A stretch of DNA of 64,000 nucleotides from Balaenoptera acutorostrata (taxonomy: Eukaryota > Chordata > Mammalia > Artiodactyla > Balaenopteridae), in NCBI RefSeq assembly GCF_949987535.1, contig NC_080081.1, positions 39,472,428 through 39,536,427 on the forward strand, given 5' to 3'. The notes beneath the pieces were generated by a model. The model was not told where the DNA came from. It ran no database searches and saw nothing but the letters and a program-made list of their open reading frames with translations. Below are positions 1 through 64,000 of this stretch, piece after piece. Numbering within the stretch: the stretch's first letter is position 1; every line of letters begins with the position of its first letter. The position numbers were made by a program, and so were the translations under genes.

Positions 1-312
1 AAGACAGAATTGATAACCTTAATATGGATACATGGATACATACAATAGGTCAGCAGTCACTCCTGATGAGAGATGAGGGATATCTCTCAATGGTCTGAAA
101 CAAGCCTTATGCAGAATTGTATAGCTTTTACTAGGAACCCAACTGCATTAATCATATTGTAACTGGTAATCATACTAAGATTTATGGGGTAACAGGGTAT
201 AGAACCATATGTTTTTTAAGCATTCTCGTACTATTGAATAGTTTGTCTTAATTTTTTCTTGATATAATTTTAATAAACTTGTGTTTTATTTCTGTAGGAA
301 AATTTATTAAAA
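1..312. other. No recognised feature
   Basis: AT-rich sequence with no supported gene or repeat. Confidence 0.5.
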
Positions 313-554
313 GTTTGCTTATTTACAAAACAGAAACAGATTTACAGACTTAGAGAACAAATTTACGGTTACCAAGAGGGAAGGGTGGGGGGAAGGGATA
401 GATTGGGAGTCTGGGATTGACATATAAAAAAAAAAAAAATGTTTTATCAGTTTAAAAAACAAAAGTATTGATAAACAATGAGGTCCTACTGTATAGCACA
501 GGGAACTATAGTCAATATCCAGTAATAAACCATAATGGAAAATAATATAAAAAA

Positions 555-600
<46 letters not shown>

Positions 601-678
601 AAACTGAATCACTTTACTGTGCATCAGAAACAAACACAACATTGTAAATCAGCTATACTTCAATAAAAAAAATTTTAA
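313..678 (+). mobile_element. 5'-truncated L1 3' end
   Basis: This has the typical cetartiodactyl L1 3' end: a gggaagggatagattggga-type motif, the phrase tatagcacagggaacta, then aacattgtaaatcagctatacttcaataaaa ending in a short A-tract. Only the 3' untranslated part is present, with no ORF2 coding, so it is a heavily 5'-truncated insertion. A (TA)n tract sits inside it. Target duplications are not clear. The upstream boundary is approximate. Confidence 0.85.
556..599. repeat. (TA)n microsatellite within the L1 tail
   Basis: An uninterrupted AT dinucleotide run of about 40 bases occupies the L1 3' UTR. Such runs are usually length-polymorphic. Confidence 0.97.
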
Positions 679-679
679 G

Positions 680-1220
680 AAAAGGTCATGATGACTGTAG
701 ATTTGATAGATACTGCCAAATTTCTTTCACCGTTGTATGAATTTAAATTCTTACTGAGGTTTTACCAAGACTAGAAATGACCAGCTTTAAATTTTTAAGA
801 TTTTGCCAATCTAAGAGTCAAACATTACATTACACAGTGATATCCACTGGCTTTTTATAATATTAGTGAGTCTAGCCTTTTATATTTCTTCTTTTGTTAT
901 TTGGAGGGTAGTAGTCATTCATTGTTCAAAAAATCACTGCCAGTGATTAGCCAGGAAACAGGGAAATGGGATTACTAATCTATCAATACTAAATGTGATC
1001 CTCCTATTGTTATTATTTAGCTCTTCCTGTTTTCTCCATTATGCCAAGGATTAGGGGGCTGGGCAGGGAGAGTTGCTTTTCCTTAAAGAGAAGACTCACT
1101 GAAGAGAAAGTGCCTTTTGTTGGGGAAGTGAGCAGGGATGAATATGTAAATCTGACTGTTCAGATTATTGCCTCAATTTGCTAGAAGGACATTTTGCCAA
1201 AATATATGCCAGACTACCTA
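680..1220. other. No recognised feature
   Basis: AT-rich single-copy-looking DNA without a convincing frame or repeat. Confidence 0.45.
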
Positions 1221-1224
1221 GAGT

Positions 1225-1345
1225 TTAAGCTTGAGAAATGTGCAGACGACTGCCCCAGACCTACTGAATTAGAATCTCTGGAAAGTTGGGGCGTGGAATC
1301 TATATTTTAACATTGCCCATATGCAAACTATAATTTGAATACCAA
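1225..1345 (+). mobile_element. MER5A-like hAT-Charlie fragment
   Basis: The segment resembles the middle of MER5A (ctactgaattagaatctctgg, then a tattttaaca motif). Both termini are missing, so boundaries and family are approximate. It is an old non-autonomous DNA transposon fossil. Confidence 0.55.
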
Positions 1346-1349
1346 TATT

Positions 1350-3335
1350 TCGGGGGAAAAAATAAAGAGAACCAATTTATATTTAATTATTTGATTTTTA
1401 CATTCAAGAGCTAGATTGAACAAATAATTAGAAATACTACAGACCACGATTTTCTTTTGTAAAATGGAGAACTATTAAGATGCATAATTTAAAGAAGAAA
1501 TATACTTTAAGACTGAATATAATGCTTCTCAACGTCCGCTGCAAAATTTAATCAGCGGCAATTGCCCTGCTTAGATAAAATAGGAAAGGCTGAACATAAA
1601 ACAGTTGTTTTGCTTGTTCTATGTAATCACTTCAAGCACAGCAGGTAGATTCCTGAAACAGTTGTGAGCCTGAAGAGGAAAAGTTTAAAAATAGTAAAGG
1701 CAGCTTTCATGAAAACCTAAGGTGTTACTTCTCACACTTAACAGTGAATGACTGTCCATATCTCTTTACATTCCACGTTTCTGATTTTAGAAACCTCATA
1801 ATACCTGTTGACAGATTTAAATGAATTTTTTTTTTCTTTTCTTTTTTTGAAACTGTGAAGGTAAAATGAGCCTCTTTGTTCTTCACAGCAGTTATGCTTG
1901 GCAATACTTAACATTAGGGGGAGGTTAAGTCTTGTGATTGGTGCCTCTAAGCTTTTCTTTGTAGATACACAGAATCAAGGGGTAAATACTTCATAACTTA
2001 ATCCGTAATAAGACAAAGTACTAATATGTGGCCATTAAAAGCCTCTACTTGGAAAACAGTTGTGTTTTATTTACAATACATATTTTTGTATTTATAAGGT
2101 ATTCTATCTTCTTTAATCTTCAAGTAGTAGGTGGCAGGGCTGATAAAAATCAAGGACCCGCTGGTTACTCAGAACACTTGAAGACTCTGGATCACAGAAG
2201 GTCAAGAGATGGAGGGAAGCTTAATGATCTCTGGCAAAAGAGGTTCTTAGTCTTTTACTTCATGTAACATGGATGGATCATATTCACGTGCTCAACATGT
2301 TCTTCTGAATATACCCTACTCTTGACGGTCCCGGGATTTTTCAGAGAAGCAGAGCAATTAGCACCACAGATTCTTTATCAATTAATCTGCTTAAATCTGC
2401 TCCCATTAGTACTGTTTATTCTTAGCCTCCATAAGGGTAAAAAGGCAACAATTTAATTAGAAGGAATTTCCTCACAGTAAACACATGTAATGATTTCTTT
2501 TCCATAAAGAACTTTTGTCCTCTGCAGAAAGCAAATTCAGAATGAAAGGAGATGGTCTATTGCAGGGTGTGAAAAGCCCTAGCACACTATCAAGCTGCTC
2601 ATTCTCTGCACAGACTGGGAAGTAAGGGAGCCTAAAGCAAGCTTGAAACTGGCCTGATCCTTCTCAGATCCTATTAATCCTACTACCCCATGATTTTGAT
2701 TGAAATTGTTTTTTTTGTTTGTTTTTTGGTTAGTAGATAATTAATTATAAAATATTTGAATATAATTTTAGAAACAACTGCAAACTGGATAGTATTTCAA
2801 ATTTATATTCTGTTAGGTTGTTATTTTCTCCACCACTGAACAGCAATGCAGAATATAAGGGTTGACCCTACATTCAACTCACTTCATTTTATTTGAGGTT
2901 TTGGAGAAATTGGGGAGATGGAGAAAGATACTAGTATCATATATGATGCTCTCTTCAAGTCATATCTCTTTTGAGAGAAAGGATATTTGCAGTTATTTAA
3001 GAAATTTATTAAAAAATGATTAGTAATAAAAAAGTTTCATGAAAATGTAAATTAAATACATTTTATTATATGCCTTAAAAAAGTGCGCATTAAATGTGAA
3101 TCAAGTGGTTTTATTTAGCTTTTATTTTTACAGACACATTACTGTCAAAACATCCTCAACTTTAAAATGTTAAGAAACTTTACAAATTTAAGAGAGGAAG
3201 CTTTGTGTTGTTAAAAGATAAACTGGGTACTGTATATGGTTTCATTTTAGCTTAGGGGAGAAAGCCCATCAGGCTCTGAATATCAGCTGCCAATTTTGTA
3301 ACCTTCTGACCATAGAGCTAATTTAAAAAGAAAAA
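1350..3335. other. No recognised feature
   Basis: T-rich patches at about 1827-1850 and 2708-2728. A 79-codon frame at 2028-2267 resembles no protein. No repeat family could be assigned. Confidence 0.45.
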
Positions 3336-3339
3336 AAGT

Positions 3340-4904
3340 CCTTTAAAATATCTTGTCAGGTTTTAGTTGGGACAAATAAATATTCCTGGAAGTACTGAAA
3401 AACCCCTTGGAAGCCAAGAGGAGTCCCCAGAAAGGATGCAAAGGATAATCTGCTCCCAAGTTCCAGAGTCACTCCCAAAGATAAACAAACAAAACAGTTT
3501 CCTGAGAGCTGGCAACAGTCAATAGGACCCCACCTGCAAATGGAGTGCAACCCACATTTCTGTGCAGCAATATATGGGGGGCCCCCAACCAACCCGAGCT
3601 CTCAGGACACAAAAACAAGACAAACAAAAAGACACTAGCTGTCCCTGGGTTGGAAAGAATCTACAACCAACGGGTACCTGAAAGCAAATTCACAAATCAC
3701 AACTCAAAGATTGAATTCTTACAAATTTTTTTGCCTGCCAATCTGAATTTGGAAAGGAAGTGACAGCATGAAATTGTACCTTCGTCTCTCCACCAGGCAC
3801 CACAGTAGAGATCGGGGAGAGCTGACTGGTAAGAATTCTCTCCTTTGCTGGCTTCTGCCACTTTTCCTAGGATCCCCTGTCTGTAGGCTCTGAAGTGAGT
3901 GGGGTGTCCCAGCAGGTCTCATCCTGGTCACCAGACACTGCAGAGGAGGAAAAATAATTTTCCCTCTACCCTTTATGGTGAGTGTTTGGCTGACAGCCCC
4001 TTTTCTCTAGGGCACCTAACAAAGGGATACATTTATCTAGGTTAAAAGTTCTCCACTGGGGCTTCCCTGGTGGTGCAGTGGTTGAGAATCCGCCTGCCAA
4101 TGCAGGGGACACGGGTTCGAGCCCTGGTCTGGGAAGATCCCACATGCCGCAGAGCAGCTGGGCCCGTGAGCCACAATTGCTGAGCCTGCGCGTCTGGAGC
4201 CTGTGCTCCGCAACAAGAGAGGCCGCGATAGTGAGAGGCCCGCGCACCGCGATGAGGAGTGGCCCCCGCTTGCTGCAACTAGAGAAAGCCCTCGCACAGA
4301 AACGAAGACCCAACACAGCCATAAATAAATAAAATAAAAAAAAAAAAAAAAAAAAAAAAAGTTCTCCACTGAGGCCACTGTAATTCAAGACTATCGTTGG
4401 TAAAATTAACCTGATTGTTCAGCCTTACAACAAAATTTTACTCACCTGAAGCCCCACACTGGACCCTGTCCAGTTTCAGCCAGACCCAGTCTGATCCCAG
4501 ACACAGACCAATTTCTAAGTCGGAGCCAGTCTGAAAAAAGAAATGCTCAAATAAAGTGTGAAAGCTCATAAAGCAAAAGTTGCAGAGTCAGGATGCAGAG
4601 GGACCTCCAGAGGCAGCAAGAAAGCAGGGAGCTCAAAGGGCTCCACAGACATCTATGTCAGGAACAAGGAAGTTGTAGTAGATAAAAGAAGGGGCTGGTT
4701 ATCACAAGGTCATTTTCCTTTAGGGGATGGCAGGAGTCTATCAGGCATATTACCTCACTAGTGTTGATCTAATTGGGCGATTCCCGATTGACCGGTTTAA
4801 GATTCCATTTCTGGGAGAACTGACACTGTAGTAAAGTCTTGGTTTGGTGCTGTGGGGCTTAGCATAAGCGACTCCATTTTGGGTCTGTTGTCTTGTTCTT
4901 AACA
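3340..4904 (-). mobile_element. Endogenous retrovirus LTR/leader remnant, class I-like, split by a SINE
   Basis: Read on the minus strand, the element starts with TGTTAAGAACAAG near 4904 and continues through AAAATGGAGTCGCTTATGC and a long U3/R-like stretch. After the SINE at 4059-4356 it carries a leader-like stretch with TGTCTGGTGACCAGGATGAG (around 3930) and further non-LTR sequence to about 3340. This looks like an LTR plus leader of a class I-type endogenous retrovirus. No gag, pol or env reading frame survives: only short, broken frames are present. The 3' boundary and the family are uncertain. Confidence 0.5.
4059..4356 (+). mobile_element. CHR-2-type SINE, copy 1
   Basis: A full-length tRNA-derived SINE: the start gggcttccctggtggtgcag includes the A-box region, ggttcgagccctgg is an intact B-box-like motif, and the tail is AATAAAT followed by a long A-run. 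Perfect 15-bp target duplications (aaaagttctccactg) flank it at 4044-4058 and 4357-4371. It has no coding capacity and would be mobilised in trans by L1. It splits the older ERV remnant, so it is the younger insertion. Confidence 0.97.
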
Positions 4905-5239
4905 GTGTGCAACTAAACTTTGTTTAGAGACCTTTCTGATTAAATAGGATGAAAGTTTTAAACTCAAAGATTTATTATTATTAGTTCAATTATTTGGAGA
5001 TGACAGGAAAGTAAAGACATGAACATATTCTGATAGGATTAGTCCTTACTTCATATCTTCATATGTTGGGAAAATTTAAAATAGTTGCATTTCGTGTTTT
5101 TACATCTATAGTTGTTGATGAATTAAATGTGCCACTTCAGTAAATATTTGAAAGAAGGTTATTTTTCCTTTATTTCTCCTTTCAGTTTTTTGCTAGATGA
5201 TTCTGAACTGTAAGCGGCATGCTGTTCAGAAATGAGTTT

Positions 5240-5460
5240 GAGGTTTGGGATCAAACACACTTGTTCTAATGCTGACTTTGCCACTTAAACTTGTAGAAAC
5301 AGGGACAGGCTATTTAATTTTTCTGAATTCCAGTTTCCCTCTGTGTAAAATGAAGATAATAATATCCAACTTTTAAAGATATTTTGGTTAAATGAAAGAA
5401 ATATATAACTCCTAATTTTCTAAACACAATAAATATTAGTTCTCTTTCCTCTTATACCTT
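5240..5460 (+). mobile_element. MIR SINE fossil
   Basis: The segment follows the MIR order: ctgactttgccactt, then a ctatttaatttttctgaat block, then ctgtgtaaaatgaagataataat. It is strongly diverged, as expected for this ancient mammal-wide tRNA SINE. Confidence 0.65.
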
Positions 5461-5464
5461 GGTA

Positions 5465-6375
5465 AAGAGCTCATTTCAGACACCTTTCTATATTCAGCTG
5501 TTAGCATGATGCACCTTCCCTTTGGCATACAAAACTAAATTCTGTTGATAACTGCTTTTTGGAAAAATAAACTTTTAATGAATAAGCTTTATATAAAAAT
5601 TGCATTTTAGCATATCTCTTACCTAACACCTGAGGGATTTTTTAAAAGAAAATTTAAATGAAGTAATATTTATTAAAGATATATTGATTTTATTAATACT
5701 ATTTTTTTGTGACAGTGTTGTATATAATAAGAAAATAATTAGCCTTGTTGGGTACTTTGCTTGTTTACACTGCTTTCTTGGGTTATTCTACTGTAAAATA
5801 CATGCATGCTGCTTATAAAGGTATTTGCCTAGTAACTATCAAAACCGATGCTCTGTTACCAGAACTGGTTCTAACCAAATGAAACTAGTAAAGAACTATG
5901 ACTTTGAGTGATCTAAGGATGCCAGACCTTTATGGGAACTAACTGAAGACTTTTCTGACCAGAGGATTATTGCATTTAAATTGTGCAAAGACTTAATACA
6001 TGCAATCCAATCCAGGAAGCTAGCTCTCTATCTTTAGTTAGCAACTAGCATGAAACTGCCACCCACCCCTGCCAACTCTCTCCCCACTCTCCACACCCCT
6101 GTGTGGGCCCAGAACTTAAAACCCTGGGTTTCTTTCCCTGAATCAGTCAGTGAACTACACAGCACACGTCTCCACTGCCAGGCATTCCCTTGTCTGGGAT
6201 GTTAATACACTCAGACTTCTGTTTTTAATGTTGTTTTGTTTTTTAGCTGTAGTGATCTTTGTTTTATTCTTTAAAATTATTTTCCAAAAAAAAAAAAAAA
6301 AAAAGGTTAAAAAAAAATCACATGGCTACAGAGTGGGTACTTTGGGAAGTGAGATGATCTTTTACATTAGTAAAG
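5465..6375. other. No recognised gene; A-run at 6286-6304
   Basis: An 18-base A-run precedes ggttaaaaaaaaatc and may be the tail of an unrecognised old retroposon. Frames here are chance. Confidence 0.4.
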
Positions 6376-6379
6376 GCTG

Positions 6380-6700
6380 TGCTTCCCTACTGGATAGCTA
6401 TGAGCCACATGTAGCAACTGAGCACTTGAAATTTGTATAGTTCAGATTGAGATGTGCTCGAAGTGTAAAATACACAGTAATTCTGAAAACAGTACCCCCC
6501 CACACACACACATTGTAAAAATATTCTTAATAATATTTTATATTGATTGCATGTAGAAGTGATGATATTTTTGGATAAATTGGTTAAAATAAGTACATTA
6601 TTAAAATTAATTTCACTTCTCTTTACTTTTAAAATATGACTAGTAAAATATTTAAACTTACATATGTGGCTTCCGTACTTCTATCGGAGAGTCCTGGTAT
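6380..6700. mobile_element. hAT-Charlie-type non-autonomous DNA transposon
   Basis: The characteristic blocks gagccacatgtagcaactgagcacttgaaa, gagatgtgctcgaagtgtaaaata and, at the far end, acatatgtggcttccgt with a decayed ctatcggagagt terminus match a common mammalian hAT fossil in which tgtggct motifs recur. Terminal inverted repeats are degraded and I cannot name the subfamily with confidence. Confidence 0.6.
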
Positions 6701-7035
6701 AGATGTAACTTGCCAGTTGTGTTTCTCTGCTCATTAACAAAGGCATTGTCCCCCCACTATTAAATTGAAGGGCAGTATAAAGTAGGATTGCTAGAAATAT
6801 GAATGAAAAGATTTTGTCTGGAAACTTTGGCTAAAAAGAAGGAAAAGGAAGAAGAAAAGCAGCAAATAATCCCGGCAGGCATGATGGTCCTAGGTGGTTT
6901 CCAAGCCTTAGCCATTTATTACCCTCAGGAACAGAGTTCAACAGCACTAATGGGTGACAATGCTACTGAGGATATAGATTCATGAATTTAATATGGATAT
7001 GTTGTATTTGCTCTGAATATAATAGTGAATAGTGT

Positions 7036-7570
7036 AGGGGAGGAAAAAGTTTTCTCCATCCTCTTAGGGTCTCTGGCTAGATCTGAAAATTAACAGACAA
7101 AGACAGATTAACAGGAGAAAAGCACACAAAATTATTTAATGTAAGTCTGTGTGACACAGGAGACTTGGTGAGGAAAGGAAGACCCAAAGAAACAGACCTG
7201 AGTATTTTTATGCTAGGTTTGATGACCAGTGGGCAGTTGTAGAGAAATGTGATAGGTCAGCAGTATGAGGTAAGTGTAGTAGGTCAGGAGAATGAGGTAA
7301 GTGTAGTAAACTGGGGAAAATCTAGCAGCACCTGTTTGTTTGATTCTTCTCAATGTCCCTTTGTGCTCAGAGACAAGGATGTTCTTTTCCTCCAGGTATA
7401 GAGAGGGCACCTCTCACAGGAGGGTCTTATGACCTATTTCAGGGGAGCAGGGTGGAGGAAGGTCAGAGTGAAATTCCTCCTTCTACTCTTTTCTCAAATG
7501 CCTTTAGCTTAAATATTCAATACCCAAGGTGCCTTCTTTTGGGAGTAGCATATCCTAAACCTCACCAAAG
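7036..7570 (-). mobile_element. ERVL-type solo LTR (MER21/MLT2-like)
   Basis: Read on the minus strand, the segment ends with cttttctcctgttaatctgtctttg, then a block around agagaccctaagaggatgg, and finishes with CCCCTACA at about 7036. This resembles the 3' end of ERVL-type LTRs. The 5' end near 7565 may start TGAGGTTTAGG. No internal retroviral sequence is attached. Target duplications could not be matched, so the boundaries are approximate. Confidence 0.45.
7253..7306. repeat. Two-copy 27-bp tandem duplication inside the LTR
   Basis: Two head-to-tail copies of a 27-base unit starting taggtcag and ending gtaagtgtag differ at only a couple of positions. It is a local duplication within the ERVL-like LTR. 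Confidence 0.85.
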
Positions 7571-7574
7571 GACA

Positions 7575-8620
7575 TTGTAGTGCATATCCTTATAATCTGA
7601 TTAGGGAAATGTTGTATGGCCTCAAACAAATTGCAGCAAAATTGGGCATGCTGAAATTGGTCACGTACGGAAAAAAATTACTAGGTGTGTACTAATGTCG
7701 AAAACTAAGACGTGGCTTATTTTATTTCATGTTAACCATATCTGTTATTCCTTCAGCAAGAAAATACTGATAAAATCCCTAGAATTTCAAAATAATATAA
7801 CAAAAAAATGTTCTGTATGAAAGGCTTTACTTAAGACTTTTAAGTATTTATTCCAGCCATTTAAGTCATACTAAAAAAAAATAAATAAATAAGAAAAAGA
7901 AGAATTATTTTGCATGTCTGGTTTAAGTTGAAGTATACTTTCTCTTGAGGTCTTAAAACGGACCGACCCGAATTTATAATGATGGTTTTTAATGACTGCC
8001 AAGTATTCCACTGGATTGAAAGGCTAAACATGTACAAATATTTTCATTTCTATTTAAAAAATGCTGTGAGGAACAACCCTTAACCATCACATCAATTAAG
8101 AACACGTCTTATATCATTTTTTGAGGTTCACAACTAAAATTTTGTTTTAAAGTTGAATCATCTAAACCATACCATTTATGGTGGGGTATTTAGTGGAAAT
8201 TTTATCTCTCACAAATTCCTAGCACGGATGCAACATGATGAAGCAGCTTCCCAAATCAATTCTATTGAACTCTGTTATATTGGAGTTGCAGTTCAGTTTA
8301 TATCTGAAATGAGAATATAATCTTAGACAGCTGAATATAATTTGTGAAAGAATAATTATATCTTTAAGTGAAAGGTAACTACATGTTTTCAGGTGTTATT
8401 TCAAAATTAGACAAATAAAAAACTTTTTTTTTTTTTTTTTTTAATGAACTAAACCTTTAAAAAAGCTTAGTTGTGGAGAATGGGGTGGAGAGAACACTTG
8501 CTTGCTTTTCTTTTCATCTTATCTGTCACCATTTAGTGGGCTTGCAATAAAAGAATGATTAAATGCATGATTAACATCATGTAAGCATGCTTCATTCCAG
8601 TTTCCTGACAAGATACCAAA
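7575..8620. other. No recognised feature; T-run at 8426-8442
   Basis: AT-rich DNA. The T-run has no recognisable retroposon body beside it. Confidence 0.45.
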
Positions 8621-8629
8621 TCCTCTGAG

Positions 8630-8633
<4 letters not shown>

Positions 8634-8661
<28 letters not shown>

Positions 8662-8945
8662 AATTTATTTATTTATTTATTTTTGGCTGTGCTGGGTCTT
8701 CGGTTCGTGCGAGGGCTTTCTCTAGTTGCGGCAAGTGGGGGCCACTCTTCGTCGCGGTGCGCGGGCCTTTCACCATCGCGGCCCCTCCCGCTGCGGGGCA
8801 CAGGCTCCAGACGCGCAGGCTCAGCAGCTGTGGCTCACGGGCCCAGCCGCTCCGTGGCATGTGGGATCTTCCCAGACCAGGGCTCGAACCCGTGTCTCCT
8901 GCATTAGCAGGCAGATTCTCAACCACTGCGCCACCAGGGAAGCCC
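8634..8945 (-). mobile_element. CHR-2-type SINE, copy 2
   Basis: Minus-strand full-length copy. Its A-tail appears as a T-run plus TTTATTTA repeats at the left, and its 5' end (ccaccagggaagccc) is at the right. Target duplications tcctctgagtttt lie at 8621-8633 and 8946-8958 (13 bp, perfect). The B-box-like motif is intact (gggctcgaaccc on the plus strand). Confidence 0.97.
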
Positions 8946-9075
8946 TCCTCTGAGTTTTATGTGAGAAGTAATCCCAAGATCCAGTGTCAGCATAATTCCC
9001 CCAAGACAGCTTAAATATTTATCATTTTCTCTTAAATCAAGTAATCGCTTAGGTTCATTTGGATTCCATTTCTAC

Positions 9076-9145
9076 AGATATACATCTATTTATCTATATA
9101 TCTATGTATGTATGTATCTATCTATCTACCTGTATCTGTCTATTT
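9076..9145. repeat. Compound tetranucleotide microsatellite (TATC/TATG)
   Basis: Imperfect TATC and TATG repeats with interruptions. An AC-rich stretch follows at about 9150-9190. Confidence 0.8.
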
Positions 9146-9194
9146 ACACAGGATTATATACATATACACAGACGTACAAACACACACATATATT

Positions 9195-10461
9195 TTTTTC
9201 CCTTTGAATCCCCTAATGGATTGTTGAAATGTGTGCCCTTTGTTTTCCTTCACAGTACTCTAATGAAATACATTTAAAAAGTGTGCAGGGTCGACAAATT
9301 ATATCTTTTGGGAAAGTCTAAACCAGGAAAAAAAAATATGAGGAGGAGAGACGTTTATCATGATTACTAGAGTAGAGTCTCAGTAGGCTGGGGTTATTGT
9401 AAGTAAAATTGATTTTGCCCATGATTTGATTTTAATCTAGTTTAGTAGAATCATATTCTACAAGGAACAGATATTTAATTTAGTATATTATGATGAAAAG
9501 ACTTCAGTTTAAAGAATTTTAATGCATTTGATGAGATAAAAGCACAATCTGATTATCAGATTTTTTAAAATAGTTATTCCTTGTTATTTTATTACCATTT
9601 AAATAATTTTCTCTGCTCATGATAATTGTACTAAATTAGAAAATATTTTAGGCTCTTGTACTGGTACTCTGGCTGACTGTCTCTGTAAAATGCAGCAATT
9701 TAGAAAAAAATAAATAGAATTTAAAATTTGCTGCACAGGTTTTTTGGTTTTGGAGTTTTGTTTTGCTTTTTTGATCTAGAGGTTTTCAGGGAAACCACTT
9801 GTCGTAGAATGAGTTGGAGCTGTCCAGTTATCAGCTACAGTTGTAAATAAGGGTCTATGGAAACCAATCTCTTGTAATTTTCCAGTCTACTGTTTTTCAG
9901 TATCAAGGAGTTAGAACTCTTGGCAATTTTGAAGACGCTGCTCAACAACGGTCTCTAGCACTTTAACAGTTGGAACCAGATGGGACTATTTTCTGAGGTT
10001 AACACCGAGGCCAGGAGAACTATCCAAGCAAAGGAAAGAGACAGAAGGGGAAATTCAGAGGGTGGAGTATCATATTTCTTTTTCTGTTGAATAATTTATG
10101 CCAAAATGTTCTCGCTCTGGCGCCATTTTTCCTATAGGCTCTTGATGCTGTATAAATACTATGGCAATTCATTATATTCCCTGTAGCTCTGCAAACTATT
10201 TGTAGTAAATTTTTGAGTCTTAATGAATACAAAGAGTATCCACATTTTTTTCATGTTGAGGCTGCTATTCTCTTTACTGTAAATAAATGATTAAAACCAT
10301 CTTTTAGCTCTATACTATTAATTTGCTTTACAGATATTTTGTTATATAAAATTACAAAGTCAAATCAGAATGGCTCTGTGCATGCAGAATGCATTTTGTT
10401 GTTGCTTTTAAAGGCAAGAATTAACTAGTACTTGAGACCTAAAGGACTAATCAACTGTATG
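9195..10461. other. No recognised feature
   Basis: AT-rich DNA with no supported frame or repeat. A minus-strand 70-codon frame at 10020-10232 is unrecognised. Confidence 0.45.
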
Positions 10462-10469
10462 GTGTAGAA

Positions 10470-10835
10470 CAGCCGTCCCCAATTTTTGGCACCAGGGACC
10501 AGGGTTGGCACCAGGGTTTCGGGGAAGACAGTTTTTCCACGGACCGGCGTGGAGGGTGGGGAATGGTTTCGGGATGATGCAAGAGCATTACATTTATTGT
10601 GCACTTTATTTCTATTATTATTACATTGTAATATATAATGAAATAATTATACAACTCACCATAATGCTGACAGGAGATGGAGCTCAGGCGGTAATGCAGC
10701 TGAGTAATGGCAAGCAGCTGTAAATACAGATGGAGCTTCGCTTGCTCTCCCACCGCTCACCTCCTGCTGTGCGGCCTGGTTCCTAACAGGCCACGGCCCA
10801 GTACCGGTTCGCGGCCCGGGGGTTGGGGACCCCTG
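10470..10835. mobile_element. hAT transposon (MER30/Charlie12-like) with intact ends and 8-bp target duplications
   Basis: The left end reads CAGCCGTCCCCAA and the right end, on the reverse strand, CAGGGGTCCCCAA, so the terminal inverted repeats are still recognisable. The 8-bp direct repeat gtgtagaa at 10462-10469 and 10836-10843 is perfect and is the length expected of hAT transposition. Subterminal motifs (ggcaccagggacc, cctaacaggccacggccc, ctcctgctgtgcgg) resemble MER30. There is no transposase frame. A ttggcaccaggg motif is tandemly duplicated near the left end, and the AT-rich middle is unlike the usual short element. Confidence 0.88.
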
Positions 10836-10984
10836 GTGTAGAAGAAAGGATGTTGACCACCGTAAGACAGGAGGAGTTTTTTGCTTTGGAAAGCATCTTA
10901 AATCCTATGAATAGCAGGTTCATTTAGTAAGCTAGATGGAACCTTAATAATATATCTACCTGAATGCATTACTGTATGCATTAA

Positions 10985-11390
10985 AATTATACAAAGTAGG
11001 TAAAGCCCCTCCCCAAACTTAGCCTGGAGCTGGCCCTTAGAAATGGTGGCTGCTTTTGCTGATATTTATGCTTCCTGACCCCCTTGGGGTTAGAGCATCC
11101 CTTGTGAACAGTGCACAATGAGTTGTGGGTGGAAGTGAGGTTTATTTCTGCTGGGCCAGAGCATGTAATTGCTAATGGAGATTGTCCAGAACTCTGCCTT
11201 TCTGTCTACCATGGCAACCAGCAATGGTAACAGGTAGCAGTTGCTCCATCGACTAAGATCCCAAACAGAACAGAGCTGCTAGCTGACCTGTGGACTTGTA
11301 ATATGAGTGAGAAATAAAGCTTTTTTTTGCTTTAAACCACTAAGCTTTGAGGGCTATTTACTGTAGCATACTCTAGCCCATCGTGATTTT
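10985..11390 (+). mobile_element. Ancient LTR-like repeat with AATAAA near its 3' end
   Basis: The 3' part reads gagtgagaaataaagc, then tttaaaccactaagctttgagggc and a terminal tactgtagcatactctagccca. This resembles mammalian MaLR/MLT1-related LTR 3' ends. The same terminal block occurs in the opposite orientation near 35390, so two members of one family are present. The 5' boundary is a guess. Confidence 0.45.
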
Positions 11391-11394
11391 ATCA

Positions 11395-12955
11395 TCTTAG
11401 TTATAGCATTTAATACCAACATTATTCCAGTTCTTTGAAACTACTTACCACTTAACAGCATATCTGACCTTGATTAGGAATCTTTAATGCATGCTTTCTA
11501 GATTATTTCTCATCCCTTTTAAAAGTAATGAAAATCTTATTGTTCTTAAACACATTAGGAGAAAAAAACTGAATCTACATCATTAATTTAATGAAGCTGA
11601 AGTATGGTTAGCTAATTTCTCCACAATTGTTTTAGGACACAATTTATTCGCAATACTTCTGGTTTCAGAATAATTTTATAATTCCCTTAGATTGTTGTAT
11701 GAAATATGTCTATATACAATATTTCAAAAATTTTTTTTAAATGCAAGGTTTTTTTTAAGACTGGCATTCCAGATGTTGTTACAGGAAAACACAATTGTTC
11801 ATAGTTCCTGATGATTATCTTTTTCTTCCTTTTCAACATATATATGCCTCTGCAATGTGAGTTAACAATATCCAATGTGCAGTAAGCAATCATACAGTAA
11901 AATGGCAGGAGATGTGCTTGCCTTTTATATTACCTAAGATGGTTAACATTGCGAAAGAAATCTTGCATTCTCTGCAGATTTCTCCCTTACCATCCTTGGG
12001 AACTGCAAGGAAGGCTTTTTTTTTTTGACAGATGAGTGTAGCATGCTTGTGCCCATTCTGATAAACACTGGAATTTTTCCTGCAATAATTTGAGTTATTT
12101 GGAGCGTAGGTCACAAGCTTCAATGTGTTGTGTTTTTCCGGTTTTTTAATCTATCTATCTAATCTCTCCAATTTCTTGTCTGTGTTTCACTGTCTGTTTG
12201 GGGCAAATAAGATTGATAGTGGTACCTTGGATTCCTGTCACTTGGGACCTGGTGAAACAGTGTGAGACACATTGCCCAAGCCGAAGCAAGGGAGCGCTCC
12301 TTTGGCCTCTGTCTTATCAGTAATCTTTGACTTCCACCAGCTGAACTGCTGGAGTGCTTCATTCCATCTCCTTCTCCTTCTCCAGATTCAAGAGTAATGA
12401 GAATTCCCCTGTCATTACCGCCTTCGAGTCCCACGCTGAGATTACATCAGTTCATTTAGCTGGAGCTTTTCAGGCACACATTGGCAGGAAATGATCTCCT
12501 TATTTTGGTTCCTTTGCTTTTGGATTCTGCCCAAAAGACATATTCAAGGAAGTGAATTCTGCCCTTACAAGGTCTGTTTCAGATAATTACCTGAAAATGT
12601 TAGAAAATGTAAGGCAGTAGCAGGTTGTTTCTCTTTATCTGTAAACCCACTAAGAACATGTCTATAATGCAGTTTAAAAAAAAAAAAAAGTGCGTTTTTT
12701 CTTGGGAGTTTGCGGAGAAGGAAGCAACATAAAGAGAAATGAGAAAGTTAAAAGATTTGCTTTTCAAATTGTTTCATTAGAAAGTTCCTAAAAGACAAAG
12801 GATTCTGAAATACCAAAAAAAAAGTAAATTGAAAAAAAGGTAGCATGTATTTTTAAACCAATCTTTCCTTCATCAGTCATGATGTCATTTCAAATACGTT
12901 TCTTGACAGTTTTCAAACCACAGCTTCTTTGCATATGAATATAGCAATTATTTTA
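11395..12955. other. No recognised feature
   Basis: Three minus-strand frames of 68-91 codons (11687-12434) have no recognisable domains. An A-run lies at 12675-12688. Confidence 0.4.
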
Positions 12956-12959
12956 TACC

Positions 12960-13030
12960 TGTGCTAGGTGTGTATACAGAGATAAGATTAATGCATCCTT
13001 CCTGCTCTCACAGACTTTGCAGTTCAACTG
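12960..13030 (-). mobile_element. LINE2-like 3' fragment
   Basis: The text cctgtgctaggtgtgtatacagagata followed by a ctgctctcacagactttgc block resembles the antisense L2 3' end. It is short and diverged. Confidence 0.4.
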
Positions 13031-13045
13031 GCATTAGTTTTTCCA

Positions 13046-13103
13046 CTCATTTGACTGTCTCCATAACTGACCTGCAAGGTTTTTGTGGAGGCAGTCAAAT
13101 GAG
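13046..13103. other. Inverted repeat / potential hairpin (17-bp arms, 24-nt loop)
   Basis: The left arm CTCATTTGACTGTCTCC (13046-13062) pairs with GGAGGCAGTCAAATGAG (13087-13103). Only one position is not Watson-Crick, and it would be a wobble pair in one of the RNA strands. Weaker pairing continues outward through T-rich and A-rich flanks. It could be a fold-back relic of a small DNA transposon or a miRNA-precursor-like hairpin; nothing shows transcription. Confidence 0.8.
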
Positions 13104-13421
13104 CAAAAAAATACTTTATTTGTTGATAACCGCTGCTACTGAAGGAAGTCCAGGGCCTGATATCAGGCACCTCTGGATTCCTTACCCTGGGGAAGTGGAG
13201 GCAGTGGGAAAGGTAAGGGGAAAATGTCACTTTGAAGGGGGAGGCTTAGCATTTTGTTTCTGTGTTTATTACTACTGAACAATACATCGAATCCTTTTCC
13301 ATATTTCACTTGACATAATCTAACTTCACATGAGTACAAAAAAAAATTAAATTTCAAAAAGTCATTTGATTTGTCAGCTGTGCAAGATATAGCTTCATTT
13401 TGTTCTATAATGATAAGAACA

Positions 13422-13457
13422 TTACTACTACTACTACTACTACTACTACTATTACTA
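13422..13457. repeat. (ACT)n trinucleotide microsatellite
   Basis: About eleven ACT/TAC units in a row, with one ATT interruption near the right end. Confidence 0.95.
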
Positions 13458-13459
13458 AA

Positions 13460-14038
13460 ATAAGGACAAGTCAGATCTTATTTGCCAAACTAGGTGCTCT
13501 TACTTCCTCCCCAAAGATTTTATTCAAGAGTGTCGTAGTTTAAATGATTTTAAAGGAAACCTTTACAGAGGAGACATCACAGAAGGTTCCTATATTCTGA
13601 TCATGAGGAATTGTGGAAGGAAAATCCAGTCCACACCGTCTGGAGAATGATGCAAAGGTGGAAGGAATTGGTCTGTATTATTTTGATGCTCTACTTGATT
13701 TTAAGTCAGTGAATGTTGCTCTCAAAGTGACTCAGAGAAACTAATTTTGGGATAAAGGAGGAAATGGAAGCAAAAAGGCTGATTTAAATATCATCATGTT
13801 TCTATTATATGGTGATAATTGTCAGAATTGTGGTGCTGGCAGTGAGAATGGAAATGAAGGGATTGTTAACAGAGTCATTTCAAAACAAAACAAAAATAAA
13901 ACCCAAGTCTTAAAGAGTGATTAAATAGGACAAACAGGTGAGAAAAAAGAATTGAAAGCATTTATTATTTGTGAAGTGACATAACAGGAGAGAAAAAAAA
14001 CCCACAAAAAACCACCAGCAACTAAAAAACAAAATAGG
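13460..14038. other. No recognised feature
   Basis: Purine-rich single-copy-looking DNA with no supported gene or repeat. Confidence 0.4.
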
Positions 14039-14039
14039 T

Positions 14040-14165
14040 GTTCGTGATTGTAAAGGTCCTGGATGTGACTGAGCTCTTCACTTCTACTGTGAGAGCCTGG
14101 GGAAATTATCTAACTTTTCAGAACTTTTTTTTCTTCTTGGATACGTCGGGTGATTGTAAAAACTG
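14040..14165 (+). mobile_element. MIR-like fossil (weak)
   Basis: Order resembles MIR: cttcacttctactgtgagagcctggggaaattatctaac, then a gtaaaaactg-like block. Divergence is high. Confidence 0.35.
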
Positions 14166-14229
14166 TATGGACTAAAGCAAGGGAAATCCCCAGCATCTCT
14201 GGTCTCCTTTGCTCATCTGGAGTGCCAAG

Positions 14230-14343
14230 CAGAGCTCAGGCACTTTGTGTACCTGACCTCCTGAAATTCTTCCAGCAAAATGTTGAGGAAATTTGCCTCT
14301 CATTATGATTTAGAATAGTGGAGGTCAAGTGCCCTGAGCAACT
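14230..14343 (-). mobile_element. MIR fossil, left part, interrupted by an LTR
   Basis: Antisense MIR blocks gttgaggaaatttgcctc and gaggtcaagtgccctgagcaac run into the LTR inserted at 14349. The MIR resumes at 14703 on the other side. Confidence 0.6.
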
Positions 14344-14348
14344 TGCCC

Positions 14349-14697
14349 TGTGTGAGTCCATTCAGGCAGCTGTAACAAAATACCACAGACTGGGTGGCCT
14401 AGAAACAGAAGACATTTATTGCTCACAGTTCTAGAGCCTGGAAGTCCAAGAACAGAGTGCAGCATGGTTGGGTGACTGCCCTCTTCCAGGTCACAGACTT
14501 ATCATCATATTTTCACATGGGGGAAAAGGGTTGGGGCCATTTGTGGGTCTCTTTTATGAGATCACTAATCTCATTTATGAGGGCTTCACCCTCATGACCT
14601 CATCACCTCCCAAAGACCCCGTCTCCTAATACCATCACCTTTGGGGATTAACATTTCAACATGATTTTCAGGGGTTACAAACATTCAGACTACGGCA
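14349..14697 (-). mobile_element. MLT1-type MaLR solo LTR
   Basis: On the plus strand this reads TGTGTGAGTCCATTC through cacagactgggtggcc, gacatttattgctcacag, cctcatgacctcatcacc and acatttcaac to a terminal acggca. That is the reverse complement of an MLT1-class LTR, including its AATAAA signal. The element has TG...CA ends and 5-bp target duplications (tgccc at 14344-14348, tgcct at 14698-14702, one mismatch). Internal retroviral sequence is absent, so it is a solo LTR. Confidence 0.85.
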
Positions 14698-14702
14698 TGC
14701 CT

Positions 14703-14775
14703 AAGTCACACAGATAGTGAGTTGCACAATTAGAATATCCAGGTGTTTCTGAATTCAGAGCCACACCCCCTATTA
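14703..14775 (-). mobile_element. MIR fossil, right part
   Basis: Continuation of the split MIR: aagtcacacagatagtgag followed by tctgaattcagagccacacccc, which is the antisense tRNA-related part. Confidence 0.6.
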
Positions 14776-15123
14776 CATAGCTGGCATTCAATAAATGGCA
14801 TTTCTCCTCTTTGCAAACAATACTTTTTACACTTTTTGAACATATGGTAAAAGTGGTGGGCCCTCATCCCAGAATAAACAAAGAACATACATAAGAACAT
14901 ACGCAGATAAACCCAAAATGTTGGTGTTATGGACGTCCATGAAGCAGTAAAGACCTCTGAGAAGCTGATAGCTTCAAAGTTAATTTCTATAAAGCTGAAA
15001 AATAGGTTAGTTAGAAAAACCAGTGCAACACTAGAAATAAATGTATTTCTTCATTCAAAACGGTTTCTTCTATTAAGGTTTGTGTGTTACTGTTTGATGA
15101 GGCAAATGTTGAGTAGGTTTATT

Positions 15124-15424
15124 TTTTATTTTTTTAAATTTTATTTTATTTTATTTATTTATGGCTGTGTTGGGTCTTCATTTCTGTGCGAGCGCTTTCT
15201 CTAGTTGCGGCAAGCGGGGGCCACTCTTCATTGCGGTGCGCGGGCCTCTCACTATCGCGGCCTCTCTCCCTGCGGAGCACAGGCTCCAGACGCGCAGGCT
15301 CAGTAACTGTGGCTCACGAGCCCAGCTGCTCTGCGGCATGTGGGATCCTCCCAGACCAGGACTCGAATCCGTGCCCCCTGCACTGTCAGGCAGACTCTCA
15401 ACCACTGTGCCACCAGGGAAGCCC
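15124..15424 (-). mobile_element. CHR-2-type SINE, copy 3
   Basis: Minus-strand copy with a TTTTATTTTATTTAT tail and the gggaagccc end. Target duplications tgagtaggtttatt at 15110-15123 and 15425-15438 are perfect (14 bp). The B-box region reads gactcgaatcc on the plus strand, a variant of the usual gctcgaaccc, so this copy is more diverged there than its siblings. Confidence 0.96.
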
Positions 15425-15474
15425 TGAGTAGGTTTATTATTGTCTTGAAAGCACATTTCGGTCCCCATGAGCCT

Positions 15475-15790
15475 GGACCCTCTTCCCAAGGAAGCCCCAT
15501 GCCTACACTTTTTCCTGTCACTCAGCTCCCACCCAGATGTCACAGGCCCTCCTTGACTGACTACTTTGTCTACAACCACCCTCCATGACATGTTGCATTC
15601 CACACCCGCACTATTTTTCTTTATTACACTTATAATTACTTGACAGTATGTTACAGTTTTATTTTTAATTTTTTTTTCTATTTACCCATTGGAATATAAG
15701 ATTCATGAGGTTCTGAACTTTGTTTTGCACAGAGAAACTGTGTGCTAGCACACAGTAGGCAGTAAATATCTATTGAGTATATGAATGGAA
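15475..15790 (+). mobile_element. LINE2 3' fragment
   Basis: L2-like order: cacccagatgtcacaggccctccttgactgac, a tggaatataagattcatgagg block, and the end cacagtaggcagtaaatatctattgagtat. This follows the L2 3' UTR in the sense direction. Confidence 0.6.
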
Positions 15791-15794
15791 GACT

Positions 15795-17220
15795 TTCTAG
15801 GTAGCAGACAGTTACACGTGGGCAACAGTGCAAACATTCTTGCTGTTTCAGAATAACGAAGGAGGACAGAACAGGAAGGGGAGGGCAGAGCTGAGTCTGA
15901 ACTTTTGGTTCAGGGTGCTGGAGCGACCCTGGGAGAGCTCAGCCCCTCCTGGAGAAGAGCTGTGAACAGAGAGGAAGAAGAGAACAGCGTGCAGTCAGGT
16001 GCACATGGAATGCCCTCACTTCTGCTGTGGTTACCTACTAAAATGCCCCTTAGACACGCTTCACTCAATGCATGTTGAAAGATGCCTCCTTTAAAAAACT
16101 AAACCTAAAAACAAATAGAGAACATGTGCTGACAATTACTAAGTGAGCTGCCGTATATTTTCAGGTTAGCTGTATCCAGTTAGCTTCAGGATGCGGGCTT
16201 CTGTGTGCAGGTAAGCCTTCATCTCTAAGCTAAAAGCTCTTTCAAAAGTGTGCTAATGTATAGAAAACTACTAATACAATTATCTGTTACTCTGTGAGGA
16301 TCACAGGTGAACCAGTTACACAGTGTTACTATTTGACATGGATCATAGGCATGCTTTTATTGCTATTTAAGATTATGCACATACTTCAAAGCATAAAAAT
16401 CTGCTCTCATTTATAGTAATATTTCTGTTGTGGGATGAAAAGTATGTGTAGTTAAAAGTTCAATCACAGCTCCTGGTTTATTGGTAGCAGTGTCCTAGAT
16501 AGACCGTGGCCCTGACAAGTGCAATGCAGTGAAAAATGAGGATCATGCTGAGTGCAATGGAAACTTAAAATGAGATTGGGTTTAAAGTCACGGCTAGGAC
16601 TTGCACACTTGGCACTGGAGAACATGGGGTCACTATAGTAAGATAAAGAATGTTCAATCATATCCTTCGGGGAAGCTAAGATACTGGTTTTGTGGCTCTT
16701 GTTTAAATTCCAAGTTTCTCTTGGATGATGTATATGGTCATATGTGACTGTGTGTATACATACTTAAACACACAAACACACAGATATATGTGTATATTTT
16801 TATTGACATACTGAGAGGGATAAAATATTGTGAAGTCATTAAAAAATCCCTTTTCCAATAATATGTTATTCTTTTACAATATTTTGATGTAAAGAAAAAA
16901 TACATACTGTATTGTATAATATAATGTAAAATATAAGGATTTAGAAATGATGTTTCCTTATGATTTTAAAAGCTATCATTAAGCATGCTACTATTTAAAT
17001 CAGATAAAAATTGGGACTATGTAACTAAAATTCAGTTACATGATTTTTATTTACACATTCATAATTACAGAGTTTCAGAGAATAATACTGAGTCAGAAAA
17101 AAAACTCCATAAAATTTTGAGTAAGACAAGGGGAAGGAAAAAAGAACACATTTTATTCATGAGCTTATTATCTGCCAGGTATAGTGATTGACCTTTTTGG
17201 GGTGGTAATAGTATTATCAC
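15795..17220. other. No recognised feature
   Basis: Contains a short AC/GT-rich patch at about 16745-16800. Frames up to 68 codons are unrecognised. Confidence 0.4.
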
Positions 17221-17223
17221 CCT

Positions 17224-17286
17224 GAGCTCAGACCTAATATAAAAGCTAAGAGCTAATATAAAAGAGCTCAGAGCTAATATAAAAGT
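17224..17286. repeat. Short tandem triplication (agctcagagctaatataaaag-type unit)
   Basis: Three variant copies of a roughly 20-base motif containing ctaatataaaag follow one another (17234, 17252 and 17275 regions) with differing spacers. It lies in or beside a weak antisense MIR that continues to about 17420 (catggttaaattgg, aaccagggtttagattcaga). Confidence 0.8.
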
Positions 17287-17289
17287 TAA

Positions 17290-17425
17290 GTATCAACTTT
17301 ATTTTTAGAAGAAAAGAAACAAAATTTCTGAGTCATTTAGTAATTTGGCCATGGTTAAATTGGTAGTTGTTGGTAGAACCAGGGTTTAGATTCAGATCTT
17401 TCTGATTTCAAAGTCCACATTTATT
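17290..17425 (-). mobile_element. MIR fossil
   Basis: Antisense MIR-like text: gaaaagaaacaaaatttctgag, taatttggccatggttaaattgg, then gaaccagggtttagattcaga and tgatttcaaagtccaca. Confidence 0.5.
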
Positions 17426-17824
17426 ATTTCTGGGTTTACCCAATTTTCTTTTTTTCCCCTCTTTCCACAAAAGTAATGTTATCTTGTTTGTTTGTTTTTT
17501 CTGTTTTTCACATCATTTAGGAAAGGGCACCAAGAATAAGCCTGATTTAGGGCTGGAATGCATGAAAATTGTTCAAACACAGCAAATACATTTAATGAGT
17601 CTAGATTAAATACATTTCTGCTTTTGATGGCCAACTATGGTGCTGATGACCTATGACCTGTAATATGCACATTTTGATTATTTCCAAGTGTTGTCATGCT
17701 GAGAATTTCCTATCCTCCCAGCCATTTCCCTAGACCTATTGCCAGTGAATTAAAAAACTGGTTTAAATCTAATAAAGAGAAGTTAATTTAAAAACTACTG
17801 TGCTTGCATTTAGATTTCTGTCAT

Positions 17825-17945
17825 ACACTTACTCATCTATTCAATAAACAAATAGTGAATACTGACCTGAGTAGACACTGCACCGATCTTGCCCTGATCC
17901 TTATGGAACCTAAAGACTTCTACAAGGGTTGGGAACACAGTTTTG
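17825..17945 (-). mobile_element. LINE2 3' fragment
   Basis: Antisense L2 3' end: actcatctattcaataaacaaatagtgaatact, then cttgccctgatccttatggaacc. Diverged. Confidence 0.5.
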
Positions 17946-18439
17946 CAGACAGGTAATATAAAAAAAGGGAAATAGGTGCATGGGGTCCATCTACTGTTAC
18001 CCAAAAGCAACTGGCACATGTAAGAGAGTATAGCTGCTCCTCAATGTTCACCAATTGTTGTCATGTAGTGATGTAACTCAGTGTTGCCTGAAGTAGAATT
18101 TTTCACGAGAACAAAAAAATTCCAGATTTTTATATGAAATTAGTCATTTTTAAATATTGGCACAGTTTTTGTTGTTTAACTATGTGCAGAACAAATACAT
18201 TCCTCCTAGAGCCCAACACTTTGAAATACACCATCTATAGAGATTATATTGGATAATATGTTTTCCACCACTACATAGTGAGTTCCTAGAGGACTGGGAC
18301 CATCTTAGAAGCCAATATGGGTTAATAATTGTTTTCTTAATAATGTAGAGATACTTATTAATTAGGAAGCGATTGGTGATATTTAATGAGCTGAAAGTAA
18401 GCCTCTGACCAAGACGGAGAGAAGGTATCTATGAGCACC

Positions 18440-18620
18440 TACTATATCATGAGTATCTTGAGTTGGTAATACCATTTAATGATCCAAATCAATGTTGTGT
18501 CAGTATTACCCATTTTATAAATGAAGAAGATAGCATAATTAAATAAGTTACATGAAGTTGCATCCTCCAATAAATACATGTTCAAAATAACTGGAATCTT
18601 GTATCCAACATACTTGACTT
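18440..18620 (-). mobile_element. MIR fossil (weak)
   Basis: A block like attacccattttataaatgaagaag followed by ttaaataagttacatgaag matches the antisense MIR core loosely. Confidence 0.4.
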
Positions 18621-18679
18621 TAAATTCTAGTGGTTTCAAATTATATTCTCATAAAACCTTGTACAATACATTTGATCTT

Positions 18680-18830
18680 GCTGATCCTTAATTTTCTGAT
18701 ATATACAGGTAACATAATAATAAAAACTTAGAGGGCTTCTGTGACATTTATTTGAGATAATATATATTATGTTCTTTGAAGAGTGTGTGGCATTTAGTTG
18801 GTTTCCAATAAGTGGTAGATAACATCATAG
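18680..18830 (+). mobile_element. MIR fossil
   Basis: Sense MIR 3' half: aattttctgatatatacaggtaacataataataa, ctgtgacatttatttgagataata, then gtgtggcatttagttggtttccaataagtgg. Confidence 0.5.
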
Positions 18831-18892
18831 CTACTGTTTTGTGCTTAAAGCCTGTGTTCTGTCTGCTATACTGATCTTGGGTGGCCTTGACC

Positions 18893-19624
18893 TGCAGTGG
18901 CTTGAAGCAGGATTTCAGTTACTGGCCAAAGATTAAGGTCAGGCCCCGGCAGTGAGAGCACTGAATCCTAGCCACTAGACCACAAGGGACCAGTGGCCAG
19001 TGACAAGGCCCTGGCCCACCAGCTGTGCAGAAATGAATTTCCACATAGAGATGGAAAGTAGTGAAACAAGCAAAGTGTTTATTAGGAGGAAAAACGGTAC
19101 GTGTAAATAGACACACGGGCGGGCTCAGACAGGGAGTTGCACCCTCATGGTAGTTTGAATCACTTTTATGGGGCATTTCTTTCGGGTTTCCTTTGGCCAA
19201 TCATCTTTCTTTGCCTGGTTCTGAGTCCGTATTTGGTTTATCTCAGGGTCCTCCCATGTGTGTGTGCGCATCTCTTAGCCAAGATGGATTCTAACTAAGA
19301 GGGCTATTGGTAGGTTGACATCACTTACTATGAGGTGATGCCCCCTCCCTTTTTGACCTTCAAGGAGCCTTTCTGCACATGTGTAGTCGGGAAGGTCTCC
19401 TTGACTTCGAGAATGAGGAATATGTGGTCTTTTATCTCTTATCTGGGCAGGGCACAGCTCCTCTCTCACTCCTGCTATTTTGGAGTATCTGTCCACAGGG
19501 GAGAAACTCCAGCTGTTCAGACTGGGGCCCATCTATCTCCTGCCTCAATACCTCTGAGGGCAAAAGTATGTGAATGACACTGATTTCTGGGAAAGCAGAG
19601 ACAATGACTTCTCATTGTCCCACA
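18893..19624 (-). mobile_element. Endogenous retrovirus LTR-like element with a tRNA-Glu-like segment
   Basis: On the minus strand the element may start near TGTGGGACAATGAGAAG (19624). It has a U3-like region, CCAATAG and GATTGGCC motifs, CCTAATAAACACTTTGC as a polyadenylation signal near 19080, and downstream U5-like sequence. That runs into a tRNA-Glu-like segment and ends around tgacctgcag (18893). I infer a retroviral LTR, but cannot name the family, and target duplications could not be matched. No retroviral coding sequence is attached. Confidence 0.55.
18915..18989 (-). other. tRNA-Glu-like segment (non-functional)
   Basis: On the minus strand the first two thirds (TCCCTTGTGGTCTAGTGGC, AGGATTCAGTGCTCTCAC) follow nuclear tRNA-Glu with a CTC anticodon. 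The T-arm has decayed (ACCTTAATCTTTGGCCAG), so the B-box is lost and this is not a functional tRNA gene. It lies in the same sense as the LTR, so it is not a primer-binding site, which would be complementary to the tRNA. Confidence 0.7.
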
Positions 19625-19629
19625 CATTT

Positions 19630-20218
19630 GATTATTTCTAAGTAGCCATGTCAGTGGGCCCAATGGCCACCAAGTTTAAAGGCCTTGCTTCTCTGTGGAT
19701 ATAGAGTCAACTTTAGCACCTCTCTCCCAAGCTCCAGTCAATCAGATTCAGGCTGCCCAGACTCATTTCAGCAATGAAGCAGCTACTATTCTAAGGAAAA
19801 TATGTATTGAATCGCGGATTTCAGTCTGGAGAATACATATCAGAATTCACAGGGCACCTTTCTCAACCTCAAGGAGGCACATCAAGTAGCTGTGAGGCCC
19901 ACTGGTTTTCAAAGAAGCCGATATTCAACCAGAAATGTTAAAAAGCCAAGAATACCCGCTTCATGGTGATGAGTTGTATCTTTCTAATTAAGTATCTATA
20001 TGGTCATGAATCTGAGAATATATGACAAATATAGTAATATATTTACAGAATAAAAATTTCTTCATCTTTGTAGCCACATTCTTTGCACAATGTATATAAA
20101 ATAGTGCATACATCATCAGTGCTGGCTTAAAAGCTTAGGCTGAATCTGTCCTCCCTGCCTTTGTGATAGTGTGGTGAGTGAGAATGTTGATGATGGTGGT
20201 AGTGGTGATGACGGGAAG
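19630..20218. other. No recognised feature
   Basis: Somewhat more GC-rich next to the LTR. A 64-codon frame at 19695-19889 is unrecognised, and more LTR-associated sequence is possible. Confidence 0.35.
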
Positions 20219-20219
20219 G

Positions 20220-20430
20220 CATCCACTGACACTTATTGAGTACAAGGCTCTATGTTAAATGCTTTACATATAGGCCCCCATATAATCCTCACAATAATCT
20301 TATTACTACGGTGCCATTTTCACCCTCCCTTAACAGAGGAGGAAATGGATGGTTGGAGAGGTTAATTAGTCAAGGTTTACACATTATAATAGAGTTATGA
20401 TTCTCACTCCAGAACATGGGCTCCTAATTT
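20220..20430 (-). mobile_element. MIR SINE fossil
   Basis: Antisense MIR in the expected order: ttaaatgctttacatatag, ataatcctcacaataatctta, cttaacagaggaggaaatggatgg, gagaggttaattagtcaaggtttacac, then gattctcactccag. It is one of the best preserved MIRs here. Confidence 0.75.
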
Positions 20431-20434
20431 TACA

Positions 20435-22645
20435 CTTTGCTGTCTGCTTGAGAGCAAAGAACTGTAAGGGAGGCTTGGGGTCTTCTTTAAATGAGTCTCC
20501 TGAGACACACTTGTACCAAGCAAATTTCTTTATCATCTATAATATTGAAACTCCGTCCCCTCCTTTAGTGAATATAGTTAATTATTGACTGTGCATCTTA
20601 TTGGGAGCAGGAAAGCAAATAAACCCAGCAATACAAAAATAGACATAGAGATACATAGATAGATAGCATCTGGTTAGCTAGCTAACTGGAATAGATGTAG
20701 TGATCAGATCGAGACATAATCACATTTTTGTTAATTAGGCCCTTACTGATGTTGTTTAAGTGCCATCCATTCTTCTAAACAAATAAGTGTTTGCCTCTTA
20801 AATAAGTAAATTGCAGCCCTGGCCTCATTTAGTACATTAACCACCTTATGAGAACTGATAAGACTTCTTTAAATATTCTAGTATCCTGTGGCTTCTCATT
20901 TTGAAATAACAGGATGTCAGTTATTGAAGATTCTTTTTGTGCATGTTATTTTTTTCTGAAAATACTCTATTTATTTGTTCTGTACTGCTTACCGTGTTTC
21001 TATTTAGACATTATTTTTCTCAGAATATAATATCTACCCCCCCTTCAGAGGTCTAGAAATGCATAATTCCATTTGAATCTAACCAAAATCCAAGGAGGAG
21101 TACTGTGCATTTAAAGATACTCAGTGGATGGGAGTTGGATGACTGTTGATTCTGCTCACACTGCCTGTTCACACACATATTTATCTTAAAATCTCAACAA
21201 ATGTACCATAATTTTCAGAAAAAAACATCTGACAGTTATAAACTGTTTGGAACTTCTCAGAGTTCATTTTGACCTATGCTTCCTACAGCAACTATTACTC
21301 ATATTTGATGTTTCAACAAATGTAATATACATATTATCATCACTGTTTTCACTCTCAGAATTGATGGCACACCCGAACAAATGTAAGTGGTAAGTTAAGT
21401 CATTAAAGAGATTTATTTTTTCAAAAACAAAAAAAAAAAAACTTCAGAGAAAGAAAAAGAATACATTTTAGTAAGTGTAATATTTTCCTCAAAGGGAAAA
21501 AAATCCAGGTAGGATCGAAACAGTTCAATGACTTTTAAGTAGAAATAATAAAATATAATCCACTAAAGAGAAATTAAGTTTAATAATAGGATCAATGCAA
21601 TGGTGAAAACTTTAAGCAGGAAATCAGCACCTCAAGTTACTTTTAGAATCATACAATTTCTCTGATGGTCTCAACAAATATAATATGCTTATCATATATG
21701 GTGGCTCAAGCAAACACATTTATTCGTCAATGCAAAATACGTGTTTTTTTAAATTTCTACTGGACACATGTCCCAGTGCTGAATAATATGACAGATGTGG
21801 GATGTAAATGTTCCCAACATTAAGAATTGTAATTTTTTTTCTCAGGGTGAAATTAGTCCTTTTATTTCTACTTTTAACCCTTTAAGCTGCCTTGATTATA
21901 ACAAGTTTCTTAACATTAAATCATGGCAAAGTTTTCTTTTCTCCTCCGAGGTGTTGAATGTTAACATGACTGTCAAAAACATATATCCATTAAATGTGCG
22001 TTAGAAAATGATACCTAGAAAAACTCTGAAGTTTTGCTAATACTAACTTATCTAACCTCCAAAGCTGCCAGTTAGGTCTTTGAGGGCTCTTAGATGAATT
22101 ATTTTTAGACAAAATTAGGACATGCAGCAGAAATGACAAATGAATCCAACATCTTTTGGACCACTATATGCAAAAGCTCATATATTCCCCAAGATAAGCA
22201 AATGTGGATGTGTATGTGTACACAACAGAATACATTTATGTATTCATTTGCAAATTAAAATATATGAAAATAAAAATAATAAAATCTAAAAATAGCAGAT
22301 TTGTCTTAATATATTACTCTATTAACAAAGTTATGTGTCTTCAATTAAAATGAACTATTACTGATATTATGAAGAGAGTTTGGAAGTGATTCTCAATACA
22401 TGGTCAGAAAGAATAAAATGAAAACTTTAATGTTTTGCCCCTCCTCTTTCTTTTTTTTTCCTTTTGTTTTATCAATCTACCTGTTACAACTAGGTTTTGT
22501 TTTTTTTTTTTCCCCAAAGTGAGTGGGTGGGTGAGTGGGGGGAATCAATCGTTTGTATCTTCCATTGATGGTGGGTCAGAGGTTCCATAGTTTTAGAACA
22601 TCTTAGAATATAATCTCTAGTGTAATAATCTCTAGCTCGTTGACT
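20435..22645. other. No recognised feature
   Basis: AT-rich. A-run at 21427-21441, T-runs at 22447 and 22500. Nothing else could be assigned. Confidence 0.45.
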
Positions 22646-22649
22646 TCTT

Positions 22650-22740
22650 ATGAGGATTCAATGAGTTAATAGTTAATAGTTATAAATTATTTAGAAAATA
22701 TTTGGCATAGAGTAAGTGCTCATTAACTGTTGTTGTTGTT
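22650..22740 (+). mobile_element. MIR fossil, 3' end
   Basis: Sense MIR 3' end: gaggattcaatgagttaatag, tatttggcatagagtaagtgctcattaactg, ending in a TTG repeat. Confidence 0.6.
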
Positions 22741-23003
22741 CAGGTTATCACAGAACTTGTTTCAAACATGAATCTGATAAATACTGGAATTATAAACTTA
22801 AATGTGTCATCTGTATTATCAACACACCTAATGTAAATGACAACTTGGCCTAATAGGCAAATCATACATTATATACATTATTTAACCAGTGAATCACAAA
22901 GGTGTTTTGCATTATTTTGTTTGTTTTTTGGGGCACAAATATGGAGGAGATGAATTCAGCATAAAGTCATTGTTTTGAGATAGCTTATGGTATGGAGAAT
23001 AAA

Positions 23004-23006
23004 GGT

Positions 23007-23052
<46 letters not shown>
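23004..23052. repeat. Compound (GT)n(GA)n microsatellite
   Basis: A GT run of about 27 bases passes directly into a GA run of about 22 bases, then gacagacagggagggag. Purine-rich GA runs can be H-DNA prone. Confidence 0.97.
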
Positions 23053-23054
<2 letters not shown>

Positions 23055-23975
23055 GACAGGGAGGGAGAATACACGCAAAATAGAGCAAGATAATGTCATT
23101 TATGTACATTTTAGCCTCAGCCCCCTTTCCAATATCCTTTATCTTATTTCACGCTGTTAATCAAAATTTCCCATCCCAGAGCACCACATTTTATTTCCCT
23201 CATTCTATAACTTTGCTGTTTCTCGTCCTATGTCTTGTTTCCTCTGTGCTATTTGTGGCCTCTTTACCCTTCTGTTCTCCTCTTTCATTTTGAGGTTCCT
23301 GGAGGATGGAGCAAAACTGCAGTTCTAGATGTGCATATGGCACTTATTTTTGGACAAAGCTTTGCCACAAATTCCTGTTTTCCCCTCATTTTTTATAAAA
23401 CAAGTTGAATCACCTAGAAGAAAATTGAAATTCACATTTTCTTTCACGATGTTCTTTATGTCCTCTATTTGGGATCTCCTTACCTGCTCCCACTGGCTTC
23501 TCTAGAACAGGGCACTCCACCACCCTTGACCTCTCCACCTTCTCCTAGACTATGGGCTGCATCTCCAGACGAGACCACTCCCTTTCAAGCACGGGTAGAA
23601 CTGCTTAACTGTCATGTCCATATGCGCAGCACCAGATGGAAATCTGCAGCATATGGAACACCTCCTGTCTAAAACGGGGCCATGGACTTCTCTGCTGTGT
23701 AGCTTGTTTGAGTAGATGGCAGAGCCACTTCCTCAACCAGAAACCTCAAAAGGCCCTTGTTTTCCCACCCTCCACCTCCACAAATACATCACACGGCTCC
23801 GTTCTTTCTACCTCATCCACATCCCATGAATTTATATATTTGTAATATATAAATTATAACTAAATTTATAATTAAATATAATTTATATAAATATGTCCTG
23901 TGATGCATTTACTTACTTGGTCTTCTCTTATCCACTCTTAACCTAATGCACAATTTTGAATTTTTGTTTGTTTTG
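23055..23975. other. No firm feature; possibly further decayed L2
   Basis: Pyrimidine-rich DNA upstream of a sense L2 fragment, and may be its more decayed 5' continuation. Frames at 23093-23845 are not gene-like. Confidence 0.35.
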
Positions 23976-23979
23976 TTTT

Positions 23980-24340
23980 TAAAGCTGCAGCTAGAGTGAT
24001 CTTTTATGATATATATACGAAACTGACAAGTAAAACTTTCCATGGATTGTTAGTTATCCTTCAGATAACCTCCCAAATCCTTAACAGGGCTTACAAAGTG
24101 ATCTGAGTGCTGACCTCTACATCTCACTTCTTTTAATTCCTGGAGTCCATCAACCTCTCTTCCTTCTTAGCCTCAGGCATGCATTTCCCCTGCTGGATAT
24201 CTTCCCTATCTTTTCGTTAACCCCTTCTTAAAGGACTAATTTCTACTCTCACTTCGATGTCATTTCTCAGGGTGTTCCCCTGGCCCCCTTCCCCCTCACC
24301 CCTTGCCGTACGTGTTGTCCACCAATTTGCTTCCCCTCAT
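23980..24340 (+). mobile_element. LINE2 3' UTR fragment
   Basis: Sense L2 text in order: gctgcagctagagtgatctttta, cccaaatccttaacagggcttacaaagtgatctgag, tgacctctacatctcac, then cttcgatgtcatttctcagggtg. The order and spacing match the common L2 3' region. Confidence 0.7.
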
Positions 24341-24409
24341 CAAGCTGGCTGCTCACTGATGGTTCCCAGCATATAATAGCATGAAATAATTCTTTGGGAA
24401 ATTGAGCTG

Positions 24410-24605
24410 AGAGTCAGAAACATGAGAGCCAAATTCTAAGCTTATCACTTATATCAACTTTGTGTATGCCACTTAATTTCTCCAAGTTTTATTTCCCCCA
24501 TCTATAACACATGGACTTGCATAGCTGTAGCAAGTATTAATAATATCAAATAATATCTAACACAGTCCTTGGAACACTTAAAAACATGGTAGCTATTATC
24601 CTGAT
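24410..24605 (+). mobile_element. MIR SINE fossil
   Basis: Sense MIR: agccaaattctaagcttatcactt, tatgccacttaatttctccaagttttatttcccccatctataac, then cagtccttggaacacttaaaaacatggtagctattat. Confidence 0.6.
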
Positions 24606-24880
24606 ATTTCCCAACTCAAAAGTTATTCAACCTCCGATTAGGTTAGTTGTATCATCCTGCCTACCAAATATGTGACCTAATAAGTAATATGAAAGCTCAA
24701 GGTGTATTAGGAGAAAGAGAGAGAGACTGAAAGGCAGGATGGTTTCTGCTGGCCAGTTGTGAAAAATGATGAGCTTCCCTTCAGTCTTTCCTTATCCACC
24801 GGTCACTATTTGCTAAAGGACCCCTGTGTTGATTGACCTTTTCATTGTACCTTCTGCTTTTTACCCCTAATTAAGACCAA

Positions 24881-25044
24881 TAGTTGCGACATGTGAACTC
24901 TTAGTTGCGGCATGCATGCTGGATCTAGTTCCCCTGCCAGGGCAACTAAGACCCGGCACAGCCAAAATAAATAAATAAGCAAATAAGTAAGTAAGTAAAT
25001 AAATAAATAAATATTAAAAACAAAACAAAACAAAAAAAAACAAC
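24881..25044 (+). mobile_element. CHR-1-like SINE fragment with inverted 5' part
   Basis: The right part (about 24940-25044) reads ggcaactaagacccggcacagcc followed by AAATAAATAAG-type tail repeats, which is the sense 3' end of a CHR-1-like tRNA-Glu SINE. The left part (24881-24935) reads tagttgcgacatgtgaactc through ctagttcccctg, which is the reverse complement of the adjacent upstream part of the same SINE. So the 5' segment is inverted against the tailed 3' segment. Candidate target repeats (gaccaatag, aaccactag) are weak. Confidence 0.8.
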
Positions 25045-25049
25045 CACTA

Positions 25050-28000
25050 GTCCTTACTCCAGACCCATCTCCCAGAAAGATGAGAGACAAGGATAGTTAG
25101 CAGGTCAATGCTAATTTCAAACTAACTTAATGTTTTCTTTCCCTTTATTAATGTGTTTGCATTTCACAAGCATCTTTTGGAGAGAAAATGGCTTAACCCA
25201 CAGGCTGTAAGAGTAGATATTTTCATTGCTATGGTCAGTATGGTGGGTAATTATTTTGGAGCAGGTTAAATAAAGAATCTTCCTTAAATTATGAATCTTG
25301 AAATATTCTCTATTTGATTTGTGCTCTAAGCAGAGTCTGATTGATTCCTAGTGCTACTGCATCTTCATTTGTGGCCATTAATACAATTCAAAAACCAAGT
25401 GAAGGAATAAGGTTTCTAATCCCCCAAAGATCTATATCTATTACTTGTTGAGCTTTTAGTTGTATTTTTTATTTCTACTCTTGTCATGTTTATATACACT
25501 GAAGATTTCAATTAAAATAGACAGCAGGGTGATATTGAATCAATACTTGTTGTTTTGTATCTAGGGAAAAAGAAGCAATATGAAATATGGAAATCTGAGA
25601 GAATGTAAATGCTCTAGGATCCGCTGTGAGACATACCCTCCTGCTTGTCAGACAGACATGATTTTTAGAGCAGAGAATTTGCTAGCTTAAAGAAGACAAC
25701 TTGCCAGTTTCATTAGTTTCATATCTTTCACTAGTCAGAGTCACTGTTCCAATTATTAAAGCACTAATCCTAAGCTTCCACTAAGTTTGAGCCAAATGAG
25801 AGCATGTTTTAGAAGTGCTTTGTGCAATAACAATATGTAGCTGAATACTCCTTATAGATGAGTAAGCTTATGATTACTTCACTATAAACTGGGTTCTGCT
25901 CTCTTTTTCTTGCTTAGGTTTAATTTTCATGAGCTTGCCAAGAACATAATTATTAGTGCTTCTTATGAATACCCAGTAGAGATCACATTGAAAGAGATTC
26001 ATTCTTAGAAGAGTAGAAATGTGCAAATATAAACTAAAGTACCAGTATAGTAAGAACTGAGTAGGTGGAATCACTAATTGTCATTATGGTGAAGTTGTGT
26101 TTTTTTTTTCCTCTCCCTGCTCAGGGGTGTGTGGAGAGGTCAAACAGATTAGATCCAAAGAACAGTGAATTGCTTAAACATATATAAGGGACACTTCAGA
26201 ATAAATGTTATCAGATCAAGAAGTATCTCTTGCAACCAAAATTAGTATGGGAAATCCACCTGCAAAGAGCAAATCTCTAGTGAAGAAAACGCTATGTTTT
26301 CATTATTGAAACCAAAGTATTTCATTATTTTGTTCCATACTGTGCACCCCACACAGTATCAGCCTGGGATTCAGAAGAACCTGCAGGAAATCTTGTGACA
26401 AACATTTAAGGTCAGCTAGACAACATTTTCATTCTCTATGATTCCCTCTGAATTTACTATTGTTCATTCTGAATTCATTGTTTTCTGAAGGCAAGGAACA
26501 AAACAAACACTAACTGTTGGATATCTTGTCTTGCTGTCTCTCTGCAGAATTTGGGGGCTGCATGCAGTTCTTCAGAGTATAGTAGAAAATAATACTTATG
26601 TTTATACATTTTGTGTTTCTCTCGAACATATTTTCCTACAGACCTATTAAATTTCTTAAACTACTTATGCACAAGAGTTTCCCAAATTGGCAGTTATTTC
26701 ATGGTCTGGCAAGGTAAGTGTCTGCTTTGAAATAGCTCCTTAAGAAAAGATACAGATAGTCAGCTACCAGTAAGTGCTTGGTGCCTTGTTGAAAAGCACA
26801 TGGCTTTTTTATAGTCATCCTCAGGCAAAGATTCCTACAAAAGGTGTTAAGAAGTTCTTGATGTGTATACATATGCCTCCTGGGATTCTGCTCCACCAGC
26901 AGTGAGGAGGGAACTACAATAATCTGTCCCTTGAGAAAACTCTGTTCATTGCTGGGAAGAAGAATCTGATTGCTTTTCCAGAATGTTTAGAATATGTTTT
27001 ATCCCTAATGTGATAGATGTCCGTGTATGAAATATAGAACAGTAGATGATTTTCCCCAATTTACAGATGCCTACTGTTAGCAACATCATTCCTTAGTATG
27101 TGCCTGTAAGACAGCTCATAAAATCCATATATATGATATGCTTCCGATCCTTTTTAAAGCAATGTGCTTGGTCCATGAAATAATGACTTCTATATCATTC
27201 AAATATTATTATTCTTACATTTATGCTTATATTTTACTAAACACAGAAAGCATAGTAGTTAAGAAAGCCACCTTCCATTGGAACAAGAAGTACCAATTAA
27301 GGAAAGCTAAAAGTTAGAGAGAGCAGCCCATTTTTAATTTTAGGCTATTAGAAACATCTGATTACAATGCACTCGCATCTAAAAAAATATTTACTTTTCA
27401 AGGGGACTAGAAGGTCTCCTAAGGTTTTAAGCACATGTTGCCATTGCAAACCCTGCAGGTATTTCAGTTTTATGTCTTTGGATGGTTTTGCTTTTAATTC
27501 AAACTGTAATGGGCCCCTGTGTTTGCCTGTCAGGGTAACAAAGCTATTCCAGCAGCAGATTCAATTCTAAAGACATAATATGAACACCTACTGTGTGCAA
27601 AAACTGTGGGAGTCCCTGAGCAGGACACACCTGTGAGTTACAGAGGCCCTGCCTCTAAACTGCCCACGATCCAGACGTTCAGGCTTTACTGAACTTTTAA
27701 TTGAAGCCAAATAACCTTGGAGTTTGCAGGCCCAGGGAACATCAGTTCACACATTTGTTCTATCCCGAACCCACCCATTTACCATTATCTTTGTTTTCCC
27801 AGGCAGTCCAATTTCTTTCTTTTAGCCTTCTCCCTCCGAGGCTGAGAACACGCATTTGTGTGGGAGTAAAGGCCCCGAGTCACTGCACAAGCACAGGAAA
27901 AGAAACAGAAGGAGCAAGCAACAAGCTATGCTGTTATAAGCATGGCCTCATCCCCCTTTGCTCCTGACACTGGCACTTTGGGCCCTGAGCGTATGGGCAT

Positions 28001-29170
28001 GGGCTTGTTTTCAGAGACACTTATGGCACATATATAAAATTTACTGCGCCTTCCTGAAAAAAATGCAGTGATTGTGAACCACTTGGGAGAGGGATAGACT
28101 TATGGAAGGGGAAAAACACACCCAGTCAAGACATTAAACACTGGTTTCCGTGCCGTTTTCAGTTACCAGTCTATGAAGGAGGAGCTCTCATGGTAGGCTA
28201 CAAGATGAGCAAGTGTTTGGATCCTTTTTGAAATAAATTACTTGCCAAGATCTTTTTTATGGACCAATTTTCCTATTTATATCTTTGGAATCATAAGTTT
28301 ATGAGGTCAGTGGTCAAGGGTAAAGGATAGGCAACACATAAAATGACAGAAGTAGCCTGAAAGTTATTTTTCTATTACTGAAAAGAAGAGCGATAACCGA
28401 AACAGCAATTTTGCAAGTAATTAATCCCTTTGAATTGATTTATCAAAGAAATCCTGTTCATAAATTGTACCGTACTTTTGTTGGTAGAAAACAGGTAATA
28501 TGTTCTATAATGCTTTTGGATGAATAAATCCATGTAATGTCTTAAGTCAATCTTCCAATTTGGCATTGGCATTCTCATCTCACTATGCACGAAATTTTTT
28601 AAATCAGGAGAGCTGGCTTTCTGTGTAAGTTGACATATATTAAAACGTAAGAGCATGGTGGCATGCCGTTAGATGCTGTTTGACTTGGAATACCATTGTA
28701 CATTTTTACTAACATGTTTAATTTTACTTAAAGGCATTATGCTTGCACCTTCCTATATCCATTTAGTAAAGCTATATCAAGAACTTAAGGTGAAATTGTG
28801 AATCCAAATTAGTAGCCAGCAAGGGTGGGAAGGAAATAGAAGACTATTGAGAAGACCTTATGGATGTCAATTTCCACTGAACAGGAGGTGGGAAAGCCCT
28901 TTGTATGTAACTATATATTTTGCATAACTTAACCTTTAAAGTGTTGTGTGCTTTATTTATATATATGAAATCAAAAAGAAAATGCCACTCTTTTCTACTG
29001 AAGATGTCATTTTGGTTGGAGCTATAATTAGAAATGCATAACGAATATTTTGAAAGTGTTTTGTTTTTACTTGGGTAGGGTTGGAGAAGGGAAGAGAAAG
29101 GCAAATGCACTTCAGCAGGTGCTGCTTACTATTCAACTCAAAGAAATCATTCCAGTGGAGGCTGTGAGCA
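25050..29170. other. Long stretch without recognised features
   Basis: About 4 kb of AT-rich DNA with little recognisable repeat. A weak antisense L2-like phrase (aacacctactgtgtgcaaaaactgtggg) lies near 27580. Frames of 62-93 codons on both strands show no domain, signal peptide or splice-supported structure. Confidence 0.4.
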
Positions 29171-29174
29171 CTGT

Positions 29175-29300
29175 GGCCTTTTGGAAAAGCCAATAGAGTG
29201 GGCTAAGAAACCTGGATTCCAGCTGGTTTTCCCACTAGTTATGAAACCAAGAGGACATCTCTAGCCTTGTCTAAGTGCCTCTGCTTCGTTCCCCATTAGC
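29175..29300 (+). mobile_element. MIR fossil
   Basis: Sense MIR-like: taagaaacctggattccagctgg, cccactagttatgaaacc, catctctagccttgtctaagtgcctctgc. Confidence 0.45.
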
Positions 29301-29304
29301 ACTT

Positions 29305-30735
29305 TGTATGTTGTATACATATTATAGCCCACACATAGCATGTGCTCACTGTACAGGCGTGATGATAAGTACTTTATATGCATTGCTCTATTTGAAATGT
29401 CCTATCAGAACATTTACTAGATTATACTGAAATGATCTGTTCCTTAGTCTAACTCTTCTGTGTGACAGAGACTATGCTTTATTGACATTTTAGATGCTTT
29501 AGTAAGGTTTGTTAAGCTGGACTGACCTTTTAAGTCCCTCGTTTCTCATTTTTTTTAGGTTTTCATTCTTTCAGATAACAATAAGAACGTATTTCTCCTC
29601 ATCAGGATAAGCAGGGCTTCCTTAGTGTTTTCCCTATTGTTGTAATATGTTACAGTAGAGTATTTTTTTGGTATACATTTCCTGTGTTACCATAGACAAT
29701 TGCCATTTTAATTTTATTTTTGTAGCTCAAATGACTCACTCCGACACAGGGAAACATCCCCTCAATAGATTGTTCTTAGTGATAAAATAAGTGAAAACAT
29801 CACAGATTCTCAATTCATCAGACACTAAAAACATAGAGTGAAGCTACAGGGTTTGCCAAAATAGAGATCTTCGCATTGATCATTGTCAATTTGAACTTAA
29901 GTCTTTTTAAAAAGCTATGCCTTTTTATGTGTTTGTATTTGCTGTTGTGATACAGTCATTAATATTTTACTAAGCTTTATCAGTTTTATCAAACAGAAAA
30001 AGGGTTGTTTGACTGACCAAGATTTGTTAGTCTGTCTCTACCTGTTAATTTTAAAAATCGGTGAAGAGTTATTTTCTAAAACAGCTTAGGGTCTCTATCT
30101 TAAAGCTGAGTGTAAAATCCATTAGCAGCCCACACTGAGGGCTAATTGCTACAGTGTAATCTTGGCAACATTTTTATAACTGCTAGTGAAGCCCACATAG
30201 CTAAGAGATTACATTACCTTCTAGTAATTATATTCTCAGGGGATTTTGTCCTTAACATATAATAGTGTGAATAATAGCATGGGTCACTGGCCAAGGATGG
30301 AATTATAATCTGTTCAGATGAAGATCTCCTACTAGTATAAACTATGTTTGAAATGTTTCGAGTTTATGTCTGTGGTGGATAAGATGAGTTTCATTGAGAT
30401 AAATACTCTCCTTTTTCCTTTTTCTCTTTGGCCAAAAACACACCAGTACCATTCAGGAAGAGGAGAGGGAATAAAAAGAAAAATAAGAAATAAAGAATAA
30501 GAAAAAGAAAATAAAAACAAAAACAAAACAAATACCAAAAATAATCAAGGGACAATAATTACCAGAATTTGATAGAAAGTTTCTTTCCTCAATGGTCTGG
30601 ACAGCCAAAATGAGGCTAAGGGTTTATTCTTTTTGAAAAGGAACACTTGAGCATGTCATCATATTCAATTAAATTTTAGTAGTAGGTCTAGCTTATACAG
30701 CTGGAAAAACCAACATGCAAACCTAAACATTATCA
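29305..30735. other. No recognised feature
   Basis: A-rich patch at 30470-30545. A minus-strand frame over that patch only reflects low complexity. Confidence 0.4.
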
Positions 30736-30739
30736 ATTA

Positions 30740-30840
30740 GACCTATCCATCTATCTATCCACACATATATATACATATACTTGTACACATATATATGTAT
30801 GTGTACATGTATACACACAAATATATATACACACATGCAA
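30740..30840. repeat. Compound CTAT / CA-TA low-complexity microsatellite
   Basis: CTAT units are followed by mixed ACATATATAC and GTACACATATATATG repeats. It is imperfect along its length. Confidence 0.8.
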
Positions 30841-30987
30841 CTTCTTTCTTCCCTTGACAATTTATTGTAGACATCTTTTAATAAAACTGTTCCTAAATTT
30901 AGAAAATACATAAATAAATAAATTTTAGTAGTAAGGATGATAAGGAAATTAAAAACATTTACTTATTGATGCTAAAGTTTCCAATTG

Positions 30988-30994
<7 letters not shown>

Positions 30995-31021
<27 letters not shown>

Positions 31022-31312
31022 TTTCTTTATTGATTGATTGATTGATTGATTGCTATGTTGGGTCTTCGTTTCTGTGCTAAGGCTTTCTCCAGTTGTGGCA
31101 AGTGGGGGCCACTCTTCATCACGGTGCGCGGGCCTCTCACTATTGTGGCCTCTCTTGTTGCGGAGCACAGGCTCCAGACGCGCAGGCTCAGTAGTTGTGG
31201 CTCACGGGCCTAGTTGCTCCACGGCATGTGGGATCTTCCCAGACCAGGGCTCGAACCCGTGTTTCCTGCATTAGCAGGCAGATTCTCAACCACTGCGCCA
31301 CCAGGGAAGCCC
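30995..31312 (-). mobile_element. CHR-2-type SINE, copy 4
   Basis: Minus-strand copy whose tail region is a T-run of about 28 bases plus a TTGA tetranucleotide expansion (31028-31052), instead of the TTTA repeats seen in its siblings. Perfect 15-bp target duplications tccaattgggttttt lie at 30980-30994 and 31313-31327. The B-box-like motif is intact. Confidence 0.97.
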
Positions 31313-31329
31313 TCCAATTGGGTTTTTCA

Positions 31330-33522
31330 ATTCCATGGCTAAATAGCCTATCCAAAAATTCAGAGTTTAGTAGCCTTTGAGGTCACTTGAAATGTTGTTT
31401 TTTTAGTCACAGCATAGCCTTTTCATTAATTTTCTTTCTGGGCAGTGCCACTGCATTATCAAACAAGAAAGCAAGTGATGCAAAGCAAAGGTGGGAGGTG
31501 GAGAGAGAGACAAAGTCTGTGACTGACCGAGAAGGACCAGGTATAGTCAGCTAGATGCATTGAGATGAGAAGAGATAAATATTGAAATTATCCTAGACTA
31601 TGGGAGAGAAAGAGAAATGCTTGAGAGGAAATTGCACAATACACTATCTAGCTTGGCCTGAACACAGCATTTGTATAAGGTTTGTTGAGAAATAAAATAG
31701 GAAAGGAACATTTGAGTCATGTTGTAGAACAACTCAAACTCAGCTGGGAACATTGACCATGTCAGGCATCCACTGGACAATGAAATGATAAGGATGTAGA
31801 GAAAGGGCTCTGTTTCCAAATGTTATTTTACCCAGATCCCTGCTGAGGTTCCCACTGCCTCTTGGAGATCTGAGTAAACTTGTCCTGTCTCCCTAATTCC
31901 TTATATCCTGAGAAAGTCTCAATCTTTCTCCACAATTTGTAAATTCCCTTGGGCTGCATTTCCATCATCTGCTCCGTTTCTGCCCTCTATGTGTGCACAA
32001 TCTCTACTATAATCACACTGTACTGGCAGGATATCTTATTTGGTGTCATCAGTTTTCCATAAAAAATTACATCCACAACAAACATTTGATACTTTTAGTA
32101 ACTTTGCTAAAGATTTGAGAGGTCATGCCCCTAAGTTTCTTCTCCACTCCTTCCCTCTCATTTTACTGAGAGTCATTTCTTCTCCTTCACTGAAGCCGTG
32201 ATACAAACTGACATCCATGTTCTTAAGGGACTCCCCCACCACCTCCATGAATTTGGTCATTTTCTTGAATTATTGATATTCAGTAAGATTTAGTCACAGC
32301 CTTTGCCTATCTCTGGAACTGTAGTGTAAAGTCAGCAACCTTTGGAAGATCCCAGGATATACTTTAACATCTGCCGTTCCACTTACCATACTCCATTGAA
32401 AGAATTAGACTTGTTTTAAAAGGGATGGCCTGGAGAAAGCTTAGGGCATAGTTCTCTTGGGACTACAGAAATGACCAAGTTGTACTTTGTACGTGTGTGC
32501 ATAAATTGTGCACAAACACAATTTTTCTTATATGTAGAAAACACACAGTGAATATTTTTGAGAAGCCCTGAGAATTCCTTGTGGAGTTGGCATTTGGGTT
32601 CTCATTCTGATAGCCATACAATGTGATGGGAATTTTGATCCCTTCCTTCTAGCCACACTAGTAATAGAATGTTGTTATAAGATTATATTTCTTACTTTTC
32701 ACTTCAAAAAGATCTTTCTTTCTTCCATTTTTCCCCCCCCCTTTTAGCACAGCTTCAGGATAAAGGAGATTCAGAAATTATCCCGATTTCTTTCTTGAGT
32801 TTTGTGGATGTTTTTGGTTGCTTGCTTAGTATGTGTGACTCCACCCCTCATTCCCAACAACAACCTGATTATGTCTGGGTTTCTTCCTTCATCCTGACCC
32901 CTGCCCCAAGGCTGGAACTTTGTTTAAATGAGCTAGTTTTGTTAATACCAGTCCTCTTTCCCTAGATTAGAAATGGATTAGCCTAAACCAGTTTAATTTG
33001 ATGAGAGGTTTGCTTTGGCCTGCCTCAAGTTTCCATGCATTTATACGGAGGGTAGAAGGCCAGCACAGCTCTCCTATAAGACATGAATTAGGTTATATAT
33101 ACATAGTCACGACTATCGTACCGGGAGCCATCTCATGACCATCAGAGACAGCAGATTTATGAAGCGACTGCAGAACACATAAAGATAAAGGAACTGGTAA
33201 TCAACGGCAGTTTTAAACCACTAGATCAACTAACCCTGACACTTGCTTTAATTTTGGATTCTTTGTTAGGTGGGCCAATACTTTTCCATGTACTTTAAGA
33301 AATTTATTCCCTTTTATTAAAACAACCCAAACATTTTCCTATTATTTAAATCTATAATTCCAGCTATTGCATATTTTACCTTCATGTCCCATGGGCCCTG
33401 TAATTTTATCACACTATTTTCAATGTTTTATTTCTGTATTTAGCACCACCATCCATTTTGTCACAGAGAGGAAATCTTAGGTTTTCCCTTCCTCTTCCCC
33501 CTCACTTCCCACCCAGCTGATC
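31330..33522. other. No recognised feature
   Basis: Mixed-composition DNA with a C-run at 32732-32741. No repeat or coding region could be assigned. Confidence 0.4.
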
Positions 33523-33524
33523 AC

Positions 33525-33974
33525 TAAGTCTATTTTATTCTAATTGAAGTATAGTTGATGTACAATATTATATAAGTTATGGGTGTACAATATAGTAATT
33601 CACAATTTTAAAGGTTATAATCCATTTATAGTTATTATAAAATATTGGCTCTGTTCCCCATGTTGTACAATATATCCCTGTAGCTTATTTATTTTATACG
33701 TGATAGTTTGTATCTTTTAGTCCCCTACCCCTATATTGCCCCTCCCCACTTCCCTCTCCCCACTGGTAATCACTAGTTTGTTCTCCATATCTGTGCATCT
33801 ACTTCTTTTTGTTATATTCACTAGTTTGTTGTATTTTTCAGATTCCACATATAAGTGATATCATATAGTATTTGTCTTTGTCTGACTTATTTCACTTAGC
33901 ATAATGTCCTCCAAGTCCATCCATGTTGCTGCAAATGACAAAATTTCATTATTTTTCATGGCTGAGTAATATTC

Positions 33975-34027
<53 letters not shown>

Positions 34028-34200
34028 CACACATACCACAACTTCCTTATCCATTCATCTGTTGATGGACATTTAGGTTGCTTCCATTTCTTGGCAGTTA
34101 TAAATAATGCCACTATGAACATATGGTGTGTGTATCTTTTGGAATTAGTGTTTTTGTTTTTTTCAGATATATACCCAGGAGTGGAATTGCTGGGTCACTA
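33525..34200 (-). mobile_element. L1 (L1MA-type) 3' end, antisense
   Basis: The plus strand shows the reverse complement of an L1 tail: cattttattctaattgaagtatagttgat near the poly(A) end, then ccatgttgtacaatatatccctg, the cacttagcataatgtcctcc block, atggctgagtaatattcc, ttgatggacatttaggttgcttcc and the end gtggaattgctgggtcac. The retained part ends in 3' ORF2/UTR sequence with no usable frame, and a (GT)n expansion sits inside it. Confidence 0.85.
33977..34024. repeat. (GT)n microsatellite within the L1
   Basis: An uninterrupted GT run of about 46 bases sits where the L1 consensus has a short TGTATA region. Confidence 0.97.
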
Positions 34201-34219
34201 AGTCTTATTGATGTATCAC

Positions 34220-34930
34220 TTAAATTCATACAGCACTCCTATGCCTATTTCAACTGCCTTGCTTCAATTCTTAATCATTCTTTACATGGACTATTGCAAT
34301 AGATGCCAACCTCTGTCTCAGCCTTACATCTCTTCCCCCAATGCTACAATCTCCAAATTACTTCCAGGAAGAGCTTTCTAAACAAAAATTTGGCATGTCC
34401 TCTTCCAGCCTAAAATTTGTAAGTAATTTCCTATCCCTTGAGTGTAAAGTCCCAAATCTTTTGCATAACATTCGACATATTTTTTCTTTTTCTTTTGAAT
34501 ATGATGTAGCTGATAGTTATATGAATTCCATGTCCCGATTACACGGTGTTTCTTAAAATTCTCTAAATATGACTTATTTTCTCACAACTTGATGGTCTTT
34601 TAAATTCATCTGCTTTCATGTACTCACTGTAATTAATATTTGTATATGGCAAACTCTTTTTTATCTGCAAAGATTGTCAGGGAGAACCTTTAATGTAATT
34701 TCTAGCTCAACACTCCTTAGGAAGCGTTGGGTTTTTCTCCACAGGGCTCCTGCAAGTTCATTCCATACCTCTGTTAGAGCACAGCACAGCACATTCTAAT
34801 AGTTTATTTTCTTGTCTGTTTTTCTACTAAACCCTGAACTCTTGGAGCTAAGCACCATTTGTCATTGTATTTCTGATACTCTCATTGTGGCTGGCACATA
34901 GTAGACAAGCACTGCTTGTTTTGGAATGAA
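34220..34930 (+). mobile_element. LINE2 3' UTR, long fragment
   Basis: Sense L2 in order: ctttacatggactattgcaatag, gaagagctttctaaac, gtgtaaagtcccaaatctt, aaccctgaactcttggagc, then the 3' end ggctggcacatagtagacaagcactg and a decayed gaatgaatag. Confidence 0.7.
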
Positions 34931-35379
34931 TAGTGAGAAAGAGAATTGCTAATGTAAAGACTGAAAGTTATCTGTATATGACATCAACCCAGCTTGTTAA
35001 AAAGGAAAATTTCAGAGAGTTAATTGTTTTTGTTTGCAGTTATCCTAGTGATAACACATGACTGATTTTATATTTGTTTTGGTCATTTTATTTTCTTTTT
35101 CACTTAGATACTTGATTTTGCTTTGTGGTTTTGTGTTGTTTTTTTTTTCCTCTGGAATGTATTTAGTAACAGGAGATAAAGTGGCTTTATCTTAAATAAG
35201 AATTTAAGTCACTAATCAGGAAAACACAATTGAAAACACATTTTTAACCAAAATTGTATATTATTTACTTGATATTAAGTGAATATATATTCTGTTTGAC
35301 TTACAGGTAGATTATAGAGATAGCGTGAACTCAGGAGACTATCTTCTATAGCTTATTTCTGGCAAAAGTACAGAGGTGT

Positions 35380-35765
35380 TGCAATTATCAGGATAGGTTA
35401 GGTCATGTTGTAGTAAAATGAAACAATTCACCTCTCCCCAAATTGCAAGATCTCAGAGATTCAACATCACGAAACTTCTCTTCTCATTTGTGCTACAAAC
35501 CCCATGCATAACAGAACACCTCCACTCCACACAGTTACTCAGGGATCCAGGATGACAATATGAGCCCATACTGGAGGTGCACCTTTGGGATATTAGGGGC
35601 TTTGCCAGAGCAACAAAATAGAAAGGGAATGGAGAATTGTGTGTGTGTTTTCTGTAGTCAAAACCTAGAAGTGACACACTTCACTTAGATCACAGTTCAG
35701 TGGCCAGAAGTAGTCACATGACCTTGCCTAATGCCGAGGGCTGAACACATAAGGGAGCAAATGCA
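35380..35765 (-). mobile_element. Ancient LTR-like repeat, same family as 10985-11390
   Basis: The left end, ggataggttaggtcatgttgtagtaa, is the reverse complement of the terminal block of the 11.3-kb element. The right part contains gaagtgacacacttcacttag and tggccagaagtagtcacatgacc, which recur in a common mammalian LTR-like repeat. I cannot give a firm family name. No coding sequence is present. Confidence 0.45.
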
Positions 35766-35974
35766 ATTGTTTGTGAGCATTTCTTTCTGCTACGTTATTA
35801 TGGTACCTGTTTCATAGATTCTTACAACAATCCAGTCTTGGAAAAGTTAGTAAAATTGGTGAAGAGGCAGGGAGAGAAAACAAAGACCTTTTATTTCTGT
35901 CTTTCCAGTAAGCAAACTGCTCTTCATTTGAGATTCAAGTTCTAAGTCCCCTCTCATAATCACTCTTTCTTTCA

Positions 35975-36007
<33 letters not shown>

Positions 36008-36031
36008 CCTACCTATAATATCTATCTATCA
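35975..36031. repeat. (TCTA)n tetranucleotide microsatellite
   Basis: About nine consecutive CTAT units are followed by CTAC units and a second short CTAT run, making an interrupted STR. Confidence 0.96.
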
Positions 36032-36438
36032 TCTATCTAGACATTGCATGTCTACTGAAGTGCACATAGAACATTAAAGGAAATATAAATATAATAATTA
36101 AATGAAATAAAAATTTAAAAGTAATACATTATCCTACTTTTTTCATCAAGATTTTTTTCACTCTAAGATACAGTATCCAACTGTACCAACTGCTTTTAAA
36201 CATAAAAGGGAACATATTGGCTGATAGTATTGAAAAGTTTAGTCATTTGCTGCATTGACTTGAGGCTCAGCTATGTCCTGTTGCTCTAATAATGTTGTCA
36301 GTACCTGGGATCTCCTTTTATTTCCCATCTCTAGATCAACTCTGCTCCATTGAGGCTTTCTTTCCAGGAAGGCTCTTTTCACTAAGTGTTCCTTGGCCAT
36401 CTCTACTCCCTACCTGCTCATTAAAAGTGAGGTTATCA

Positions 36439-36681
36439 CCCCAGACCAGTTGGAACCAGAAGGTTGATGATGCCACCAACCTCCCACTTTCCTCCCCACC
36501 AACCAATCAGAAGAATGTCCACGAGCCAATCACACCCTCTTTGAACCATTACTATAAATCTTCTCACTACTCCCTCCAAGTTGGGACACACAATTTTGAG
36601 AGCATTAGCCCGCTGTGGCCTCCTTTGCCTGGCAAAGCAATAAAGCTATTCTTTTCTTCTTCACCTAAAAAAAAAAAAAAA
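36439..36681 (+). mobile_element. LTR-derived transcript inserted by L1-type retroposition
   Basis: The segment has a retroviral LTR architecture: CCAATCAG and CCAATCAC boxes (36505, 36525), a TATAAAT motif (36553) and AATAAA at 36639-36644. It then ends abruptly about 22 nt after AATAAA in a poly(A) run of about 15 bases. Perfect 16-bp target duplications (aaaagtgaggttatca) at 36423-36438 and 36682-36697 sit at a TT|AAAA site. LTRs integrated by integrase have no A-tail and only 4-6-bp duplications, so this is a polyadenylated LTR-containing RNA copied in by L1. An open frame crosses it but resembles no protein. Confidence 0.85.
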
Positions 36682-36699
36682 AAAAGTGAGGTTATCAGG

Positions 36700-39600
36700 A
36701 GGATTACATTAGCTATCACAGGCAGTGTCTAGAAGGCTGTACACTTACTTAACATTTCCTAAGTGTTAGTTATTCTATCTTTGCTGTTTTAGAAAGAGTC
36801 CAGAAAGAGAATTTCATTACCGTGGCTCAAATAAAATGCTCCAGGCTTAACTAGTCAGTGTGATTAGTAGATCAAATATTGTGAATGGTCGGACTCGTCA
36901 TTTGTCCAACCTTTGAGCAGGAAGGGATGTGTTTGTGGTCAGCTCTATCTGACATTCTTGGAGTGACTGTTGGGGAGGGGGATTCCTTGAAGGGGAAAGT
37001 GATCCTGGGAAGGCAAAACAAACAAACAAAATGCCTACTCTGCTTGATATGCCCCAAACATTAGCATGTTCATTTGGAGCCGTGCATTTGCATATATAAG
37101 GTATACTGATGAATTCTCATTTTCATTTAAAATGTATCTATCAATGTTTCATACCTCATTCAAAATTAACAATTATGATGGAGAAAAATATTCAAAGTGA
37201 ATATAGGATACTTAATTTTTTAAGTCTTGGGGGAGTAGAGTTTTCCTTCTGAAATAAAAATAAGTATTTTTATGTCTTTGGTAGTTAATTATTTACTCAA
37301 ACTGTAACTTTTTTATTTGCATAGATGAAACTATATTGTTTCCCCAAAATACCTACCTTTTAGCAGCAAAATGTATTAAGTATTTCTTCCTGGCAACACT
37401 CTTCCCTGCTCCCACTGTGTTTTGACTTAGGTTAAAAATTTCATAAGCCTTTGGTTATTGAAAAACATATTTCCAGGTTTTCAATATGATCTCAATGTTT
37501 ATTTTTATAAAAAAGTCATATTAATGGATTATTATTGTTTAAGTGCTTTACTATCATGGGAAAGAGTAGATTATTTGACTAGGTGTTTTTAAGTATTAGA
37601 TTTGTAATTTCATCAGGAAATTGGATACAGTTTGGTTCAAATCTAATTAAATTAGATTTGGGGCATGTGTATGTTTGTTAAGGCAACCTACTATGTTATT
37701 ACCTTATGATCAATTATCTTAAAAAATTAATACTATAAACATCACACCAGATTGCAGTTTTCTAAAATCCTAAACATATACATGTGCATTTAAATTACTA
37801 TACTTATCTACGGTAATTATGTTTACAATCATTTTATTCATATTTTCTCAGATCTACAGTGATCTTAAAATATCTCTGGAAAATGTTTGAAGTATGTGTC
37901 TTTTCATAATGCAATCACTGTTATAGTATTTTTGTTCCAAAACAGGTTCATCTTAAATTAAAATTTAATTCATTTTATAATATAAAACCCCAAACAATTT
38001 CTTATACTGGCAGCCAATATCAGAGGTGATTTCCTTGGATTCTAAGTGAGTTCTTGATTTCAAGTGGAATTTTTGTAACTTGTTTTAAAGCATTTGTGAT
38101 TTCTGTTTCTGGTTTAACAGCTGTTTTCATCATTTCCATATGAACTGTTATTTATACCTTAACATTAAGCTTCTGGGAATTCTTTTCCTTACTGTACTAT
38201 CTCACAACCATATTCTAATATTTACAATCTTTCCTCCAGCCCTCTCACCACCACCATCTTTTCATGTCCATTACAGTAATCTTTTCACTATTTTTATTAT
38301 CAAAAAATCACTCTGTATGCCAATATTCTGATATTCTTATTGCTCAGAAAGACATTTCTCCATTGGCCAAGACTTAAGGTTTATGGGGGTAAATAAACTC
38401 TGCCCCTACATTCTCAAACTGGTCTTTTTTACTAGAAGGAGGTCCAGTTAATTTTATCTTTCTAAGATACTGAAGAATAGCAGTAATAAATTTTCATTTA
38501 TGAAATGGAACAGTCCTGAACCATGACCCATCTGAGAGTTTCCATCACTCATTTCTATGCTCTGTGACAGTATGCTTGGTGCCAGAGAAGAACTTTCAAA
38601 ATATTTCTGTCATGTGAAAGCTGCAATATAGTTCTCACAGAAAGAACTCTCCTAGTATCAGATCTATACAACAAAACAAGAATAGCATTGTGTACTCAAC
38701 AGACACCTGATCATTTCTGTAAGATGGTACATGTAGATTTGGAATCAAGCCTTCAGATTTTGTGTTTATACTTGGGATCATAAGAGTTCATAAAGATGGC
38801 CATAGTTATGAAGAACAACAACAAATCTTTAAATAACATTTTTAAAATCTAAACTGTATAGTGGATTTTTCTATCTGTTCATAGAATACGTACAGTAAAC
38901 CTACAGAAAGTGTAAATATCCCCAGGCTCAGGGTTGAGGATACATATATGAATCAAGAAGCCAAGCTCCAAAACCATTTCTGTGCAAACCAAGCAAGTAC
39001 CATAACTTCATGATTTAACATTAATAAAGTGAGCATTTTTCCCCCAGTTCCAACACTATTTAACCTGGAGTTGAAAAGAAGTTAAAAAGAAATCCAAAAC
39101 CTCTCCTGAGTTGATTTAGACTTTTCTCCTTATGACACTGCAACCAAAAAATAGTGTAGGATTTTGTGGAAAGATGAAGGGAATGTATCAGGGATTGAGG
39201 GGTACTCTAAAGCTGCTTTTAACTAAGTCTGTGGGGTAATCTGAAAACTAGATCCTCCAGCCTAGTGTCAGGTATATGTTAAACCCCAGTTTTAATTTAC
39301 AACCCGTAATTTAGTTTCCTTGGCAGTGATTCATAAATCCCCATTTCATCCCACGACTGCTGCATGATAATGATGCTTTCTCCGGAGCAGCTTCTATCAC
39401 TACTAAGCCTGCTTCTCAAGCCATGATGTCTTCCACTTAGAGAATTCCACCCAATGCCAGTCTTAACAAATGCATAGCCTTATTGAAAATGTGCCAGTGC
39501 CTCACATTGTTATGCAGGTCCATGGTCATTAAAATTTTATCATATAAACCCTGCTGTCTGCACAGAAGAGGAACTGAAAATGTTGGCAAGGGATGATCAC

Positions 39601-40780
39601 ATATTTTATCAGAATCTCCTAAAAGAGAAAACCAACATGTTTAGAGCAGGAAGGAGCTAAAATAAAATTGCCTTTAATTTAAATATATCAAAATGTCCAA
39701 ACCTCTGAAATTGACATTTATCTACTACTGTTCATTTTCACATTTCCCTTGAAGGTCTCAGTTTCCCAAAGTTTCATGACAGTCTGATGCAGTTGCAGTG
39801 ATATGATTTTCATATGTTTCTCTTGGAAATCTTGTGTTAATCAAAGGATGCCCCTGAGACCTAAAGGCAGCATGCTATTGATTACAGTGTTGACTTATCA
39901 AAAGGCTAAGAGATTAGTGGGTTTACAGCTTTATGTAGGAATAGAGATTTGAATGGCTGGAAACTTGATTTGGGGAATTGTACGTTAGCTTATGAATACA
40001 GATAAAATATGAAAGAGTGGGGCAAAACCAATCTCACAGTACCTACAACATTTCTGTGAAAGGCACACGCATTCCCCTGCAAAACATTCCTCCTTACAGT
40101 TGTGTCTGAATACATTTTGTTGATTGTGAGATGTGGCATTTTATGTTTTTCCTTTTTAGATTTAGAACAGACAGTGACTCTCCTAAAATGCTCCTGTGCT
40201 GTTCCAATTTCCGTCAACGGCATGAGTAATCACTTTGAAAAGAGAAAATCTATCAGAGCTTTGAAAATATATAAGAGTTGTTCTTTTTTGTCATATTTTA
40301 ACATTTTATTGTTTGGAACAGTTTTAATGATTTATGTCTATAAGTTTTCAAGGTTAAAATCAGAGTGTGGTCAGATAATTTTAAGCAGATGAGAAAATCA
40401 ACCACGAACAAATGTTGGATTATGTCCTAAATTTCTAAATATTTGTATTATTTTATGCACAGATAGGACAACAGTTCTCATCCTTGGTAACCTGGCTCTA
40501 AGTAGTGCTGTGGAAGTAGTGATACGTTTGCTCCGATATATTTTTTCCTCTTCAGTCTTTTGAGATTGTTGTGGAGACAAATTTGGTGGGGAGATTTCTT
40601 GATTCCAAGCAAAGTTAATTAATCCATGTTCAAATTTACCTTAGGTGCCTTCTTATAATTACCATCCATTTTTTTCCCTAACAAATCAAAAACTAATATA
40701 TAATTTAATTTTCATAATATAATTTTAACATATAGTTTAAATCATATAATTATATCTTACATATTTATGTATTTGAAGCA
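36700..40780. other. Long stretch without recognised features
   Basis: About 4 kb of AT-rich DNA with very few recognisable repeats. Frames up to 96 codons (for example 40102-40392) resemble no known protein. Confidence 0.4.
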
Positions 40781-40792
40781 GTCTTCGTTTTT

Positions 40793-41092
40793 TTTTTTTT
40801 AATTTTTAATTTTTATTTTTTTTAATTTTTGGCTGTGTTGGGTCTTCGTTTCTGTGTGAGGGCTTTCTCTAGTTGCGGCAAGCGGGGGCCACTCTTCATC
40901 GCGGTGCGCGGGCCTCTCACTATCGCGGCCTCTCCCGTTGCGGAGCACAGGCTCCAGACGCGCAGGCTCAGTAATTGTGGCTCACGGGTCCAGTTGCTCC
41001 GTGGCACGTGGGATCTTCCCAGACCAGGGCTCGAACCCGTGTCCCCTACATTGGCAGGCAGATTCTCAGCCACTGTGCCACCAGGGAAGCCC
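40793..41092 (-). mobile_element. CHR-2-type SINE, copy 5
   Basis: Minus-strand copy with a T-run and TTTTTAATTTTT tail at the left and gggaagccc at the right. Target duplications tcttcgttttt (40782-40792) and tctttgttttt (41093-41103) differ at one base. The B-box-like motif is intact, while the A-box region reads gtgccacca on the plus strand. Confidence 0.95.
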
Positions 41093-41104
41093 TCTTTGTT
41101 TTTA

Positions 41105-42100
41105 TTGAAGTCCAATTTCTGAGCTTAGCTTTAAAAGGTTCAAAAGTTAAGAGAAGCATAATGTTGTAATGAACAGCTGCAGGTGTTCACTTAAGAAATT
41201 GGAAACTGTGTATTAACTCTATGAACATAATTCAGCCATTATGGGAATTCTGAGTAAATACAATAGAAGAATTGAAGTGGGGATTATATCTATTACTGTA
41301 CAATGTATATATATACAAGTAAATGTTATGTCTAGCACATCCATATAAGAATAAACCTTGATAGGACATTTTGGAAAAAGACACATGCCCTCTACGTGAC
41401 TTGCACACTTTGGACTGTACATACCTGCCTGCCACTGTATCCTGTGGCATACCTCTGGTGTGAAATCTAATTGTGAAACAACTGAGCAAATGTTTCAGCT
41501 TGTAGCTTCAAAAATGCCATGAAGAAATTAGCAATTATTTGATAATCATTGAACCTGCATTTTCTTCTCTTTAAGCATTATGTAATAACAAGGTATGCAT
41601 GTACAGATACATGAATATACATATATGCATATGTGTATACGTGTACACACAACCAATAGAGCACAATATTTCAAGACCACTATATTCATTATGTAATCAT
41701 GCAATTTTTCTGTAGGAATGAAATATTATTTTAGGATTGACTAAGATAGTAAAACAAATTGACTAAACTTTCAGCAGTGAGATATCTCTGAACTTACGTG
41801 CATTAAATTATACTTTGAATAGTTTAAATTGTTTTGAACAGATAAAATTTTAAGAAATGGAAGAACAGTCTAGCATGAAAAATTTAGACCTAAACAATGT
41901 CACAGTATATTTTTCAGAAAAAAAAAAAAAATGTTTACTATATTTATTCCTTCAGAGTTGGTTCCACCATGTAGTTTCCTGGGCCCAGGATAGGATAGCA
42001 CAGGTAGAGCACAGATATGTATTTTACAGTGTCCATTGGTTTGTGTTTTTGTTTTTCTTTAACAAAACAAGCTGGAAGATCATTAGTAAAATCCCACTTC
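41105..42100. other. No recognised feature
   Basis: Contains a TA/CA-rich patch at about 41600-41650 and an A-run at 41919-41931. Confidence 0.4.
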
Positions 42101-42119
42101 ACCAATAATGAAGATTTTT

Positions 42120-42458
42120 TTTTTTTTTTAAAGAAATATGTGCCGTACTAGTTTTTTTTTTTTTTAACTTTTGGGTTTATTTATTTATTTATTTATGGCT
42201 GTGTTGGGTCTTTGTTTCTGTGTGAGGGCTTTCTCCAGTTGTGGCAAGTGGGGGCCACTCTTCATCGCGGTGCGCGGGCCTCTCACCATCGCGGCCTCTC
42301 TTGTTGCGGAGCACAGGCTCCAGACGCGCAGGCTCAGTAATTGTGGCTCACGGGCCCAGCTGCTCCGCGGCATGTGGGATTCTCCCAGACCAGGGCTCGA
42401 ACCCGCATCCCCTGCACCGGCAGGCAGATTCTCAACGACTGCGCCACCAGGGAAGCCC
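42120..42458 (-). mobile_element. CHR-2-type SINE, copy 6, with unique 3' sequence in its tail
   Basis: Minus-strand copy between perfect 16-bp target duplications (aataatgaagattttt) at 42104-42119 and 42459-42474. On the plus strand the tail is a T-run to 42129, a unique 22-base segment (42130-42151), a second T-run (42152-42165), aacttttggg and then TTTA repeats. Everything between the duplications arrived in one insertion, so the unique segment is part of the inserted RNA. Confidence 0.95.
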
Positions 42459-42475
42459 AATAATGAAGATTTTTG

Positions 42476-45400
42476 TATGAATGTCATAGGCAGGATGAGT
42501 GTATTGAAAATGTAATGAACTGGCCTTAGATTATTATATATGTATGCTATTATTCGCAGTTCAAATAGTATAAAATGTATGAGTATATTGCTGTCCATTT
42601 TATTTATGAAAATTAAAATAAAACACCATCCTTTTCAAGTTTGTAAGTTGTAATAGTGATTTTCTTATAAAATAATTTGTGTCTGAATTTCTTCCTAATC
42701 CTTGCTGTCTTCAGTAAATAGATGTCTCATTTATTGTTTTGTTTATCAACACTGAATTGAAATGCACATTAAGTGTTCAAAAGATACTGAATGTCTTGCT
42801 TCACAGACTGGCTGGGAATGATTTCCAGTATAAGAAGACTCAATCAAATATTCCTTAAGCAATAAAGACATTTAATCATTTCATATCACAGATATCAGAG
42901 AGGTAGGCAGTTCCAGGGACCAGTGACTCAGTGATGTGAATATAGCATTTGTGAAGGGTAGAATTTTCAAAATTCTCTTGTCCTCCTTTAAAGGTCACAA
43001 GATACCTGTCACAGAACTGATTATCATGGCTTCACACCCTTGTTCCAGGCAGAAAGACATTCTTTAAATCACCATACCCTCATTAGCACACCCTTCCAAC
43101 ATCTGTCTTCTCAGAGATTGGATAACAACATTTTTTCCTATTAATGTTCCATTTTTTTTTTCCTTCAGTCTTTAGTATCTCATCTGTGACAGATGAACTC
43201 AGCCCCTCTGTATCTTTGAAAAAACACTTCCTGAACATTGGGTTAGTTCCTTTTATCCCCCTTCATTATTACCTTTTCATTGCTTACCTGGTGCTATCAT
43301 ATATATGAACATTAACTTTTCATTGCAGTCACTCACAGCTCTAACATGGAAAATATTTCATTATCCTGCTTCAAAATCCAGTAAAAAGATAGATGTACTA
43401 TTTTATAATAAAGAATCACAACAAAAAGAAAGAGAGAAATTCTAATTCTCATTGGTATGAAGGTGACTATTATAGCCTCCTTACTTGTACATTTATGTTG
43501 AAGGAATGGCAAAAAAAAAAAAAAAAAAAATGTGGATCAAAAGTCAGGGTAGGGTGTCCAGCTTGTATTCCAAGGGTTTCCTCAGACCCATGTAAATTTT
43601 TTTTTAACAATTTAGAAGGAAACTTAGCAAACAGACTAAAAACATGGGTCAATGCTAAAATTCATTGATTCAGATTTTGCAAACTATAAAAACCATTCTG
43701 ATAGATCTACAACTAATAACCGATTCTGACTGCTTCAAAACATTGCTTCAAAACAGATTGCTGTACTTAGGAGGCAAGCTCTTCAAATTGTTACTCAGCA
43801 ACTTGCCTGGAACAGCATCAATCCTCTTATATGTATTAAAAACTATCTTCTTAAATTTTGTGCCCTTTATACAATATAGCTAATGGTACTCATGCTTTCA
43901 CAGTTTATTTTTAACTCAAACTAAAAAATAGCACAGACATTTGTCCAAATAGTCTTATAATGAGTCTCATTCTAACTGTGTCAATAACATGTAATAACAT
44001 TCTGGTTTTAGGTATAAACCTTAGGACAAAGGAGACCATTTTCTTTTTTAATATTCAACAGAATTTTTGCATAAATACAAGCAATGTTATACTTCTCTAA
44101 ATTGGAAATATTTACTTCTTAAATTGTTCTTATTAAAGCTGATGTTTTAATTTAAAAAAAACATTTAGCAATTGCCTTCACATCTACAGTCTATGATTGC
44201 CGGCTTTTCTAACAATTTCCACTGGAAGCCCAATGGCTAATTGCAAAATTCTTGCCAGTACAAGTGCACCTGTGTTCTCTGTAGAACTGCTCGTCTTATT
44301 AAAACTTTTGTGAACACTTGTTTTGAAATTATTTTTTCCTCTATTTTTCATTGGCAAGTTTCTACAAAATCATATGAAGTCTTAGTAGGAGTAGAAGGGC
44401 TCTGTCTCTTTGAAAAGAGTGGTTTCCAAAGGTAGCTTCTCTTAACTCTGTAATAATAAATCAAAAACAATACAAATATTGTTAATTCTCCATAAAGTAC
44501 CCTAGCAAGGCAAATATTTCAGACATAAATAATGGAAAAGGGATCTATGAATACTCAATGAAAAATGCAATATTTTATAAAATTATATTTTAAACATAGA
44601 ATAACAAGATATTTTGGAGGGCACAAGTGTTACTTGAATTGGATTTTACAGGTAAGAAAAGAGTTAAAAGTTCTGGAAGAAATTATTATTGTAAGCTGCA
44701 GAAACTATGGATACTTTTTAACTTCATTATATATACATATATTTTAATTTTTTGAAATAACTTGTTTTTTATCTGTTTGCTCATTACAAAAATTATGGAT
44801 GATTCTAGCTTTAGATTACACTGTGTTTTCATTATTGGTTCTTTTCTTAACACCTGGTTTCAAAGCAGTTTATGGCTAAAAAAAAATAAAATAAAGAGGC
44901 AACATTACAGCTCTCTCAAAGCTTTATATAAATGGTTCCATTTTTTCACTCATTTATGCTTTGAATACAAAGTCAGTGTGAAGCAGTAATTCTTTTTCTT
45001 TATTTTACTCTCAAAATGTCAATTTTGAAAACATAGCATGTAATTTTAGGGCTAGTTAGTCTAAGTTTCCTGTATCAGTGTTACTAGTAGTTTGAATAGA
45101 TTACCGTGAATGACTTGTTTAAATACTAAATAAATAAACTTACTTTAGGAGTTGTGGATGTATTAGATTTTCTTATATCTGCTTTTTATTGTATTGTCAA
45201 AAAGTTGTAATTTTCCTTCCTAAGTCGTCAGGTAACACCCTTAATTAACAATGGGAGAAGAGTGGAGGTAAACTTTAACATATGGAGGGAGAGACCCTCA
45301 ACCTGCAGGGTAAAGGCTCTAAGGAGGTATGAAGAGCAAACTAATCTTTCCATAAAGAGTATTTCAGGCAGAAGGCACCTGGATTCTGGCAGAAGTATCC

Positions 45401-46415
45401 TCAATCTCAGCTGAAATTACCTTATCTGGGAAAGAATGCTGGGTCTTAGAGGCTCTTCTAAGCATTCTGAATTACGGGAACAATTTACTGTCTTCCACTT
45501 TGCTTATTTGTGCTCATGGAAGATGTTTTGCTATTGGTCTAAAGCTATAGGTCCAATGCAGGGTACACCTGGGACATTTCTTCTTCTACTCATGCAAGAC
45601 AACATGCAGTCTTTTTCTGATAATGGGCTCACTAAGCCAGCAAGAAAAGTGGTTGGCTCAAAAATTGTGAAGTTGTGAGTGTCCCAAGGCCTCTGTTCAT
45701 TTTTACAATGATTTTGACAGGAAGATAAAACGATTCCAAATATTATTTATTAAACTGAGAAAGTTACCTGGAAAGAATGAAAAAATAATTATAGAAAACC
45801 AAACTGAAATCTTTGAGTTTGGGAGTTGAAAAATGGAGAGTAATGAGAGGTTGCACTAGGTGAGTAGTATTATTTATGTTTAAATGTTCTCGCCAGAATT
45901 GCAATGTGTTTTCCTGGTTGGAAAAAACAATGAATAAGCATGGTTCCATAATGCATATTGATCATTCAAAAGCACATTGCAAACTAAAAGGCAAAACAAC
46001 TTAGTCAAGGCTCTTAAAACACAGGCGGGGAATTATGCCAGTAAAGGAAGCCGCTTTGTAGGGAACACAGGGATATATTAGCTTTTGAATGAAGAGGTTA
46101 ACCACTGAAGCACTTTTTTAGAAGGGGTGGAAAGACAGCAGACCTTGGAAAAAGTAGATAATTCTTTATGGTTGAGAACCGGCCTCCACAAGAGTCTACA
46201 TAGGATATTTTCAAGAATTACCTAATTAGAAAGAGTGAAAATTTACAAAAGACAGTATTAATATTGTTTTTAAGAAGCCATTATATTTTTCTCATGATTC
46301 TAACTTTGCATAGCTTTTTACATATAAATTTCATCTCAGGACAAATTGGAAGAAGATATATTCTCCTCTCTTTCTGCTCTTCTTTCCTGATAAGAAAAAA
46401 TTCCAACAGTTTTTA
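42476..46415. other. Long stretch without recognised features
   Basis: AT-rich, with an A-run at 43511-43530. Frames up to 91 codons, including 45436-45678, have no recognisable domain. Little repeat content could be assigned. Confidence 0.4.
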
Positions 46416-46419
46416 AAGT

Positions 46420-46545
46420 ATTTTATCAAAATTATAATTTCATCTGTCTTGCCTTGATATTATGAGTTCCATGACAGTAGATCACTTTTTCATTCATTTT
46501 TGCATAATCAGTGTTTAAGTCAAAATATTTATTGAATAAATCAAG
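46420..46545 (+). mobile_element. LINE2 3' end (weak)
   Basis: Sense L2-like end: tattatgagttccatgacagtagatcac, then a caaaatatttattgaataaatc terminus. Confidence 0.4.
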
Positions 46546-47254
46546 AAATTGATAAAAAATATATTAACAGACTTGTTTAAAATTACAGAATTCATATAAG
46601 CTATTTTTAGAAGCTAATTTGATTTCAGGCCAACATGATTTTGCCAGAATTATCTTTCTGATTAATTCAACTCTAATAGTCAACCTTTAAGTTAAGAAAG
46701 AATAAAAATCTTTGAAGATGTCAAAATTTGTCTAGCCCTTATTTAAATTTATAGGTAATCCATCAAATTTAAGGTGTCATTTATTCTAAGGTGTCAATGT
46801 ATGTGTATTGTAAATAGGTATTAATATGACATATTTTTTCAATGTAGAGAAGTAACAGGTATTATTAAAATATTCAGAAGAAAAACATATTAAGAATGAA
46901 AGTACAAGAAAGGAAAGTTTAAAATTTGTAGTCTCATAAGTCCTAGGTTAACTAACTTTAATAGTTAAACATCTTTATCTTTTTCTCTAAATTTCTCATT
47001 TTAAAAATGAATTCATTCTATATATATAGTGTTTTGCTTATCAAAATGCAACCAGATAGCACATTAATCCTTAGCAGTGTTTAGGAGTACTGGGAGAGGA
47101 TTAAGGGACTGGTTGGGGGAGGGGAGAAAAATGTAAATTATCTGGGAGTGGAAATGAAAACAAAACAAAAAAAGAACACATGTAATTAAAGGAAAGATGG
47201 GAGTGGGTATCAAGAACAAATTCACCTGTTTCATCATTTTGCTTCAGGTACACA

Positions 47255-47515
47255 TTCTAGGAATACTCTACAGAAATGAAAATGAAGTTCTTCTACTTGT
47301 GGCAACATGGAAGAATCTTATAAATATGATATTGAATGAAAGAAGCCAGTTACAAAAAAAAAAAGTATTGTTCAATTCCATTTCTATAGAGATTTTAAAA
47401 AAGACAAAGGTAATTTATGGTGTTAGACGTCAGGAAAGTGGTCAGCGAGGGTGTTATAACTGGGAGAGGGGACAAGGGAGCTTTTTTTAATGCTGATAGT
47501 ATCCTGTTTCTTGAT
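47255..47515 (+). mobile_element. L1M 3' fragment
   Basis: Sense L1M text: gtggcaacatggaagaatctta, attgaatgaaagaagccagttac, ttcaattccatttctatagag, ggtaatttatggtgttagacg and aaagtggtcagcgagg. These match the L1M region around the end of ORF2 and the 3' UTR. Frames are broken. Confidence 0.7.
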
Positions 47516-47524
47516 CTAGCTCAT

Positions 47525-47668
47525 AGGATGACAAACATTTTCTGTAAAAAGCCAGGTAGTAAATATTTCAGGCTTTGCAGGTGATATAATCTCTGTCTCA
47601 ACTACTCAGCTCTGTTCTAGTGCAAAGGCAACTATAGATAATATGTAAATAAATAGGTATTGCTGTGT
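47525..47668. mobile_element. hAT-Charlie-type fragment
   Basis: The block gacaaacattttctgtaaaaagccaggtagtaaatatttcaggctttgcagg continues to ctctgtctcaactactcagctctg. This is a very common mammalian hAT fossil. The right end is lost in an A-run. Confidence 0.65.
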
Positions 47669-47760
47669 AAAAAAAAAAAGAATTCATTCTATGTATATAG
47701 TGTTTTTCTTACTTTAAAATACATAATAACTGTTTATTATAAAATGTTTGTTGCTTTTTT

Positions 47761-48241
47761 TTCCCCCACAATTCATTTACTGAATTGGAGAGGTGATTTA
47801 ACAACAGATTACGAGATAAGGCTGGGAGAGAAGAGTTCTTGCTTTCTCTCCCAGGAGACAGTTGTGTCATGGATGCTTGTAAATTTTCCAAAATAGCCAT
47901 CTGCGGTTGGGCAAGCTGGGCCTGAAGCTGGAGATTGGCATACATACATTCTAGGAGTCCCAGGTATTCCTTGGGCTTGTGGTCAATTCCCGAGGGCAGC
48001 TTTGTGGCCAGGATTTTCAGGAAAGTAGCTGATGGGGAACTTGCTTGAAGATTAATAACGCTGGGGGAGGGTTTGTCTTGACAAAGAGGCACAGCATTAC
48101 CTTCCTCTTTGGCTCTTCTGTTAGTAGGATGACTACAGCGCTGCTCCATCTGAACACCAACAGGTGTGGTGCTTGCAGTGTTAATTGAAAGCCTCAATCC
48201 CAGCACCCACCCCTGTAGCTGATACACATGCGCAGTCATTC
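47761..48241 (-). pseudogene. TSACC: TSACC (TSSK6-activating co-chaperone) retrocopy, near-intact ORF
   Basis: TSACC is known as a small testis protein that works with HSP70 to activate the kinase TSSK6 in spermatids. The minus strand translates from ATG at 48149 into a protein with the blocks [43 protein letters not shown] and KNSSLPALS, which I recognise as TSACC (about 125 aa in human, from memory). No stop interrupts this, and the frame stays open upstream to 48239 through what looks like 5' UTR. After LLNHL a probable 1-nt deletion shifts the frame: the expected FSK-stop lies in the neighbouring frame with TGA at 47773-47775, while the actual frame runs on about 25 residues to a stop at 47709. 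Retrocopy signs are the single uninterrupted exon, a short A-tail (8 T on the plus strand, 47755-47762) and candidate 11-bp target duplications (47750-47760 and 48242-48252, one mismatch) at a TT|AAAAAA site. I infer a processed pseudogene or candidate retrogene. No promoter is evident. Confidence 0.85.
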
Positions 48242-48454
48242 GTTACTTTTTTAAAAGAACATAGCACAAAAGATAAAACATAGGCACAAAATCAGCTACA
48301 CAGTGGTAACACTAATGCTATATAGTAAAATACTATAGTATTACATAGTATTATATAATATTAAAGCATTATATTATATTATAGTATATATAAATATATG
48401 TAGCAAAAGCACATATATATGTTCTTTAACCTATCTTTCTAGAAACATTCAAAA

Positions 48455-48665
48455 TGGATTTATTGAGGTAAAACTGACAGGGAATAAGATGCGCATGTTT
48501 AAAATGTAACTTGGTAAGTTTTGAAATGTGGGTATACCTGCAAAACCATTACCACAATCAAAATAGTGGACATCTCAAACATCAACAAAAGTTCCCTCAA
48601 GCCTTTGTAACCACTCCTTCCCACCTTCCCCTAGTAATATTCAGTCTACTGTTTCAAGAATGGAA
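48455..48665 (-). mobile_element. L1M 3' UTR fragment, antisense
   Basis: The order tttattgaggtaaaactgacag, aagttttgaaatgtgggtatacctgc, aaaaccattaccacaatcaaaat, cccttcccacc follows the reverse complement of an L1M 3' UTR. It ends about 200 bases beyond the TSACC retrocopy. Confidence 0.75.
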
Positions 48666-48669
48666 TTGC

Positions 48670-50770
48670 TTTTAACTTAGCACATAGTGGAATTCAACAA
48701 GTGGAAACTGAGTAAATCAATATTAATTTCATGCTCCGACATGTTTTTTTTCCGAAGAGAATATTTTAATTTTTGATGCCAATGGCAAGATCATAATTAT
48801 GTACTTTTGAATGTGCTCCTGCGTTCTGGAGAGAAAAATAAAACAAATGGGCTTCCCTCAATAGAAATAGAGATTTTTGAATACTTAATGAAGAGTAAGG
48901 AAACATTCATATTAGTTTTTCTTGGTCATCTCATGAATTATATTTGAAATGACTTGGTTTTGATTTTTCATTACATTTGTCCAATATTCTAGTAGTGTCC
49001 TATAACAGATGGCTTGGCTTTTCACAGAAGAGTTAAGATAAAATATACTAAACATTTTCACATGTCCATTTACAAGAGAAAGTTAGAATACAGTACCATA
49101 GTAAACAATAACTTCTTCCCTAGCATGTGTACACACACACATACTCACACAGACACACGTTTATTACATATTTTACTGATATAAAGAATGAATAGCTCAC
49201 AATTTACAAATCACATATTTCATGCTAAATTTCATATAACCAAATGATTCTTACAGAATATTTTCATTTAACTGGCAAATGACAAATGAGTATACTTCGG
49301 ACATGAATCTTTCTGATATTTTCATTTATGTTAATAGGCAAAACAGAAGTAAAAGAGAAGTAAGACATATTTCAGAACTTCACTCATTCATCAACAATGT
49401 AAGCACTTATTTGTTTAATCAGGTAGTAGTTTTCAAATGTTGGAAGAGCATTTCATCATTTTCTTCTACTATGTGCAAGTAATGGCTACAGATATGACAC
49501 ATTTTAAGTTTATTCTGTATTAATATTTTCTCCATCACTCTCAAGTTTAGATAATCAACAAAGCACTAAATCAAGCCCTGCGTATTTGATAATTTCTATG
49601 GTGTGAGTCCTTCAAGCTACCAACATGATATTACAGAGCATGGAGTTGAAAAGGGATGCACAGACGGTGCATTACATACTATCTGTACCATACACTTACA
49701 ATAGATGGAACAACTTCGAGATCATTGACAAGAGTAAAAGTTGGTAAAGCAATGATTTTAATATAATTTACTTAATCATAAGTTCTTATATATTAATTTT
49801 TAACAATGACTATGTTTAGTAACTGGATCACAAAATTCCTGAAAATTTACCAGGTTTTAACAGCTCCAGTGCACTGTTGCCCATAGAGTGTTGCACTCCT
49901 AAACATGGAAATTATGACCAATGGCCATTGAGTATGGTGGGAGCTGGCGTATTCTAATAGAAACTTTTGCTCTTTAATAGTTAATCATCTGTTTTTGGTC
50001 AATCTTTGCTAAAGTTAACTAGTTTTCACCAGGCTATAAAGTTCTATATCGTTTGATCTAAAAGATTAAATGTTTTCCCATCATCCATTTGCATTAATAT
50101 ACACTGATTTGAAGGTAAAATACAAATTTCTCATTCGGTTGGCTTCCTGATAAAGAATTTAGAGTAGTACATGGGCTGACAGTTGCATGCAGGTTTTGTT
50201 TTTCTGAAGGGCCAAGGGAACAATTTTGGCAACCAGAGCTACTGTTATCCCTATCACTTCTCTTCCTCCTCATCTTCCTCTTGCTTTTTTTTTTTTCTGT
50301 TTTCTCCTCCAGATAGAAACCCTCATAAAATGGGATATCCTTAAAATATAGTCTGGTCTGTTATTGATATAATTTATTTTCTTTCTGAGTCTATATAAAG
50401 AATATGGTCTTTGCCTAAAAATTGCACTGAAGTATGCATATGTACCAGTCCAGCCTGTTTTTCTTTTAAGTGTTTCCCAACTGCCTTTTTCTTAAGCTAC
50501 TTTCTTTTTCTCTTGGCTGCTTGTAGCCATGACAACAACCTGTGCTTAGCCATTGTGAGTCTTTCTCCATCCAGGAGCTTTGGAGAGCCTGACAAAATGC
50601 TAGGGATATGTGTTGATTCAGATCTTTGAGAGGGTCCATTTAGTTGTCCAGTCTTTGATCCAAATTGAGAGTTCTTTGGTCTGTTTGCTTCACCTCAGGC
50701 AAACTATCTTTCATTTACTTATTTCAAATTCTTGACTTGGCTGTTAGGTGTCACTTCAAGAAACTGTTAA
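48670..50770. other. No recognised feature
   Basis: AT-rich with a short CA patch at 49131-49158. No supported gene. Confidence 0.4.
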
Positions 50771-50789
50771 AATCAAAAGATTCACTTCA

Positions 50790-51133
50790 GGGCTTCCCTG
50801 GTGGCGCAGTGGTTGAGAATCCGCCTGCCAATGCAGGGGACACGGGTTTGAGCCCTGGTCTGGGAAGATCCCACATGCCACGGAGCAACTAGGCCCGTGA
50901 GCCACAACTACTGAGCCTGCGTGTCTGGAGCTTGTGCTCCGCAACAAGAGAGGCCGCGATAGTGAGAGGCCCGCGCACCGCGATGAAGAGTGGCCCCCGC
51001 TTGCCCCAACTAGAGAAAGCCCTTGCACAGAAACGAAGACCCAACACAGCCAAAAATAAATAAATAAATAATAAAAATAAAGGAATTCCTTTTTTAAAAA
51101 AGCCTATGTCACTTCATAAAAAAAAAAAAAAAA
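50790..51133 (+). mobile_element. CHR-2-type SINE, copy 7, with unique 3' sequence in its tail
   Basis: Sense copy between perfect 15-bp target duplications (aaaagattcacttca) at 50775-50789 and 51134-51148. After AAATAAATAAATAAATAAT the insert continues with a unique stretch of about 38 bases (51080-51117), which contains ggaattcc and a TTTTTTAAAAAA palindrome, and then a terminal A-run. The B-box-like motif is mutated (ggtttgagccc). Confidence 0.96.
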
Positions 51134-51149
51134 AAAAGATTCACTTCAA

Positions 51150-52595
51150 ATATGTCTTTATTTTATGTTCTTTCCCATTTCCTGGAAGTCGATTATGTTG
51201 GCATATAGAAGATGCAGTTTACTCTAGAATTTCTGGCGTGCCTTTGAAGTTTTGAAATTGTGTTACAAAGGATGTTAATTGATTGCTTTTTTATGGGTAA
51301 TGGAAGGCAAATGGCAGTTGGTGGAGAAGAGAAAAAGGAGTGTGGGAGGGAGTATCAATTTGGAACAGGTGTTGATCATTTTTACCTAGATTAAGTAGTA
51401 CAACTATAAACAAACCGTCTTCTAAAATAAAGCCTCAAAGTTAAAAAGGCTAAATGAAAGGCTTTCCATGAGAGCACCCCCAATCCCCTTCCTAAAACAG
51501 AAATGTTCACTGTAAAACAGAAGTTGCAAATTTGTTAAGAGTGGTTGGTTGGAAATAAGAGCTGAAAGAGAAAACTGCATTGCAGTGATTGGCTTGATTT
51601 GGTGAATAAATTGCTATTTTCAGATTCAATTTGTATCAATAGGCAAACTTTGTACACCTGCAGACCCTGTCGCAGTATCAGGGCACTGAAGCAGCTGATC
51701 TTAAATAATCCGTTTCCCTTTCAACAATAATTCCACCCCCATTCCTGAAGCCTCAACCTAGGAGAGGAGCCTTTGATGTCTGATTGGCAAGCAATACTCT
51801 TTTCTATCACTAATGGAAAGAACACCACGGTTTGTAAATTTAAAGAATATCTCAGAAAAGACGGCCTCCTTGTTTTTAAAAGAGCTGAGGGTGTTGAATT
51901 GTTGGAAAGATTCATCTCTATTAAATGTGACTGAACACTGGGAGAGTAAGATACTGTTTCCTGCAAGAAAGTAAAGAAACCACATTTTGGTTATTTACAA
52001 TGCTCAGTGTAGCAGGTTGAGTTAAACAGGTGTTCACAGAAGTCATGCATATTTCCTGGCTGAGGAGACAGGTAGCAAAGGTATTTTACATGCTTTTCAC
52101 CATGGAGGGGGAGGGTTTGGGGTGGAATACCCTAGTCTTCCTAGGCTCTGATTCAGGTGCCTAATTAGAGACCTCCTTGTCCATCCTAGCACTTGGAGGC
52201 TGGAGCATTTTCATGAAATGAAGAAATCTTCCATTTTGAGGCCATAATAGATACAAATTAATTAATTCATAAACACTTTTTCTAACTTTCCAATTGGTGA
52301 ATATTAACAAAAATGCAAGGGATATATTTCATACACATATATTGAAAGAAAGAGAACAAAAATTTACCTTTGAAAATGACATCATAATTAGTGTAAAAAG
52401 TGCCACCTCCACATCCTTTAGTACATTCATCGTAGCATGTACAATTTTTAAACCCAGAGATATAAAAGGAGAAAATATGTGATTTATTTCAATGACACTT
52501 TTCTAGTATCAAAAACTTTTATGGGTACTTGAATAAAATAAAGCTATACTACTTGTCACTAAGTATGCACTCAAGTATTTAATGATTCCTTTTTT
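51150..52595. other. No recognised feature
   Basis: Single-copy-looking DNA. Overlapping minus-strand frames at 51721-51985 are unrecognised. Confidence 0.4.
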
Positions 52596-52599
52596 CCTG

Positions 52600-52680
52600 T
52601 TACATTCATTTATTAAATATTTATTGAGTGTCTGGTACTCAGGCACTGTGCTAGGTGAGATAAATAAAACTCTGAGTGGT
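52600..52680 (-). mobile_element. LINE2 3' end
   Basis: Antisense L2 end: acattcatttattaaatatttattgagtgtctgg, then aggcactgtgctaggtgagataaataaaactctg. Confidence 0.6.
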
Positions 52681-53412
52681 TCCTGCAGAAATCCACTTAA
52701 TCTTCTAAAGAGGGCTTATAGGTAGAGCAAAATATTCTTCCTTGTATGCTAGTAGTTGTGCAGTATAGCAATATAACTTTAGCAGTTGTCATTTTGCATC
52801 TTGAGTTTGAAGCTTGACTAGGTCTGCATTGGGTAACATAAGAATGAATTGCACAATGCATGACAAGAAATGGAAAGGGAGACTGAAAATTTGATAAAGG
52901 AATAGGTTTCTTTTATTTCATGTAGGCAAAGGGGAAAAAAAGAGAATAGAAATGCCAAATTATAATGTGCAGATATTTATATAATGAAGACGTTCACACT
53001 TAATTGTATACTTTGTTTGAATTGCCTAGTTTTACCTCAGTTTTCTTCTACTTACTTTCACTGGTGTTTTAACTGAAGATAGAAATCTCACATATTCAGA
53101 TTTTGTGGGCTCAAAGCATTTCATACACCAAATAAAAATTTTCCAAAGTCCCATATGATTCAGGTTAGCAGATGACAGATACACAATCCATTTAAAACCA
53201 AACACATTGTTACTTGTGTTATTATGATGATTCTATTCCCATTACTCTGCATATGATATAACAGGCTGGATTGATTTATTTGACCTCTTGTCAGATATTT
53301 GTTTATTGACTGAAATCTACATGGCATTTTTCCCTGTGGGGATTTGGCTAGTATATAAAAGCAACATGCCAACTACATATTTTACTGTTTTTATTTTTCC
53401 AGCTGCTTTCTT

Positions 53413-53712
53413 TTTTTTTATTTAATTAATTAATTTATTTATTTATTTTTGGCTGTGTTGGATCTTCGTTTCTGTGCGAGGGCTTTCTCTAGTTGCGGCG
53501 AGCGGGGGCCACTCTTCATCGCGGTGCGCGGGCCTCTCTCTATCGCGGCCTCTCTTGTTGCGGAGCACAGGCTCCAGACGCGCAGGCTCAGTAGTTGTGG
53601 CTCACAGGCCCAGTTGCTCCGCGGCATGTGGTATCTTCCCAGACCAGGGCTCGAACCCGTGTCCCCTGCATCGGCAGGCAGATTCTCAACCACTGCGCCA
53701 CCAGGGAAGCCC
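53413..53712 (-). mobile_element. CHR-2-type SINE, copy 8
   Basis: Minus-strand copy with perfect 14-bp target duplications ccagctgctttctt at 53399-53412 and 53713-53726. The tail is TTTATTTAATTAATTAATTTATTTATT and the B-box-like motif is intact. A 192-codon frame reads through this SINE into flanking DNA; it has no recognisable protein and should not be called a gene. Confidence 0.97.
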
Positions 53713-53729
53713 CCAGCTGCTTTCTTGAT

Positions 53730-54605
53730 GGACAGTCTGTTCCTGATTTTTGTCTTTGCTTTGCAATCAGTTTGGGAAGAAAGGAATATCTGCATTTCAG
53801 CTCCCAGTGTGGGGACACTTTTTCAGGGGTTCAAGCCTCCTTATCCATATTTTTCCTCCTTAGTAATCCAGACAGATATAGGTATTGCTTGGGTTGCTAT
53901 GGATTCAACAAAGCTTTACTTGAGCAGTGAATCCAAAAATAATTTTGTCTGTCAATGTACTTCTCTCTTATTTAACTGCAGCTTGTCAGTGGCTGGTGGG
54001 GAGAAGGCAGGAGGCTGGATGCACTGACATTAGTCACACGTGACATAACACAGTCAAACTGGGATAAGTGGGTATCACACAACCAAATAAAAGCATTGTT
54101 GTTGCTTTTTTCTGTATTTTTTTTTTACAGATGGATTCTGCCTATGAGCAGTACTTGACTTTTAGAAGAAAGAAACATACGCTACACACACAGACTAAAA
54201 ACATAACTTTTGTACATGTGCATCCTGAATTATAGAATATAATAGTCAGTCTTATTTGCCGAAAACTGATAAAAAATATTTTCACTCAAACTTAGAAAAT
54301 GGATTCCAAAGAATTCATAGTTTGCAGATGATTGAGAGAGTGTGTCCAATAAAGAAAATTATTAGACAAAAGCCACCTGATCCAGCTACCATACCCATTC
54401 AGGCACTCTTCTTTCCCAATTAAGTGTCTGTCATGTGGGCAAAACAGTTTGAACTTTGTCCCTGGAGTGCGCCTGGTACTCCCCTTTGCTGCCTCTGAAG
54501 CTCTGCTCTGTTCCCTCCAGGATTCTCCAGAAGCTTCCTCTCTTCCCTCCAGATATCTGTGTCTTCTCTAACACGTCCACTGTCTACTATAGCTTGAGGT
54601 TATTC
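53730..54605. other. No recognised feature
   Basis: No supported gene. The frame entering from SINE copy 8 continues to 54027 without protein-like features. Confidence 0.4.
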
Positions 54606-54609
54606 TTCT

Positions 54610-55170
54610 TCTCCTGAAGCATTCACTGAATACATCCCCTGGCCATCGCGATGTTCCGGCCCTAGGAAGACACCAGTGAAAGAATACATGAGCCTTCCCT
54701 CATGACCTTACAATCTTGTGGGAGAGCCACAAAAAGTAAACATTATAATGGAAATATATAGATAGCAAAAAAGAAAGAAGGTGTTGGGAAAGGCCTCACA
54801 GGCAATTATTTGAACTGACATTTTGAAAAAGAGAAGATTCTCATGTGAACTTTGTGAGGGAGGGCATTTCAAGAAGAGGAGAAAACATATGTCAAGAATA
54901 ATGGGGCTGTTCAAGGAGCAGTACTCAGCTTAGGACTACATAAGGGAAAAGTGAGAAACAGGCAAGGCAGGTGAGGATGGTTGTCATGAGACTAGATACT
55001 TGTGAAGTCATGAGATCAGGGATGTTCTTATTTGCCAAATAAGTGAAGTTCAAACTTTATAACCGTTTCAATTTAGGGGGAGGGGGTGACATGCTCATAT
55101 TTAAATTTCAGAAAGAACATTTAGTTATCAGGATGCATTATTGAGTTTAGAGGCAGAGAGAATAGAACAG
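54610..55170 (-). mobile_element. LINE2 3' UTR, long antisense fragment
   Basis: Antisense L2 in order: cattcactgaatac, catgagccttccctcatgaccttacaatcttg, aggcctcacaggcaattatttgaactgacatt, gagggagggcatttcaag, and a ggggtgacatgctcatattt block near 55090. The order agrees with the L2 consensus, and divergence is high. Confidence 0.6.
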
Positions 55171-55619
55171 GGAGCATTACAATGCCGAAGTAAGGGATGA
55201 GAGAGCGCTGAGGTGTTTGGAAGACTGTGTATGGAGCTTGAAAACATATGGAGAATGAAAAGAAGGAGGGGTCTAGGAGAGAGATGGCAAATAATACTGT
55301 GAATACTATCTCTTCCCTCCTTGTACTCATAGGCACAGTGCTAACCAATCAGAGTAATCACTGTAACTAAACCTGGTTGTGGCTCAAGAAAACAACCCTT
55401 CTGAAAGCCACCCCCGATTAATCAGAGAGGCCAAGTGAGGGGACATATATTTGCTACTACTGAGATAAGGTGACTCCTAGTTTATCGATTCACTGGGGAA
55501 TCTCATGTGAGAATATGTTCAGTTTATTAAGTAACTCATTATTTGGCCATACCATTTATTGTCATGCCACATATTTTGTTTATTTGTGTTCCTCTTGAAA
55601 TGCAATACGAATCTCTCAT

Positions 55620-55790
55620 TCTTAATTAATTTTACCCATTTATAACTCTTTTTCTAACTAAATTGCAGGTTCATTTGAAACCCCGAAGATGTTATTTACC
55701 AACATAACTTTTGTTTTTTTCAAACATACTTTGCACATAATTAGCAATTAGTCCATGTTCGCTGAATGGATTTGTTAGCCATTTTGACTA
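55620..55790 (+). mobile_element. LINE2/MIR-type 3' end (weak)
   Basis: Sense text taaattgcaggttcatttgaaa leads to a 3' end like attagtccatgttcgctgaatgg. Confidence 0.4.
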
Positions 55791-55794
55791 TCAC

Positions 55795-57635
55795 AAGGCA
55801 ATGTCTACAGAATGGTGACACACAAAACATACTGCATGTTAGTGATAGGTGAATTGCTTCAAATCAAACAAAATTTGGTAAAATCAAAAAAATAAACAGT
55901 AACAGTAAAGAGTTGGATTACTACTAATCAAATGAAGGTATGTAAATATGTCCAGGTTAAAATATTCTTAAATCCAGCTGAGTTGTGTATCTGTGGGTCT
56001 TTGAAGTTGTAATTTTCTCTCACCTACACCATTACTTCTAAATTAATATGTACTTTCTGGAGTATCAGTCTGAGATTATTGGATTTGTAATTTTCTCTGT
56101 GCACAGCAAAAACTTTTAACATTTCTGTCCCTACTTCACGACTGATAAACTTGTATGCACTATAGTTTTAATTACTCATAGACTGTTCAAAGCAAGAATT
56201 TTCTTAAATTCCTGAAGATTTTGTAATTCTTGTTCTGTGAGAAGTTGTTGAAGACAGGCATTATTTTACATTTGGGATACATATAAGTTCTAAAAATACT
56301 AATACAGTAAAAATGTTTTAACTGTGATTTATCCTTCATAATCCCCCTTCAGAATTGAAACAAAAAATGTAAAAATAGAACTGTCTCCTCAGTAAACCTG
56401 GGATCATGGGCACATGCACAGTAACAGGTGGGTACCTCTCCTTTTCCCCTCACGGTGCCCATCTGCTGGTACCCATCTGCCTTATCTTTGTAAACAGGGA
56501 TATTTTAAACTGTAAGGGAATATCAATGTCTGTAAATTTCTTAGAGAGCAAGATTTATTTAGATTCCCAAAAGTGACAGTATAATTCACTTAAAGTGAAA
56601 CTTCATTTATAGTAAAGCCGAATGAACATTCAGATATCTAAAATGTATTGTGTTGTTTAAATTGCATTTTTGGTTTATACAGAGCCACTTTTCTTGGAGC
56701 AGGTTTTGCTTATGAAATCAAATTGAATTCTACTCTTTTTCTGTCCAACAGATCACGGTTCTGCCCTAAATGAAATCATTCTATTTTTCTAAACAGAGGA
56801 AGACAGGACATGGCCAGCTTTGTCTGGCTCGCTCCTGATTCACATTTGCCCAGTATCAGCAGCTTCTTCTTTGTATACTATGGCTATTTCAATAGCATTC
56901 ACATTGTTAAATTCAGAACTATTGGAGGTTGCACTGATTGTATTGCCCTTCTGAGAGTGCTAGAAATGCTCTCAGAGGACAAAAAAATGTCTTGTAGAAA
57001 ATATCATTGAGCACTTAATGGGTGCCCTTGGGTCCTATGTAGTAGGTGCTATTACTGAAAAAGACTGCTGTGCAAAGAGTACGCCCTTGGAGGCTTATAC
57101 GGTGAATTATCATGTGGAACCTACACATAAATGTAATAATATGAAAGAGAAAATGCTTTTATATCAAATCAATATTGTTATATGAGACTACTGCTAAAAT
57201 ATTAGCCATGAAACAAGTCAAATGTGCTTGTATTCTGGTTTGGATGCATAGTAGTTTCGGTGGTGTAATGGGTCTGTGAATTATTGGAGAGAATATGGGG
57301 AAAGTACAAATAAAATTTACTGAGTTGAGACCAAAACTCATTTTCAAGAAGTTCATTTGCTGAGCTCTATAGAAGACTTGTAGGATTGTAAAGCTTGAGG
57401 TAAATTGGCAAGATGATTGGGGAAATGACACAATAACTTCCTCTCATCGAGGCTTTGAGCCAATCTACTTATTTGTGGATCCAATTTATCAAATTCATCT
57501 CAAATTATATAGCTTGCTTTTCCTGAGTAGCTTAAATTGTCTTACAGACATTATCTCATTTGTCCTCATAAAGAGATGGGAAGCTACTGTTGAATGAATG
57601 CTTCATGGAGTGTATATGTTAATGAATGGAAATTC
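55795..57635. other. No recognised feature
   Basis: AT-rich DNA. Frames at 56810-57010 and 57159-57431 are unrecognised. Confidence 0.4.
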
Positions 57636-57639
57636 AAAG

Positions 57640-57745
57640 TAAGTGTTTTTAATCCTCACTGTGTCACCCACTGGCTTTGTGACAATGAGAAGTAACTTAA
57701 CCTCTATGAGTCTTATTTTCTTTATCTCTACCATGGGGAAATATT
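57640..57745 (+). mobile_element. MIR fossil
   Basis: Sense MIR: tgtcacccactggctttgtgacaatgag, aagtaacttaacctctatgagtctta, ctttatctctaccatgggg. Confidence 0.65.
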
Positions 57746-57954
57746 CAGACTTTTCACTTAATAGCATGGGCGGCGTATTGTAAAATGTCATGCCGATGCT
57801 CAACAACATTCTTAGAATTCTTCCAAAGAAAAGACATACACTAAATGTTAATAAACTTAAAACTACACTAAAGCATGTTTTGCTATTGAATTAACATCAT
57901 CTAGAGGCAGCATATTCTTGTAGATATCAGAATGATTTTAATTACTGAAATTAT

Positions 57955-59650
57955 TTTTTAAAACATTTATTGAGTCAGAAATACTTACTTGGAGCTGTGC
58001 TGGTGTGAGAATCACAGAGATGAATGATATGGCTGCCGCTTTCAGGAAGTTCTAACTAGAACAGACCTGGTAAGAACGTAATGAAACAGGAGTGGAGAGC
58101 TGTAAGTACTGGAGTGACCAATGTGCCATGGGAGCAGAGATGAAATAGAGATTCATTCTGCTTGGGTGGAATACAAGGAACAATTATGCAGGAATAGAGA
58201 GTAGAAGAAGAGTTTGGGACCAAAATGTAAAGGATCTGAATAGCAGATGTAGACTGAACCCTTTTAACAGAACCATCAAAGTTTTTAAGCCTCTTGAGTC
58301 TGATCAATGTATTTAATCTGTTCTATGTATCTGTAATTGTGATGGTGGTGATAAAAGTAGATTAGAAATGAGTTGTGGAAAGACATAGAAACAGAGAAGG
58401 ATAATTCAAATAGGATTTGATGATTTCTAAGTTGAGTAATGGGGTGGCTGGTGATACCATTAACCAAATATTAGAAGTAAAGAGGGGAAGCAATAGAAAG
58501 AAAGGAATAACAGAGTATGATTTTTCTAAATTGTTTAATATTCTTCTGTATCTATATTCCAATCTTAAAATTCAGGTAATATTTTTAATATCAACCCAAA
58601 TATCTGCAGTTTTGACAGATGCCTATGTTTAGATAACAGTAGAGCCATGGAGACCAATGTGCCTGTCCAAGGAGAATAGGGGGAGAGAGAATACAAGAGA
58701 GTGAAGACCAAATCCAAATAACATTTAAGGGGTTATTCACAAAGGAGGTGCCCATGTAGAAAGCAGAAAAAAGTTGTAAATGAAAAGCCAGAAGTGAATA
58801 ATGTCATGGAAACTCTAGAAGAAAATCTCAACAAATAAAGAGTATCCCATTGTTAAATACTTCAGTGATATCAAGGGAACTTGATGGAGACCAAAACTCA
58901 TTTTGTAAGACCACTAATTGATTTTGGGCATTGACAATTACAAATTCACTGTAGGGTAGGAGGCAATGGTTATCTTATAATAAAAAGAACATAAAGCTAG
59001 CCAGTTAATTTGAGAAATGTAGTAACTAAGGAAAGGAGAGATGGGACTGCTTTTTGAAGAGAAACTAGGCTCAAAAGAGATCTTTGACAACAAAAGATGG
59101 TTTAAAACATCTACATGTAAATTAACTGTGGATGGAGGCAATGGATTTCAGGAGGGAGAATACAGCGTTCTTAGGGGAAAGCTGCAAGAAGCAGGAGAGA
59201 GGTAAGATCAAAAACACAGTTCAAAACTAATTGAGCCACTTCTTCACAAGAGACCTTTAAAGGAGTTGGCTGCTTGTGGTACAGAAATAGGTCACCTGCT
59301 GGAGGGTTGGTTATGTGTGTGGGAGAGGCGGGAATGGATATTTTGGGTAGGGTGCTTATAACTCAGAACTTTGTTAAAGGAAATGGGAAAGGAAGCTGAG
59401 TAGATGTAATTATGGTACCTGGTAGCACTGATATAAAAGCAGTGATTTTTTCAAAGGAAATCCAGACTCCAGGTAAGCAGAGCAACAGAGAGAATGTTCT
59501 GAGGGAAAAGTTTGAGGATATCCTTTTTTTTTTTTTTTTTTTTTTAGCAAGCAAATTAAAGTTCTAGAGGACACAATCAACCTAGAAAGGATATTTTGCA
59601 AGGAAAGAGAGATTAAAGGTCTAGCACGGGACTGTGCATGAGCTGCCCAT
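57955..59650 (-). mobile_element. Possible long LINE2-related antisense relic
   Basis: It begins as a recognisable antisense L2 3' end (aaaacatttattgagtcag, ctgtgctggtgtgagaatcacagagatgaa). Purine-rich text then continues for over a kilobase with phrases such as cagtgatatcaagggaacttgatgg, in the order I associate with interior antisense L2-type repeats. Only the first 200 bases are reasonably firm. A T-run of about 24 bases sits at 59522-59547. Several 60-80 codon frames cross it and none resembles a protein. Confidence 0.35.
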
Positions 59651-60489
59651 GGCTGTTTCTACCCCTACAAACTGCCAGTTCTTTGTTTTCACAGAGGACA
59701 TCAATGTGAGACAATGTTATTAGTCAGGCCCAGAACATCTGGCTGGGAATAATATTCTACAAGGATGTGTATGTTGGAAATTATAGAAAGTGATGCTTCT
59801 TTTGGTGGAAAAGAGTAACTTGCCTAGGTTCAAAGAAGGCAAAAGAAGTTGTGCAGTTCTGACTGGTTTTAAATTTGAACAGGAAAATGTCTTTTATGAT
59901 CTGGGTTTTAAGGCTTCAAGTATGAAAGATAACAGAACTGTTTCTGAGGAGCAAGTCAGCAGAGTTGATATGGGCTGATGGCCAGAGTGTTGGTTACACA
60001 CTGAGAATGAGAACAAGAGCATGGGATCCAGGGGATGCTCACCTCAATGGTAACCCTTTCCCTCCTAGTGTCTGTCTTTCACCCTCATGGCCCTTTCTCT
60101 CTTGGCCACCTTAGCTTTTTTCATAGTTAAGATCAATAGTCTTATGTTAAACCTATTTTTCTCCAATTCAAAATTGCTTTCATGCTGAACATTTTATTCC
60201 TCCTATTTAACCTCTGATTTTTTTTCTTTATTCGTCAGCTATGGGTAGAATTCATCCAAGGACAACCCATCAGGGATAAGTGAGTCTAATAGCCGAGGGA
60301 TTATAAGTGAGCAGGCTCAGTCTATGCACAAATCATAGGCTTTGTGGTCAACATGTGGGTTTCAAGGATATATTTTCAAACTAAGTTTTCTTATGTTTAT
60401 AGTATATAAAAATCAAAACATTGATCTACTTCCAAAGATCATTGATACTTTTATATCAATGAAAAATATCAGAGATGTGGAGAAAGAAT

Positions 60490-60895
60490 TAGCCATAGTG
60501 GTTATCACAGATAGATAAATGGTTAAATATATATGTATGGCATATCCATAGAATGAAATTGTGATTTTTTTTTTACTTAACATTTAACGCTATTGGAAAA
60601 AATGTTATGTTGTAGTTTGCTAAACAAAAATAGGATACAAAAGAATGATCCATATTTTAGCAGAAAGAAATGTGTGTGCATCTGTGTGTGTGCGTCTGTG
60701 TGTGTGTGTGTGTATTACAAACATATGCTTAGGAAAAATCCTAGAAAAACTACAATATAATTTTCATATTGCTTATTTCTGAGTGGTCATTTCATGGGTG
60801 ATTTACGCTTTTCCAATACATTCACCTAGATATGCTAAATTTTTTATAGTGACCGTGTATCACTTTTCTTATTAATAAAAAAGAATACTTATGTG
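60490..60895 (+). mobile_element. L1M (L1ME-type) 3' end
   Basis: Sense L1M order: gataaatggttaaatatatatg, gcatatccatagaatgaaatt, caaaaataggatacaaaagaatgatcc, tatttctgagtggtcatttcatgggtgattt, tatagtgaccgtgtatcacttttc. A TG microsatellite is embedded. Confidence 0.6.
60672..60713. repeat. (TG)n microsatellite, interrupted
   Basis: GT runs broken by catc and cgtc units, inside the L1M tail. Confidence 0.92.
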
Positions 60896-60930
60896 ATCAC
60901 AGCTATAATTTTATGTTACAATTTTATGGC

Positions 60931-60975
60931 ATACACATACACACACACACACACACACATACACACACACACACT
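60931..60975. repeat. (CA)n microsatellite
   Basis: A CA run of about 40 bases, broken by one ATACA unit. Confidence 0.95.
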
Positions 60976-60979
60976 TCGA

Positions 60980-63815
60980 CACATTGTCTGGTTTTCAAAT
61001 GAATACAGTGACTTTACCTAGTAATTGGGCCTAATTATCTCCTGCAGGTCTGGGAAGTGTGTGCTTTTTGCCATTATGTCTAATGCCAGCCAATTTACAC
61101 ATAGGTCCTCTACAATTGATCTTCTGGGCCTTTCATGATATAATACTTAGAATTTTCTCAACAGTGTGACTCTTTAATCTTTCTATACACAAAAAAGGGA
61201 AATATTTGTCAATTTTTGAGTGCTTCAGTGTTAACCATTTGATTTAGTTGGTTGGAGGAGGGGAGTGTAGGGGCATCACAATGATGGGGGTAGGAGCTGG
61301 ATGAATCACAGGCTGTCTTTGCTGTTCATGAGGTGGAAAACAATGTGATTCACTAACCATTCAATTTATTTGTAGTCTTCCTGTTCATTAGTCCATGAAT
61401 AATATAAACTGGGTGAAACAATGATTCAGAATTTTCTTATCAGCGTTCATTCAGCAGGAGAAATGTTGAGGTCTCACTGTTTGTTTTGCTTTTTTCTTTC
61501 CTTCTTCCATCAATAATAAATTAGAAAAAGTAATTAAATACTGCTGGTAATAACTTGCTTGTTGTACCTTGAAAAATAATGTAGTTCATTATAGAAAACC
61601 CAAAGGCCAGGTTTATTCTCATTCTTTTCCTTTCTCTCAGAAGCACACATGCACATGCATGTAAACATGCTACCGAATATTTAAACATTGTTTTGCTGAT
61701 GTGATTATAGCCTAAATCTCACTAAATTTCATAGACATCAATCATACAAGTATTATTAAAAATACTTTTAGAGAGATTAGAGTTATTGGGCTCTAACAGA
61801 GCCAGGTGCTATGTAAATTCTGTGCATGAATTACACTTTGTTGATGGCTTTCAATATTCACTTGCTAATATTTATACTGGGTAATAATGTATTTTATAAC
61901 TTTAAAAAAGGGTTAAATTTAATTTTTCATAGTTTAATATTCTGTTCAACAATTACCAATGGAATCACTATTCAAAGACTCTGTTAATTCTTTCAAGATT
62001 TAATGCTTATAAAAAACTATATAAGCAATAGGGTGATTTCAAACTTGCAAAAAGAAAGAAAAGAAGGATGGAAGAGAGGGAAGGAAGGAAGGGAGAGAGG
62101 GAGGGACTTACTGCTCAGCATAGAATGCTCTACTCCAAGCAAGGTCCTGTTTTTATCCTTAGTTTCATGGTTTAGTTGATAATTGAACTGAAATATGTTC
62201 TCTTCATAAAACTTTAAAGAAGAGTTGCCATGCTGTTTTTCTTGAGTAAAAGAAAGATAAATTCAAAGTTAGGCACTTTATTATTTTAGAGTAGGGGGTC
62301 GGTGATATTAGTAACCACCAAACCATATTTTCAAGGAACGGGTAATCTAAATCTATCAAGAGCAAAACAGTTTTGCAGGATAATTTTGTGAAGAGCAGCC
62401 AACAACATTCAGCTCTCCAGCCATTTTTAATCTGTTGGAGCTTCTACTTTTCTATGTAACTTTCATTTGATCAGTCTTTTAGAGGCTTACCTGACTGAAA
62501 ATGAAATGTCTCAGATCTTATGCCAATGGTCTAGTGATGTTTTATATGGGGACAGTCTCTTGTGTATCTGTGATGGATTGGTGCTGCACAAGGCATTTAA
62601 TTATTAACACACCAAAATACTCATTAGTAATACAGTCGCTTCTAAGGTATTAATTTAACAGATATCTAGTGAAAGCATTTTAGCAAAACTTCCATCTCCC
62701 AAAATAAGAATAAAATGCTTTTGTTTAGAAAACTAGTAATTATTTTAGTATCCCTATTATGTAAGGTGAAAAAAAAAAACACTTAATAAATGATAAAATT
62801 CTGGATTAAATTTTTAATAATATTCTGGTCTAATAGACTTTAGACTGCAAATGTAGGATATGGATGCAGATTTTTCTGTTTCCTCATGGTTACATTGAAT
62901 ACAGCATGTGCCTAATAAGTACTGTGAAAGACAATTGTGTAAGTAAACATTTGACATTATTTTACCATAGATTAAAATGAGCAGTAAAAAATGATATAAG
63001 AAAACAATGTGACAATATATTAAGCTGAGTCAGAAGTTGTTTTTGCCTACATGTGCATATGTCTCAACTTCCTTTTTCTTTGGTTTTATATTGATGTAGG
63101 AAATTGTATCAGTCACCTCTCTCTAGGTCACATGAATATTATGGTGAATACTACAATGTCTGTGAATTTTCTTTGAATCCATAGAAGGGTAACTGGCAGG
63201 GAGTAAGAACTAAGTATTTAATCTTTCTGGTTCAGAAAAATGTAACTCAAATAGCCCCACAGGTGACTTTACCCATTAGTTTCTACCTCCTGCCAAAGGC
63301 AACTGATCTGAGTTTGAATTACTTTTCTTTAAATTGGTATAAAGTCCAGTAGAAATGTTAATGTTCACTGGGGTTTTCCTGTCATGGTGGAGAGGAAATC
63401 TCTGAGTGAGTCAAGTGTTGTCACAAATTGGCCAATGCATATACTTGTAAGGGAAAGAATATTGTAAATAGCCAGCACAATTTGTTATTATGCAGTTCTA
63501 AGTCTAATAGGACACTCATCAAAATAATAGCAATCATCACAATCAGTTAACTAGTATTTCATCAGTCTGGAAGCCATAAAAAATGACATTTCTGATATGC
63601 TTCAATGCCATTCTCCTCTTCCAGTGTACCTGTCCTGTTCAGAGTTGGTATAGTGCCCTTTTCCATGGTGCTGTTGTGCTATGACCCAGTGTGAGGTTAG
63701 CATCCTGCCTTGTAGGCTTTGTAGGCAACAGAGAGAAGAATAATGGTTGAAAGGGCCACCCCACACCCACTGCACCTCAACATAATGGATTACAGCTTCA
63801 GGTTTAGCTGATTAA
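60980..63815. other. No recognised feature apart from the purine tract at 62052-62105
   Basis: AT-rich single-copy-looking DNA with no long frame or assignable repeat. Confidence 0.4.
62052..62105. repeat. GGAA/GAGG purine-rich low-complexity tract
   Basis: Plus-strand purine tract with aaagaaagaaaag, gggaaggaaggaaggg and gagagggaggg units, nearly free of pyrimidines. Confidence 0.9.
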
Positions 63816-63819
63816 GAGT

Positions 63820-63945
63820 TAAGGTTTTGGGATCCCTTAGTTTGGAGTTTGAATCCTTACTCTGTATTAGCTGAGGGATTTTGAGGAAGTTATTTAACCT
63901 TTCTATGCCTCAGTTTTATCTTAAAACAACAACAATCATAGCAAC
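63820..63945 (+). mobile_element. MIR SINE fossil
   Basis: Sense MIR: ttaaggttttgggatccctta, ggagtttgaatccttactctg, tgagggattttgaggaagttatttaacctttctatgcctcagtttta. The central core is well preserved. Confidence 0.75.
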
Positions 63946-64000
63946 AATAGTAGTAGCTTAGTTTAGGGAAAATTTGACGTTAGAATAAAATAATATGTAT

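Follow-up and report, generated by a model that had tools for sequence, protein, structure and literature searches.

A processed TSACC retrocopy with an open reading frame in a whale genome, probably an old pseudogene

Structure of the TSACC copy

The window is the whole 64,000-nt stretch of Balaenoptera acutorostrata DNA analysed here. Its minus strand carries an open reading frame (ORF) that contains a copy of TSACC, and the copy and its flanks comprise the following features.

47709..48239, minus strand: ORF of 176 codons formed by leader, TSACC-like core and shifted tail (30 + 120 + 26), from the ORF list and Pfam PF15836
48150..48239, minus strand: 5' leader of 30 in-frame codons, equal to parental exon 1 and the start of exon 2, by identity with sheep P0015
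47790..48149, minus strand: TSACC-homologous core of 120 codons without an intron, by Pfam and protein comparison
47786..47790, minus strand: place of a 1-nt deletion (exact base not fixed), from the frame change after NHL; P0002 and P0003 are shifted alike
47773..47775, minus strand: out-of-frame TGA fitting the parental stop, from sequence reading; parental proteins end in PQFSK
47755..47762, minus strand: run of eight A's, a poly(A) tail remnant that overlaps the 3' duplication copy, from sequence reading
48239..48252, minus strand: target-site duplication, 5' copy AAAAAAGTAACGAA, with TTTT just before it; 12/14 identical to the 3' copy
47747..47760, minus strand: target-site duplication, 3' copy AAAAAAGCAACAAA; 12/14 identical to the 5' copy

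The Pfam family PF15836 (SSTK-IP/TSACC) matches residues 31-151 of the ORF with an E value of 3e-61 and 205.5 bits against a cut-off of 27, which excludes a chance match. A search of 5.8 billion proteins returned 122 candidates, of which 105 matched with an E value of 0.001 or less. The best-scoring named matches are TSACC, PF15836 is present in the matches listed, and most of the named ones among them are TSACC. Ten other ORFs of the window were compared with Pfam, of which seven had no match and three had matches that all fell below the curated cut-offs. Rfam at gathering thresholds gave no match in the 64,000-nt window.

The initial annotation had described an intronless TSACC copy on the minus strand, and this is borne out by the Pfam match and by a run that continues unbroken across four places at which parental isoforms or genomic readings break. 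These places lie after INTA, where the sheep isoform P0015 jumps to AKEEGN; after NRR, where P0043, P0067 and P0128 read VPAKEEGN; near KLSS, where P0128 continues into GKEGCRV and P0126 changes; and after LGLLE (P0096 and P0122). The inserted cDNA extends from about 48238 to 47763. Matches of the grade seen between the two duplication copies arose in 15 of 20,000 random pinned pairs, and in 40 of 19,975 when both starts were forced to lie at A-runs. TTTT ahead of the duplication is expected at an L1 endonuclease site. The 3' UTR of the copy is reduced to the 10 nt between the TGA and the eight A's, and the poly(A) remnant is short and partly common to the duplication. With introns absent and the duplication, its TTTT/AA site and an A-tail all present, the locus is an L1-type processed retrocopy, although the use of L1 as the retroposition machinery is itself deduced from the duplication and the TTTT/AA site.

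Both ends of the frame differ from the parental gene. The ORF does not begin at a parental ATG: the 5' duplication copy supplies the A as its final base and the cDNA supplies the TG, such that the codon spans the junction of target site and insert. The leader matches the open 5' part of sheep TSACC isoform P0015 at 21/21 residues and reads STTPVGVQ as do parental isoforms, and the porpoise parent model P0126 has TTHVYQLQGLVLGLRPSINTA at this position. The in-frame 5' UTR that had been noted is therefore real, with 30 codons inherited from the parent, but because parental exon 1 is open in sheep too, it offers no evidence for selection on the copy. At the other end, a near-intact frame with a 1-nt deletion close to the C-terminus had been proposed, and protein alignment agrees, since the parental NHLPQFSK end is altered in the copy and the same shift is found in Tursiops. 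The predicted replacement of the last few residues holds (five are lost, PQFSK), whereas the gain is 26 residues, slightly above the 'about 20' that had been expected. These 26 derive from shifted codons, the short 3' UTR, the A-tail and the flank. The end of the tail differs in the Tursiops protein P0003, which reads WKN.

The same locus in Tursiops and a further related copy

The Tursiops truncatus protein P0003 (173 aa, 13 member sequences) is annotated as 'TSSK6-activating co-chaperone protein-like', and tblastn aligns its TSACC part to the window with 92% identity over 126 residues. Its LSNSVNELW segment shows the deletion at the position that it has in the window, and thus the deletion is common to the Tursiops and window copies. 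The first 45 residues of P0003 are not TSACC. By tblastn, they map to two upstream sites in the window on the same strand and in the same order (MNVLKDVEVALF from 52430 and VNYIKIIALPTFTLVNDLEVVPSI at 49771-49700), and the Tursiops annotation is therefore a three-exon chimera at the same locus. Its upstream exons correspond to the following features.

52368..52430, minus strand: exon A of the Tursiops chimeric model, from its ATG, with a donor at 52367, by tblastn of P0003
49700..49770, minus strand: exon B of the Tursiops chimeric model, with a donor at 49699; 24/24 residues identical to P0003

Such an arrangement might mean that delphinids possess a chimeric gene, in which exons A and B spliced into the copy would supply a promoter and a new N-terminus to a coding or non-coding testis RNA. 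We regard this as unlikely, even though the upstream residues map so well and both donors are strong, ranking in the 99th (exon A) and 98th (exon B) percentiles among window GT sites when scored with a weight matrix. Against it, both acceptors are weak on the same scale (35th percentile for exon B and 41st for the copy), with an alternative CAG/ATG acceptor nearby in the copy at the 89th percentile. Moreover, the window version of exon A falls one base short of the length required by the Tursiops protein, and the MNVLK frame of the window runs into a stop at codon 1 of exon B. The frame of exon A is open in Tursiops by annotation, whereas in the window it is closed by this 1-nt difference. A chimeric protein, if real in dolphins, is not encoded the same way in the window. 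The annotated P0003 model may also be an ab initio extension.

Another related copy with the same frame shift is carried by a 648-bp ENA contig (P0002). It lacks R24Q, A25D and F31V, which are common to the window and Tursiops copies, yet it has P40S and T77A as in the window. This pattern of sharing conflicts with a simple tree, and could reflect gene conversion, a chimeric contig or recurrence.

Age of the copy and probable drift of its frame

The age of the copy can be judged from sites 28, 43, 52, 72, 76, 104, 110 and 113, where the window, Tursiops and P0002 copies all carry S F P N Q K A R. In the cetacean parent models, each of these sites that is present in the model and properly aligned shows the corresponding residue of T C S S E Q T C. 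Coverage amounts to eight sites in Megaptera P0035, seven in Physeter P0027, six in Phocoena sinus P0043, five in Phocoena phocoena P0067, and three each in P0096, P0120, P0122, P0126 and P0128, and two of the parent-side residues (43C and 113C) are also present in some other mammals. Because the ancestral residue is kept at 8/8 sites that changed in the parent, the copy appears to be old and probably predates living whales. Most likely it separated from its intron-bearing parent before the divergence of the living whale groups, and these ancestral residues would place the insertion before crown Cetacea. One change, L47P, is common to Tursiops and delphinoid parent models and runs counter to this simple picture, although recurrence or conversion could account for it.

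If neutral, the missense changes imply a divergence of 4.0-4.1% for the window copy and 5.6-5.8% for Tursiops. The window contains eight copies of a single SINE, which diverge from their own consensus by 1.3-6.8% (median 4.6%) when non-CpG sites are compared.

4058..4333, 8669..8945, 15150..15424 and 31037..31312: SINE copies 1-4
40813..41092, 42181..42458, 50790..51067 and 53435..53822: SINE copies 5-8

These eight SINE copies also create several long chance ORFs in the window. Together with the syntenic Tursiops exons, the SINEs point to a cetacean host.

Relative to an inferred artiodactyl ancestor, the 120 core sites show ten amino-acid changes in the window copy, 14 in Tursiops and six in P0002, for which V20M was left out as a likely GTG start. 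Their union of 18 changes was assessed by a site test at the protein level against a background of 82 non-artiodactyl TSACC sequences, from which artiodactyls had been removed. The mean site entropy of the union is 0.97 compared with 1.00 for random mutation, and 10/18 of the new residues are unseen in the background, where random mutation gives 46%. By comparison, the 28 differences among five artiodactyl parents have an entropy of 1.44 with only 6/28 residues unseen, and these depart from random with P values of 0.0002 and 0.0076 (0.0006 and 0.0060 in a repeat). The copy differs from these parents by Mann-Whitney (P 0.019) and Fisher (P 0.027) tests. Taken singly, the sheep (P 0.003), cow (0.018) and hippo (0.039) parents are distinct from random, pig is borderline (0.064), and camel alone among these yardstick genes looks random (0.58). 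Thus, the protein-level site test finds no sign of purifying selection on the copy protein among 18 changes in three related copies, at a sample size that weak or partial constraint would escape and with a bearing on the protein rather than on the RNA.

The initial annotation had argued that a frame so well preserved must be either recent or constrained. No stop codon occurs in any of the three related copies, but the missense counts lead one to expect only 0.47-0.93 stops, and a frame would remain open by chance with a probability of 0.39-0.63 when substitutions are considered and indels stand outside the model. This chance, together with the inherited leader, most likely explains the openness of the frame, and the argument fails in view of the 8/8 ancestral residues and the random-like changes. 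The fourfold-site substitution rate is lowest in cetaceans among 12 mammals compared in one study (PMC6657726).

We therefore favour an old pseudogene, and consider it probable that this processed TSACC retrocopy arose in an ancestor common to the living cetaceans, from which time it has drifted. Spliced TSACC mRNA would have been copied into a TTTT/AA site, generating the 14-nt duplication; one base near the C-terminus would have been lost before the copies in the window and in Tursiops diverged; and drift without selection on the protein would have followed, with the frame open by chance. The random-like changes suggest that the copy has no protein function.

The lack of stops in three copies and the annotation of the Tursiops ortholog P0003 as a 'TSACC-like' gene run counter to a pseudogene. 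These same observations, and an ORF that is open with its leader included, would suit a testis retrogene under constraint whose protein is encoded by the 176-aa ORF, albeit one with an altered C-terminus. We find this highly improbable, given that the amino-acid changes look random, that the three changes shared in the core include C62Y and Q82P at residues found in 0/90 sequences, that the tail is different in Tursiops and that the in-frame leader came from the parent. That the locus is the parental TSACC gene itself has a negligible probability and was ruled out despite the top named matches, given the missing introns, the duplication and A-run, the different sequence of cetacean parent models, and a parent model (P0128) in which intron-like sequence is read on either side of exon 3.

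A second cetacean TSACC copy is represented by Orcinus P0005 and Mesoplodon P0020. Like the window copy, it is TSACC-like and retains the ancestral residue at most of the eight sites, but it is distinguished by its own shared changes (M1L, N33K, D56E and Y70C). It does not lie in the window, where the only strong tblastn match of P0020 is the present copy. With M1L left out, its changes differ neither from random (entropy 1.10) nor clearly from the artiodactyl parents (P 0.11 and 0.47). It is perhaps another old retrocopy.

The parental gene in cetaceans

TSACC (also called SIP or C1orf182) is a co-chaperone of elongated spermatids that serves the HSP90-dependent activation of TSSK6 and is thought to bind HSP70 first (PMC7401350). 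We applied the site test to five cetacean parent models (P0035, P0067, P0096, P0120 and P0122), leaving out P0027 and P0043 for their misaligned stretches. Their 18 changes are random-like (entropy 0.83, 9/18 unseen), and the outcome is the same for the 17 that remain (entropy 0.82, 9/17 unseen) once K60R of P0120, which may be a frameshift artefact, is removed. Cetacean parents differ from other artiodactyl parents with P 0.006 (Mann-Whitney) and P 0.05-0.06 (Fisher). Several models also look damaged, namely P0027, P0035, P0043, P0067, P0096, P0120, P0122 and P0126. The Physeter model P0120 breaks off after 78 aa, the Megaptera model P0035 is labelled 'LOW QUALITY', and one and the same unrelated GFSRGYMDV tail replaces the usual last coding exon in the models of Sagmatias, Pseudorca and Neophocaena. 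Decay or loss of parental TSACC in whales is thus possible, although this evidence consists of annotated proteins in which assembly or annotation error could play a part. Running counter to decay, the cetacean parent changes are chemically milder than random, with P 0.05-0.09 in one run and about 0.2 in another. In the Puma concolor model P0125, TSACC exons are joined to the domain of an ammonium transporter (RHBG), which suggests that the parental locus is read through or that the model is wrong there.

TSACC ranked first in a screen for convergent gene loss in low-acuity mammals, comprising bats, rodents and subterranean mammals (PMC9355568). Cetaceans are mentioned there three times, in other connections. 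This was the only paper naming both TSACC and cetaceans that we found in the open-licence literature, and a search for TSACC together with pseudogene yielded only papers unrelated by title; subscription journals lie mostly outside this coverage. Among the entries listed from broader searches, none named TSACC. If true, loss of the parental gene in whales would fit the convergent loss described in other mammals (PMC9355568) and would raise the question of how TSSK6 becomes activated in whale spermatogenesis. This side result may matter more than the retrocopy itself. It is even conceivable, though we think it very unlikely, that TSACC has been unconstrained since stem cetaceans, such that old retrocopies persist as the intron-bearing parent erodes, and that in dolphins the present copy, joined to captured exons from upstream as a chimeric testis gene, has partly taken over.

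The retrocopy is ordinary in kind, but it is a clear example of an old pseudogene with an open frame, and it indicates that in whales an open frame alone is no ground for reading selection. The copy and parental TSACC belong to the same family (PF15836), and they differ in the introns and the PQFSK end, which are present in the parent and missing from the copy. The coexistence of a retrocopy with a parent that may be failing recalls the replacement of SYCP1 by a retrogene in amphioxus (PMC5803294). Unlike that replacement, the TSACC copy bears no sign of selection.
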